Shown here: positions 1-62,588 of the stretch, one piece after another
Layout: the number at the start of each line of letters is the position of its first letter
How positions within the stretch are numbered: the stretch's first letter is position 1
Assembly: GCA_030267965.1 (NCBI GenBank)
Contig: BRYA01000135.1
Location: forward strand, 34,505-97,092
Direction of reading: 5' to 3'
Length of the DNA: 62,588 nt
Source of the DNA: Triparma columacea
Taxonomy: Eukaryota > Sar > Bolidophyceae > Parmales > Triparmaceae
Program-made: the position numbers and the translations under genes
Notes under the pieces: generated by a model
Databases searched by the model: none
The model's input: the letters and a program-made list of their open reading frames with translations, nothing else
Told to the model about the DNA's origin: nothing

Positions 1-216
1 CTAACCCGCCCCGCCCTGAATCGCTCCACTGCCCTCCCCCTCTCTCCAACCGCCCCCCCCCGCCCCAGCCACATTTGTTGATTGAAGTTGACAAGACGAC
101 CAAAGAGTTCCGTAAAGAAAGTCAGTAAAGAGAAAATCTAGGAGAAAGCCCACACGTTTTAGGTTAGCCGAATATATATAAGAAAGGGGATAGGGAGAGA
201 ATAAAAATAATACACC

Positions 217-579
217 ATGAGCATGATGGACCCATCTGAGGAGTTTCCCGAGGAGGACATCCAGACCATCGTTAAGCCCGCGATCGCCCAGCTCCTCAAC
301 GGCGTCCAGTTCAACCCTTCCAAGGTGAACGACTGGTGCAACACGATAATCGACACGTGCCTCAAGGAGCTCCAGTCCCTTTCCAAGCCCTACAAGTACG
401 TCATCACCTGCGTCATGATGCAGAAGAACGGGGGGGGCATGACCACCTCCGCGGCCTGCTACTGGGACGGGGCGAAGGACGGGAAGACCAGGGTGCCCTT
501 TGAGAACGACACAATGCACTGCATCGTCACTGTCTACGGACTCAGCGTTAACATCGACACCAAGGACGATGAGGTTTAA
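217..579 (+). CDS. Dynein light chain, Tctex1 type
   Basis: A single-exon protein of 120 residues, close to the usual size of about 113 for Tctex-type dynein light chains. It lacks any membrane segment. The order of features matches the family: an N-terminal helix region (DIQTIVKPAIAQLL), a second helix (WCNTIIDTCLKELQSL), then the conserved strands with KYVITCVMMQKNG, AACYWD and a terminal CIVTVYGLSV. These proteins dimerise and link the dynein intermediate chain to cargo, in the cytoplasm or in flagella. The start is the first ATG and lies just after an A-rich leader. An AATAAA-like element lies about 370 bases beyond the stop (near 953). The family call is by remembered motifs; cytoplasmic versus axonemal use cannot be told. 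Confidence 0.9.
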   Translation: MSMMDPSEEFPEEDIQTIVKPAIAQLLNGVQFNPSKVNDWCNTIIDTCLKELQSLSKPYKYVITCVMMQKNGGGMTTSAACYWDGAKDGKTRVPFENDTMHCIVTVYGLSVNIDTKDDEV

Positions 580-1493
580 GGCGGGGGGGGGTGAGGATGA
601 CGAGATCCTAAGGGGGGTAGTGAAGGGTTACGGAGTGGGGAGGTTGAGGGTGGCGTTTGTAACTGAAGTGTGCTGCCATGAGAAAGATGTGTTTATTATT
701 CAAGGTTTTATTATTCAAGGTTTTGGCGTAAACCCTTCAGTGGCAGCAATCCCCTGTATACCCCGTGTGTTGCGTCCCGTTTTAAGATTCCGTTTTGATA
801 TCATATCGTGTGTTGAGGAAAAATGCTGGAAGAAACAGAAATGAGAGTCCTCTTTTTGGGGATCCCAATTCGGAGTTGACACAAATACTCCTTATTTTGA
901 CGATATTACAACATTTGACGTCTTCTTCCTACAAGGCTGATATCTATTGTCCCAATAAAGCAAAGAATCTTCACATAGCGTGCGTAGCTGTCGAATTTCG
1001 TTGAATTTTGTTGATTTTGGGTCCCACACAATCCCGACTCTTTTCACACAATTTAGGCCAATTTTACGCCAACTTTGCACGTATTGAGGATTAGGATTGT
1101 TCTACTGAGCTTTTTAGACCTGAAAGACTACTTAATACGTCTAAATTTCTTCAAATCGCTTCGAAAGTGCTCCTTTTCACACACCTTTTCACACAAACAC
1201 TCCTTTTCCCATAAAGAGGGCCAAGAGAGGGACAAAGGAGTTAGTGTTAGGAGTGGGTTGAGGACACTACGAGACTAATTCGACCGTCGGCTGCTTGTAT
1301 TTACGTCGAAGAAAGGGACAAGAAAGACAGACAAATCAACCAAGACACCAAGACAACCAAGGAAAGGAACTAGGAAAGAGGAGTAAACAAGGAGGGAGTA
1401 ACGAGAACGACAGAGGATAACAAATTAAGGGGGGGGCTAACGGACGAAAGACAAATCAACAACAAAACAACCAACGAAAGACAAAACGAAAGA
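580..1493. other. Intergenic region, no gene seen
   Basis: No convincing coding signal on either strand. It holds the 3' flank of the dynein light chain, with a short tandem duplication of a TTTATTATTCAAGG-like unit near 688-722, and an A-rich leader running into the next gene. Confidence 0.6.
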
Positions 1494-3476
1494 ATGCAGA
1501 TGAACGATGAGCTGATGAATGATAGGATAACTTCGCCCACTAAACCATCGACTACACCATCGACAGTACCACCCAATTCAATCCAACCATCGCCCCCCAA
1601 TTCACCGCTTACTTCATCCTCCACGTCGACATCCTCCACATCGACATCCTCTTCATCAGCCTCCAAGCCACCCCAGCCACCCCAGCCAACGGACATGTCT
1701 CCCCCCCTCCCGCCCATCCCCTCCGCGGTCCTTCGCCACCTCTCCCCCCACACCCCCGCCGCCCTCACCGGCACCCTGGGTCTCTTCAGCATAACCATGG
1801 CCAACTACATGCTCGGGCCCATGAGGGACGCGAGCGCCATGGTGGTGGGGGTGGAACACATACCCAAGATGACATTCCTCTCGACGCTCCTGGCACTCTT
1901 CTCGTCGGTACCGGTAGGGTGGCTGTTCGAGGCACCGGACCCCAAGAGGCGGAAGGTGAGAGCGCGAAAGAAATGTGAAGAAACATGAGCGGCACATCAT
2001 ACTTACTAACCTTCTTCCCCGCAGATATTCTCCCGGCTCGGTATGACCAGGGGCGAAACCCAGGGTTCCTCTTTAGCCCTATTTTACCGTCTCTTCGAGG
2101 CTTGCCTTGTCATGTTCGCCGTCCTCTTTGCCTTACACTCCTACTTCCTCCCCAACGGGAAGCAGCCCCTGATCCTCCACGTCCTCTTCTACCTCAGCAT
2201 CCACGTCATGAAGCTCCACAGCGTCAGCCTCATATGGGGCGTCACTACGGAGGCGATGGAGTACGAGGAGGCCGCGGCGAAGGACCGGCTGGCCAGCTCC
2301 TCCCCGTCGACGGAGGGCAGGACGGAGAACTCTCAAGGATCGAGGGCATCGCTGGGGGGGAGGAGCAGGCTGAAGGCCCTGGGGTTCGTGGGCTTCGGGG
2401 GGACGGTGGGAAGCATCCTCGGGAGCCTGGTGTGCGCGAGGTTCAGCAAGAACCTTCGGTTCTCAGGCCTCCTGCTATCCTCCGCTGCGCTCCTTGAGGT
2501 AGGGGCAAGGCTGGCCATCAGGATCGGGGGGATCATGAGGTACCACTGGACCCGGGCCAGGAAGGTCCGGAGCTCTGACGCCCTCGATAAGCTCGCGTCG
2601 AAGGACAGCAGCCTGAAGAGGTCAGACAGCTCAAACAGCATGAAGAGGATAGGGTCAGGGAACTCCCTCTCCACCCTCACACACGCCAACAACCAGGATC
2701 AGGACGGTGGAGGTGGGGGGGGGGGCTCCGCCAGGCCCCCCTCCCCCCTACCCCCCCTACCCGCCGCAGAAGCCGACACCTTCAAGGCCCGTCTCCTCCG
2801 GGGCATTACTACCATCCTAAACTCCAGGCTCCTCATAACAATCTTCACCTACAACGCCCTCTTCGCCTCCTCCACAACCCTCCTGTCCTTCCAGCGGGCC
2901 TCCCTCGTAGCCAACCGACCCTCAGGGGCCACAGGAGGCGCAGAGGGACACACTGAGTTCCTCGCTAAAGTTAACATCATATCATCCCTCGCCGTACTCC
3001 TAATGCAGGCGAGCGGGATGGGGGCAAAGGCAGCGTCCAGGGCAGGGATGAGGGGTACCCTCGTAATGCTCCCCGCCGTGCGGCTGGGGGGCGTAGCCGC
3101 GCTGCTATGGTGGCACTGGGCGAGCGAAGGAACGCCACCGGGACTCGTCATCTTCCTGGTCATGGACGAGTTCACGAGGGTGGTCAATTTGGCGGTGGCT
3201 AAACCGGTTAGGGAGAGCCTCTGGAGGGGACTTAGCAACGAGGCTAGGTACGAGGCTAAACCACTCGTCGACACTTTGGCTAACAGGTGGGGGGGGGGGA
3301 GCGCGGCATTCCTGGTGAGCGCTGCTAACGCGGCGATAGGGAAGGAGGGGATGGTGGGAGGGTTACCGCATACTATGGTGCTTACGGGATTGGTGGCAAG
3401 CTGGTGGGCGGGAGCGGCGTATAATCTTGGGATCGTTAGGAGGAATATTGATGAGGAACTCAAAAAAATTATGTAG
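1494..3476 (+). CDS. MFS-type membrane protein resembling bacterial NTP/NDP exchange transporters
   Basis: Two exons, 1494-1955 and 2025-3476, joined in phase 0. The intron begins GTGAG and ends CCCCGCAG after a TTACTAAC branch-like site. The product is about 637 residues. The first 60 or so are Ser/Thr/Pro-rich and probably disordered. After that come NYMLGPMRDASA, a GVEHIPKMTFLSTLL helix, YRLFEACLVMFAVLFALH and GFVGFGGTVGSILGSLV. The same order occurs in bacterial proteins annotated as NTP/NDP exchange or ADP/ATP translocase-like major facilitator proteins. A hydrophilic loop (about residues 320-400) interrupts the helices. The C-terminal half has several more membrane segments. The substrate is inferred from the family only and is uncertain, and no clear targeting peptide is seen. 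The start could lie upstream of this ATG. Confidence 0.6.
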
Positions 3477-3649
3477 GCAAGTGTGAGGGGGGGGGGTGTA
3501 AGCCATGCTGTTATTGTTTTAGTAGAAGTGGTTTTTGTTTGTTGACGTTGATGTTGACAAAAGTGTGGGAGGATGCTTGGTCGGAAGTTGGAGTAGAGAA
3601 TTAATTGTCAAAGAAGATCCATCTGTTGTTTTCTGTTGTTTTCTTTGGG

Positions 3650-4201
3650 ATGTTGCGTATATTTTTGACTATTTCGATCATGATAATATCGTTATCATCA
3701 TTAGTATACTCATTTAATCCAAATGTATCGTATAAAAGAATATACACTCCACCTCGGTGTAGTAGGGGCGAAAGTCAAGGTCAATATTCCCCTTTTAAGA
3801 CGTTTTCGTCGTCTAATATTGTTATATCGCGCTCCAATATGGCATTGAAGTCAAGTATACGAGACTATGTCCCATTAGTCGTCAGTAGCCTTGTAATAAT
3901 TGACGTAATATCAGGACAGAAATTTGTAACGTTTATAATGGGGAAAGTGTACGGCGACAGCGCTCCCCCGGGTCTAGGAGGGGAGGATATTGAGGGTGAT
4001 AAAGCGGTAAACAACGCAAAGGGAGGTCAAAGTGGGGTGAAGCCGCTTATTGATGTTGATAAACTTGTTAAAACTTCACTTAATCAAGCAGAGGACGCTA
4101 AAAGCCTGAGGACGTATGTCGATAAGAGGAGGGGGGTTAAGGACGATATTGAGGAGACTAGGAAGAAGATCAACAGGCAGCTGGAGGACTTGGGCTCGTA
4201 G
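3650..4201 (+). CDS. Small secreted or plastid-targeted protein, unknown function
   Basis: A 183-residue protein. I start it at the ATG opening MLRIFLTISIMIISLSSLV, because this gives a good signal peptide; the frame is also open upstream but has no ATG. The likely cleavage zone VYS-FNP is followed by a basic, Ser-rich stretch. That arrangement resembles the bipartite targeting peptides of secondary plastids. A second hydrophobic segment (about residues 75-90, YVPLVVSSLVIIDVISG) could span a membrane. The C-terminal third is charged and helical (VDKRRGVKDDIEETRKK). I recognise no family. It ends 136 bases before the convergent NF-YC gene. Confidence 0.55.
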   Translation: MLRIFLTISIMIISLSSLVYSFNPNVSYKRIYTPPRCSRGESQGQYSPFKTFSSSNIVISRSNMALKSSIRDYVPLVVSSLVIIDVISGQKFVTFIMGKVYGDSAPPGLGGEDIEGDKAVNNAKGGQSGVKPLIDVDKLVKTSLNQAEDAKSLRTYVDKRRGVKDDIEETRKKINRQLEDLGS

Positions 4202-4337
4202 GTCGATACGTAATTTGATTCCTAATTTGATTCCTAATTTGAGCATCAAAGCGAAAGTGTATTTACGTTTCCAGATGAAATCAAATTTACTCTCCCCTCC
4301 CCCCCCCCTTACCCCCCAACCCTTACCCCCTTTCCCC

Positions 4338-6380
4338 TCAAATCGAGCCCCCAGGTTTCGCCTCAGTTTTGACCCTGGTGCGTTCCCCCCCACTCCCAAC
4401 GAACCATTCCCCCTCCCCATCGCCCTTCCCCTCCGCCTTCACCGGCGTTCTCATCTTTTCGTCGTCGTCATATTCCCCCTCGTCGTCGTCGTCCTCCTCC
4501 ATCATGCCCATGCCCCCGTAGCTTTGGCTAACGACCCTGGCAACACCACCGGGGGGGGAACCCATTAACCCCATCATACCCTCGAGCTCCTCCCGCCCTG
4601 GGGGACCGTCATCGAGGGCCATTCCGTCCGTCGTAATGACGTCAACCAGGAAATCGAGGACCTCGGTGTTCTTCACGGCGTTCTGTATGTCCTCCCTCTG
4701 CACGGTCCTCCTCTTCTGGCCCTGGCTGTGGCACCAGCTGCTGAGGGTGAGCTCGAGTATGAAGAGCTCGCACGCCTTCGCGAACAGTACCGGCGCCTCC
4801 GCGCTGATCATCCTGACGTCCTCGTCGCTCTTCATGATCCTCTTGATCCTAGCCAGCGGTAGGTCGTTGTGGTTCTTGAACTCCTGCTCCGTCCCGATCT
4901 CCATGTCGTCTATCGCCCTCTCCTGCTTGCTCCAGTACGTCTTCATCTGCTTCTGAATCTCCGCAGCCACCTCCTCCGCCCCCATGACCTGTTCCCCTGC
5001 CCCAAAGAGGCTGTCCCCTATGCCGTCGTCGCCCTTCTTCCCACCCTTGCCCTCCTCCTGACGCTTGGCGTCCTCGTACCTCTTGCTCATCTCGTCGAGC
5101 TGGGTTCCGAAGGTTTTCCACTGGCCCTCCATATTGCCAACCATCTGCCCCTCCAGCTCCTCCCTCTTCCCCCACCCCACGCTAGGCCTGCTGCTCATTA
5201 CCTTGATCATGTGCTCCTTGACCAGCCTCTCGTAGTCCCCCCCCGCCTTGATCTGCGCCTCCCTGAGCTTCTCAAAATTCTCCTTCTCGCTCCCCTCCTT
5301 GAGGCCCTTCAGCCTCGCCTCGTACCTCTCCCCCACCTCCTTCTTCATTCTCTTGATCCTCCCTTTCACCTCCCCCCATTTGTCCCTGATCCTCCCCTCC
5401 TGCCCGCCCCTCTCGATCCGCTTATAACAGAGCGCCTGGCTGAGCTGGTGTACCCTCATGGCCCTCTCCCTCGCCCCTACCCCCTGCGCGGTTCCGTTCA
5501 AATGGATAATCTCATTGGCCTTCACGTGGCTGCTCCTCTCAATCTCCCCCACAGTCTCCTTCGTACCCTCCACCTTCATCATCTCGTTCCTCGTAACCCA
5601 GTCCCCCGCCACCTTGGCCGCCTCTATCATCCCCTCAGCGACGTATCTAACGCTACCGTCGTCCAGGAAAGGGGGCATCCCGCAGGACCTATCAAACTTG
5701 TTCAACGCAGAGTCGGCGCACGACCTTATCAGCCCCATCATCACCGTCACAGCGTGCGAGGCGAACCCAGTGGCCGTCCCGTCGTCCTCCCACTCCTGCT
5801 CCCCTGCCTCGGCTCCGCCGGGGGATGGGGGAACGTTGAGGTTTAGGGGTGACTTATTGCGGCGAGCCCAGACCCCCTTTATGTAACCCACCCCGATCCT
5901 GCTGGCCTTCTCCCTCCTAAATATCTCCTCCGCTAGGTCCGCCGCCTTGGCCGTAACCCAGGGGCAGCAGTTAATGACATACGTGATCTCCTCCCTCTCC
6001 TCCTCCTCCTGCTCCTTACCACCCACGCCGCTGAAGGTGGGGTTGAAGGCGGGGAGCTGCGCCTGGACGACGCCCTTTATCTGCAGGCCTGGACTGTTAC
6101 CAGGCTCCTGCACAGCGAAGTGGGGGGGGGGACGCATGTGACTACAGTAGCCTTTGGTGTGGGATATTAAGGAGGATATTAAGGACTTGGAACGGATGTA
6201 GGGGTCGGAACTAGTTACTGAGGGGGGGAGCGGGGTAGAAACTGTAGGGTACGGGGATTGGAGGGGTAAGAGGGGTTGGCATTTTGGGGGGAGGGGGGAG
6301 GGGGAGGGAAGGGGGAGGAGGTGGATCTTGTTTTTTGTCATAACGTTGTATGAAACAAGATTATATGATACAAATCGCAT
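4338..6380 (-). CDS. NF-YC-like CCAAT-binding factor with a very long N-terminal extension
   Basis: A continuous minus-strand frame of up to 680 residues. The C-terminal part (about 490-610) is a clear NF-YC histone fold: QMKTYWSKQERAID, LPLARIKRIMKSDEDVRMIS, EAPVLFAKACELFILELT and RRTVQREDIQNAV. NF-YC pairs with NF-YB and recruits NF-YA to bind CCAAT boxes in the nucleus. After the fold comes an acidic tail with EEDDDDEGEYDDDE. About 400 residues before the fold form no domain I recognise; they are helical and charged in the middle (RIRDKWGEVKGRIKRMKKEV). The start is uncertain. The stretch before the Met at 6137 is Pro/Ser-rich and may be leader or intron, with acceptor-like sites near 6085-6115. 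The plus-strand frame over 4869-5846 is a shadow of this gene. Confidence 0.8.
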   Translation of the reverse strand: MRFVSYNLVSYNVMTKNKIHLLPLPSPSPLPPKCQPLLPLQSPYPTVSTPLPPSVTSSDPYIRSKSLISSLISHTKGYCSHMRPPPHFAVQEPGNSPGLQIKGVVQAQLPAFNPTFSGVGGKEQEEEEREEITYVINCCPWVTAKAADLAEEIFRREKASRIGVGYIKGVWARRNKSPLNLNVPPSPGGAEAGEQEWEDDGTATGFASHAVTVMMGLIRSCADSALNKFDRSCGMPPFLDDGSVRYVAEGMIEAAKVAGDWVTRNEMMKVEGTKETVGEIERSSHVKANEIIHLNGTAQGVGARERAMRVHQLSQALCYKRIERGGQEGRIRDKWGEVKGRIKRMKKEVGERYEARLKGLKEGSEKENFEKLREAQIKAGGDYERLVKEHMIKVMSSRPSVGWGKREELEGQMVGNMEGQWKTFGTQLDEMSKRYEDAKRQEEGKGGKKGDDGIGDSLFGAGEQVMGAEEVAAEIQKQMKTYWSKQERAIDDMEIGTEQEFKNHNDLPLARIKRIMKSDEDVRMISAEAPVLFAKACELFILELTLSSWCHSQGQKRRTVQREDIQNAVKNTEVLDFLVDVITTDGMALDDGPPGREELEGMMGLMGSPPGGVARVVSQSYGGMGMMEEDDDDEGEYDDDEKMRTPVKAEGKGDGEGEWFVGSGGERTRVKTEAKPGGSI

Positions 6381-6965
6381 TGAAATAGAATACTAGTAAG
6401 ATTCTTACCATCCATATTTGACAAAAGTCGCTCAGTCGTGAGAAATCAAATGAGTTCTAGTTCAGGATCGTGGCCTGTGATCTCAATATACTCTCAACAA
6501 CGTTCCCAGCAGATTGTGTTGTACGTGTGTGTCTAATTGATATAAATTGTACGTGTATACGAAATATAAAGAGCTATAAGTCTTTTAAAGGGTTTTTATC
6601 TGGAAATTGTTCGCCTCCTTCAAAGGCTGGTGGTGAGGATTGGGGGGGAGGAAGGTGGGGTCTTCAACGTCGTCGAATTGAGCGGTGGGGAAGTTGAGGT
6701 GTTCGATTACGTAAGTTTAATGCGAACTGTGCAAAAAAAAAGGCGCTGAGTGTCTTTGACGTGACTTTTATAACCCTGAAAAAGGCAAAATAATTTGACA
6801 GAGGGCACTTCAAATCACAAAGCGTTTACAGGAGCAGCGCTCATCAATGAACTAGACAATCGAGACAATTTTCATATCCGATAAAACGACGCTTCAAGGA
6901 TCTCAAATTGTTGGACTTCCAAACTTACCCGACCAAAAAACTGTTTTCAAACAGTCCGAATCATC
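6381..6965. other. Divergent intergenic region, no gene seen
   Basis: Sits between the starts of the NF-YC gene (minus) and the DUF711 gene (plus), so it should hold both promoters. No TATA-like element stands out and no coding signal was found. Confidence 0.5.
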
Positions 6966-8406
6966 ATGTTTGTTGTACGCAGCATTTGTGCTTTTGTGAC
7001 AATCTCCCCCTCTGATGTTGCCGATTTGCTGTCGTCAGATGATCTAGAGCAGACAAAGCTTTTCTCTCTCCTGTCGAAGGTATCCGAAGGTTTGCTTAAA
7101 TTGAAGGAAGTTGTTGAAAAGGAAGGCTACGTTGTACAGACGGTTAGGTGAGATAAAGAGTGGGTGGGTAGAGAAGGGAGGGGTGCTGGGATAGTGAGAG
7201 GAAGGAGAGAAAGAACAAGTCCACCAGAGGTCGTCGTCGAGAGGTCATCGAGAGGTTGTCAAGAGGTCGTCAAGAGGTCGTCAAGAGGTCAACACGTTCG
7301 AGGAGAGAACAACGCAAACTCACCCACCACCCCAAACCTCTCCAACTCCACTCCACAGAATCGCCACCAACACCTTCACAGAGTACCTCGATCTCAGCAC
7401 CCCTGAAACTACGCTCGCACAAGTTAATAAAATCGACGCGATACTAGAAAAGTTGGAAATCCACTTCTTCAACCTTGGTCCTTGCCTGACTCCCTCCCAA
7501 ACCAGCACATACGTCCCCCTGTTACTTGCTGGCCGTTCCCGTATCAGCATGTCTAGCATAGTCCACGCCTGCGATCTCTCCCACGCGTCAGCCTCTGCCG
7601 CTGCTATAATCTCCCTCAGCAAGCAGACCTCCGACGGTATCAACAACTTCCGTTACTGCATGCAGTCCTCAACCTCCCTCCCTGGCGCTCCTTTCTTCCC
7701 GGCTGCCCACGCCGCCAACCTGCTGGAGAACGGGGGGAGGGACAATATAAGGGTTGCTATAGGGTTGGAGAACGGTAAGCTCGCCAACGCGGGTTTGGCA
7801 AAGTGCGAGACGATGCATGACATCGGTACGAAATTCCGGGACTTCTACAAATCCGCGGTTTCCCCCGTCGTCCGATCAGTCGCCGGTGCCGTTAAGAACA
7901 TGGCAGGATGGGAGTACATCGGCCTCGACAGTAGCCTGAACCCGAGCCTCGATGAGGGCGGTAGCGTCGCCTCCGCCATCGAGGGTTGCAGTTGGGTGAA
8001 TGGGGGCATCGGTGGGACGGGTGTGATCGGTACGGCGGCGGCCATAACAACGTGCATTCAGGACCTGGGCCTCATGAAGACGGGGTACTGCGGGATCATG
8101 CTCCCGGTCTGCGAGGACAGGAGGCTTAGCGAGATCCAGGACGGGGGTAGGTGCAAGGCCAGTTACGACGTCAGCCATTTGATGAACGTCAGCAGCGTCT
8201 GCGGGGTTGGGGTGGACACGGTTCCACTGCCTTGCGACGTTGAGGAGGACGACGTTAGGGGGGTCATACTGGACGTTGCGGGACTGGCAGAGAGGTGGAA
8301 TAAGCCACTTAGCGTGAGGATGTTCCCTGTGCCAGGGAAGAGGAAGGGGGAGAGGACGGAGTTTGATAGTCCGTATCTGTGTAATACTAAGGTTTTTGAA
8401 CTTTAG
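6966..8406 (+). CDS. DUF711 / UPF0210 family protein
   Basis: Two exons, 6966-7147 and 7359-8406, joined in phase 2. The split codon restores VQTVR-IATNTFTEYL, which fits the family (conserved VRIATN-like segment early in the protein). The product is about 409 residues, slightly short of the roughly 450 common in bacteria. Other matching parts are LEIHFFNLGPCL, AANLLENGGRDNIRVAIGLENGK and, near the end, VGVDTVPLPCDV. The family is widespread in bacteria and archaea and has no settled biochemical role, so I give none. No targeting peptide is evident. The intron carries a short tandem repeat (see 7226-7291). Confidence 0.75.
7226..7291 (+). repeat. Intronic tandem repeat, about 12-bp unit
   Basis: Four to five imperfect copies of a GAGGTCGTCAAGA-like unit lie within the DUF711 intron. 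Copies differ by single bases. Confidence 0.75.
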
Positions 8407-8921
8407 GTGTAGGAAGGGGAGTAAACGTTAAGCGTCCCCTAAAAGAAAAGCTAAACGTGAAAGTAGAATACATCTGATGTAGGAGAAATGTTTTTGAAAA
8501 GCAAAGATGACAGCACACTCTTGATGGATGTGAAACTTCACCTGGGCAACTGGGACAACAACATCCCTTCTCAGGTATTTAATGAGGCTTAAGGCATTCG
8601 TTTGTACGCAATTATTCATTATGTCGTTTCTCTATTATCCATCTCTCATATACGTAGTTGTTAGTGTTCGTGTATGTCTCAATAATGAAATATCCATCGC
8701 TCTTTCCATCGCTCTTTCCAACCCTTCGTCTGGAGACAATTTTATGAACAACCAGGCGTTTGTACCACCTTTCAAACACTATATACCCTCTTTCTCTTAC
8801 TCGCAAATCAAACTTCCACTTTTTACCCCTCATATCTGCCTCAATCGCTCAATATCTACGCACTCTCTCTACCCTTCACCGGTCACTCCTGCTAACACAC
8901 TTCCCCTTCCCGCTCGCAGAA
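8407..8921. other. Intergenic region and enolase leader, probably with a 5' UTR intron
   Basis: No gene seen. The last 30 bases read GCTAAC, a pyrimidine tract and CTCGCAG, ending two bases before the enolase ATG. That is a good 3' splice site, so enolase probably has a leader intron. A CATCGCTCTTTC unit is duplicated near 8697-8720. Confidence 0.45.
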
Positions 8922-10425
8922 ATGATTTCTATCCGCGCTGCCTCCCGTCTTGCCCCCCGCTCAGGGTCCGTCCGCTCCATGTCCGCGATCACCGATTTGG
9001 TAGGACGTGAGATCATCGACTCCAGGGGTAACCCCACTGTTGAGGTCGACATTACTACGACTGACGGGTGCTTCACCGCCAGTGTCCCCTCCGGTGCATC
9101 CACCGGAATTTACGAGGCTGTCGAGCTCCGCGATGGCGGAAAGCGTTACATGGGCAAGGGTGTTCTCAAGGCTGTGTCCAACGTCAACACTGAGATCAAG
9201 GCTGCCCTCCTCGGGAAGGACGCCACCGACCAGCGCGCCATCGATGACGCCATGCTCGCCCTCGACGGAACCCCCAACAAGGGAAACCTCGGGGCCAACG
9301 CCATCCTCGGCGTCTCCCTCGCCGCCTCCAAGGCCGGAGCTGCTGACAAGGGCATTCCCCTCTGGAAGCATTACGCCGACCTCGCCGGAAACGGTAACCC
9401 CGACACCCTCCCGGTCCCCTGCTTCAACGTCATCAACGGAGGCGAGCACGCCGGCAACAAGCTGGCGTTCCAGGAGTTCTTCGTCATCCCCACCGGCGCC
9501 TCGAGCTTCTCCGAGTCCATGGAGATCGGGTGCGAGGTCTTCCACAACCTCAAGGGCGTTATCAAGAAGAAGTTTGGGGGGGATGCCACCCTCATCGGGG
9601 ATGAGGGGGGATTCGCGCCCCCCTGCGACGTCGAGAGCGGGCTCGAGATGATCATGGAAGCCGCGGACCTCGCAGGGTACACCGACAAGGTCTCGGTTGG
9701 ACTTGACGTCGCGGCCAGTGAGGTAAGAACAAGCAGGTGGTTTTCTTCGGAAGGTTAAGGGTTACCCTGACCCTTACGTTATGCCATTCACTAACACACA
9801 CACACACAATCCTTTCTTCTTGCCCCGCCCCCCCCACCCCCCCGCGCAGTTCAAGGTGAAGGACAAGAACGAGTACGACCTCGACTTCAAGAGCTCCTCC
9901 CCCGACCCTAAACTCCTGCTCACCGGAGACGAGCTCATCGCGTTCTATAAGGAGATGATTGAGAAATACCCCATCAAGACCATCGAGGACCCCTTCGACC
10001 AAGACGATTGGGGCAACTGGGAGAAGTTCTGTAAGGACGTAGGAGTCGCTGTCCAGGTCGTCGGCGACGACCTCACAGTCACCAACCCCATCAAGATTCA
10101 GGAGGCCATCAACACCGGTGCCGCCAACTGCCTCCTCCTCAAGGTGAACCAGATCGGTTCCATTTCCGAGTCCATCGACGCCGTCAAGCTCTCCAAGCAG
10201 AACGGGTGGGGAGTAATGACCTCCCACAGGTCCGGGGAGACTGAGGACAACTACATCGCGGACCTTGCCGTTGGACTTGCGACCGGACAGATTAAGACTG
10301 GAGCCCCCTGCAGGGGAGAGAGGACCGCCAAGTACAACCAGCTCCTCAGGATCGAAGCGCAGCTCGGGGACAAGGCCATCTTCCCTGGAATGGGATTCAG
10401 GTCGACGAACTGGATGGGAAACTAA
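8922..10425 (+). CDS. Enolase (2-phosphoglycerate dehydratase), likely mitochondrial
   Basis: Two exons, 8922-9722 and 9850-10425, joined in phase 0 across the conserved DVAASE-F site. The product is about 458 residues. Enolase interconverts 2-phosphoglycerate and phosphoenolpyruvate. Family marks present: [30 protein letters not shown], the [15 protein letters not shown] strand, [21 protein letters not shown], the signature [17 protein letters not shown] and SHRSGETED. The first 24 residues ([18 protein letters not shown]) are rich in Arg, Ala and Ser without acids. This is a typical mitochondrial presequence and adds to the normal enolase length of about 435. The stop lies 81 bases from the stop of the convergent glycerophosphodiesterase gene. 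Confidence 0.97.
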
Positions 10426-10506
10426 AGCCCTTCGAGTGGGCTTAGTGATGAAGATTCAAAACACAACAACAACATATAATATTGACAGAGAGAATTTATC
10501 ACTTTT

Positions 10507-11650
10507 TTATATAAAGTTTGGAGCTGGAGCTGTCGAAACCTTCCGTTTGTGTTCAGGCTTAACCAGCTCGTTCCTCAACCATTCCGGTCTATCGGTCAGC
10601 GCACCAGTCGCGTGGAGGCGAGGGAAGACATCAATATCGACTTCCTCGTTCACTCCCAGCAACCAGCAGCACATCCCTCTCCTCAAAAAGTGATCCACCA
10701 GCTTGGGTTGCATGAAGAGCTTCGAGGGCCTGCCTCCGATGAGAAGGTTGAGGAAACGGCAGAGCCACATGGGGAGCATCTTGAGCTCGTCCTTGATCCT
10801 TTCAGCGTCGACGTTGTCAGCGGCCATCCCGAAAATCTGGAAGTCCACCTTGACGAAGGGGAGAATGCAAGTGAAATAGAGAACGTAAGTGATGAGCAGT
10901 TCCTCCACGCTGCAGATGGTTGGGAGGTCCTTGTACTTCTGTAGCTTGTTGTTGATCTTCTTCTTTAGGCTAAACCAACATGTGGCGCCGTTCGAGACCC
11001 TATTGTGCTTCTGGAGGAGCTGGTAGATCATGGAGTTGAGCTCCTCGCTGTCTTGCTTAACCTCAACGATAAGCCCCATGTTGTCTGGGATGAGGTCTAG
11101 AACCTCAGTGAAGAGGGGGATCCGGAGGCCGTCGGCGTCTTTCCTCTGATCCTCCGAGGGAACGATGGGGGGGAGCTCGGCGAAGGGGAGATCGTTGACA
11201 TGGCCGTCGATCCCTCCACACATCCTCTTGAAGGTGCCATCGTGGAATACGACTGCATGGGTTAAGGAAAGCAAAATTGTGAGCAAAAAGGGGCGAAGTG
11301 GCGGCCTGCACACTATCGACATGCCGCAGTATCCAGCCTGCTTTGCCTGACGCCTCTCTCGTCCACCCACCTATCTGCTTATCCTTGGTTAGCCAGACAT
11401 CCAACTCGATCACGTGTACACCGACATCAAGAGCGCGCTTGAATGCGAGAATCGTGTTCTCCGGGAAGCCCTCGTCCTTCGATCCACGGTGCCCAATGAG
11501 GACAGACTCACGAAGCTGCTGGGAGAGCGCAGAATCCTTGGCAAACCTCTTGCCCCCGAACCGGAGCAGGAGTCCAGAGATGATGATGTAGAGCAGCCAA
11601 CATCCTGCAATCGCTATTCCGGCGATTTCGCCTCCTGAAAGCTCCACCAT
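10507..11650 (-). CDS. Glycerophosphodiester phosphodiesterase, membrane-anchored
   Basis: Two exons, 11371-11650 and 10507-11252, joined in phase 1, which restores TKDKQI-VVFHDGT. The product is about 341 residues. A single N-terminal hydrophobic segment (AGIAIAGCWLLYIIISGLLL) likely anchors it. The catalytic domain then shows GHRGSKDEGFPENT (catalytic His-Arg, Glu), VIELDVWLTKD (metal-binding Glu and Asp) and VFHDGT (second His). These enzymes hydrolyse glycerophosphodiesters such as glycerophosphocholine to glycerol-3-phosphate and the alcohol. The gene is head to head with a glycerophosphocholine acyltransferase-like gene, 79 bp between starts, which supports glycerophosphocholine as substrate by inference. 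Confidence 0.88.
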
Positions 11651-11729
11651 ATGAAAAACTGAAAGTGGCCAAACTTGGATCTGTTCTTGACTAAATAAGT
11701 TAGCACCTGTAGTTACCTGGGAGGTTACT
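11651..11729. promoter_or_regulatory. Shared divergent promoter region of GDPD and GPC acyltransferase genes
   Basis: Only 79 bases separate the two start codons, so both core promoters and leaders must lie here or overlap the coding ends. No specific motif is claimed. Confidence 0.45.
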
Positions 11730-12919
11730 ATGGATCCTACCTACATTCACACGGGGGAGGTGATGCACAAGCGAGCCAGTGGGGCTAGAGATATTGTGCT
11801 TCAGGAAGCCCTCAACAAGATATCTTCGAAAGTATCCCATTTCGAGAAGGAGGGGTTGAGGAAGACTTCCTTCAGCATTGGCGTTTTGAACGTGGCGCTC
11901 ACGGCATATGTAATCGGGAAGTGGCCTGAGCTATATTGGTGCCTATATCTGGTGAGTTGGGGGGGGGGGGGGGGGCAGACTTGGTGCAAGCAAGCGAGAT
12001 GCGATAATATACAAAAAGGCCGCAGGGTTGCGTTCTGCTTCGCCAGGGATGTCGGGGGCCCCGGTGACCCGGATGTCTTGGGGAGCGTTATGGACCTCAC
12101 TAATAAGCCTCTCCTCCCTCCTTCCCACTGAAGACAAAGGCCATCGTAATGGTTTTCTATAAGCTTATATTTGTTTGGTACCCTGCGAGGCAACACTACT
12201 TCTTCCTGGATTTCTGTTGGATTAGCAATGGGATCTTTTTCTTCCTGTTTGTTCTACTTCTGCTCGAATGGACTTCGCCCGCGGTGACGCAAAACCTCTT
12301 CCTCATCTTTTTTGCGGTCGCAAATGGGCCCCTTGCGTGGAGCGTCATCGCCTTGCAGAATAAACTGGTCTTTCATAACTTCGAGTGGACCTCCACGCTG
12401 TTCATCCACATGTCCCCTGGTCTGGCGTCTTGGGGTATACACTGGAACAGAGAGAGAGTTCTGGAAGTATGGGGCTCAAGATTCGAGGATTACACACAAG
12501 CCTCCACCACTGATCTCTTTCTGATGGGTTGGGGATACTACTGCGCGTGGTGGGCGTGCTTTACGGCCTGGATGCTTCTCAGGGGACTTCACTATCCGGA
12601 ACAGGGCTACGAAACGGTCTTCGATGCCCTCGCAAAAGCGCATAAGTTCGAAGAAATCAAGCCTTTTAAGGGGAGAGGGCTAAGGACGCAAATCACAATC
12701 TACATGGCGCTTCACTTTCTAGCTTGCACAGTAACGTTCGGCTGGAGCTGCATTATGTGGAAATCCCAAATCGCCCACACTGCCTTCCTAGTTTTGTGCT
12801 TCCTATCCGCAGTCATCCAGGGGAGCTCTTGGTACCTCTACGCGATTCAAAGGGCAGCCGTCAAGCAGATCGAGCAACTCATGGACGAAAAAGCTAATTC
12901 ACCGAAGAACACCGTGTAG
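11730..12919 (+). CDS. Glycerophosphocholine acyltransferase-like membrane protein (GPC1 / DUF2838 family)
   Basis: Two exons, 11730-11951 and 12134-12919, joined in phase 0, giving about 335 residues. The intron holds a G tract of more than ten bases. After a soluble N-terminus the protein has about eight membrane segments. Family marks include FYKLIFVWYPARQHYFFLDFCW, NGPLAWSVIALQNKLVFHN and FIHMSPGL with a conserved His and Pro, and a GYYCAWWACFTAWM helix. Members acylate glycerophosphocholine with acyl-CoA to make lysophosphatidylcholine, an entry to phosphatidylcholine remodelling in the ER. The head-to-head partner degrades glycerophosphodiesters, so the pair could control the fate of the same compound. 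The family call rests on remembered motifs. Confidence 0.8.
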
Positions 12920-13674
12920 GTGGGGGGTGACGAGGGAGGGGAGAATCAGTAGGGAGGAGGCTTGTGTAATGTCAGTGTGGTCCTTCTCCTCCAGCATAAT
13001 AAAGCTTTTTCATCTGCTGCACTGAAATGTAAGCAAAAGATTTGACTTATCAGCTATCCCTTGGGCTGCTGATACTTGCAAATCGAAAATCAGCAAAATT
13101 AAATTGTCTATTTTATTCCTAAAAAATACACTATGCTATTAATAATCAACAATATAAATTCACTTATTATTTAAGATAATATAAAACTTTTTTTGACATC
13201 TCAAAAATATAATTTTAGTAATTGCTCAAAATACCTTGATATATACAATAATATCATCTTGTACTACTATAAATTATTTAAATAATTTATAAAACTTTAA
13301 GAATGATTTGAAGTTTATCAGATGTGTGAAACATATCTCTATATAATTTGTTGTATTGTATTAATTAAAACTCAAGTCTTGATACATATGTCAAGATATT
13401 TGAGTAAATATAAACAATTCGGATGATTTTTGAAATATGTTGCGAGCAAAATTTGATTTCTTTGAGCGCTAAGGTGTCGGAGTGAGACTTCGGTAAGTTA
13501 AATGGGTATGAATAGTGTCAAACAAGTGTTCTTTTGCGGATCGTCTCATAAGCCGCTGCCGTTTTTGTACACCACTGATAGTTTTATCAAAGAGAAACAA
13601 TTTGACACGGTGTTGAAGAAACAAAAAAATTGACGCTTTTAGTTTCATATAGGAATTCCTTAGGTAATTTTGCA
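12920..13674. other. Gene-free region with a strong AT-rich island
   Basis: From about 13060 to 13470 the sequence is very AT-rich, by eye roughly a fifth G+C, while flanking genes are well above half. It contains runs of A and T and TAATAT/ATTATT-like words, with no long open frame, rRNA or tRNA. The preceding part holds the acyltransferase 3' end with AATAAAG near 13000. This contrast is unique in the window. Confidence 0.6.
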
Positions 13675-16600
13675 TCAAAAGTTGTGCGAGATATTGTCAA
13701 AGATGTTCACATACTGCCTGGTGGGGCTGACTGCCCCGTTTCCCCTCATCCTCTTGGTCGGCGACTCGGTCCTCTTGACCTTTCTCCCCCTGTGCCCGCC
13801 GGCGCTGTTGCCCTTTCCTGCCTTCTTATTATTTGTGGCTGGTTTCGTGGGCTTCCTTGGGAGGCTTGGTAGGTTGTCAAGGTAGGCGCCGTCTATGGTG
13901 AGCTCGACGGCCTTGGGCCTCTCTACGATGGGTGGTTCTTCCTTTCTATTCTTGATTCTAGATTTCACTACTCCCGTTAGGCCCAAGCTCAGTCCGAAGC
14001 TGCCGGTGCTTCCAGCACTTCCTGCCCGGCTGTGGCTGTTGCTCCCCTTGCTGCTTTCCATCCCAAGGGCTTGGGGACGGAGTTCCCAGCCGACCTTCAT
14101 GAGTTCGCTCATTTGCATGCCAGAGTTCACCCTGGCGTTATAGGCGACAGGGTCAACCACGACCGCGTTCTCCTTGGTTCCGTTGCCTCCGTTCATGCGC
14201 TGGTTGATCGAGGCAAGAAGGTCCCAATCGGAATCATCAAGGGAGAGCGACTTGGCGCTGTTGGTGAGGCTCATTCTCTCAATGGAGAGGTCTGCGATGC
14301 TGTTATTAACGCTGAGCCTGCTGATTGAACCTAGGCTGTCCCTGGTTGAGGGCCTTGACCTCTTGTTGTTCCTGCCCGTGCCTTCGATTCTCTGGGTGTT
14401 GCCCTCATCCTCGGTCGCATATGGCACGGCGACACCAGGCCAGACTCTCCCGTCTTTGTTGCCAGACGGTGAGGTGGTCGAAGGCGGCTGTGGATTTTGG
14501 GTTTGGGGGATCGTTACGGTGAGGGCAGGCTTGGTCCCGGCTGCTGAGGCTGCAATGGCTGCTTCAATCGCTGCGTCTCCGAACACCGTCCATTGCTTGT
14601 TGATGGGCTTCGTGGGGCAGTTGTTCACCATGCTGTTCGCCCATTCCTCATCAGCAATCTCCTTCACTGACTTGATGCTCGCCTTCCTATTGTTGCCGAG
14701 CCTTCCTTTGATTTCGGGTGTCTTGGTAGCGGCATTCACCCCACCCCCACCCTCTTCCCCGTCTGCCCCTTTTCCGCCAACATTGGACTTCTTGACGGTC
14801 TTACTAAAGTCTCCGCCGCCGAGATCCCCGAGGCTCATGTCGCTATGGTCTAGAGGCGTGTTGGGTATGGAGAACGACATGAGGTCGCTCCCCAAGGATT
14901 CAATACTCCCTAAAGCAAGGCCTCCTCCACGCTCGATGGCGGGCGCATCGACGTTTGGGACGCGAGGTGAGGTTGCAGCGGAGTGAGGCTTGTTGATGGC
15001 CTCGAGGGAGGTCTCATTCATGGAGAGGGAGTTGAAGCTGATGCCGAGGACAGAGGTGTCGATGGTGTTGTTGGCTGTGGGATCAGGGTTGAAATTCAAC
15101 GAATTAGATGCAAGACTGAGCTCCCCGTGTGATTGGAGCAGCTCATCCTCGTCTAGGTTGGGGTGTTCCATGCGGAACTTTGCGAATGCGGCGTTGGCAG
15201 AGGACTGGGAGGAGTTGATGACACTATCCTCGATTACGTATTCCTCGCTGTACATGTCTTCCTCCTCAGAATCCGGCGTCTCAGGACTCTTGATCTTTCT
15301 GCGGCTCTTCCTGGTCCTGTTGCTAGACCTGGAGGATGGCTTGGAGGTGGAGGTTGCGTTGTCGTTTAATGTCTTCAAGTCTCGTTGAGAGAGGATAATG
15401 TTCGAGAAGAGCTTTTCGCGCTCAACTTCGACGTCGAGGACCTTCTTAGTCATCATCATGGCGTTCATTTCTACTTCCTCCTTTTCCACGCTGTCCTCTA
15501 GCTTGTCAACATCAATGTCGAGTTTGAGGTCGAAGGCGGGGGCCGCGGCGGCTTCGCCGCTCGAGCTATTGGTCGAATCATGAGACTCCCTGAGCGGTGT
15601 AACAGAGGGAAGGTCCCTACCTATCGTGGAGAAGATACTGTGCACAAGTTCCTCAGGTTGCGCCAGCACCTCCCTGGTGGCTTCTTCGCCTACTGAGGTG
15701 ATCTTTGACCCCGACTTTGTTCGGGTGCGGCATGCAGCGCTTGGGCGGCTCCCGGGGCGGCTACTCTTCTTCTTTGGGGGGGACGGCTGCTGGTGGTGCT
15801 GGCTGGATGTCGAAACGTTGGATCCACTAGAGTCAGAGGATGACGTTGAAGAGGAGGACGCAGACTTGCTCAGGACTTTTGGGGGGCTTCGAATCTGGGC
15901 GGTTGTCATTTGGGGGGTTGCAGTACTCAATGTGGGGTGGGGGTTGATTGAGGGTAGTGCTTGTTGCTGAGGTTGCTGAGGTTGCTGCGATTGCTGTTGC
16001 TGTTGCTGAGGTTGCTGTTGCTGTTGTTGCTGAGGTTGCTGTTGCTGTTGTTGCTGTTGCTGTTGCTGTTGCTGTTGCGCTTGCGGTTGATGTTGCTCTC
16101 CGTACTCCTTCTTCTTGGTAGACACCAACCTGCCCACGGCCTTGCTCGAGCGGTTCGCCTTTTTACTGAGGATGCTATTGAAACGATTCTTGACGGAGTT
16201 TTCACTCCTTCCAGGCAAGAGCTTGGCAATCTCACTCCACTTGTTGCCAACGGTCTGCTGCTGCTGGATCAACAGGGCGTCCTCCGCAGGAGACCATTCG
16301 GCCTTACTCACCGACGTATCAAGGTGGTTAAGCCAGCGCTCACGGCACTGCTTCCCGGCGCGTCCGGGGAAGTGAGACGCCGAGAGCGACCACTTCTTCG
16401 CCCCGAATATGGACACCAATTTGCGGAGCAGGTTGTCCTCGTCGGAGGTCCAGGGGCCCTTGATTTGGTTCCTTCCGATCTCGGACCAGCGGTCCCGAAG
16501 GTGGATGGGCGAAAAGCCAGACAGGGCTTCATAGGAACCACAAATGCTGGCCCAGGACTTGCTGCCCAACTTCAGCACGGCCTCCCTGAGCTTGTCATCG

Positions 16601-17021
16601 TCCTCCTTGCACCAGGGCCTGGGGAGGGCCGGGCGCTCGCACGCGGAGAGATCAGGGTACATGGAGCAAAGATCGTCATCGCCGGTCACAAAGAAGTTGG
16701 GGACATCAGCAGAGGACGAGGAGGAGGTGGGCCGGCGGGCGGCCGAGGTTACGCCAGCGGGAACGTGGGGCTTCAGTTGAGACGAGAATATGCCAAGGTC
16801 GCTGAGAGAGGGGGAGGATCGGGGGTGAGAAAGGGAGGGAGGGAGGGAAGATGTAGCACCCAAAGAACACTCCGGAAAAAATGGAAGATGCAGCACAGGC
16901 CCTCACTCGCAACTACTCACTTCTCTAAGTCACTAACACCACTAGGAATGGGAAGTTCCGAAGCCTCCATCATGCACATGGAATCTTCGCCCAAAATGTC
17001 ACCTCCCCAAACCAACTCCAT
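13675..17021 (-). CDS. Three-repeat MYB (3R-MYB) transcription factor
   Basis: Two exons, 16921-17021 and 13675-16801, joined in phase 2 to give SDLEN-DLGIFSS. The open frame that continues above 16801 is intron (pyrimidine tract ending CTCTCAG). The product is about 1075 residues. Three MYB repeats lie near residues 75-230: RPWCKEDDDKLREAV with RDRWSEIG, KGPWTSDEDNLLRKLV with CRERWLNHLD, and AEWSPAEDALLIQQQ with SVKNRFNSIL. In plants and animals 3R-MYBs regulate cell-cycle genes in the nucleus. A glutamine tract follows, then long Ser/Asn-rich regions and a basic C-terminus (RGRKVKRTES). The acidic first exon is open upstream of the chosen ATG, so another upstream exon is possible. Confidence 0.85.
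15968..16088 (-). repeat. CAG/CAA tract encoding polyglutamine in the 3R-MYB
   Basis: Imperfect CAA/CAG trinucleotides, read on the minus strand, encode a glutamine stretch broken by prolines just after the third MYB repeat. A simple-repeat tract like this can vary in length between individuals. Confidence 0.85.
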
Positions 17022-17906
17022 CCCATCGTCGAGGTTGTCAAAATTGAGGGAATCATAATCCGTACACTCACTCGGTCTTGAGGACACCGAGGAGGACGAA
17101 CCATCCCGAATAAGCCTCCCACTCGACTATTAGGGCGAATAAGCAACATAATTGGGGTTAAAATCAGTCACAGAAGGCCGATGTTGCCATAATCAAAATT
17201 TCGCATGGATTATGCTCAAATTTCTCACCTTGAATGTTCCAGACTTGGTCAAATAAGACTTTTCCAGAGGTACAGACGGACGAACCTGATTGTCCTTCAT
17301 CGAGACGGGCTGAGGGCCCCCTGATGTCTTTGAATTCTCCATTCTGGAAAATTCTTCTCCGGGTTATGGTGCTGGAAGATCCCTCTTTAATCTTTCAGTG
17401 CGCTTTGAAAAGGGCAGTAATTAAGGCACACGGATTGTATCTGACCGAGTATTATGTTGAGTCGGTAGATACGGTAACCAGGCGGCTTCTCAAGGAGACC
17501 AAGAACAACAGCTTTGGTCATCCACTCACATTAAATTCTCACTCCAAAAAAATTCCCAGGGTTCCTAATCATTAACAGAGGAGGTTATACAAATAAGCAT
17601 AAACCAAATAAGCATATAACCCAATTGTTACATGTTGTTAATAAGCAACCTCCCACTCGAATTTTACCGTCTATGGTCGTACATTGATGATTAAGGTAAT
17701 TTTTGGAGTAGCTTCTACTGTTAAATTTGGCCGTTTCTAAGAACAATTACGCCACTTATGTCACAACTTCAACCGTCCCCCCCTGTCTGAATTTTCTATT
17801 TCTACTGACTTTTCTATGTTTCATTTTAACTCCATTTTAGCATCCAGACCCCAGTCCAATGGATGGTTTAGGTTTGGTTTTGGAAGCAACCATAAAGTAG
17901 CCACAT
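17022..17906. other. Divergent intergenic region; one doubtful ORF
   Basis: Lies between the MYB start (minus) and the next plus-strand gene. A plus-strand frame at 17234-17575 (113 codons) has no recognisable family, skewed composition or signal sequence, so I do not call it. An alternative upstream MYB exon could lie near 17100-17130. Confidence 0.4.
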
Positions 17907-20757
17907 ATGGCCAACAATCACCGCAACGCGTCGGATGTAAGTTTTAGACAAAGCTTTAATCATTTGGGAACATCTCCTGCGACGATGGTCTCCAAGGGTG
18001 ACAGATGGGGCTGAAAAATCAAATTAGCTTCCTTTCGCCCGAACGGGCCCCAAAGAAAATGGACAACAGAGACACACCTGAGCTATGTACACCGAATGTC
18101 CCTGTACGATGATTCTAAGATATTGACAGACACATGCATACCGATATTTATACCTACCTCTCTTTCCTCATGCGCTGGAAAACTAACCAATTGGCGGCAA
18201 CACCGACGCTTATGTTTGTCACACCATCTTTGACTCCTTGGAGACTATCGTCACCGATTAGATACAGTTAGATACAACTAGACGCTTCAAATCTCTAATA
18301 TACCGCTAATCTACTCCTAATATACTCCTAATCTACTCCTCATCCCACTTCACCCATCCCGCTTCACCCACTCTCACTCCCTAATCTCATAACCCTTATC
18401 TCACCCTGACTCCCCCCCCCCCCTCCCCTACCTGCAGAGCCGCGCAGCTAGCCTGCAACGAAAGAATGAGCAAATTGCTCTCAAATATGCTGAGGCCTGT
18501 CCTCCTAGCAGAAAGCAAGACCTCGTGCCTTTGATTCGTAAGTTTAAGGGAGACGAGGTCAAGGTGCAGGAAGAAATCGTCAAATGGTGGAATGAGCCTG
18601 CGCCCGCCGTATCGGAGCAGTGGGTGACTAAGAGTAGTACCAAGAAGAAGCCTACGAATAACGAGAATAACCCTCGCAATGCACGCAACGGTGCTGGGGG
18701 ACGCGGATTCCGCAACGCTCCTGGACGCGGCCCCCCCCAGGGTGGCCGTGGTTCCGGAGCCGAAAGGTCGCGCCGTGAGCGGCCCGCCCGCGAGGGCTTG
18801 CCCAAGCGCGCTCCTGTCGCCCCTTCTGCGTCCGCCCCCTCCCCTGCCCCTATCCCCGCTCCCATTCCCGCGCCCGCCGCCGCCGCCCCTACCCCCACCC
18901 CCGCCGCCGCCCCCGTCCCCGCCCCCCGCGGGGTGTGGGGCAAGCCCGCCCCCTCCCCCGCTCCCGCCCCCGTGCCTACCCCCACCCCCGCCCCGGCAGC
19001 CGCCAAAGAGCCGGCCAAGGCCCCTACACCGCCCCCTGCCCCCACCCCCGTGGCGGCCCCCGCTGCGGCCCCCACTCCCGCGCCTGCCCCTAGCGGCGGA
19101 AATGTTTGGTCCCTCAAAGGCTCGGCCCACCTCATTGCGGCAGAGAAGCCCAAGCCCCCTCCTCCCAAGCCCAAGCCCGTTCCTCAGCAGCAGCAGCAGC
19201 AGCGTGGAGGACGCGGAGTCCGCGGAGGCCGCGACCGCAACGGTCGCAACGCCGCGCCCCAGCAGCCTCCCGCTGCCCGCGCTCCTGCCAGTGCCGCCCC
19301 CGCCGCCCCCACAAGCGCCGCCCCTGCCGCAAGTGCCGCCCCCCAGCCCTCCCCCGCCAGTGCCGCCCCCGCGCAGGCTCCCACCCAGCCCTCCCCCATC
19401 TACGCCGCCAAGGCCAAGACCCCTCCGGCCTCCCCAGTGCGCCCCTCCCCCGTCACTGCCCCTGCCCCTGCTCCCCAGCCTGTTGCGGCTCCTGCTCCCT
19501 TGCTAAAGATGGGACGCTGGGAGCAGTCTACTGACAACAGGTGAGAATAATGGAACAAAAAACATGTGGAGGATGAAACATTTCCAAAAAAAATTAACGC
19601 AATTCGCTCGCCGCCCTTGGTTCTCGCTCGTTACAGCTCCATGGATTTTGGATTCGGAACCTTCGATGGCGACTCCACTACTGATGTGAAACCTACTAGC
19701 ACCGAAAAGAAGTCTCCCAAGACTTCCTCCCCCGCCCGCCCTCCTCCCGGCATGGGCGCCCCCCCCGGAATTATGTACGGCATGCGCCCCATCCCTGCCG
19801 GCGCCGTCATGGTATCCGAGCTCGAAGACACCCTTGACAACAAGGAGTCCGCCGCTCCTGCCCCCGCCTCCACTCCCGCTGCCCCAGAGCAGTCCGCCCA
19901 GGCCGCCACCGCCCAGAGCGCCAACCCCACCGACGCCTACAACCAGCAGCAGCAGCAGCAGATCATGAGCCAGCAATACGCCCAGTACAACATGGGAAAT
20001 TACGGCATGTACGGCCAGCAGCAGGGGCTTCAGCAGGGACAGCCCCAGCAGCAGGGACAGCTCCAGCAGCAGGGACAGGTCGCCGCCACCCCCACCCCGC
20101 CCGCCGCCGCCCCCAAGCAGGAGAACATTGCCATGGCCAACTCCCTCTACGGCGGCCAGGTCGCTACCCCTGCCGCCCCCGCCGGTACCAACATGCCCGC
20201 CGCGGCCCCCGTCCCCCCTGGTATGCCCAATGCTAACAACGTGACCCCCAACAACATGGCTGCCACGAACCCCAACGCTGCTATGTTCAACCCCGCCGCC
20301 GCCCAGATGAACCCCGCCATGTACCAATACTACCAGATGAACGGCTACGGAGCTTACGGAAACTACGGCTACGGTAACCAGCAGATGGGAATGGGATACG
20401 GAGGCTACGGCTACGACGAGTCCGCCCAGTACGGCCATCACAACAACTACAACAACCACAACGGAGGAGGAGGCTACCGCAAGAACAATCGCTACAACAA
20501 CAACAACCACCACAACAACTACAACAACAACTACCAGCAGCCTCAGTACGGTTACAACGCTATGCAGGGAGGAGCCTACGCCGACCCCTTCGCCAGGAAC
20601 GGATACCCCCAGGGCTACCAGCAGCAGCAGCCTCAGCAGCAGCAGCAGGGGGCTTCCTTCGAGAAGAAGGACGACTCCTCAAACTTCCAGGGCCAGGGCC
20701 AGGGCCAGGGCCAGGGCCAGGGCCAGGCTCCCTACCAGTACGGTGGGCAGCAGCAGG

Positions 20758-20790
<33 letters not shown>

Positions 20791-20978
20791 CTCAGCAGCA
20801 GCCTCCTCAGCAGCAGCAGCCTCCTCAGCAGCCCCCCCAGCAGCAGCAGTACGGGAATGTCCAGGCTTCCTCCACCGACACTACCATCGCCTCCCAGGCC
20901 ACCAGCCAGCCTTCTGCCGGCGGATGGGGCGGCAACGGAGGCTGGGGCAACAACAACACCAACTGGACCCAGTCTTAA
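17907..20978 (+). CDS. Low-complexity RG/Q/N-rich protein with N-terminal UBA/CUE-like segment
   Basis: Three exons, 17907-17936, 18438-19540 and 19637-20978. The 30-nt first exon encodes MANNHRNASD and joins in phase 0. The second join is phase 2. The product is about 824 residues. The N-terminus (SRKQDLVPLIRKFKGDEVKV then EEIVKWWNE) looks like a small three-helix UBA/CUE-type fold. After it come RGG-like parts, a Pro/Ala-rich stretch (about residues 115-200), a WSLKGSAHLI island, Gln tracts, a Tyr/Gly/Asn-rich zone (YGAYGNYGYGN) and a GQ repeat. Such proteins often bind RNA and condense. Similarity to Def1 or GIP1-type proteins is only a suggestion. It probably acts in cytoplasm or nucleus, as no targeting peptide is seen. 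Confidence 0.7.
20640..20855 (+). repeat. CAG and CAGGGC simple repeats (poly-Q, GQ) in coding sequence
   Basis: A CAGGGC hexamer run near 20688-20727 encodes Gly-Gln repeats. CAG runs near 20750-20850 encode glutamine tracts. Both lie in the low-complexity protein gene. Confidence 0.85.
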
Positions 20979-21533
20979 GCCAGCGATGGCCGAGCGGCCA
21001 GGAAATAGTGGAAATAGTGGAGGAGGAGGGAAGACAGCAAGGCTTCTTCGTGGTTGTTGTTGGCCAGCACCTTCACCCTCTCTTCACCCCACTCCATAGG
21101 CAATGACTCTAGTGTGCAGTTTGTTAACCTCGGGAGAACGCGGTATTATGTAGCTATGTCTAGATATAACATTAGACGCAACACGTTTTCTGCCTGAAAG
21201 TAAAGACGAGCTTCTTTTATTGCGGGCTCTTTTTCAGCCCCTCCCACCTCCCCCACCTTTGGCGGGTTCATCTCAAATTATTTGGTGAGACCTTCTTGGA
21301 TCCTATAGCCATAATACCCGCATAATATTGGACTCTTTGGCAGAAGAACTATTTCGACACCATTTGCATCATTTATACGGCTCGAAAACGCTCCTAACCT
21401 TTTCAAAATCAGATTCCGTCGAAGATGCCCCATCTTTGCAGCCTGGTAAACCTCCACCATTAAGCTCTAACCCGTCACCTATCCTCCCCCCCCCCCATCT
21501 CCCTTCATATTGACCCCCCATCAGTAGTAAATC
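20979..21533. other. Intergenic region, no gene seen
   Basis: 3' flank of the low-complexity gene and leader of the acidic protein gene. No coding or RNA gene signal was found. Confidence 0.5.
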
Positions 21534-22304
21534 ATGGCCTCCGAGGAAGAGAGAGCAAAGATTATGGCTGAGTACATGGCCGGAGCTGACGGGCTGCCTG
21601 ATGAGGAGGATGAGGTTGATTACAACGAGGACGACGAGGACGATGAGGAGGGCGGTAATGACGGGGAGGTAGAAGAACCCGCACCCCCCGCCATCCTCAA
21701 GGGGGCCCTCTCCAATGCTGGCGATGGTGACAAGAAGTACCTCATTTACACTGGGGTTTGGTCCTACGGAGTTGATTCCACCGACGCTTGGAAGTTCAAG
21801 CTAAAGGCCCCCATTCCCGCTGACTTCAGCTTTAACAAGCCTGATTCCTCCTACACTTTCTCCGGCTACTTCATCATCCCAGACGACACTGTGCCTGGGG
21901 GGAAGAGCAAGATATTGGAAGATGCGGTGACCATCGCGTTCAAGGACGTCGAAGGCAAGCACTTTGGCAAGCGCTGGACCGTCGAGGGCTCCGGTGCCAA
22001 CCAATACGGATCCTTCAAGCTCGTCGGTGAGTATAGGTGCAAGAATAGCCCCGAGAACAAGATGAACGTGGAGAAGAAATACGACGCCGTTGCCGCTACT
22101 GGAGGAGCCGAGAGCGACAGCGCCGACGAGGACTTCGATGACGACGAGAAGGCCGACGACGACGAGATGGCCGCCTTGAAGGCTGATGCTGAGCTCAGCG
22201 TGGAGGAACTCTACAAAAGAAGCTACGGTGATATGGCAGAGGGAGGGGGAGACGAGGGAGCGGAGAAGAAGCAGAAGACTGTAGATGAAGAAAAGAAGGA
22301 CTAA
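21534..22304 (+). CDS. Acidic protein with a central beta-rich domain, unknown function
   Basis: A single exon of 256 residues. The N-terminus is strongly acidic (DEEDEVDYNEDDEDDEEGG). A central domain of about 120 residues looks beta-rich with regular aromatic residues (YLIYTGVWSYG, FKFK-like WKFKLKAP, YTFSGYFIIPDD, ITIAF-like VTIAFKDVEGKHFG, WTVEGSGANQYGSFKLVGEY). A second acidic stretch follows, then ELSVEELYKRSYGDM and a basic end (KKQKT) that could be a nuclear signal. Acidic flanks around a beta core recall histone chaperones, but I do not recognise the family and make no functional call. It converges with the next minus-strand gene, 57 bases apart. Confidence 0.7.
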   Translation: MASEEERAKIMAEYMAGADGLPDEEDEVDYNEDDEDDEEGGNDGEVEEPAPPAILKGALSNAGDGDKKYLIYTGVWSYGVDSTDAWKFKLKAPIPADFSFNKPDSSYTFSGYFIIPDDTVPGGKSKILEDAVTIAFKDVEGKHFGKRWTVEGSGANQYGSFKLVGEYRCKNSPENKMNVEKKYDAVAATGGAESDSADEDFDDDEKADDDEMAALKADAELSVEELYKRSYGDMAEGGGDEGAEKKQKTVDEEKKD

Positions 22305-22361
22305 GTGGGGTGATGGGGAATAAAGGCAAAGGTTAATCGACGCTGACGCCCCTTTGTAGTT

Positions 22362-23081
22362 TCAGTCACTCTTTTTCTTCTTCTTCTCCTCCATGTCATC
22401 AACCCCTCCCGAACTTCTTGTAAACCACCAAGTCATGAAAAGAACGCCCCAAGCAACCTCGCTGATAGCAATCTCTCCCAACAATCCTCCCTCAAAATCG
22501 CCCCCCCTGAAGTCACTTCCCCTCGACCACACGAACCCGAGCGTTGCAGCAGTCTGCAGCTTGAGGAGCCCGAATACGAAGATGAAATCCGCGTTAATGA
22601 ATCTGCAAGCCGTGATGCCGTGGGCTAAGTAGCAGGCACCTGCAATCGCGACACTCTGCCAGACCGCCATCTCCCATCCTTCGGCGTACACAGGATTCTC
22701 CCTGAGGAACGCAGGAATCCCATTACACGCTACGGACAAGTAGGACGGAGAGTGGAAGGAGTTAGTCAGTGACGGAAGAGGGGCAGAGAAAGGGGGGTCG
22801 GCAACATCGAACATTAACAACTTACCAAAAAATTCTGCTCCTGAACGTGGCAGGAGGTCACCGGTAATAATACTTCCGGGCGGCAGCACCCTTTTTGGAT
22901 AGTAACCGCAAAAACCTTTCGAGATGGCGCTCAGCATGTCAGGTTTAAGGTGAAGGATAGCGGCAGCAGAAATGGAGGGGATTTCAGAGTAATAGAAGGC
23001 CCACGCCTGAATCAAGTTGCTTACTCCGGCAAGGACAAAGAAGATAGGCCAGAGGTGATTGTATTTAGCGGAGGAAGGCAT
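22362..23081 (-). CDS. Small multi-pass membrane protein, unknown
   Basis: Two exons, 22826-23081 and 22362-22729, joined in phase 1 (EFF-ACNGIPAFL). The donor is GTAAGT and the acceptor TCCGTAG. The frame is open through the intron, but splicing gives a cleaner protein of about 207 residues. It has four to five hydrophobic segments: WPIFFVLAGVSNLIQAWAFY, MAVWQSVAIAGACYLAHGI, ADFIFVFGLLKLQTAATLGF and EVAWGVLFMTWWF. The C-terminus is lysine-rich (EEKKKKKSD), compatible with ER retrieval. I recognise no family. The ATG chosen is the first in frame. Confidence 0.55.
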   Translation of the reverse strand: MPSSAKYNHLWPIFFVLAGVSNLIQAWAFYYSEIPSISAAAILHLKPDMLSAISKGFCGYYPKRVLPPGSIITGDLLPRSGAEFFGKLLMFDVADPPFSAPLPSLTNSFHSPSYLSVACNGIPAFLRENPVYAEGWEMAVWQSVAIAGACYLAHGITACRFINADFIFVFGLLKLQTAATLGFVWSRGSDFRGGDFEGGLLGEIAISEVAWGVLFMTWWFTRSSGGVDDMEEKKKKKSD

Positions 23082-23218
23082 GATGGGGAGAAAAAGTGAT
23101 GTGAAAGTAAACACAACCCGCTCTGAGAATCGAAGTGCTGTTTTGTGTGGGTAAAGTTTGAATTGAGGTCTTCTTGCGAAATTTCAATGAACCGCACTTA
23201 CTCCATTATGCCGTCGAA

Positions 23219-24523
23219 TTACTGCTCATCCCCTCGCTTGAATTTTTCCACCCTCTCGCTCCACCCCTTCTTGCTTTCCCAGTATCTTCCAACTCTATCC
23301 TTCCCAAGTTCCTCCCATCTGCTCCTCTCCTCCTCGGACCCGCCTCCCGTCACCGTGGCGAACTCGAAAAAGATCCCGGCTTCCAGCCACGTGAGCGGTT
23401 CGAAGAGTAGCGCCTCCTCCATGAGTGCCTCTACCTGCTCTCCCCCCCCCCCAACGGTTGCGTACTGCAATGGGCGAAAGCGATGAGCGAAAGAGGGTTA
23501 GAACTGTACGTCGGAGTGGTTGCAGCGAACTTCAGGAGGGGCGATATCGGATAAGAAGCTTTTCGACGGTTCGGTTCACTACATGTCGCTTGCTTTGATT
23601 TCTGCCTTTCGTACCTCCTCGAGGAAGGCCCTCAAGTTTCCCTCTGTCCTGCTCGTCTTCTCCCCGGTCCTGAAGAGCTTGTATATGTCAAACCCTCTCC
23701 ACCCTCCCCCGCTCAGTTCGAAGTCTATGAGCTTGAGTGTCCCCCCTTCCCCCCCCTCCTGCATGACGTTGCTGGGCTTCAGGTCCCCGTGGCACATGAC
23801 ACCCGACCTCATGCCGACCATCAGTGCCCGGACCTCAGAGATCTCCTTCCTCCACATCGCCCCCCGTTCACCTCCCACCCCGTCGGCCATGATCTCAAGG
23901 CTCCTCAGCAGCCTGTTCCCTTTACCCTCAATCTTGTGAAACTTTCCCACCAGTACCCCCAGCTTCCTGCAAAGCGCCTCGCTTGCCCCCCCCTTGTGGA
24001 TGTCGCTTTCCTCCAGCGTCCTGCCTTCGACGAATGTGGTGATGGTGAAGTTCCTGTGGCTGAGGACAACGTCAGGTCCCAGCCCCCTCTCAGATGCCAT
24101 CCTGTCCACTACCCCGAGACCCTCAGCGTCTCCGGTCGCTCTAATATGAGCCATCGGGGAAAAAACTTTGATAACGAGCTTGCCCTCAGGCGACGGATTG
24201 GAAGACTCAGGATGGAAGGAGAAGACATCATTACAGAAACCTGCGGTTAATGGTTGGAGCTCTACCTTTTTATCATAACCTGATAACTCTAGGTACGATT
24301 CCACAGCCTCCGGGGCACACTTTACAGCAACGCCCGCAATCCACGATTTACCGCCAAAAGATTGTTTTTTTGAGGGAAGATTCAAGATGCGGGATCGCTG
24401 AAGTTCATATATACTTCTGTCAGGAAGAAACGACGGTGATACGAATGATCTATGTCCAGGAAATGTAAGCGACAGCACTATTATGCTTAAGGTGATCCCT
24501 AATAGGGTTACCCTCATCAGCAT
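23219..24523 (-). CDS. Choline/ethanolamine kinase-like phosphotransferase with signal peptide
   Basis: Two exons, 23615-24523 and 23219-23464, joined in phase 0 (AFLEE-YATVGG), about 384 residues. The kinase-like fold shows CNDVFSFHP, LVIKVFSPMA (nucleotide-binding Lys), the catalytic MCHGDLKPSNVM (Brenner-type HxDxxxxN) and KLIDFELSG (metal-binding Asp). The C-terminal exon matches the end of choline kinases, FEPLTWLEAGIFFEF. The family phosphorylates choline or ethanolamine, the first step of the Kennedy pathway; aminoglycoside-phosphotransferase-like relatives have other substrates. The N-terminus MLMRVTLLGITLSIIVLSLT is a signal peptide or anchor, unusual for a cytosolic choline kinase. 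A GHRSFVSPSF stretch follows, so plastid or endomembrane location is possible. Confidence 0.7.
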
Positions 24524-24644
24524 CAAAAGGAAACAGGTTTAGTGGTTTAGTAAAAAAGGCAAAATCCCTATCAATCCCAAACCTTTACGTTCCAAACCTT
24601 TACGTTAAATCACGAGGCTCCTCAAACAAATTATTCACGGTATC

Positions 24645-25474
24645 ATGGCTACAAATACACGGGTAGCTGCTGTTGGCCAAGTACATCATCCCTCCGCCCT
24701 TCGGAACAGGGTTCCAATCCTCAAGACCATGCTCAGCATCATTCCCGACAATACGACAGGGAAGGGAATAGAGATCGCGTCAGGCACAGGCGCGTTGTTG
24801 GAGCTGATAAGCCCAGGATACCCTAGCATCATGTGGCAGCCCACTGAGTACGTCCCAGAGGAAAAGGTGGATCCAGAGGAGCAGTGGAGCAAGCACGGGA
24901 AGATAGGACTTAGACAGGTTACGGATGAGCTGAGGAATATAGATTACCACGGATCGGAAGTATTCAAGAATTGTGAGCCTGCCATTGGCCTTGACCTTAT
25001 GAAGGTGAGCAAGCCGAACTTCCTCTGTCACAATAGGAGCGCTCTCCCTAATGAAATGCCATAAGTCTCATCCTTCTTCCTTCCCTTTCTTTCCCATTGC
25101 GCTTTCCGCAGCCTTGGCCCTCTTCTGTCATGGACAACAGTGGAACATATTCGGTTATTGTTTGCACCAACACCCTCCACATCACGCCTTATGAGTGCAC
25201 CACCAACCTCTTCAGGGGTGCCGGAGAGATCCTAGCTCCCAGTACGGGCGTCCTCGTTTTGTACGGTCCCTTCAAGGTCGGGGGCGAGTTCATCGGGGAG
25301 GACGGCGGAGAGGGAAATGCGAGGTTTGATGAGAAGCTGAGGACAACAAATTCGGCTTGGGGGCTGAGGGACGTTGGGGAACTGGAGAAGATCGCAGGGG
25401 AGGAGGGGTTGGAGTTGAGAGATCAGAGAAAGATGCCGGCAAACAACCTTCTGCTAGTTTTCAAGAGGAAGTAA
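24645..25474 (+). CDS. Methyltransferase-like protein of the METTL26 / DUF938 family
   Basis: Two exons, 24645-25004 and 25112-25474, joined in phase 0, about 240 residues, near the family size of about 205. The SAM-binding fold shows RVPILKTML, GIEIASGTGALLELISP (motif I) and, later, YSVIVCTNTLHITPYE followed by LFRGAGEILAPSTGVLVLYGPF, all typical for this family. The C-terminal part has FDEKLRTTNSAWGLRDV, also characteristic. Substrates are not established. It is divergent from the choline-kinase-like gene, 121 bp between starts. Confidence 0.85.
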
Positions 25475-25545
25475 TGAGGAGTTGAGTTGAGTTGGTGGCT
25501 ATGAAGCAAAGCTAGTGCGATATTGGTAAAATTACAACAAACAAA

Positions 25546-26373
25546 TTATTTTTCGCATGCGCGGGCGCTGGAGAGAGCCTCTTCCAGCGTAAGTGTCCCA
25601 TCTCTAACCCCTCTTGTCAGCTCGTGCAGAATAGGCGACCCTCTCCCCTCCTTTCTTAGAATCTCGATATCTCCTTTGCGGCTTCTCGCCCTTATCTTCT
25701 CAACGCCTTCCTCAACAACCGCTTCTAAACTTTCCTCGATATCCCTCACCACCCCGTCCAGGAGATCCTTCGGAGCATTTCCACTCCATCTCCCCCCCTT
25801 GTACTCCTTCAAAACAAGTATTCGTGGCATCCGACCAGGGTCTCTAGCCAATTTACCGGCCGTCAATGCAGTCTCGATCAACGTTCGCAGCTCTACATTG
25901 GTCGTCTGAGCACTTGCCGAGAGGGCTCGCTTGAGCTGGAGCATAATATGAGCATCCCTTGAGCTATAAGGATTAAACGGGCGCTTGGGGTTGGACAAGC
26001 CTGCCGCAACGTGTGCTACGTGGCGCAAGGCTGATGAAGTTCCACTTATAACACTCACGTCAACATCAGCAGGGTCTTCGTTCACTTCTGCATGTTGTAG
26101 CAGGCATTCAATAACTCCAGTTACTGGAGGAGGAGAACCAGAACGACAACAGATCATAACCTCGAAACGCGCACAATTCGAGAGCACAGCACATGCCTCC
26201 AGTCCCACTTCATCAACTAGGTGGAGGTTGATTCGCGCCATTTGGCTTTCTGGGGAACGAAAGAAATCTGTGCCGCTGCCCAAGGTCGTCACACGCCATC
26301 TCTCTAGAGAGATTGGACTTTTGTTGATCTGAAGGACGTGTAAACTGAGAAGGAAGGCGTATATAGGGAGCAT
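25546..26373 (-). CDS. Secreted or plastid-targeted protein, unknown function
   Basis: A single exon of about 275 residues. I start at the ATG for MLPIYAFLLSLHVLQI, a short signal peptide, since the upstream open frame begins without an ATG. The mature part shows CAVLSNCARFEVMICC and then SVISGTSSALRHVAHVAAGL, then a basic, helical C-terminal half ending in a Glu-rich helix (GTLTLEEALSSARACEK). I recognise no domain. Its 3' end converges with the METTL26-like gene, 71 bases apart. Confidence 0.6.
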   Translation of the reverse strand: MLPIYAFLLSLHVLQINKSPISLERWRVTTLGSGTDFFRSPESQMARINLHLVDEVGLEACAVLSNCARFEVMICCRSGSPPPVTGVIECLLQHAEVNEDPADVDVSVISGTSSALRHVAHVAAGLSNPKRPFNPYSSRDAHIMLQLKRALSASAQTTNVELRTLIETALTAGKLARDPGRMPRILVLKEYKGGRWSGNAPKDLLDGVVRDIEESLEAVVEEGVEKIRARSRKGDIEILRKEGRGSPILHELTRGVRDGTLTLEEALSSARACEK

Positions 26374-26465
26374 GGATTTTGTACCACTTTCCTTCTCTTT
26401 TACTTTCTTTTTCGCTTGCAAAGTTGTTGGGCTATAGGTGGACGCAACAACACAGGACGATAACT

Positions 26466-28446
26466 ATGTACCTCTGTAACCTCATCTTCATAGCGCTATG
26501 CTATACCTCTCATGCATTTATTCTAACTTCAGCGAAAGGCGTGGGATACAAAAGCAAATTTCACACCCCACAGGGGATTTTACAGCGGAGACCGCTTTCG
26601 AACCTCAATTTAGGCGCAGATTATCCTTCAAAATGCCTCAATATGCCTCGGGGTGGTGCTTCAAAGGATTCTCTAGAAGCTGCTCCTCCTCGCCTCCCCT
26701 TGTCTGTGTTTCTGTCGTCCCTCCCCTCCCTCCTTCATGGTTATGACACCGGGGTGATTGCAGGTGCGCTACTTTACCTCGTCCCAGCCCTCGGTCTGGA
26801 GAGCGCTCCCGGTTTGGTTGGCCTGATGGTGACGGCTTGCACCTTGGGTGCCATATTGGGGAGCTGCATCGTGAACAGTCTGCTGTCCTCCTTCGGTAGA
26901 ATTGGAACCCTCCGCCTCGGCTCATGGGTATTTCTGACCTCTTCCGTCCTTTCCGGCCTTTCGCCCAACTACTGGGCCCTAGTCGCTGCCCGTTTCATGG
27001 CAGGGGTGGCCATGGGAACATCCTCCGCGACCGTGCCAGTCTACATATCTGAGACTTCCCCTGCCGAATGCAGGGGCAAGGCCGCCACAGTTCCTCAGTT
27101 CATGATCAGCAGCGGCATCCTCCTCTCGTACGCGGTCGACCTGGCCATCCTGGCGATTTTTGGCGGAAGGTGGCGAGTGATGCTTGGGGCCGCTGTGATC
27201 CCCAGCATAGTGATGATGATCGGGGTCCACACACTTGTCGAGAGCCCTCGTTACCTCGCCTCCAAGGGGAAGACGGATGAGGCTTTGGAGAATTTGAAGA
27301 AGATTAGGGGTACAGAAGATGTTGGTCAGGAGTGGTCCGACATTGTCAGTGGGCTGAATAGCGGGGAGGTGAGGCGGCCCGCGGGGCACACTGCGCGATG
27401 CGAGTCGCTTAAGGGTTGGCACAAGACATGGCGGCTCATAGCTCGCTCGTCACGAAATGGTTGAGTTCAGAAAACACGCCACAAGCTAACCTCCTTCGCT
27501 CTTCCCCCACTGCCTTCCCTGCGCAGAAGGACACGGCTACCCCTAGGGCTAGTTTGTCAGATCTGCTGAAGAACCCCTTCGCGCGCTCCAGGCTCATCGT
27601 CATGGTTGTCCTGCAGGCCTTCCAGCAGCTCTGCGGCATCAACGCCATCGTCTACTTCACCCCGCTGATCCTGCGTGAGGCGGGCGTCAGCTCCATCCTC
27701 TCTAAACTCGTCAGCGATGGCAACGCCGCCAGCATGCTTAGCACCATTGTGGCCTACGCTCCCAAGATCCCCGCCCTCATCCTCGCTGGGAAGCTCATGG
27801 ACCGCATGGGGCGCAAGAAGCTCCTAACGACCTTCACCCCAGTCATGGGCTTGAGCCTCGTAACCCTGGCCTCCTCTTTCCGCTTTCTTCCAGCTGGAAG
27901 CAAGCTCAGGGGAGCCCTCGCAGTCATGAGCGTCATGACCTATGGAATCGTCTTCTGCCTTTCTCTCGGCCCTGTACCTAGCATATTGAGCTCAGAGAGG
28001 TGAGAATGCGTGCCGACAAGCAAAGGAATCGCGAAAACGGTTGTTGTCACGTGAAATATGCAACATTGTTGCCTCTCTCGTCACTTTTGCTCATCACTCA
28101 TCACTTTTTCTCACTACTTCTCTCCTCAAACACAAAACACAACCCTTTTCATGGATTGCTCTACCGTATCTGCCGCACCCGCCGCTCCCGCTTCACCCGC
28201 CGCACTCTCTCCGCTCGTCTTAGCTTCCCCGGAGAGTTCAGGAGCGCAGGAATGGCAGGAAGCGTCGCGGCACAGTGGACGTTCAACGCCGCAGTCAGCC
28301 TAATGTTCCCCGTCATGCAGGCAAAATTAGGAACCGAGAACGTGCTCTGGGGCTTCGCAGCAATGTGCGCCCTGGCGACGGCGTTTAGCGGAAAGTTTGT
28401 GGTGGAGACGAAGGGAAAGAAACTAGAGGAATGTGGAGCAGATTAG
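26466..28446 (+). CDS. Sugar transporter of the MFS sugar porter family, likely plastid-targeted
   Basis: Three exons, 26466-27368, 27527-27999 and 28224-28446 (phases 0 and 2), about 532 residues. The third join gives SSE-SFPGEFRSAGMAG, restoring the conserved sugar-porter motif after helix 10. Other marks are LHGYDTGVIAGALLYL (helix 1), GRIGTLRLGSWVFL, RFMAGVAMGTSSATVPVYISE and FQQLCGINAIVYFTP (helix 7 QQxxGxNxxxYY-type), MGRKKLL. There are 12 expected helices. The N-terminus is a signal peptide (LIFIALCYTSHAF) with Phe at the cleavage zone, then a basic, Ser-rich stretch, as in bipartite plastid targeting. It likely moves hexoses across a plastid envelope membrane; direction and substrate are not visible. 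Confidence 0.85.
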
Positions 28447-28671
28447 GGAAGGAAGAAGGAGAGTTCCAAGGAGCGTGCGTCTCAGCTGAATAATAATAAA
28501 CGCAATTTAAACATCATGCGCAAACACACAATCGCATCTTCTGTTTGACAGTGCCTGCCACATAGAAGTCGTCCGAAAGGCTGAAGGCTGAAGTGGGGTG
28601 TTTTAACTTCACTTGAGCATCACCACCTTGTCAGAAATCCAGCTTTTTCCTTTTCAATCAACACAAATAAA

Positions 28672-29625
28672 ATGCTTTCTAGATTATCCCAAACGTAAGT
28701 GATGTAGTGAGGAAGTGTTTGTTATCTAAGACCGACGATTTTTTAGTCTATATTGTCGTGTTCGTCCTTCATAGGTTTTTTTCATCCCACAAGAACGAGA
28801 ATCCGCAACTCGATTCATTGCAATTTAGTCCAAACCTTTATCCTCTTCTCAACGATTTGGAATTGGAGACTAACAATTACAACATAACACCTCCTTTACA
28901 CACCTCAACCCTTTTACACCAACCCTTACACACCTTCTCCACCCACAGTACCACCCGCAGGCTCGCAAAACCTGCTTTTGCTGTTCGCTTTTATGAGCCC
29001 ATTGATACTTCCTTTGCAAGTCCAGAGGAAGCCATCGAATTCACTGCTAAAGATGCTCTTACGAAGTCCTGCTACAACAGCATCGATTGGAAGATCAAGG
29101 AGGACGAGAAGGTCATTGACATGCTCAAGATTATGGTTGCCAACAAGGTTGGTGCGCTTGCTGTCACTGATGGAACTGGGGAAGTCGTTGGAATTGTTTC
29201 CGAGCGTGACTATCTTTCGAAAGTAGCTTTCCTCGGCAAGACCTCTGACGAGACCACTGTCAAGGAAATCAGTACGTACGGCATCGACAACATTGTCAGT
29301 GTCTCTCAGGGCAACCCCATTGAGAGGTGCATGGAGAAGCTTCTTGGACGTGACGTCCGCCACCTTCTCATTCGTGAGGAGAAGTCGCACAAATCACCTA
29401 TCGTTGGCATGATCTCTGTCAAGGACATCGTCAAGTGTGCTCACGAGAAGAGCAAGGCTCAGATGAACAGGATGGAGGAGGTGAGGAGACAGTTTTGTTG
29501 GAGCACAATGGAGTTCAATGGAGAGCAAAAATGTGCCATAGCTGAGCCCCCCCGCCCCCCCTCCCCACCCCCCCCCCCTTCTACAGATCATTACCTACCA
29601 GAACATTTCCAACAGTGCCGTCTAG
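28672..29625 (+). CDS. CBS-domain-pair protein, likely mitochondrial
   Basis: Three exons, 28672-28694 (23 nt), 28949-29480 and 29587-29625 (39 nt), joined in phases 2 and 0, about 197 residues. The start MLSRLSQT-TTRRLAKPAF is a mitochondrial-type presequence and is found only with the tiny first exon. Two CBS motifs follow: KVIDMLKIMVANKVGALAV with GIVSERDYL, and PIERCMEKLLGRDVRHLLI with VGMISVKDIV. CBS pairs bind adenosyl ligands. Single-pair proteins like this resemble plant CBSX3, which regulates mitochondrial thioredoxin; that role is by analogy only. The last exon encodes IITYQNISNSAV. Confidence 0.82.
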
Positions 29626-29814
29626 AGCTGTCTGAGATCACGACCCGGGACCCCAGCTCACATTTGCCAGGCACGACATGTAGCTGTAAATAGCAGCACA
29701 CTACAAAAGATGATAATAGTAGTCAAAGTTTGAACAAAGAATTGTTATTGTACTAGTTGTGTAAACACTCCTCCCTCCATCCTCTTCAACCCCCCCGCAA
29801 CCCCGCCGCCCTCC

Positions 29815-32800
29815 TCAAATCTCAACGTAGCATTCGATAACGTCCCCAACCTCGTAGTCTTCAAAAATATCCAGGCCAATTCCACACTCCATCCCTTCGT
29901 CGATGACCTCCACGGTGCCCTTCAAGTGTCTCAGAGTTTTCACCTTGCTCTCGATAAGAATCTTGTCACCCCTCATCACCCTAACATTGCCCCCCTTCCT
30001 AATCTTGCCGTCGAGGCATTTGCTACCAGCGATGTTCCCCGTGCCCCCGATGTTGAAAACTTCCTGAACGATTGCCTTGCCCGCGTACTCTCCTTCCGGC
30101 GTTGGGCTCAGCACCTCCTGCATCCTGCTCTCAACGCTCTCGATGGCGTCGTATATTATGTTGAAGTACTGAATGTCGACCCCCGCAGTCCTGGCCTCGT
30201 CCATGGCTGCCATGTTGGCCGCAACGTTGAACGCGATCACGCTCGTCTCGTCCTTAACAGAGGCGACAGACACGTCGTTCTTAGTGACGTCCCCGACCTC
30301 GCTCAAGAGCACCTTGACCACTACTTGACTTTCGTCGTCCTCAAGGGTCAGCTCCGACAAAGCCCGGGCCAACGCCTCAGCGCTACCCTGCACGTCAGCT
30401 TTGATAATGACACTCATCTCCTTCTCTACCTTCCTCCCCTCAAGCCCGTTGGCGATAAGGTCGGCGACGTTCGACATGAGGGCGCTCTGGTAGCTTGTGC
30501 TGCTGGCCTCCCTCGCTAGCCTCTGCCTATTGTCAGCCAGCTCCTTCGCGAGCTGTTCGTCCTCAGCGACTATGAAGAGGTCCCCAGCGGCGGGAACCCC
30601 TGTGAAGCCCACCACCTTGATTGGCATGCTCGGAGCCGCCGAGTCGAACCTCGTCTTACCGTCATCCCCGAGGAGCGCCCTGACCTTTCCGGAGGCCTCC
30701 CCAGCGATGAATGCATCCCCGACCTTGAGGGTGCCTTTCTGCACTAACACTGTTGCAACAGTGCCGAGGCCCTTCTCCAACTTTGCCTCGACCACAACTC
30801 CCACGGCGTCCCTCGAAGGGTTAGCCTTGAGGTCCATCAGATCGGCCTGCATCCTGACTTTTTCCAAGAGCTGTGGAATGCCGGCCTGCGTCTTGGCGGA
30901 GATCTCCTCGACGAGGACGTCCCCACCTAAGTCCTCAGTGAGAATTTCGTACTGGGTCAGCTCCGTCTGCAATGAGTGCGCGGTAAGTGAAGCCGAGGCG
31001 CGGAAAGGGTTGCGTTAGTGAATGAGTTACACGTGCCTTCTACTCCCTTTTGCCACGGAAGCATCGTGATGGTGCTGCCTTGATTTCTTGCCTATTCTCA
31101 CCTTCACCTTGCTCGGGTCGGCCGTTTCCAAGTCGCACTTGTTAATAGCCACAACAATGGGGACGCCGGCGTCCCTGGCACAGCGGATCGAGTCCTCAGT
31201 TTGCTCCTTAACACTGTCATCGGCTGCGACGACCAAAATGACAATGTCGGTAATGTTGGCACCCCTGCTCCTCATGTCTGAGAAGGCAGCGTGCCCGGGA
31301 GTGTCAATGAAGGTGAAGGTGTTCCCGGCGCTGTTCACCTGGTAGGCTCCGATGTGCTGGGTGATGCCCCCGGCCTCCCCGTCTGTGACGGCCGTCTGCC
31401 TGATGGCATCGAGGAGGGAGGTCTTTCCGTGGTCAACGTGACCCATGACGGTCACCACGGGGGCGCGAGGCAGGAGCGTGTCGGGCTCATCGAAATCGAG
31501 CCCGTAGCCTGTCTCGAGAGAGGACTCAAAGTCGTCATCATCGTCATCGTACTCGTCATCGTCGTCATCGTACTCGTCGTCTCCGTCGAGGGAGGAGACG
31601 GGGATCTTCCCGAAACCTTCGACGATGGTGCAGGCCGTGGATCTGTCGACCTCGACATTGGCAGCGACTAGCATGCCCAGGTCAACCATGCAGAACTTAA
31701 CGACGGAGCCAGCCTTTTCATCGAGGAGCTCAGCAATGTCGTTTAGCGAAATCTTGGGAACGTCAGGGAGAAGCACCTTAGAAGATTCCATTCTCGCCCT
31801 CTCCCTGAGAGTGTAGCGAAGCGACGACCGACGGGGATAAGTTAACTGGAAAGTACCTCGGCGTCAACCTTCCATTCTTACCTATCCTCTTTCTGCTGTC
31901 CCCTGTTCCTCTTCTTCAAGCTCCCCCTCCTCGACATCCTACCCTCGATACCCCCGTTATTGCTCCTCTTTCCAACTCTAAGAGGCGTGCGCTTCTTCTC
32001 GCGCTCGTAGTCCGCCTTGGTCTTCTTCCCTGGCGTGGCCCTCCTGTTGGTGGGTCCCTTTCCCCCCTTGGCATCGTTCCCATCATCGTTCTGTGACGTG
32101 GGGGTCGCCCAAGAGGGAGTGGCGGTGTTGCGCTTCTGGTCGAGACCGTTGGCCGGACCCCTCTGGTTCCTGTTCACCTGGGATCTCGGACCGCCAGGAC
32201 CTCCTTGTCTACCCCCCGGCCCTCTGCTGTTATTTCCTCCACCATTGCGAGGAGGACCGCGACTTCCTCCATCATTATCCCTCTTTGGAGGGGCAGCGCG
32301 AATTCTTCGCACCTTGAGAGGGTTGGTTAGCGTCATTACCGGGCTATTATTGCGAGGTCCTCCTCCAGGTCGATTGCTGAGGAGTGTATTGGAGTGTATT
32401 GGAGTGATTGAAGGGTACGATGAGTAAGTGATGAGTAAGTGATGACAGTGCGGCACTTAATGCACCTATTGCACCTACTAATGCACCTAATGAAATGTCA
32501 GACAATGGCACTCCTCTGGGGCACTCCTCGGGGTGGTAGTTTGTTTGACTCTAGAAGGGCATTCCCAGCACATTCTACTCACCGATTGTTACCATAAGGC
32601 CTCCTATCACTTTGACCGCCCCTATTATCTCGATTTCCACCCTGTCTCCTCTTTTGTGGTACTCTTTCAACCCCTCTTTTATTGGCGATGTCGCTGTCTT
32701 GTGAACCCTCATCAACTGCAGAAGAGCGAAATTTTGATTGGCTTACTACACTGCGGCTAAACTGGAAACTCCTACAGCTTAATACCACTAATAAAAACAA

Positions 32801-32824
32801 TCCAACGACAAGATGGGGTCTCAT
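29815..32824 (-). CDS. infB: Translation initiation factor IF-2, organellar (probably plastid)
   Basis: Four exons in reading order 32583-32824, 31882-32376, 31102-31804 and 29815-30966, joined in phases 2, 2 and 0, about 863 residues. Junctions restore [12 protein letters not shown] and [16 protein letters not shown]-2 is a GTPase that places fMet-tRNA on bacterial-type ribosomes. The G domain has [14 protein letters not shown] (G1), [11 protein letters not shown] (G3) and INKCD (G4). Domains II-IV follow ([34 protein letters not shown]). The N-terminus [20 protein letters not shown] is a signal peptide with a Phe-rich transit start, which favours the plastid. Next comes an RG/N-rich linker of about 200 residues and, before the G domain, an Asp/Glu/Tyr run. 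Confidence 0.93.
32377..32582 (-). repeat. IF-2 intron 1 with several short tandem repeats
   Basis: The intron holds a GGAGTGTATT unit repeated near 32381-32406, a GATGAGTAAGT unit near 32419-32443 and a GCACCTA-type unit near 32454-32490. Each has two to four copies. Confidence 0.7.
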
Positions 32825-32891
32825 GCTGCCAAACAAATTGCCAACATCAGGACCCACCACCAAAGACACATTCCTTCCATCCCAAAGAAAA
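32825..32891. promoter_or_regulatory. Very short divergent promoter region of IF-2 and S1/P1 nuclease
   Basis: Only 67 bases lie between the IF-2 start codon and the inferred split start codon of the nuclease gene. No core element is claimed. Confidence 0.4.
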
Positions 32892-33879
32892 ATGTGAGCA
32901 TGGAGTTGCACTCCCCCCGGATTCCCCCCCCTGTTAGGATCGCCCGCAGTATATTGAACTTACAGAATACAACCTTCTTACCCTCACACCATCTCACAGG
33001 TTCAGGTTTGTGCTGCTGTTCCATTTCCTGGTTGTCCGAACATTTGCTTGGGGATCAACAGGACACGAGCTAGTCGCATGGGTCGCCACACAGATGGTTG
33101 CCCCGGAGACGGAAACCTGGATAGCTGACATTTTGGGAGCCGAAAATCTGACGAGTGTGGCTAATTGGGCCGACTCCATCACCAGGGAGGAGGTTTGGTC
33201 GCAGCCTTTACATTTCATCAACGTTGACGATACCTGCACGAGCGTCGAAAATTGTAAGTTCACGTACGAGCGCGATTGCTTGGACGACCAGTGCGTGGCG
33301 GGCTCCATCGCCAACTACACTTCCAGGTTGTTTGATTCTGAAGTTCACGATGACTACGAATCCCTAAAGTTTCTCGTCCACTTCATCGGGGACGTACATC
33401 AGCCGCTTCACTGTGCGAGGGCAAGCGACCTCGGGGGCAACAGGATCTCCCCCGTTCACTACGCCGTCGCCGGCCAGGGTGAAACGTGGGACCTGCACCA
33501 GATCTGGGACTTTGGAATCATCGAGAATCACGTTGAGAGCGTGGACGGGGGGGGGCAGGAGCTCATGGGGCTGATTGACGGCGGGAAATGGGCGGATGAG
33601 TTAGAGGAGTGGCTAGAATGCAGCGATGGGATGGACAAGGGCTGCCCGTCAGCTTGGGGTCAGGAGTCAGTGGAGTTCTCACTCGACTTTGCGTACGTGG
33701 ATCTTGACGGAAAACAGATCAAGGACGGGGATGATATTACACAGGAGTACGCGGAGGATCGTTGGGAGAAGGTTATTCAGAAGAGGCTCTTGCAGGGAGG
33801 TTATCGTCTTGCCGCTGTTTTGGATGCTGTCGCACGCACGCACGGGACAGAAAGCAGGAATAAAAACTACATTTCCTAA
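32892..33879 (+). CDS. S1/P1-type zinc nuclease, secreted
   Basis: Coding exons 32892-32893 and 33000-33879. The main exon has no in-frame ATG before the mature protein. A donor (AAAAAT then GTGAGC) and an acceptor (CTCACAG) would place AT next to G, building the start codon by splicing. This yields MFRFVLLFHFLVVRTFAW, a good signal peptide, directly before the mature WG start. The protein is about 293 residues. Zinc ligands and family motifs are present: WGSTGHELVAWVA, HFINVDD, HFIGDVHQPLHCARASDLGGN and TWDLHQIWD. These enzymes cut single-stranded DNA and RNA, often outside the cell or in vacuoles. An alternative start at 32823 in the same frame is possible but would bury the signal peptide. 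Confidence 0.85.
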
Positions 33880-33910
33880 CTCAAAACATGCCAAGCTTTC
33901 TTCTATTTTT

Positions 33911-35300
33911 CTACAGGATATCTTTCGTGTGTAGTCTCGGGTCGTTATCATACATAAATAAGTGCAAGTCGGGAGCCTGGTTGTTCACAATAACCTCGTC
34001 CCCCAGGTCCAAGTTGTGCAGAAGGTGTGATCCGTCGATGAAGATCCTCCCCTTCTGCGAATTCCACCTCAAGTGGAGGTTCGATTTGGAGTTGAGCATC
34101 CCCTGTGCCCTGTCCTGTATGTCCTGGGGGGTGTTCTTCTCCATCAAGTGCTCCCGCACGAGGTACTGGAGCTGGGGGCTGTGAATGTCCATGGGCCTAC
34201 CGCCGGCCGCGGCCATGGCGGCGGAGCTACCAGTGGCAGTAGATATCCAAAGTCCACTACTCCAAGCGTTGAATGAACGCTATGGTGGGAGGGTGAGCGA
34301 AGCGAGAGTGGTGGGAGACGTTGAGTGGGAGGAGTGAAGATGAGTTAGTTGGCATGTTAGAGTCCCGCTTCGCTTGTCACCTGCTTCGCTTTTGTCACCA
34401 GCCCTCCCCTTCGCCTTGTTCCCCCCCCCCCTCACCTTGATTTCATATATCTGGTTGTTGTACCTCGTAGTGTTCTCTCTAGGCTTGAACAGGTTCGGGT
34501 TCGCGTCCTCAAATATCCTCTTCCCCAAACCATCCCCTCCGCCGTCCCTAATGGGCGCAGCCATCTCTGAGAAGCTGCTCATCCCATTCTCCCTCAAGGG
34601 CGTCAACCAACCCATTCTAAATCTACTAACACTTGCGGGAACAGGATGCGATATAAGGAGGTCGTTCAACGCAGGGACAAGCCGAGTCTCCGAGAATGCG
34701 GACTTCACAGTGCACTGTATCCTCGTCCTAGAAGAGAGAGTCCCCCCCCCTCGGAGGACTGTAGCCACACCGTCAGCAAGGTTATTCGCAGTGAACATGC
34801 ACAGCGCGCCGTGGGATCGGCGCTCGTCTAACTTTCCATCGACCTTCTTCTCTTTAATGTCTGAGGGGTCAGAGTTGATACCAACCAAAGGGATGGACCC
34901 ATTGTCAAGGAAGTGGCCGCAACTCAGGACGGTGCCATCCCCACCGACTGCAACAACCAAATCAACGTCATACAAATGCTGCCTATCCAGGTCGACCCTG
35001 TTGACGCAATTGAAGTTGACGTCGCCATGCTGGGACTTCAAAGTGGAGATCAGATCAGTCACGCAAGCCTTGTGCTTGTTGTATCGGGACTCAAGCCTAC
35101 CCCAGCGCACGGCCTTGGGAGCAGAGCCACGGAGTTTCAATTGCGAATACTCTGGTGGGAGAAATGAGGAACGAGGAGTTGATAAATGAGGTGAATGCAA
35201 GGGTGAATGTTTGCAAAGCCGAAGCTCGAATCTCACCTTCAAAGGCTGTCTGCTTTATCACGATCAACAGGTTCTTGAATCGCGGCGCTGATAAAGCCAT
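33911..35300 (-). CDS. NAD kinase, NADK2-like
   Basis: Three exons in reading order 35237-35300, 34436-35151 and 33911-34279, joined in phases 1 and 0, about 382 residues. Junctions restore TAFE-EYSQLKL and YEIK-RSFNAWSSGLW. NAD kinase phosphorylates NAD to NADP. The GGDGT motif is present in DVDLVVAVGGDGTVLS, followed by GINSDP and, near the C-terminus, SSGLWISTATGSSAAM, as in the mitochondrial/peroxisomal NADK2 type. The N-terminus (MALSAPRFKNLLIVIKQ) is short and basic, weakly compatible with mitochondrial import. An Asn/Gly-rich loop lies in the middle. It is head to head with the SDR-type gene. Confidence 0.88.
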
Positions 35301-35351
35301 ATTCTATAAATCGAAAGGTTAGGTGCTTTGAGTTGCACTTTGTGAAAACCA
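35301..35351. promoter_or_regulatory. 51-bp divergent promoter region of NAD kinase and SDR-type gene
   Basis: The two start codons are 51 bases apart, the tightest spacing in the window. No motif is claimed. Confidence 0.4.
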
Positions 35352-36572
35352 ATGACTTGTTGCTCAATTTCTCAATTTGCTGAAATTTGTGGAGAGAAAA
35401 TTTCCTCAAACCTGTTGCCCCGTTGGCCCATGAACTTTGCGGCACACGTCATAACACTCTATTGTTGCATATTGAATGCAGTATTGAGTCTGACTCCTAG
35501 AGTGGCAGTGTTTGGAGGTTCAGGATTCGTAGGGAGCGAAGTATCCAGGTTACTTGTAGAAGCTGGCGTTGACCTAACAGTAATATCGAGGGCTGGAGGC
35601 CCGAGAGTGAAGCAGCGTTGGACGGATAAATGTAAATATATCGAAGCCGACATGCTCTCCTCCTCCCCCTCTACAATACCACTTGGGGAGATTGATATCG
35701 CTATCGCGTGCGTGGGCCACATGAGACCGAGTCCCAACTGGGATGGATTCTTTGGTCTGCACTACGACCAGCAGCAGCTCGAGCTCGATAACGGTTTGAT
35801 GACGGAGCGCATTGTGGAGGCAGCGAAAAAAGCGAGGGCACAGAGGTTTGTCTTTGTTAGTCTTTGGTCGCTATCGAAGTACGCCTTGTATGGTGCGCTT
35901 GAGGGGTACGTGTTGGGGAAAATCAGGGGCGAGGAGGCGGCCAGAAGGGCATTTCCGAATGCTTCAGTAATTGTGTCGCCTCATTTGATAGTAGGTGGCA
36001 AGCGCTTTGGAAAACTCGGGCGTATACTTCGAGCCTACACGAACAACCCTGGGGCGAAATTCTACAATAAGATGATGCGTGGGATGAAGGAGAAGGTGTC
36101 GGACTTTTGGCCCCAGGACGCAATTTCTGAGATCCAGAACACCCCCCCTTCCGACGTCACAGACGTCGCTAGGGCCGTGGTCGCCGCAGCTCTCAATGTA
36201 ACCTTGATTTTATCTCAAGAGGATGCCTATTCACCAGACGGAGGAGAAGTTTCCCCCCCCCCACCCGATGTGATTGACGGTTTCTTTTCGATAGTGCAGG
36301 CTGCAGAGCAAGCCTCTGACACAACACTCAAGGCAGCCGCCTCTACTATGGGCAGAAATACAAAAAACAACACAACAGCGGCAGTGACACTCCCTGCCTG
36401 CGACCTACCTTCAGACTTCGTTTCCGCCCCAACTTCCCACTACTCACCAAACGACGGAGCTTTATTTGGAGCAAAACCCCTCCTCTTCCCCCTCGCCCCT
36501 GCTCTCTCCGTTTTCGGGTTCTTTGTAGCGTTAATACTTGAATCGTACAAACACGCCCCACCACCAACCTAA
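35352..36572 (+). CDS. Atypical short-chain dehydrogenase / NAD(P)-binding epimerase-like protein
   Basis: A single exon of 406 residues. A Rossmann start, RVAVFGGSGFVGSEVSRLLV, follows a hydrophobic leader. Either the ATG at 35352 or the later one at 35430 (MNFAAHVITLYCCILNAVLS) could be used, and the second gives a cleaner signal peptide. Further features are IDIAIACVGHMRP, RFVFVSLWSLSKYALYG (Ser and YxxxK-like region altered) and SVIVSPHLIVGGKRFGKLGR. Such atypical SDRs include complex I NDUFA9 and plastid RNA-binding CSP41 relatives. A C-terminal hydrophobic helix (LFPLAPALSVFGFFVALIL) could anchor it. The substrate is unknown. Confidence 0.7.
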   Translation: MTCCSISQFAEICGEKISSNLLPRWPMNFAAHVITLYCCILNAVLSLTPRVAVFGGSGFVGSEVSRLLVEAGVDLTVISRAGGPRVKQRWTDKCKYIEADMLSSSPSTIPLGEIDIAIACVGHMRPSPNWDGFFGLHYDQQQLELDNGLMTERIVEAAKKARAQRFVFVSLWSLSKYALYGALEGYVLGKIRGEEAARRAFPNASVIVSPHLIVGGKRFGKLGRILRAYTNNPGAKFYNKMMRGMKEKVSDFWPQDAISEIQNTPPSDVTDVARAVVAAALNVTLILSQEDAYSPDGGEVSPPPPDVIDGFFSIVQAAEQASDTTLKAAASTMGRNTKNNTTAAVTLPACDLPSDFVSAPTSHYSPNDGALFGAKPLLFPLAPALSVFGFFVALILESYKHAPPPT

Positions 36573-36639
36573 TCATCAGAATAACTATATTTTCATGCTT
36601 TCATATATAAGAACGACCTATTCTATTTTACACACGGGC

Positions 36640-39095
36640 TTAAGCGATGGCGAATTCCTTGAACTCTTTGACGTCTCCGAGCATCTCATTCGTCCCCTGA
36701 ATGGCTGGTCTGACATATCCCTCCCGTTTCTCCTCCTCAGTGGCGTGATCAAAGACATCGACCTGGATGAGGTGGTCCCTCACGGCCTCGGCCTCGTCCA
36801 GGATGGCCTGCTCATCAACAGTAGCCCCCCTCTTCTCCTTCCTCAGCTGGGCGGAAATCTCGTCGGCCTTACATACGAGGGGAAGGGCGCGGATGAGCTC
36901 GGACACCTGGTGGGACTCACCCTCAGGAGCCATGTAAACGTGCTCAGTGAGCATGTCTCTGAATCCTGAGGGCTTTGTCACAAGCTCGGCGACCCTCTTG
37001 GTCAGGGCATCATCGGGCTTCTTGTAGGGCCTGGTAAGCCCCCCAAGAGGGTAGCAGGCCACCCCCATGACTGCGGAGGCGACACCTCCGAGAGGTCCGG
37101 GGAAGTTATCCTTGGCCTCAGAGAGAGCCTGCTGGGCCTCATACTCGAGCCTTAACATGGCATGCTCGGTGACGGCCTCAAGTCCCTCCATCCCCCTGTT
37201 GTTGTGATAGTAGTGAAGAGTGGAGTAGCCAAGGAAGATGGCTCCCATGGCGTCACTCAGCCTACCCATGAGGAGCTCCTCGAACTTGAGCTTGCCACCC
37301 AGGGTGAAGCAAAGATCAGCGGTGAGGGCAAAGTTGGCGGAGAGGCGGAGGAGCTGGTCCTCGTGGTGCTTGAGAAGGGCGTCGCCGTCCAGGTAGGCAC
37401 CCTTGGAACGGGTTTTGACCTGGGCGGTAGACTTGACGCCGCGCCCTATGGAGAGGGCGAAGTTCTCGAGTCCATGGCCTATGACCTTCTTGAGCTGAGT
37501 TCCGAACTGCAAGAGGGGTGGGGATGGGGTAAAGGAGGTTAGTTAATATTATATATATACCATTTAAGTCCATGTACTCCAACCTTCCTCACCTGGTCCA
37601 CGGCCTCGGGCTTGTCGCTCTGGAGGGCGTAAATGAGCTCGAGCATGTGGGGGTGGCAGCGGGTTAGACCCTGGCCGATGATCTGGAAGGACCTCGTCAT
37701 GATGTTGGCTCCCTCGACGGTGATGGCGATGGGGATGGACATGTAGGCATTTCCAACGAAATTTCGATCTCCGAGGACGATGGCAGATCCGGCGGCGATG
37801 TCCATGCCCTTCTCTATGATGCGGCGACCGCGCTCCGTGCAGTTCTGCTTCATGATGGAGGAGATTACCATGGGGGCTTCGTGATTGTCGACGATAGCGT
37901 TCATGACGTCGCCGCCGGCGATGCAAACAAGTGAGTCAGAGGTACCCTCGGCGAGGGCCTCCTGGATTCCACCGAACTCAGCGATGGGAGTGCGGAACTG
38001 CTTCCTGACCCTGGAGTAAGCTCCAACGGCGGCGGCCATGGTGCGGCCTGCGCCAACCGAGGAGGCCGGGAGAGAGACTCCGCGGCCCTCAGCCAGGCAC
38101 TCGACAAACATGTGCCACCCGTAGCCCGCGCGCTCCTGGCCTCCGAGGATGCTCTCCATGGGCACCCAGACGTCCTCCCCCTCGACGGTTCCGTTCATGA
38201 AGGCGGCGGAGAGGGGCATGTGGCGAGGTCCCATCCTGAGGCCCTCGTGGCCACGCTCGAGCAGAGCGACAGTGAAGCCCTCCTCGCCCTTCCCCTTGAG
38301 AAGGTTGTTGGGGTCCTTTAGGTCGATTCCGATTCCAACGACTCCGGCAACGGGGGCGAGGGTGATGTAGCGCTTCTTGAAGGTGGCACGAACGCCGAGG
38401 ACTCCGTCCCGCTCCTCAACTACCCCATAACTTCCAATGAGGGAGGTCGCGTCCGAGCCGGAGTGGGGGCCGGTGAGTCCAAAGCAGGGGATGAGGGTAC
38501 CGTCCGCAAGCCTGGGGAGAAAGTAATTCTGCTGAGCGTCAGTTCCGTAGCGAACGAGGAGCTCACCAGGGCCGAGGGAGTTTGGGACCGCGACCGTGGC
38601 GTTGGCATCGAAGCAGTGGGTGGCGAGCTTCGCTAGAACCGCAGAGACAGCAGCGGTGGAGAAGCCCTTCCCTCCCCACTCTTTGGGGATCTTCATGGCA
38701 AAGAAACCCTTGGTCCTCATCATGTCCCAAGCCTCTTTGGAGAAGTCCTTCTTCGTCATGACATCATGGTCGTTGAGGACGGCGCACAGCTCATTCACCT
38801 CGTTGTCCATGAACGACTGCTCCTCGGCGCTGAGGCCAGGCTTGTACGTATCAATTAGGTGCTGCAGGGACGGAGAGCCAGTGAAGATATCCCTATCAAA
38901 GCCGATAGTCCCGCAACCTAGAGCTACCTGTTCGGTCTGAGAAATTGGGGGCATGACGGATTTAGAAGCATTGTACATCATCTTGGTCAGGAACGTCCTC
39001 TTCTGAGGCTGGACAAGAACAGACTGTGAAGCTGCGGGGGCATTTTGTGCCAACAGGCGTTTTATCGCGTTGTTTGTTAATCTCTGAGACAGCAT
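36640..39095 (-). CDS. FadE-type acyl-CoA dehydrogenase, likely mitochondrial
   Basis: Two exons, 37593-39095 and 36640-37506, joined in phase 0 (EAVDQ-FGTQLKK), about 789 residues. This is close to bacterial FadE (about 814) and much longer than ordinary mitochondrial acyl-CoA dehydrogenases (about 400). Family parts: GFFAMKIPKEWGGKGFS, PCFGLTGPHSGSDATS (FAD/substrate region), GQERAGYGWHMFVECLAEGR, RKQFRTPIAEFGGIQE and the DUF1974 C-terminal domain (SANFALTADLCFTLGGKLKFEE split over two motifs). It oxidises acyl-CoA to enoyl-CoA in beta-oxidation. The first 45 residues (RLTNNAIKRLLAQNAP, then PQKRTFLTK) form a mitochondrial-type presequence. It converges with the SDR-type gene, 67 bases apart. 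Confidence 0.9.
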
Positions 39096-39566
39096 ACTCT
39101 AAATTGAGCGAATTAACGTGGGTAAAGTGTGGGTAACGTGTGAGATTATATAAATTGTTGCATGCGTTGAGGAGAAGAGGTATAAACATCAACTGCAATC
39201 GACCGATTTGACACTGGGATTCTCTGATAAAAACTTATTCAATACTTCACGTTTGGTGATTAAAAATATCACAAATGGGACAACGAATACTTTAACGTAT
39301 CCTCAATCAAACACGATAGCAGCAGGATACTCAAGGCATGAGAGCTCACCATCAGACAAATATGAGCATCGATCCGCCGGCCGAACCAAGAAGAAGTCTA
39401 GACCTGGGACCTGGAAAGGAGTCCTGGAAGAAATTGGAAGAGACATCAAAAAACCAACTTTATCTAAACTTCGTTAAAAGTTCTCTTTCGAGTTTCAAAA
39501 CCTCTTCACCAAAGAAGTTTTTGACACTGAAATTACGCCATCATTCCTCCTGTCACTTTTTAGAAA
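39096..39566. other. Divergent intergenic region; doubtful ORF
   Basis: Promoter region between the FadE-type gene and the acetyltransferase gene. A short frame from the ATG at 39338 encodes hydrophilic sequence with no recognisable family, so it is not called. Confidence 0.4.
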
Positions 39567-40531
39567 ATGGTTCCGACACACTCCACCTTGAACCCACTGT
39601 TGAAAACAACCGTCCTGGTGTCTATCGGGACTGTAGTTCTTACACATGGCGCCATTTACGCAATCAACTGCATTTCATCTTCTTTGCGAGAAGCGAGAGA
39701 AGTGAACAAAATGTTGTCAAAGCGACGAAAGGCAGTCAAGAAAAAAAGCAAGGAGGTGAGAGAATTGGAGGAGAGCGAACCAAGGCGCGTACGCACAGGC
39801 TTACGCGGAGTTTACCAGGGGACGCGGAGAGTGGAACACATGGAGAAACGGGAATGGGAACGGGAACAGGAACGTTGCGCAAGAATATCGTGGCTAGTGG
39901 AACCAATTGTCTAACTCCCCTCCCCCCTTTTGCATAACTCCCCTCCCCCCTTTTGCAGGTTCAGAAGATGCTGGACTCGAAGCCTTACGCTGTGGACAAT
40001 TGCAAAATTCTTCAGGACATGCTGTTTGGCACCCACAAGCTTTGTCAGGAATACAACAGCGAGAACTGTTCGTCAAAAAAGGCCCGCCTGATCAAGGAGC
40101 TTCTCAACTTCCCCCCCGACAGCCCGCCTTACCTGGAGGCTCCGGTGTACTTTGACTACGGTGTCCACACAACTGTAGGCAAGAACTTCTTCTGCAACTT
40201 CAACTGTGTCTTCCTCGACTGCGCGAAGATATCCATCGGCGACAACGTATTCCTGGCCCCTAACGTTCAGCTCTACACCGCCGCTCACCCCCTGGACCAC
40301 AAGGAGAGGAGGGAGACGGAGTTCGCCAGGCCCATCACCATTGGCGACGACGTTTGGATCGGGGGGGGGAGCATCGTCTTGCCGGGGGTGGAGATTGGGA
40401 GCAGGGTCGTTGTGGCAGCGGGGAGCGTTGTCACTAAGAACGTCCCGTCGGACTGCGTCGTGGCAGGAGTTCCGGCCAGAGTACTTCCCACTTTGTCCCC
40501 TCCGTCGGCGGTGTCAAGGGTCTCCCACTAA
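39567..40531 (+). CDS. Membrane-anchored maltose/galactoside O-acetyltransferase-like protein
   Basis: Two exons, 39567-39755 and 39959-40531, joined in phase 0, about 253 residues. The first exon gives a hydrophobic anchor (TTVLVSIGTVVLTHGAIYAI) and a Lys-rich helix. The second begins like the Maa domain of sugar O-acetyltransferases (MLDSKPYAVDNCKI, then LCQEYN). It continues with left-handed beta-helix repeats: YFDYGVHTTVGKNFFCNFNC, ISIGDNVFLAPNVQLYTAAHP (catalytic His), RPITIGDDVWIGGGSIVLPG and AAGSVVTKNVPSDCVVAG. Members acetylate sugars using acetyl-CoA. The bacterial enzymes are soluble; here the domain appears tethered. The acceptor is unknown. Confidence 0.82.
39910..39958 (+). repeat. 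Tandemly duplicated 3' splice-site tract
   Basis: The end of the acetyltransferase intron has two adjacent copies of AACTCCCCTCCCCCCTTTTG-like sequence. The first ends TGCAT and the second TGCAG, so only the second can serve as acceptor. Confidence 0.75.
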
Positions 40532-40671
40532 ACGTCGTGATCGCTGCCTTCACAAGGCTCCTCGTGAAGCTGACCGGTTCGGGGAGCTCTAAAAATTAGA
40601 TAGACAAACAAAAAAGTAAAAGTCATTTCTCATTTTTTGTTCTGGTCCTTCCCCATTCGTTCATTTCCAGT

Positions 40672-42168
40672 ATGATACCAAGAGTGAGTTTAGCGCCTGC
40701 CCCCCCATCTCCCCCGACTCTAAACACCACTTTGTAACCATTCAATCCCCTCCCCCCCCTCTAATTCCCCCCCTTCACTCCAAATCCTCACCCAACTCCC
40801 CGATGCCCCGCTGATCGCACGATCCACCACCTGCCAGGCCATACCTCTCTTGCTTATCGTCATCGTGGTCCTGGCCGCCTCGGTCGGGGCCGATATTATC
40901 GAGAGCGCTTCGTTCACGGCGCCGTTCGACGATGTGGGTAGTAGTGGAAAGAGGATGATTGAAGGATGGACTGCCTCGGGCGATACTGACATCAAGCAAA
41001 ATTTTGTTAGACTGACAACAGACCGGCAATCGAAGCGGGGCACCCTGTGGAGTAAGAGCCCAGTGGGCGCCTTCAAGGAGATCTCGGCCATCCTCACTTT
41101 CAGGATCTCTGGTCAGGGCAAAAAGCTCTTCGGGGATGGAATTGGCCTCTGGCTCACCCAATTCAATAGGCAGCAGCAGGGGAATCTGCACGGAATCGAC
41201 GGAAAGTTCGTCGGAATTAGCGTGATTATCGACACCTTCAAGAACGTGGAGCACGGGGGGAAGCACAGGGACGTCACCATCTTGGTCAACAATGGAGAGG
41301 AGGAGGTGAGTTTATGTATGTATTGGATATGTTTTTGTGTTTATGGACATGGATATATATGGATTTACCCTCCCAAAGCAAGCCAAGAAATTGTCTCACC
41401 CCTTCGTTTCTACCTCAGATTACAATCGGAGACGACGAGAACCCCATCGGTTGCAACGTCGATGGGCTCCGCTACCATGAAGACAGGGACGACTTCTCCG
41501 TCTTCAACACCTCCCGCCTTCGTCTCCTCCTCAACGAGAATAGATTGATTGTCGAGGTCGACGCCAAGAACACCAACGAGTGGCAGACTTGTGGCACCGT
41601 GTCCAACCTCAAGAAGAGGCTCCCTAAGGGCTTCCTCGAGAAGGCCAGGTTCGGACTTTCTGGAACCACTGGACAGCTCGCAGACAACCACGACGTCCTC
41701 TCCCTCCTTGTCCACGACTCCCACTCTGAGGGGAAGGTCTTCTCCGTCCAGCAGCACGAGGAGAATGAGTCCGTTGACGAGCTCCAGAAGATCGTCCACG
41801 ACCTCGAGCACAAGCTCACCAGCATCACAGAGAAGCTCCAGAACACAATCGAGAAGCTCCAGCAGCAGGAGAGTCTAGTCGAGGACAGGGTTAAGGTCCT
41901 CGAGGGAACCCTCCTTGACGGAGTTAACAGCAAGATGGAAAAACGCATTAACAACCTCGAGAAACAGCTGGACAGGAAGATGCAGCGCCAAGTCAACAAA
42001 CAGGCCAAGCGAATCAACGACGACATGGACGCCCTCAGGGACGGCTTCGACGGAATCGACAACGGTGGATGGAAGACTCCCTTTTTCTTCCTAATCCTCA
42101 TTGTTTTTGCCGTCGGCTTCTGGGGTTACAGGCACTACAGGAAATTAATCAAAAGCCACCTTCTTTGA
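40672..42168 (+). CDS. L-type lectin cargo receptor (ERGIC-53/VIP36-like)
   Basis: Three exons, 40672-40683 (12 nt, MIPR), 40838-41305 and 41419-42168, all joined in phase 0, about 409 residues. Together they give the signal peptide MIPRAIPLLLIVIVVLAASV. The lectin-like domain has IIESASFTAPFDDVG, WTASGDTDIKQNFVRLT, GRL-like RQSKRGTLWSKSP, FGDGIGLWLTQ and FVGISVIIDTFKN. The second half of the domain has RLRLLLNENRLIVEVD and LPKGFLEKARFGLSGTTGQ. A coiled coil follows (SVDELQKIVHDLEHKL, DRVKVLEGTL) and one membrane span (TPFFFLILIVFAVGFWGY) with a short basic cytoplasmic tail. Such proteins ferry glycoproteins from ER to Golgi. The C-terminal LL may act as a sorting signal, by inference. Confidence 0.85.
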
Positions 42169-42394
42169 ACAAGGAAAAGGGACGGGGTCGCGGAAATGCG
42201 CGAGGCTGTGTAATACAATTTCGAATAGTTTAAAAAAGGAAACAAAGAGGTGCATTCCCGCTCCTAAGCTTTCTAAGAAAATGGAATGTGTCTTGGTGTT
42301 CTTCATCTTCTGATCCTGATCAGCCTGCCTTTATTTGTTCCAAGCAGTCAAATTCCCAACTCCCTAAAACCCCTCACCCACACAAACACCCCGC

Positions 42395-43720
42395 ATGTCA
42401 TCCTTCACAACATCAGACGCTTCACCGCTCCTCGCCGAAGACCCACCCTTCCAATTTGATCAAACAACCTTTGAGGCATTCGTTGCCGACTTGGAGAGTA
42501 ACCTAGACCTAGATGCCATAGCTGGTGCAGGAGATAGGCCAGAGGACAAGAGGGCGAAGGTTATTGAGCTTCAGATTGAGGTGCTGGAGAACCACTGTCT
42601 TGATATTGCGGCAGGGAAAGCAGCATTGGGGAAGCTCAACGCAGCTGAATATGGGCCACTGATGGACCGAATGAATCTTGCGGTATCTTGCGCGTACGTT
42701 CGTGGGCTTCTGCGTGGAAAGCCTGAAACCTTGAAGGAGAGCGGCGAAATGACGAGGGAGGAGTGCATCACCTTCCTCGATGCCTGCGTGGCAATGTTGG
42801 ACTTGAAGGAGACCTCTGACGCTCTGAGGGCGGAGTTCAAGAAGGCAAAGTTTGGGACGCAGCAGGTGGTCGACGGAGCTTTGAAGAGTGGTGACGGTAT
42901 GTCGGGAATGAGGCTCGTGCATGAGGAGATTGTGAGGATGCAGACGACGATGCTCGAGGTGAGGGAGGGGGCTTGATGCGGAGGTGTGGTCCCACACGAC
43001 GTTGGCATGTTCCCCGACTCAGCTAACNNNNNNNNNNNNNNNNNNCCCCCCCCCCCCCCCCCCCTTCTTCACACCCTTTCCTAGTGTTGCGGAATACAGG
43101 CCGATTTCGGTGTGTCCCAGCTCGGCCTTGTGAGGACCACTTTTGCAGGGGATGAGGAGGTTTTGCAAAAGCTTGACACATTCGTCGAGAGAATGGCCAA
43201 GGCGGGCAGAGATGTGCTCAAATTCTACGAGGAGGGACGCTCCATGGGGTCCCTAGCTGACAAGGTTCCGATGCAGGACGACGGGACCACGAGGGTGGTG
43301 AAAGTCTCGCACAAAGAGGTTGACAGTGACGCTCCCAGTGCTCAGAAGGGGAATATCGAAATGAAGGAGAGGGAGGAGAGGAAGCAGATGGACATGGCGA
43401 GGCAGATGGCTGTGATGCAGCAGGATATCTTGGCGGAGCTTCTGAGCTGGGACGAGGAGGAGAGGAAGGAGCAGCTTGCATTTTGCAAGCAGGTCAGGGA
43501 CGAGTTCGTGCAGCAGGCCATGTCAGTGCCGCCGGCCCAGAGGGCGGCATTCATGACGACGGTCAACCCCGATCTTCAGCGCAAGTTGATCATGCTCAAG
43601 CTGTGGGACGACATGGTTGCGAGGAATGGAGGAGTTGCACCCGAGATAAAAAAGACAAAGGGTGCCAACCCTCCAGTCGAGAAGGCCGATGAAGGCGATG
43701 GAAGATCGATAGCTCGCTAG
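42395..43720 (+). CDS. Helical protein, unknown function
   Basis: Two exons, 42395-42958 and 43085-43720, joined in phase 0 (TTMLE-CCGIQADFG), about 399 residues. The intron contains an 18-base N gap and a long C tract, so its real length is unknown, but the coding parts are intact. It is hydrophilic and alpha-helical, with no signal or membrane segment. Notable parts are QTTFEAFVADLESNLD, TREECITFLDACVAMLDL, AFCKQVRDEFVQQAM and LQRKLIMLKLWDDMV. I recognise no family. Confidence 0.65.
43028..43045. other. Assembly gap (18 N)
   Basis: Eighteen undetermined bases, followed directly by a run of about 19 C. It falls in an intron and the homopolymer probably caused the gap. Confidence 0.98.
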
Positions 43721-43798
43721 ATGTTCATCCTGGTGTTTGTCTTGCAAACAACATTTCATTCAGTTTTTTTTATGCATAACATACAGTCAACAATTCAG

Positions 43799-46486
43799 TT
43801 ACGCATTCTCGACACTAAGCGAGCTCTCAAAATCCATACCAACGGACTGCATAATTTCCTTCGACTCCTCCACCTTCGCCACGACAGCTTGATTCGCGAA
43901 CCCTTCCTCAGTCTCGTTGTTGCTGCCTTGGGATCTATGCATCACCAGGAGCTCAAGGGAGGCGGACGAGGAGAAGAGCCCTCCAGCGGAGACCTTTCGC
44001 ATGCCGCTACTTTGGAGAGAGTCCGAACTCTTCTGCTCGTCGATCGACTTTTCAATCTCGTTCACCGAGCTCAGCTGTGACAGTCTCCCTCCTGTAGAAT
44101 TCGCGGGGGAGAGCTTCCCTTTGAGGGGATTCATCGGCGGGGAGAAGTTGACGGGTGAAAATCCCGATGGAGAACTCGCGTGCTCTTGAAGTGTGCCCCC
44201 CGAGCTTCCACTGTCGTGAACAGTGCCGCCCTCCGCAGTTCCAAAAAAGTGAACAGTGCCGCCCTCCGCAGTTCCACTCTTTGCGAACGTCGGGGTCTTA
44301 AGTCCGGCCAGCGCAGAGGGGGAGACGGAGTAGCTGCCGCGAAGCATTTCAATCTTCGCCCTGTTCCTTTCTGTCACACTCAGCGCCTCCGCATTCTTTA
44401 CCGTTACCCCCTTAGTAATCGTTTTCGCCTCAATTCCAACCGTGTCTTCATTGCTCTTCTGCCCTTTGAGCCTGTAGCTCACTGAGACACTTCTTGTGGC
44501 CGGGGAGTCGACGACAGCCTGGAACTCTTCATCGTTAACCTTCATGTTCTCAATCTCCAGTGCCGAGTCTGACTTGTTACGCTTGAAAGTGTCGAGCTTC
44601 TTCAGTCGGTCCTTTCTCTTCTCGTCCTGGAGGGCAACAGCGTCGAGGGGCTGGAGGTGGATGCCCTCATTCTCCTCGCCGAGGTCAGCGACATTACCCA
44701 TGGCAAGGACAAACTCGGCGAAAGAGACCCTGCCGTCACCATCCGTGTCCGCTTCGGCGAGCATTGTTTTTATCCGCTCCTTGTCGTTTAAGTCGGACTC
44801 GCCAAGAAGAGCCTCGAAGTCCTTGGGTTCCAGGTACCCTGAACCATCGTGGTCGAGGATTTTGAAGGCGTCCTTTAGCTCCTTCATGGAAAGGTGGTTC
44901 TTGTGCATTGTTGCAGCTAGGAATTCAAGATACGAGATCTCTCCGTTTCCATCCTGGTCGATATTCTCGAATATTCCCTCAATATCTTCCGGCCTGATCG
45001 TGGGTAGCACCGATGTCATGGCGCGCGCGAACTCATCAGCCGTCAAGGTCCCGCTGTGGTCGGTGTCAATGGTACAGAAGCAGTCCCGCAAGTCCTCCAT
45101 CTCGGTCTGGCTCATGCTGAACGCGACTGCCATCATGGCGTTCTTCTTCAGGTCCGTGAACTTTGACATCTCCCCAATTTGAGGAATCAGGGGCGTCAAG
45201 GTTTCAGAGAAGTGTTCGTTGTCAAGCACCTGGGCAATGAATGGATGGCAAAGCGCCTGCTTGGACGTCATTCTCGTTCTTACATTTATCGTGAGGAGCT
45301 TCGCGACGAAGTCCATGCAGCTGTCGCTCAGGTTCTTACAGTTCCTCGGCCACTCGTAATCCGCCGACATTATGTCGGCGACCATGCTCCGGTACTTGCT
45401 GTTTGCAATGTTGGGAATCTCACGCCCGTTGAAGGGGCGCTGCCCCGAGAGCATGGCGTATGTGGTCACGCCGACCGCCCAGAGGTCGCATTCCTCATTG
45501 TAATTCTCTTTGAAGACCTCTGGAGCAGTGGCATAAGCCGTCCCAACAAAAGCTGTCAGGGGAGGATCAGTACTTGCGTGCCGGGTGGCATACCCGAAGT
45601 CGATTAGTTTAATCTGCGCATCCGCGGCCGGCCGCTCCAACATGACGTTCTGGGTGGGGGGAGTGGAGGAAGAAGAGATGGAAGAAGAATGGTTGGGTTA
45701 GCACACGTAGGAGGAGGGGCCTTGAGTAGAAGTAGGCGATCGCCCTCACCTCCAGTTTGACATCCCTATGCACGATGTCGTTCTCGTGCAGGTAATTGAT
45801 GGCCCTTAGAATTTGCATGCTAAATTGCGCAGCCTGCATCTCGTTCACCCTCCTCCTCGGCTGGTTGTTGAGCACCCTTAGTAGGTTGCCTCCGCTGCAG
45901 AGCTCGACAACCATGTGCAGGTTCTTGTTGTGCTCGTAGGACTGGAACAGACGCAGCACGTTGGGGTGGTCGAGGGAACGAAGAATTTCTATCTCATTTA
46001 GGTAATACTTCCTCTGCTTCTCGTCAGACTTGTTCTTCCTGAAGAATGTCTTGAGAGCAAATCTACGACGAAAGAAAAGAGGGAGAAGGGGGAATAGACA
46101 GATTGTAAGGTGGGGAGATTGGAAGAATACCGCGTCAGGCAAGAGTTTTTGATATATTTCATCAAGTTCTCTTGGAATCAAACTCACCTTAACCCTGTCA
46201 CCTTGTGTTTTATCCTCACAACCTCACTGCTAGCACCCGAACCGAGTATCTTTCTGGCCTCAATTTGGTACATGTTCTTGATCTCCGTACTATAATCCTT
46301 AACCATGTTTCCCTTGAAGCTCCCCCTCCTTCGAGAGCTGGCGAGGCTGTGTTGTGTTGGGTTTTCAGGGGTCCCTGGAGCCTTGTCCGGGGCATTATCT
46401 ACGGACTTCTTCTCAGAACTCCGTACATCGACAGCAGCGTACTTGAGAATGGACGCAGAACCGCCCGAAGAGCACGATTGGCCCAT
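43799..46486 (-). CDS. Calcium-dependent protein kinase (CDPK), N-myristoylated, long C-terminal tail
   Basis: Three exons in reading order 46188-46486, 45750-46062 and 43799-45649, joined in phases 2 and 0, about 820 residues. The start chosen gives MGQSCSSGG, a classic N-myristoylation site with a Cys for palmitoylation. The kinase domain shows ILGSGASSEVVRIK, FALKTFF, IVHRDVKLENVML (catalytic loop split by intron 2), LIDFGYATR and DLWAVGVTTYAML. Four EF-hands follow: DTDHSGTLTADEF, DQDGNGEISYLEF, DHDGSGYLEPKDF and DTDGDGRVSFAEF. CDPKs couple calcium to phosphorylation. After the EF-hands, about 300 extra Ser/Lys-rich residues include an 11-residue tandem repeat (GTAEGGTVH core). This tail is much longer than in plant CDPKs. 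Confidence 0.93.
44216..44275 (-). repeat. 33-bp tandem duplication in the CDPK tail
   Basis: A unit starting GTGAACAGTGCCGCCCTCCG appears twice, 33 bases apart, in frame. It doubles an 11-residue peptide with GTAEGGTVH. Confidence 0.85.
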
Positions 46487-46646
46487 CTTAACGTCAAGGT
46501 TGATTTGTGTTCGGTCCAAAAAGCTGTTCTTGTCATCTGGAATTAATTCCCCGAAAGTTATTTTGCTCAAATCCAAAAGGAAAGCTTAAAGTAATACTTG
46601 CATGTATAATTTCATTCCAAAAGAGGTATTCCTTACATTCCCCCCT

Positions 46647-49583
46647 TCATAAAAAGTTCGTCTCGTCAATCAAAGGCCCTCTTAGTCCCTTCCTTCTTCT
46701 TACAACCTTCAACTTATCCTTCCCCCCCCCCTGCTCGAACCTAACGCTCTTCTTCACGCCGACGGCGCGACTCTCGAGCTGAGCGATACGTACGTTCTTC
46801 ATAGCCAGGGTTCTACCGGTGGGTGAGGTTTGGGGGGGGGGGGGTTGAGGGTGTGTTAAAGAAGGTGTGTCTTTCCATCTTTGGTCTTCCCCTTGTTTTT
46901 GTTAACGTTCCCTTCCTTTTTTGCAACTTTCTCTCAAAAAAACGCGCTCTCACCTCTGCAGTTCGTCAATAGTCTTCATCAACGTCATCCTCTCTGACTC
47001 CCACGACGTCGGTGGTTTAGCAAAGAACTCATCAACAGAACTCGGCGTTTCTTTTTCTCCTTCCCCTGTTACCAAGCGTGGGGGAGACAAAGGTGGTGGA
47101 GGGGGGGGGGCTAGTAATGATGGAGATGAGGGTGGTGGTGAAACACACACTTCCTCCACCTCCCCACCAACGTCCTCGGAGGAAGCGATGATGGACATTA
47201 AGTCTAGTTTCATCTTCTCAACATCTCCCGCTAAATCGTCTGCTCGTTTATGCAACGATGAGCTGAACTCCTCCTTAGGTACCAGGTTGTTAGATACTGA
47301 TGAGAAAGGGTCGAGTGTAGGAGCGAGGGATGGGGAGGGGGGATGGAAAGGTAGATCGGAAAGCTGGAGGAGGTCGATATCCTCGTCGATTATATGCTAG
47401 AGAGAAGCAGAAGTAAGGGGGGGGAAAGTTAGAAGATACCCGGTAGCTTCGGCGCCTCTCCCGCAAGCGCCTCAGGTTTCTAAAACCTTTCTCACCTCTA
47501 TGACGTTGTCCTCAGTCGCGTTCTGAGCTTTGAGAAGTCTCCTTAAAGTTTCGTTCTCCGCCTCAAGTTCGTTGTTCCTTTCAATCAGGTGTAAGTTCCC
47601 ATGGTGCTTAGGTATCGTCGGTTTTCTAATCTCTGTCTCTTCCTCCTCCTTCCTTTCCGTCGTCTTTTCCTCCTGCCCCCCCGTCCTCTTCTGTAGTGCA
47701 GCTTTCTTAGCAGTCTTGTACTGTTCTAACAATACCTGGTTGTTCGTACGACCAATTGTTGAGGACTGCATGAAGACACGACCACCACCTACACCGGAAC
47801 GACGGTCGGGGGCGACCTTGGGGGCGGTCTTTACGACACTCTCGAACTTTATGGGCTTCGTAGCAATGCTCATGGCACGCTCGGCAAACTTTAATGTCAT
47901 CATGTTCTAAAAGGGGGAGGGGGGGGTTAGTTACTGGAAGGAGAAGGTATCGTTCTCAGTAATGTCTCGTCCCTTTCTTTCTCGCTGCTTTGTGTGTTGC
48001 TCATGTTCTCACCTCCTCCGCGTTATCAATCTGGTTGCTCAAGTTCGCGATAAGCACGCACGCCGCCTTCCCACTCAAAGTCTCCGTAAGTATCCTCGTA
48101 AGTTTGCTATCCCTGAACGGTACATGCTGTTCCTTTTCCTCGGTTCTATCATTCCCTGAGTTTTTAGCGAGCGCTTTTATAACGTTACCAAGCGCTGATA
48201 TGCTCTTGTTAATCTGCCTCGCTTCGTTAACCGCCGGCCTTATTTTATCAATCCTACTTTTAAATATCCTCTCGCTCCCCGCTAAATCAACGAACGTTAA
48301 AGTCCCTCTTCTAACCTTGGACATCCCAGGTTTATCCTTATCCTCCGTACAACGGGTAACCGTGAACCGTAGTACAGCGTGTGAACGTGAGGAGAACTCG
48401 TTCTGACCAGTCCGTCTAACAGCTCTTTGTTTAGCAGCTGCCCTAAGCACGGCGAGCACACCTTTTGTAGACGTAGCCATTACCTGGATTGCACCGGGGA
48501 TAAACACACCTAAATTAGGGTCCTCGCGAATTTGTAATCCCCCACCGACGCTAGGTTTTGAGGAGGGGGGTTGGAGGAGGTCGGATATCTTCTCGTTGTA
48601 TAGCTGTATGAAGCAGAAGGTTATTTTAACGTCGTCATTTATAGAAGTGTAACGACGGGATATTGAGAAGAGGGTGCGGACGACGCGTGGGATTATACCC
48701 GCACCGCTTGGAGGACGTGTTACGGATGATTTGATCGAGGTTGGGGGGTGGGACTTTGAAATTGGGGGAGGAGGGGGGGGGGGAACACGGGGGGGAGGAG
48801 GACGGGTGGAGGTTATGAAGTTTGAGTTGTTAGGCTTGTAGTTACGGACTATCGCAGAGACCCTTTGGGAGGGGGTGGACTTGGGGGGGAGGTCGAACTG
48901 GTGGGGGGGAGGCGGGTTAGGTTTGAGGGAGGTCAAATGGAGGTGGGGACGAGGGGAGGCATGGACCAGTTTTTGTCTCTCACCTCGTTTATATTGCGCT
49001 TCCCGTTCGCGTCGCTCTTCGCCTTCTTCGCTAGTTCCAGTTGCATCTTGACGTTCTTCAGCGCCCTCTTCCTCTCCTCCTCTTCCTTGTCCTTCCTCTC
49101 CCTCTGCACTCTCTTCGGTGTCGCTAGCATCTCCTTCGCAGTCAAGTTCGTAGACAAAGGCGGCGGGGGGGGCACCAGCTCACCCCTCTCGATCTCAACG
49201 TCATCACCCATGTCCCCGAACATCGTGAAAGTCTTACCAGCCCCAGTCTGACCGTAGCAAAGCACGCCCCCAGACAGGCCCTTGAAAACGTCCTCAGATA
49301 TGCTGGCTACGTTCACGGCAGCGTCGAACACGGCACCCTGGGAAGCGCCGGGGGGGAGAACGCGATCGAACTTGAAGGTTACGGGAGGAGCGAAGGGACG
49401 GTAGGATACGAGCTTGGAGGAAATCGGGTCTATTGATAGGGCTCGGGAGGAGGGGACAGACGATATGGGGGAAGATGGGCAGGATAGGGAATACTGGGGG
49501 GGTAGTTTTACAGGTGTGGTTACTGAAATGTCGGAGTCACTGGAGGGACGGACACGGGCGACAACTCTTACTCTGGATGGCAT
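46647..49583 (-). CDS. Kinesin motor protein with a very large insertion after the P-loop
   Basis: Five exons in reading order 48984-49583, 48013-48897, 47496-47906, 46954-47396 and 46647-46812. Phases are 0, 0, 0 and 2, about 834 residues. The motor starts at the N-terminus (SRVRVVARVRPS) and has the P-loop GQTGAGKTFTMFGD, FIQLYNEKISDLL, switch I NEFSSRSHAV, switch II FVDLAGSERI, HVPFRDSKLTRIL and a modified end of the motor (NMMTLKFAERA). Between MFGD and GIIPRVV lie about 145 extra residues with Pro runs and a charged helix, interrupted by intron 1. Kinesins move along microtubules using ATP. The tail has coiled coil (IERNNELEAENETLRRLL) and ends with a basic patch (LKVVRRRKGLRG). The subfamily is unclear. 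Confidence 0.9.
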
Positions 49584-49851
49584 TTTAAAGGGGAGGGGTG
49601 GGACTTGGTCGTTGGGGTTTTTGGGGGTGGGTGGGAAGTATTTAATTTGCAGAGCCTGGCGTTCGATGGAAGGTGGGTAATTGGATGTTGATAATACTTA
49701 ACGGGGGTTTGGTGTACGGGGGACGTTTCGTATTTAGTTTTGGTCGGTAGAATGTGGGATGAAGTGGAAATGAGAAGAAACAGGGGAGCGAAGTGGTTTT
49801 GATGGGAGATTGGAGACTGCAGATCTCATCCCACTTTGACCCTTCACTACC
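49584..49851. promoter_or_regulatory. Divergent region between kinesin and ATP synthase d genes
   Basis: 268 bases between the two start codons, so it contains both promoters. No coding signal or specific motif was identified. Confidence 0.4.
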
Positions 49852-50838
49852 ATGCTATCTACAAGTGTACGAAGGGTTGCTAACTCTAATGTTCGTTCAT
49901 TCTCTTCAGTTGACTGTAAGTGCTATATAACATCGTCTGTTGTTGTGTATTGGTTGTAAAATGGGATGAGTATGATGGCCGGCCCCGGTTGGATTGGGTT
50001 GGATTTCTGCTCTTAATTTAGCTCTATTTAGGATATGTACATCATATATACCTTCAAGACAACCAATATTGTGGTTATAATCATCCATACTGTCAATATA
50101 GTTCAAAATTGGCAAATTCTTCCAGCCCTCTGTCACAAAACCCGCCCACTGATCTGAACACTTGTGTTTTTATGCACTTTTAATAACCCCTTTTTGGAAC
50201 AATATATACATCAAATTACACACCAAACTACAAACACACCACAAAACTACACAAACGCACCCAAAACTCACCACAACACGCTAAATATCCCCCTCCTAAC
50301 CCACAACTTCCCCCGACCAACTTCCTCCCCAACTTTCGCCCCCTCCCTCCCAACCTTAGGGTCTGGAGTGACCGACAAGCTTTCCTCCGATGCCGCCAAG
50401 TCCTCCGTAAACAAGTACCGTGGTCTCGTCGGTCAAGTGGACGTCCTCACCTCCAAGTATGTAGGGAAGGAGCCCCCTGCTATCGACTTTGACGATTACA
50501 GGAAGAAGATCCGCGCCCAGACCACCGTTGACGGTAAGGCAGCCAGCGTTGTCGACGTCCTCGAGGCTGCTTACAAATCCTTCAAGCCCCCCTCTGCTCA
50601 ATCCTCCACTGATGCTGACGTTTCAACTGCATCAGCCACTGCTAGCGATGCTGCGAAGGTGGCGTTGGCTGATACTAAGAAGGAGCTTGAGGCTTTGGAG
50701 AAGAAGGTCGCTATGATGAAGAGTAAGCGTGTTGGGAAGGACACTACGGTGGACGATATTTACGAGGCTTACCCTGATATTAAGAAGGAAGTTAGCGAGG
50801 AGATTGAAACACATCAGTGGCATAAGGACATCGCTTAG
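49852..50838 (+). CDS. Mitochondrial F1Fo ATP synthase subunit d-like
   Basis: Two exons, 49852-49915 and 50360-50838, joined in phase 1 (SVD-W-SGVTDKL), about 180 residues, normal for this subunit. The first exon encodes MLSTSVRRVANSNVRSFSS, a mitochondrial presequence, and is found only by splicing because the main exon has no upstream ATG. The body matches subunit d: DAAKSSVNKYRGLVGQ, IDFDDYRKKIRAQ, VDVLEAAYKSFKPP, ELEALEKKVAMMKSKRVGKD, then TVDDIYEAYPDIKKEV and HQWHKDIA. Subunit d is part of the peripheral stalk that holds F1 against Fo. The 444-nt intron shows no other gene. Confidence 0.82.
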
Positions 50839-51520
50839 AGGGAGGGGGAAGAGGAGGAGGAGGAGGGATGGGACATTGGGATTTGAAGAAACTCAGGGGG
50901 GTGGGGGGGGAAAGATAATATCCAAAAATATTGGTCACCAAGAAATAATATTACCTTCTCACCCTCTTTGACTTTCCGGTGAATTGTAGGCAAGGCGGTT
51001 TAAGGCTATTCGAGACACAAAGCTCAAAGAAGTTGTGACGAATACGCTGGTTCGTCATGTGTTAAAATCGCCTCAAAACCTCAACTCTTTCCCCACACTT
51101 TTTCTTGGCTTCCCTTTTCTCTGCCTTCTTAATCTCCTCTCCTCAAGGTCATATGCCAAAAAAAACGTTCTGCAAGTTTTTGTGCATCAAACTACATCCT
51201 CGCACACCCTTTCAAAAGCACAACAAGAGCCTTCATCAAGTATATTAAAACAACCCCTGTTAGTCGGGAAGTATTAGGGGAAGTATTAAAGGTCCCTAAA
51301 GTAGTGTATATTACTGATTTTGACAAGATACCTACAATTATATACATATAGAGATATAGACACATACATACACACACATACATATAGAGATATAGACATA
51401 AATACACTCAATTGACAGCTAAGAGAATAATTATAAGGAGAGATACCAACAACAAGGAGAACAACAACACCAACACTATAACCACCACCACAACCCCCAC
51501 CACCACCACAACCGACGAAA
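50839..51520. other. Intergenic region with an imperfect AT/AC-rich tandem repeat
   Basis: No gene seen. Near 51338-51408 a unit like CATATAGAGATATAGACA occurs twice among CATACA/CACACA runs. The next gene's leader follows, rich in CAACAC/CCACCA words. Confidence 0.5.
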
Positions 51521-54500
51521 ATGACACTACCCCTATCACCCACCTTCCCATACATAAAGTTATGTCTCGACAGGATGTACAGTATACTCCCCTCCCCCAC
51601 CCCCAATCTCTCTCTTCCCTTATCCGAGATCTCCTCTTTCGGTGGTTACAATACAGTTTTAACAACATTCCAGCTTCGTAACCGTCGTCGTACCTCACAA
51701 GTATATCAAGGACCCCCAGAATCTGGGGGGTTGGAGGTATTGATGAGGGAGGAAGGGTGTAGCACGTTTGGGACTATGATTAACTTGATGCAGGTTGAAG
51801 TTGAGGGACCGGCTAAAGAGGTTTATACACAGGTAAGCAGGGAGAGTTATGATGTGTTTAGTGATGAAGGAGATTGAGGGATGGAGAGATGGAGAGAGAG
51901 AGAAAGAGGGACAAAGAGATAGATAGATAGAGAGAGAGACACACACAAAGACACACACACACAACAAAAAGACACACACATTCACTCACCACACCATCGC
52001 CCCCCCCCCCCTTCCCCCCACCCTCCCCCCCAAGTTTGCCATCTCCACCATCCTCCGTCGTTCCATGGGTATGGATTTCTTCGACCTCGTCGACGGCAGC
52101 GTCCCCTCCTGCACTCTCCTCTCCGCCCTAACAATCTGCCGTTCCTTCTCCACCCTCGTCCTCTCCCTCTCCACCTCCCCCTCGAACTCACACCTCCTCA
52201 AGGCAGCGTGCGGGGCCCTAGCAGCCCTAGCCGTAAGGTGCTACCACCTACACGACCAACTCACCAAGGGACTCCAAGCCGGAGACCCACCCCCACCACC
52301 CCTCGTTGAGGCTCTAACCGTAAACCCGACCTTGGACTTTTCCAACATTGTCACCTTCACGATAACACTAATCCTATCCGCGGACCCTCCCCCGGCCTCC
52401 TCCCCTCTCCCCTCCTCCCCCTCCCCCTCCTCCCCTCCCACCATACCCCCCAGCCGAATCTCAGCAACCTTAGCAACCCTCCGTAATCTCCCTGACATCC
52501 TAGGTACCCCTCTACAGGGTAAGAAGCTCTCAATAGAGCCCGTATACTTAACCAAGCTCTACCGTCAAGTTTCCTCCCCCTCTTGTCACCAAGCGTTAAT
52601 ATCTACCTGCCAGCAAGCGGTTGAAGTTGACATGAAGGGGATGTTGGAAATGGCGGAAAGATGGGCAAGTGTTGTACCGTTGACGGAGGGGATATTAAGG
52701 TATTTATGCGGGATCAGGTGAGGATTTTAGATGTTGAGGAGATTATAACACAAACGGGACAACACCCCACCCCCAAACCCACCCTCACAACCTCGCTTTA
52801 CCCTCGTTGCATTTCGTCACGCTCTCCCAGCAACAAGATAATGTCATGTCCCTCGACTTTGGATAACCAAATCCTCCTCCCCGCCGTCTACGCCTTCTTC
52901 ATAGCCGCCTTCGAGATAGACGACGAAGACGACTCCACCCAGAAGACCCGTCGTCACCAGAAGCGTCAAGAAAAGCGCCTCTCCAAGGGTGGGAGCGCGT
53001 ATAACCCGAAGAAGGGGGGGGGAGTACCAAGACCAGAATTCAGCAGAGGAGACGCTACGGACGCAGCGGTGTTGACGGCGAGTTTGAGCATTGATATGAT
53101 AGCGAGGAAACTTGGGACATCGAGTCAAACGCACCCGGGGGGTACAGCTATTAACGCCGTAACCGCAGCAGCGACCACGGCTCTACCTAAACTCTTCAAC
53201 TCCATTGTATCCGGCTGCGGATCCGCTTCAAGCCCCGAGGTTGGGCTCTTCACGGCGATCGTTAACGCACTGTCTACGTTAACTTCAAGCCAGCACACGG
53301 AGACTAGGTCGCTCGTGTATGAGGCGCTTGAGGGACTGGCTAGATCAGCAAACGAGGCATCGGGACAATCACCTTCGTCTGCCCCCTTCCTATCAGAAGT
53401 CCGTACCTTCCTAGTACACTCCACGCTAGGTCTAGCGGGTAGCTGCTCCTACCCACCGGAACACTTCGAATCCTACCTTAACCCATACGACTACACTCTC
53501 GAGATTGAAAGGAACGATGTTAGGGAACTTCTAAGGACTACGGCGATGGATGAAGGTACGCTTAGAGTTTTTTTAGAAACATGTAAGGACACGTTTGATA
53601 GAGGGGAGGAGGCACCGTATCATACTTTCTCAGCGTTAGCGAAGCCTATGATTAATACAGTTAACAGGTCGGGGGGACCACAAAGCGATACCGCAAAGCT
53701 TGGGCTCCTGACGCTAATCGCTATGCTAGAGGGTGCGTCCAAGATCCTAGATGATAGACTACGTCTAGCTGTCGGTATGAGAGAAGGGGATACATTCACG
53801 CAGGAGAACTTAGGATCGGACGTTCATATACTCAGAGTAACATGTCTTGCTGTATCCAGCCACGGTGTCTACCTACATCGACTATTAAGGGAGAACCCTA
53901 GTCTAAGGCAGGTTATATCTAAGGCTGTGAAACTGGCTGTTAACTTTGCGAAAGAAACATGCACGAGAGTTAAGGAGTACCCGCAGGACGTTGTTAACCC
54001 GAACGTGTTCATGAACGATTTAACGTGTGTGTCGGGGGAGTTTCACAGCCCGGGAGGGGAGGATCATGTTGGGTGTTTAGCTATTAATAGACTTTGTATA
54101 GAACCAGGGGGAGGAGGGAAGGGGGGGGGAGGGAATGAACTTGTTATGCTGGTGGCGGAGATTTGTGGGGAGGACGTTTTTAGGACTCATGAATTTATTT
54201 ATGAAAGGGAGAATAAGGGGCTGAAGGGGACTATGATATGCACGTCCAAATCTAGAAGGTGAGAAGAGGGAGGGGGGGGAGGTGGTTAAAGGCAAGGAGA
54301 GGTGACGAAGGGGTGAAGAAAACTAACACGCGAAAAACCTATTTTTACGTACCTTTCACCTCCTCCCTTTAGGCTGCTGCTTGAGGCGATCTGCAACCTT
54401 TGCCTGAAGTCCGGTGACCTCCGTCGTCTCCAGTTCCTCGTCTCCACCCGTACGGGTCTAATGTCAAGCGTCCTCAGCAGTCCCTCCGTCGGTCCTTCCA

Positions 54501-55807
54501 ACCTAATGCTCCTCTGCGAGGCCATCCTAGACATCGCTGAGTTCGAGAGGACGGTCGTAATGGCTAACCTCGACGGCATAATGAAGCTCGCGGACGTCGT
54601 ACTATGGGGGTTCGAGGCATACCTAACGGCCCCCCCAGACGTCCTCCTTGAGTGGGCGAGGGTTAGGGGAGCGTTCGCTAGGGTAGTGGGAAGGCTGGGG
54701 GGAATGGGGAGAGGGGAGGAGGAGAAGGTGGGGGAAGTCGTTAGGAGGGTCATCGAGAAAGAGGCGGGGACGGCGAAGGAGTTTATAAGGGGGGGGGCGG
54801 GAGGGGAGAAGGGGCAGCTTCTCTTCAGCAGCGAAGTTATTGGCAGCGAGAAACTACCGGCAGGAGCTTACTTTAAGATCATGGGGGATGGAACGATCGG
54901 AAACGAGGCGCTGATAGCCTTCTTCGTGTCCCTCGGCGGCAGCGTTTTAGAGTTGCTGATGACCGGGCTGGCCTCGCCGGACCTCGGGAGGCGCTTCGTC
55001 CAGGGGGGGGGGGGAGGACAGGAGGGGGGAGGCTTCGATAGGCCCGAACTTGACTTCGAGGACCCCCGCAACGCCATCGGGGAGGCCTACTACGCCATGG
55101 GAACGAAAATTCTAAGCCTCTGCAAGCGGGAGGGGAGGGAACTGGGGGGCGACCTCCTCGAGGTCGTCAGCCAGTGCGCGAGCCTCGTCGTTTTCGACTG
55201 GCTGATAGGGGAGGGCGCGGGAACGGGGGGGATCGATTACGACGACAGCTTCACGCTCGTCATCCTAGACTTCCTCCCCCTGGCTCTCTCCTTCGGGAGC
55301 GTTATTGTGAGGGTGGGGGAGCTCTTCGAGCAGTTCTTGGGGAGCCAGGCGGGAGTGAGGGTGGAGGGAGGCCTGGGCTCCGGGGGCGGGGGGGCGGGAG
55401 AGGTAGGGATCGAAGTCACCATCGCCGCGCTCCTCCACGCCGCGAGCGGGAGGATCCCCCCCTGGGCACTAGAGTACATCCCCCCGAGCTTCGAGGGTAT
55501 TTACGCAGGGATGGGAGGGGGGGAGGGGGGGGGGGCGGGGGCGGGCATGATCGTCAGCTGCACAGGGGTCGCGGGGAAGATAAAGTGGCAAGGGGAGACG
55601 GGCTGGAGGCCAATGGGAGGCATCTTCGTCTATAGGCTGAAGAATGCCGCGGTTGAGGACTTGCTCAAGTGCGTCGGAAACTGCTGCAAGACGAGGAACT
55701 GGAAAGAACTCAAGAACGGCCTGAAGATGGCGTGCGGGAGGAAAAAGAAGGGAACGAATTACAAGCTAAAGCCGAGTTTAAGGAGCTTTGAGAACAATAG
55801 GCTTTGA
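51521..55807 (+). CDS. Large helical-repeat protein, karyopherin (importin/exportin)-like
   Basis: Four exons, 51521-51832, 52035-52717, 52831-54258 and 54373-55807. Phases are 0, 2 and 2, and the frame stays open across all joins, giving about 1285 residues. Composition and size suggest HEAT-type alpha-solenoid repeats: LKAACGALAALAVRCYHL, NQILLPAVYAFFIAAFEID, QVISKAVKLAVNFAKETC and LLEAICNLCLKSGDLRRL. The C-terminal end (WKELKNGLKMACG then KKKGTNYKLKPS) recalls importin-beta family members. Those carry proteins or RNA through nuclear pores with Ran. No single diagnostic motif was seen, so the family call is tentative. The 5' end is also uncertain: the ATG at 51521 is the first in frame, and a later one at 51578 or an upstream exon is possible. 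Confidence 0.55.
51879..51975 (+). repeat. Intronic microsatellite (GA, GATA, CA runs)
   Basis: GAGAGA, GATAGATA and ACACACA runs follow each other within the first intron of the karyopherin-like gene. Confidence 0.85.
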
Positions 55808-56540
55808 TGCGGTGAATAATCAATGAATTTGTTTTGGGAACTTAAATATGTGATGAAATCTTTCAACGTAGGACTGCGGTTTGATTTCCCCCATATTCTC
55901 CGCAGCGTTGGTGTCCCCGTTGGACGCTGGCTGGTTATGGGTGTTGTGAGTTGTGAGTTGGGATGGGTTTATGCTTCGGTGTGGGGAAAGGAGAGTTCGG
56001 GAAAAACACAACTGAAGAGGAGCAGAAAAAACCCAGTATCGAACAGTATTTAAGTCGAGAGACTAAAAGTGTGTAGGGACCTAATTAACTGTAGCCAAAC
56101 AGACAACTATCGGGTTGTGCCTAAGAAGCGCAAACAATTGTAGATACGGGAGCACTCAAACTGTGGGCGTACAACGGCCAAAGTGAAATACAAATCTAAC
56201 ATCGGGAGAGCTATTTTTCTAGACCCTTGAAGGAGTGGGGCTGCAACACTGGTGCTGAGCAGGTAGGTTGTTGGGGAGGATTAGCGGAAGAATGTAGGTG
56301 ATGGAGGGGCGGAGGATGCGCGTAAATGGACAGAAAGTGGCAAGAAAAAGACACTGAGGAGAGAGGCAGCGATGGAACCGGGTGTGTTTGATTCTCAGAA
56401 GGGGCCTAAATGCCGGCTTGAGTGATCGAGGGCAACATCTCTCTCAAAGATGGGACGAGACCGGCAGTATTCTCACTCTCACCAAACGTTCGCATGCCCC
56501 ACAGATTCTAAATCCCGCCGAGAGTTGAGCTTAACAGCAC
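55808..56540. other. Intergenic region, no gene seen
   Basis: 3' flank of the karyopherin-like gene and promoter region of the mini-exon gene. An in-frame TAA at 56532 precedes the next start codon, which supports that start. No coding signal was found. Confidence 0.5.
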
Positions 56541-59500
56541 ATGGACACGGAAAGTGAATCCCGAGGAGGGAGAGAAGAGCGTGTGGAGGAGACTCATACA
56601 CTTCAAGTTGACTCCCCGATGCCCGACAACTGCCATTCAGTACCCGATCTAGGCCATGAGAGGCAAGTTACTCCGTCTTCATCAATTGAAAGAATTCGTG
56701 GGGACGCTGGACAAGGTGAGAGAGTCGTGTCAAGGGGTTAGTGGGGGTGGAAACTCTTGACATTCTACAGGGAAAAATGACGATACGTCGGGTCAAGCGT
56801 GGAAATCTTTTCATTTTGACTAACAACGCCAAAATCGCTATTACCGCAGACTCTGAAAATGGTCATGAGGACTTTGGACGAGGTGAGTTGTGCGTTGAGA
56901 GCCGGAAAAGAAGAATGCATTTTAATACTCTAGGGGAGAGCTGAAGAGTCGCGGGAGGGCGCGTTGAAACTTGTAATTTTTTCTCACTTTTGCAATGTGT
57001 TGTGTTGTCCCCTTCACAGTGTCTAAATCTAAAAGCTCTCATGAGGATGCTGGACGAGACAGAGGTAAGCTCGATTCAGGGAGTCGTATGGGGGGAGACC
57101 CTTGTAGTTTTTCTCACCGCCCTGCGTGCGGAACGCGCGGAGCCGTTCGCGGAGGGCCTGGCCCTCGGCGTCGAGCTCGACCGGCGGCGGCTGTGGCGCA
57201 CGTGCGCGCGCGCCGGTCTGTGGCAACCGCATGGGTTGCGTCTCCGGCGACCGCGTGGGGCGCTTGATATGCTACACAGAAACGAGGAGCACGTTGAAAT
57301 CTCTTCATGTTGACTAACATAACAAACACCATAATCGCCATTACCGCAGACTCTGAAAATTGTCATGAGGATGCCGGACGAGGTGAGTTGTGCGTTGAGA
57401 GCCGGAAGATAGAAAGGAAAATTTAATACTCTAGGAGAGAGTGGGAGAGACACGGGAGGACGCGTTGACACTTTGTAGTTTTCTCACTTTTGTGCAATGT
57501 GTTGTGTTGTCCCCCCTTCAGTCTCTAAATCTAAAAGCTCTCATGAGGACGCTGGACAAGACCGAGGTAAGTTCGATTCAGGGAGTCGTAGGAGGGGAGA
57601 CCCTTGATATTCTACACGGAATCGAGGAGCACACGTTGAAATCTCTTCATGTTGACTAACATAACAAACACCATAATCGCCATTACCGCAGACTCTGAAT
57701 ATGGTCATGAGGATGCTGGACGAGGTGAGTTGTGCGTTGAGAGCCGGAAGAGAGAAAGGATAATTCGATACTCTAGGAGAGAGCAAGAGAGTCGCGGGAG
57801 GACGCGTTGACACTTTGTAGTTTTCTCTCACCGCCTGCGTGCGGAACGCGCGGAGCCGTTCGTGGAGGGCCTGCGGCGACCGCATGGGATCCATCTCCAG
57901 CGACCGCATGGGTTCCGTCTGCTGCGACCGCATGGGGCGCTTCTGCGGCGACCGCATGGGTTCCGTCTGCTGCGACTGCATGGGGCGCTTCTTTGGCAAC
58001 CGCATGGGTTGCGTCTCCGGCGACCGCGTGGGGCGCTTGATATGCTACACAGAAACGAGGAGCACGTGTTGAAATCTCTTCATGTTGATTAACATAACAA
58101 ACACCATAATCGCCATTACCGCAGACTCTGAATATGGTCATGAGGATGCTGGACGAGGTGAGTTGTGCGTTGAGAGCCGGAAGAGAGAAAGGATAATTCG
58201 ATACTCTAGGAGAGAGCAGGAGAGTCGCGGGAGGACGCGTTGACACTTTGTAGTTTTTGCTCACTTTTGCAATGTGTTGTGTCGTCCCCTTCACAGTCTC
58301 TAAATCTAAAAGCTCTCATGAAGACGCTGGACAAGACCGAGGTAAGTTCGATTCAGGGAGTGGCAGGGGGGGAGACCCTTGTAGTTTTTATCACCGCCTG
58401 CGTGCGGAACGTGCGGAGCCGTTCGCGGAGGGCCTGGCCCTCGGCGTCGAGCTCGACGGGCAGCGGCTGCGGCGCACATGTGCGCACGCCGGTCTGCGGC
58501 GACTGCATAGAATCCATGTCCTGCGACCGCATGGGGCGCTTCTGCGGCGACCGCATGGGTTCCGTCTGCGGCGACCGCATGGGGCGCTTCTGCGGCGACC
58601 ACATGGGTTCCGTCTCCGGCGACCACGTGGGGCGCTTGATATGCTACACGGAATCGAGGGGCACGCGTTGAAATCTTTTCATGTTGACTAACATAACAAA
58701 CACCATAATTGCCGATTCCCGCAGATTCCAAAAACGGCCACAAGGACGCGGGACGAGGTGAGTTGTGCGTTGAGAGCCGGAAGAGAGAGAGGACAATAAG
58801 TACTCTAGGAGAGAGCGGGAGAGTCGCGGGAGAGTCGCGGGAGGACGCGTTGAAGCTTTGTAATTTGTTCTCACTTTTGCAAAAAATGTTCCCTTCACAG
58901 TGTCTAAATCTAAAAGCTCTCATGAGGACGCTGGACAAGACCGAGGTAAGTTCGATTAAGGGAGTGGGCAGGGGGGGAGACCTTTGTAGTTTTTATCACC
59001 GCCTGCGTGCGGGCGGAACTCGCGGAGCCGTTCGCGGAGGGCCTGGCCCTCGGCGTCGAGCTCGACGAGCGGTGGCCGCGGCGCACGTGCGCGCGCCGGT
59101 TTGCGGCAACCGCATGGGATCCGTCTCCGGCGACTGCGTGGGTTCTGTCTGCGGCGACCGCATGGGGCGCTTCTGCGGCGACCGCATGGGGCGCTTCTGC
59201 GGCAACCGCATGGGTTCCGTCTCCGGCGAACGCGTGGAGCGCTTGATATGCTACATAGAAACGAGGAACACGCGTTGATATCTCTTCATGTTGACTAACA
59301 AACACCATAGTCGCCATTACCGCAGACTCTAAAAACGGTCACGAGGACGCCGGACAAGGTGAGTTGTGCGTTGAGAGGCGGAAAAGAAGAACACATTTTA
59401 ATACTCTAGGGAAGAGCGGGAGAGTCGCGGGAGGACGCGTCGACAGTTTGTAATATTTCTCACTTTTGCAACAATGGTGTCCCCTTCACAGTCTCTAGAA

Positions 59501-62500
59501 GCTCTCATGAGGATGCTAGACGAGGTGAGTTTACGTATTCGTGTAGACGAAGAGTAGAGTATTTTGATCGTTCGGGGAGGGCTGAGAAGCCATTCTGAGG
59601 AAGTTTCAGATTTTGCATTTTTTTGACCCTTTTCACCCCCAAAACCACCCCCAGAAATTTCTGGCCATCCTCATCTTCAACCTGGATATGAAAATTTCAA
59701 TGCCGAAGTTTCCGACGATCCCTTAAACGGTAGAATAGCCCGCGAGAACAATCTAAGCGCTATACCACCTGCTGTCGGGTGCGCGACTCCAAGCCGCACG
59801 CCAGTCGGCCTTGCGACTGTCAGCCACGCCACTGCCGCTCAGGCCATGACATTAGATCCTGACAACACCATCAGGAATAAATACCCCCCGGAGTCCCTCT
59901 CTAGCTCCGATCACACCTCTTCCACTATGCTAGGACAAGTTGATATCGATTACGCAGCTCTTGGACCCAAGCAAGTCAAACTTGTGAAGCTTCTTGAGGA
60001 GAGAGGAGCCGTTGAAGGCCTCATCGACACTTCCACCGGCCATGATGTGAAAGATTTAGGGCTCGCCGGTTTTTTCCACGACGAGCGCGACAAGATTATT
60101 CACTTTCTCCTCACCGATTGTGAGCAGGGCAAGTTCCGAAGGAAGACCCTCCAGGAGTACGACGAAAAGGAAGGAGTCATTCACAGACTCGTCTACTGGC
60201 AGCACTACAGCAGCGGGAATAAGTTTGTCGAATTTCTCCTCGACGTCAAAGTTGTATCTCCTGACAAATCGACGAACATTATGGAGTTGGCACCCCTTGA
60301 TGAGGATGACCTTTCTGATGAGGCAACTGCAAAGCTTGTCGAGATTCTAGCGTTAACAAATACCAAGGCTGTCAAGCGAGGTGTCATTAAGGGCGAGCTC
60401 AGCTTCACTGATTTTAAGTTTGGACAAACTGCAGTCACCATGGTGGGAACTCTCAAGGCAGAGGAGAGGGTTACAGAGGCGAAATCGAATCTAGACATTG
60501 GCACATTCAAAAGCTTTAAATCTGCTAGGGCAAACGTCGGAAGGATAAACAGCAGCATCAGCAGTGTCAAGAAAGCAAGGTCGAACGTTGGAAGGATAAA
60601 TAGCAGCATCAGCAGTGTCAAGAAAGCAAGGTCAAACATTGGAAGGATAAAAAGCAGCATCAGCAGTGTCAAGAAAGACAATTTCAAGGATGTATTTGTT
60701 TCATGGAAGGGAATTCTAGATGAGTTCAGGAAGAAATTTAGACAGCCTGCAGTCATTGACGAGCGGAGGAAGGCGCACTTTGTGGAAATGGTCATGCCCA
60801 ATGTGCCAACTCTTACTGAGGAGGAGGACAGGATGCTGGAAAGTGTTGCAGGGCTGGAGGAGGAACTCTACAAGAAGGGAAAGAGAGTCAAGGGGACACT
60901 GAAGGAGGGTATTGACAAGTTCCTGTGGAGAGATGGGGACAAGGTGTGGGGAGCCTATGGGGTCATCCTGGACAAGTCAGCGAAGGGTGTGTTGGCAGAG
61001 CAATTTCTGCTTGACACATTTGTGCTGTCAGAGGAGCACTTCAAAAATAATGGGAACTTACCAAGGGTGATCAGAAATGATTTAGAGGGTACTAGAGGTA
61101 TGCACTATCATATTGGCGTGAAGGTCCCTGCCGCCACCAATCGACTATTTGAGAATTGGTATGTGTGGAAGGAAGTCAAACTTGAGAACGGCCGAGCTTC
61201 GTACATGGTGGCTTTTGTGCCACTGACAGAGTACCCTGAAGGAGGCTTCAAGGACCTCAGTAAGGAAGGATTTGTGCTAGCAAAGACTACAGGTGTCTTC
61301 TTCTTCAATGAAATTGCCCCAAATGTCTGTAGAGTAACACGCATTCAGACTGGCGATCTTCAATTCAAAGGCCTTCAAAAGACACTGATGGACAATGCTA
61401 TTCACTACCTTGCAAAGATTCAGCTTATTGAAGCCAACAGTTTGCAGAAGAAGTTCAAGAGGAACGGAAAGGAGGTTGATGCTGAGGTCAGGGGGGCCTT
61501 GGTCAAGAGGATGAAGGAGGGTGTTGAGTTGGAGGAGGACCAGAAGAAGGTGTTTGGGGAGGTGGAGGAGCTCTTTGGTGGGGAGGAGGAAGGAAGAAAA
61601 TCTAAGAGCTTGAAGAGAACGAGCTCGAAGAGTAGGGCAACTTTTAGGGCATCTTTAAAGGGTCGAATGAGTTTTGGGAAGCTCTTTGGTGGGGAGGATG
61701 AAGGAAGGTGGAGGCCTCTTGAGTCACCTTATGAGGGAGTGAAGATGGAGATCAAGTACAAGCAGCAGGAGAAAGGAAAAAAGACACTCGGTTTTGGAAG
61801 AGCCGAGTGTGTAGCCGACTGTTCAGCTGAGGAAGCAGCTGCTTGGTTCTTTGCGTACTGCAGCAGGGAGAGGATGGCAGTGGATAGAGAGGAAGGAAAT
61901 CCTGCAAGGCTGGAGATAATGAAAAGTGGCGAAGGAAGGGTAAATGAGAAGCTGTTTGCAACAGTCAAGAAATTTCCTTTCCCTCTTCATGCTAGAGAGT
62001 TTATAAACAGATATGTGTGGCAAAAGGGACACGAAGAAGGCGCAATGTCTATAGCGTTTGTCCCAGCTGAAGAGCAGGTAGACTATGGGGGAAACCTAGG
62101 AAAGCTTGTGCAGGCAAAAACTAGTGGTATTCTCACTGCCAAGAATATTGAGGACCATAATGGTGTTCTCCAGTGTAAACTTACATTGACCCAGTTTATG
62201 GACACAGGAGGGCACATTCCTGTGGAAGTTGTCAGCAGATTAACCCCGTACGTGCTCAGTGCGATAGCAGAACTCAGGGATTCCTTCCAGCGGGATGAAG
62301 AGGTTGATAAAGCTGCACTGGCCTCTCTTGCCAACATCATCAAGAATGAGCCCCAAGATTACACCGAGGAGGAGAAGCAAGCAATCAGGAAGGGGATGGA
62401 GTTCTATGAGAAGTGCAAGGAGGGGAGGACTTTTGATGATTTGAAGAGTCCTGATGAGAGGGTCAAGATGAAGCTAGTTCACGTTGATGGGGCAAGCAGT

Positions 62501-62588
62501 GGGACTGGTTTTGCCACTACTGTGGTTGATGCGAGTGTGGAGGAGTGTGCAGCACGCGAGTTATTTTTGGATTCAAGAGAATTCCGTA
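56541..62588 (+). CDS. START-like multidomain protein with an array of phase-1 mini-exons (3' end beyond window)
   Basis: Exon 1 is 56541-56715. Mini-exons follow at 56850-56882, 57020-57064, 57350-57382, 57522-57566, 57692-57724, 58125-58157, 58297-58341, 58725-58757, 58901-58945, 59326-59358 and 59492-59524. A long exon runs from 59655 to the window end without a stop. All joins are phase 1 and GT-AG, and the joined frame has no stop. Mini-exons encode 11-residue (e.g. DSENGHEDFGR) or 15-residue units (VSKSKSSHEDAGQDR). The long exon begins with a small helical domain (KQVKLVKLLEERGAVEGLI). A 17-residue repeat follows (core GRINSSISSVKK, three copies), then two and part of a third START-like domain (about 60900-61430, 61750-62240 and 62460 onward; RLFENWYVWKEV and REFINRYVWQKG align). 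START folds bind lipids; the ligand and the role of the repeat peptide are unknown. Confidence 0.7.
57105..57266 (+). repeat. GC-rich insert copy 1 in a beta intron
   Basis: About 162 bases absent from the short beta intron at 57567-57691. It starts TAGTTTTTCTCACCGCC and ends GGGGCGCTTG, with CTTG on both sides of the insert. This copy has the fewest 24-bp units. Confidence 0.75.
57818..58039 (+). repeat. GC-rich insert copy 2, in a chimeric alpha/beta intron
   Basis: About 222 bases. Left of it the intron is alpha type, right of it beta type. It contains a 24-bp minisatellite with units such as CGACCGCATGGGTTCCGTCT. Confidence 0.75.
58382..58638 (+). repeat. GC-rich insert copy 3 in a beta intron
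   Basis: About 257 bases. It has at least five 24-bp units that alternate between a TTCCGTCT and a GCGCTTCT ending, and is flanked by CTTG. Confidence 0.8.
58987..59245 (+). repeat. GC-rich insert copy 4 in a beta intron
   Basis: About 259 bases, similar to copy 3 with a different order of 24-bp units. The flanks are TTTG on the left and CTTG on the right. Confidence 0.8.
60524..60676 (+). repeat. Three in-frame copies of a 51-bp coding repeat
   Basis: Each copy encodes 17 residues with the core GRINSSISSVKK. Copies differ by a few bases. They lie between the N-terminal helical part and the first START-like domain. Confidence 0.9.

Follow-up and report, generated by a model that had tools for sequence, protein, structure and literature searches.

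The window, a stretch of 62,588 nucleotides from Triparma columacea, includes a gene that probably begins with a genuine series of coding mini-exons; the gene belongs to a large telomere-side family in which recombination between introns probably makes the length of the series vary. If true, this is a free-living, photosynthetic instance of a subtelomeric hypervariable gene family, whose exon design makes the gain or loss of units harmless to the frame. In the sister group of the diatoms, it would also tie exon symmetry, recombination at chromosome ends and the variation of a protein together in a way open to direct test.

Organisation of the array

Eleven coding mini-exons had been proposed at 56541-59654 from the sequence alone, and direct assembly of the joined frame bore this out: the frame is free of stops from the start exon to the end of the window, and 12 of 12 introns have GT-AG boundaries and phase 1. 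The start exon (56541..56715, 175 nt; this and all features below are on the forward strand) is preceded by an in-frame TAA, read by eye, at 56532-56534. It ends in phase 1, and its tail, SSSIERIRGDAGQ, resembles a repeat unit; mini-exon profiles also weakly match start-exon tails at six other loci. The mini-exons comprise six of type A (33 nt), four of type B (45 nt) and a terminal one, T, which resembles a B exon cut down to 33 nt (hence seven exons of 33 nt and four of 45 nt). Read downstream, they are A at 56850..56882 (DSENGHEDFGR), B at 57020..57064 (VSKSKSSHEDAGRDR), A at 57350..57382 (DSENCHEDAGR), B at 57522..57566 (VSKSKSSHEDAGQDR), A at 57692..57724 (DSEYGHEDAGR), an identical A at 58125..58157, B at 58297..58341, A at 58725..58757 (DSKNGHKDAGR), B at 58901..58945, A at 59326..59358 (DSKNGHEDAGQ) and T at 59492..59524 (VSRSSHEDARR). 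The alternation of 33 and 45 nt described initially thus applies to most of the row but is not strict: the order is ABABAABABAT, with consecutive A exons at 57692 and 58125. Likewise, the HEDAG core is present in most units without being invariant, since HKDAG and HEDFG each replace it in one unit and HEDAR in the terminal one.

The mini-exons total 411 nt and are followed by a large exon of at least 2934 nt (59655..62588), which would contain the START-like part and is still open where the contig end cuts it. There is an ATG inside this exon at 59846. Because all exons before the last end in G, the residue at each junction is set by the downstream exon alone. Skipping of the whole array, which the sequence-only reading had named among the outcomes speaking against a coding array, keeps the frame, since exon 1 ends in phase 1 and the exon at 59655 starts in phase 1. 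A chance origin of the repeats is excluded: they are long homologous duplications, and the same exon types occur on 20 other contigs.

The length of the introns between units is free (114 to 481 nt), whereas that of the exons is not. The 400-nt intron between the two consecutive A exons (57725..58124), where a B exon is missing, is recombinant. It matches an A-to-B intron at 97% over its first 107 nt and, from nt 91 onward, a B-to-A intron at 80%, with an overlap of 17 nt at the switch. Intron exchange can therefore add or remove units. This intron contains a GC-rich minisatellite with 24/48-nt periods (57871..58038), and similar arrays lie at 58493-58637 and 59102-59244. We searched both strands of the core adjoining the minisatellite for coding constraint and found none. 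The core has 62 matches elsewhere in the genome, with 40 of 292 candidates scored; many of them are on contigs that also bear matches to the array patterns. An in-frame ATG is found upstream of 36 of 67 A exons and is not a constant feature.

Coding signatures across the copies

We collected 103 mini-exons on 21 contigs (80 of 33 nt, 18 of 45 nt and 5 of 39 nt). Their acceptors are CAG in 102 cases and TAG in one, and all 103 donors fit GTRAGY. None of the 103 has a stop, a broken splice site or a length off a multiple of three, in a search that favours intact copies: it was seeded with intact exons and needs AG and GT near a match. Six profile matches lacking the GT, all start-exon tails by eye, were left out of the count. 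Lengths were unchanged when no preferred length was imposed and each of the 103 exons was read from its acceptor to the first GTRAG. Branch-point-like words precede 96 of the 103 exons at a distance of 15-55 nt, compared with a shuffle mean of 19.9, although the copies are related and thus not independent.

We then turn to substitutions. The analysis of pN/pS included 61 of 66 A, 17 of 19 B and 14 of 18 T sequences, leaving out within-locus duplicates and other lengths. A exons have a pN/pS of 0.32 (61 sequences; bootstrap 0.25-0.41), whereas the other frames give 1.20 and 1.17. For B and T exons a control frame is equally low (0.41 and 0.39), and the frame test discriminates for A only. Changes to splice dinucleotides, to stops or to the last exon base number 0, compared with 11.3 expected (P = 5e-6; distinct changes, with a mutation mix derived from the introns, in 96 of 103 exons). 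Distinct synonymous changes show a weak excess, 22 against 16.3 expected (P = 0.07). The 20-nt intron flanks have mean diversities of 0.13 and 0.12, and the three codon positions of A exons have 0.15, 0.11 and 0.26. The A exons are thus no more conserved than these flanks, and exon conservation is by itself no proof of coding.

The gene family and its proteins

Genome-wide, the patterns of the A and B exons have 258 and 147 matches, and the reversed-pattern controls have none. A pattern search with a word from the large exon gave 305 matches, 100 of which were listed. Among the matches listed, 50 of 50 on the minus strand lie within 8.5 kb of the contig start, and all 17 genes that have a telomere listed on their side point toward this telomere, from 4.7-8.8 kb away. 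This is a subtelomeric multigene family, with many telomere-side copies in a common orientation. We analysed 35 contigs, i.e., that of the window and 34 with paralogues, which are not a random sample: eight loci (seven contigs) were found through the mini-exon pattern itself and 30 others (L009-L038; 30 contigs, three shared with L001-L008) through protein search. Arrays are present on 21 of the 35, with 1-11 visible units each (minima for the several arrays cut at the end of the fetched stretch), and the order of units varies from locus to locus. On the other 14, no array was found in the 0.4-1.4 kb upstream of the open frame.

START-like domains behind the array, as initially proposed, are recognisable in some paralogues: 5 of 28 paralogue open reading frames match START (PF01852) at E <= 0.01, and the annotated relative P0004 scores 24.1 bits (cut-off 22). 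The window's own large exon has no significant Pfam match (the best, COG4_N, is under its cut-off with E 0.34), and two structure models made for the START fold, with mean pLDDT of 35.6 and 39.0, were too poor for a fold search. Contig C52 has a complete copy, with a last exon of 2450 aa that matches the XK-related family (PF09815) in two stretches (E 3e-8; 33.3 bits, cut-off 24.8). The copy in the window ends before that part, and many homologues match PF09815 too. This family includes phospholipid scramblases.

Neither transcripts nor database proteins yielded the joined array; the search with the joined N-terminus covered the best ~7,990 word-sharing candidates. The joined N-terminus and the membrane part, used as queries, led to genomic gene models and to proteins from metagenomes. 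The 5' ends of such genes can escape automatic gene prediction: the model of the annotated relative P0002 starts inside an intron and keeps the last two units only. Similarly, the metagenome protein P0023 starts with intron sequence and then has just the beginning of an A unit. The annotated relatives P0001, P0003 and P0004 have an N-terminus without the array, and the MMETSP-derived relatives found with the membrane part (P0045, P0048, P0068 and P0074) lack HEDAG units.

We propose that the array equips a large protein with a repeat tether of low complexity, probably cytosolic and disordered; the protein would have START-like lipid-binding domains and, as in the complete paralogue, two XK-related membrane stretches. 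The disorder of the repeat region, the membrane topology and the role, either as a tether of variable length or as a regulatory tail, are all putative. Recombination among the repeated introns at chromosome ends would add or remove units harmlessly, since no intron departs from phase 1 and the length of each unit is divisible by three, and copies with zero to eleven units may arise in this way. The units are presumably joined mostly by constitutive splicing. Copy-to-copy variation accounts for much of the diversity without variable splicing; alternative splicing could add variants, but is not needed.

Alternative readings and known systems

The symmetric exons could instead be cassettes, with combinatorial splicing producing many tether variants per gene. 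Such a design fits the full symmetry of the exons (all 2048 subsets should stay in frame), the GTRAGY donor on each unit and the variable splicing reported for similarly built schistosome genes in the accessible part of PMC3961193. Yet the symmetry is expected just as much if a single phase-1 exon was duplicated again and again together with its introns, and the genomic copies already differ in their arrays. We consider this reading unlikely, and give the same low credence to a combined scenario in which many START/XK-related genes have the number and order of their mini-exons changed by intron exchange at chromosome ends, and cassette splicing would draw from each copy many further tether variants of a lipid-handling membrane protein. 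It is more doubtful still that the array is vestigial, i.e., an intron-exon duplicate spreading passively among chromosome ends and mostly outside the protein, with translation from the large exon. The 14 array-free contigs, the array-free annotated N-termini and the conservation of the intron flanks are consistent with it, but 103 exons with no stop and no length off a multiple of three, together with the low pN/pS of A exons in a single frame, argue against it. Finally, the mini-exons might be by-products of an antisense gene in the GC-rich intron blocks, which contain open stretches, one antisense frame being free of stops in up to 22 of 31 copies. However, the three antisense frames have pN/pS of 0.78, 0.81 and 1.18, none of them distinct, and gaps off a multiple of three are common. 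With constraint in no frame, this candidate is largely refuted and very improbable.

The Plasmodium var genes are a subtelomeric variant gene family of a type marked by exclusive or switching expression and by surface exposure. The algal genes resemble families of this type in their telomere-side copies, shared orientation and units gained or lost between copies. They differ in what varies, which in the alga is a repeat tail made of mini-exons. The products of schistosome micro-exon genes (MEGs) are secreted and mostly encoded by micro-exons. The alga shares with MEGs the tandem symmetric exons, in multiples of three, that can be dropped in frame, but its units are homologous repeats, and the exon behind them is very large and belongs to a membrane-protein family. 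With 411 nt of mini-exons against at least 2934 nt, the algal gene is not mostly micro-exon-coded. Schistosome micro-exons measure 6-36 nt in the part of PMC3961193 consulted, which reports their variable splicing; the A and T units (33 nt) are within this range, and the B units (45 nt) exceed it.

In line with the initial expectation that no such system had been described in algae, the open-licence papers searched, as far as their accessible text goes, contain no report of these arrays. The enrichment of START domains in Parmales is already published (PMC10328945). The main text of that paper has no occurrence of 'telomer', 'introns', 'splicing', 'scramblase' or 'chromosome', and its accessible part has no mention of XK-related fusions or mini-exon arrays. 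In the algal family, START-like domains precede the XK-related part, which is joined to them in one protein and matches PF09815 in two stretches. According to the same portion of text, START domains are among the most enriched in Parmales and often occur in multi-domain proteins (Ban et al., PMC10328945), and the family described here probably belongs with this START-rich gene set.

Array organisation and coding evidence

Eleven mini-exons lie between a start exon (56541-56715) and a large exon that is open from 59655 past the contig end (the window is the end of its contig, 97092 bases). They are of three types: A (33 nt, DSENGHEDAGR type), B (45 nt, VSKSKSSHEDAGQDR type) and a single terminal T (33 nt, VSRSSHEDARR), in the order A B A B A A B A B A T. 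The sequence-only reading had described alternating 33- and 45-nt exons; A and B do mostly take turns, but two A exons are adjacent and the last unit, T, also has 33 nt. Its GT-AG boundaries and phase-1 introns were found throughout (12/12), and the frame is kept by any subset of mini-exons, including the empty one. Since every exon except the final one ends in G, the junction residue (D, V or E) is fixed by the downstream exon alone. Within the large exon, a 51-nt in-frame repeat (ARSNVGRINSSISSVKK) occurs in three copies (60527-60677); it has one copy in the database protein P0005 and none in P0001.

Across the 21 array-bearing contigs of this genome we delimited 103 mini-exons (80 of 33 nt, 18 of 45 nt, 5 of 39 nt), all with GTRAGY donors, with CAG acceptors in 102 and TAG in one, and without phase-1 stop codons. 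The first delimiting script favoured multiples of three; lengths remeasured from the acceptor to the first GTRAG, with any length allowed, were identical in all 103. The pN/pS of A exons is 0.32 (0.25-0.41), whereas their other two frames give 1.20 and 1.17. The test does not discriminate for B (0.41) or T (0.46), each of which has a control frame just as low. When every distinct change is scored once, those at splice dinucleotides, at the last exon base or making stops number 0 against 11.3 expected (P = 5e-6), and synonymous ones 22 against 16.3, a weak excess (P = 0.07). The 20-nt intron flanks are conserved no less than the A exons, so conservation by itself is no argument for coding; that of the flanks fits young duplications together with splice signals. 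Branch-point-like words lie upstream of 96 of the 103 exons (shuffle mean 19.9), the copies being related, and the GC-rich intron core has no frame preference on either strand. The combined evidence favours genuine coding exons and says nothing on when they are joined. Variable splicing, the most striking claim of the earlier reading, is a hypothesis, with the mini-exons as candidate cassettes.

Gain and loss of units

Unit orders vary between the loci read, from AAT up to AABAABAAT, ABAAABAAT and, in the window, ABABAABABAT, some arrays being cut by the fetched stretch. The first 107 nt of the A-to-A intron (57725-58124) match an A-to-B intron (97%), and from nt 91 onward it resembles a B-to-A intron (80%), with a 17-nt overlap at the switch. 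Recombination between introns, losing or gaining a B exon, explains this structure, and phase-1 symmetry means that each such event spares the frame. The 24-nt minisatellite of the long introns may aid misalignment. GC-rich minisatellites of 24/48 nt are seen in the longer introns at 57871-58038, 58493-58637 and 59102-59244. The intron core has at least 62 genome matches (40 of 292 candidates scored), many on contigs with array-pattern matches. On contig C179, a core (82880-83140, minus strand) and a B-like exon (90679-90712, plus strand) lie about 7.5 kb apart, on opposite strands rather than in the usual common orientation.

A large telomere-side gene family

The family is large and telomere-side. 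In the genome searched (37.85 Mb, 789 contigs), a 28-nt large-exon word occurs 305 times at up to 3 mismatches (control 0), and the A and B patterns 258 and 147 times (controls 0). Among 100 large-exon matches listed, the 50 on the minus strand are all no more than 8.5 kb from the contig start. Contig size or a same-side telomere allowed 14 of the 50 on the plus strand to be placed, at 1.7-8.9 kb from the contig end; the other 36 are unplaced. With (TTAGGG)10 as telomere marker (100 of 186 matches listed), all 17 listed genes with a listed same-side telomere point toward it, at 4.7-8.8 kb, and none the opposite way. Telomere repeats close the fetched ends of C52, C83 and C62 and are absent from those of C263 and C467.

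Arrays are common, not universal: in 14 of 35 contigs compared, the stretch covered 5' of the open frame (0.4-1.4 kb) lacks any unit, and annotated relatives such as P0001 and P0003 have, at the protein level, a different, array-free N-terminus. The start exon of the C52 paralogue ends in ADAGVMNDAGKT...PSGPNHMDAGR, resembling the N-terminus of P0001 (ADAGVVNDTGKT...PSGPNHTPSA), which suggests that start exons too may be exchanged between members.

START-like domains had been proposed downstream of the array. START (PF01852) is above cut-off in the database protein P0004 and at E <= 0.01 in 5 of 28 paralogue ORFs, and several Parmales homologues carry a precomputed START assignment; the window's large exon itself has no significant Pfam match, no solved-structure relative was found for it, and two structure models are both poor. 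It would be START-like by family membership. The last exon of the C52 paralogue codes for 2450 residues and includes two stretches that match XK-related above cut-off (PF09815, E 3e-8). Homologues of the membrane part occur in T. laevis, T. strigata and MMETSP-derived proteins (one labelled Bolidomonas).

P0002 (TrCOL_g13771, T. columacea) matches this genome at 100% over residues 37-929, which assigns the genome to T. columacea or a very close strain. Its gene model starts within an intron and holds the last A and T units only; contig C161 shows four units, so the model omits part of the array. Among 95 fetched database proteins, a motif scan picked out P0002 as the sole one with HEDAG-type units; within reach of present data, the array thus seems restricted to the T. 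columacea lineage.

Comparison with known systems and chromosome context

START enrichment in Parmales is already published (PMC10328945). Open-licence papers yielded no account of the arrays: none turned up on Parmales telomeres, Triparma alternative splicing or bolidophyte subtelomeres, and those that pair any two of subtelomeric, XK-related and START domain include none on Parmales, judged by title and abstract start. The view that no such algal system has been described thus agrees with the open-licence papers. The nearest known design is the schistosome micro-exon gene (PMC3961193); the array gene departs from it in exon size, share of coding sequence and protein type.

Telomere repeats stand at both ends of C70 (75.5 kb), C71 (about 84.3 kb) and C75 (about 67.7 kb), the latter two sizes coming from telomere matches, and five contigs (C123, C158, C264, C285, C470) carry an outward-reading family gene at both ends. 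The chromosomes of T. columacea may be very numerous, each roughly 60-125 kb long. In PMC10328945, the N50 values of four other Triparma assemblies (73-83 kb) would be compatible with such small chromosomes, whereas those of T. columacea (63.5 kb) and T. retinervis (8.2 kb) need not fit them; the published T. columacea assembly has 43.0 Mb in 1,858 scaffolds. Besides three further long ORFs with no Pfam match, the array gene has five Pfam-matched neighbours in the window, all ordinary genes: a histone-fold/NF-Y-like protein (4341-6380), a Myb-like protein (13678-16896), an epimerase/dehydratase-like protein (35352-36569), an acyl-CoA dehydrogenase (37542-39095) and a kinase with EF hands (43802-45643).
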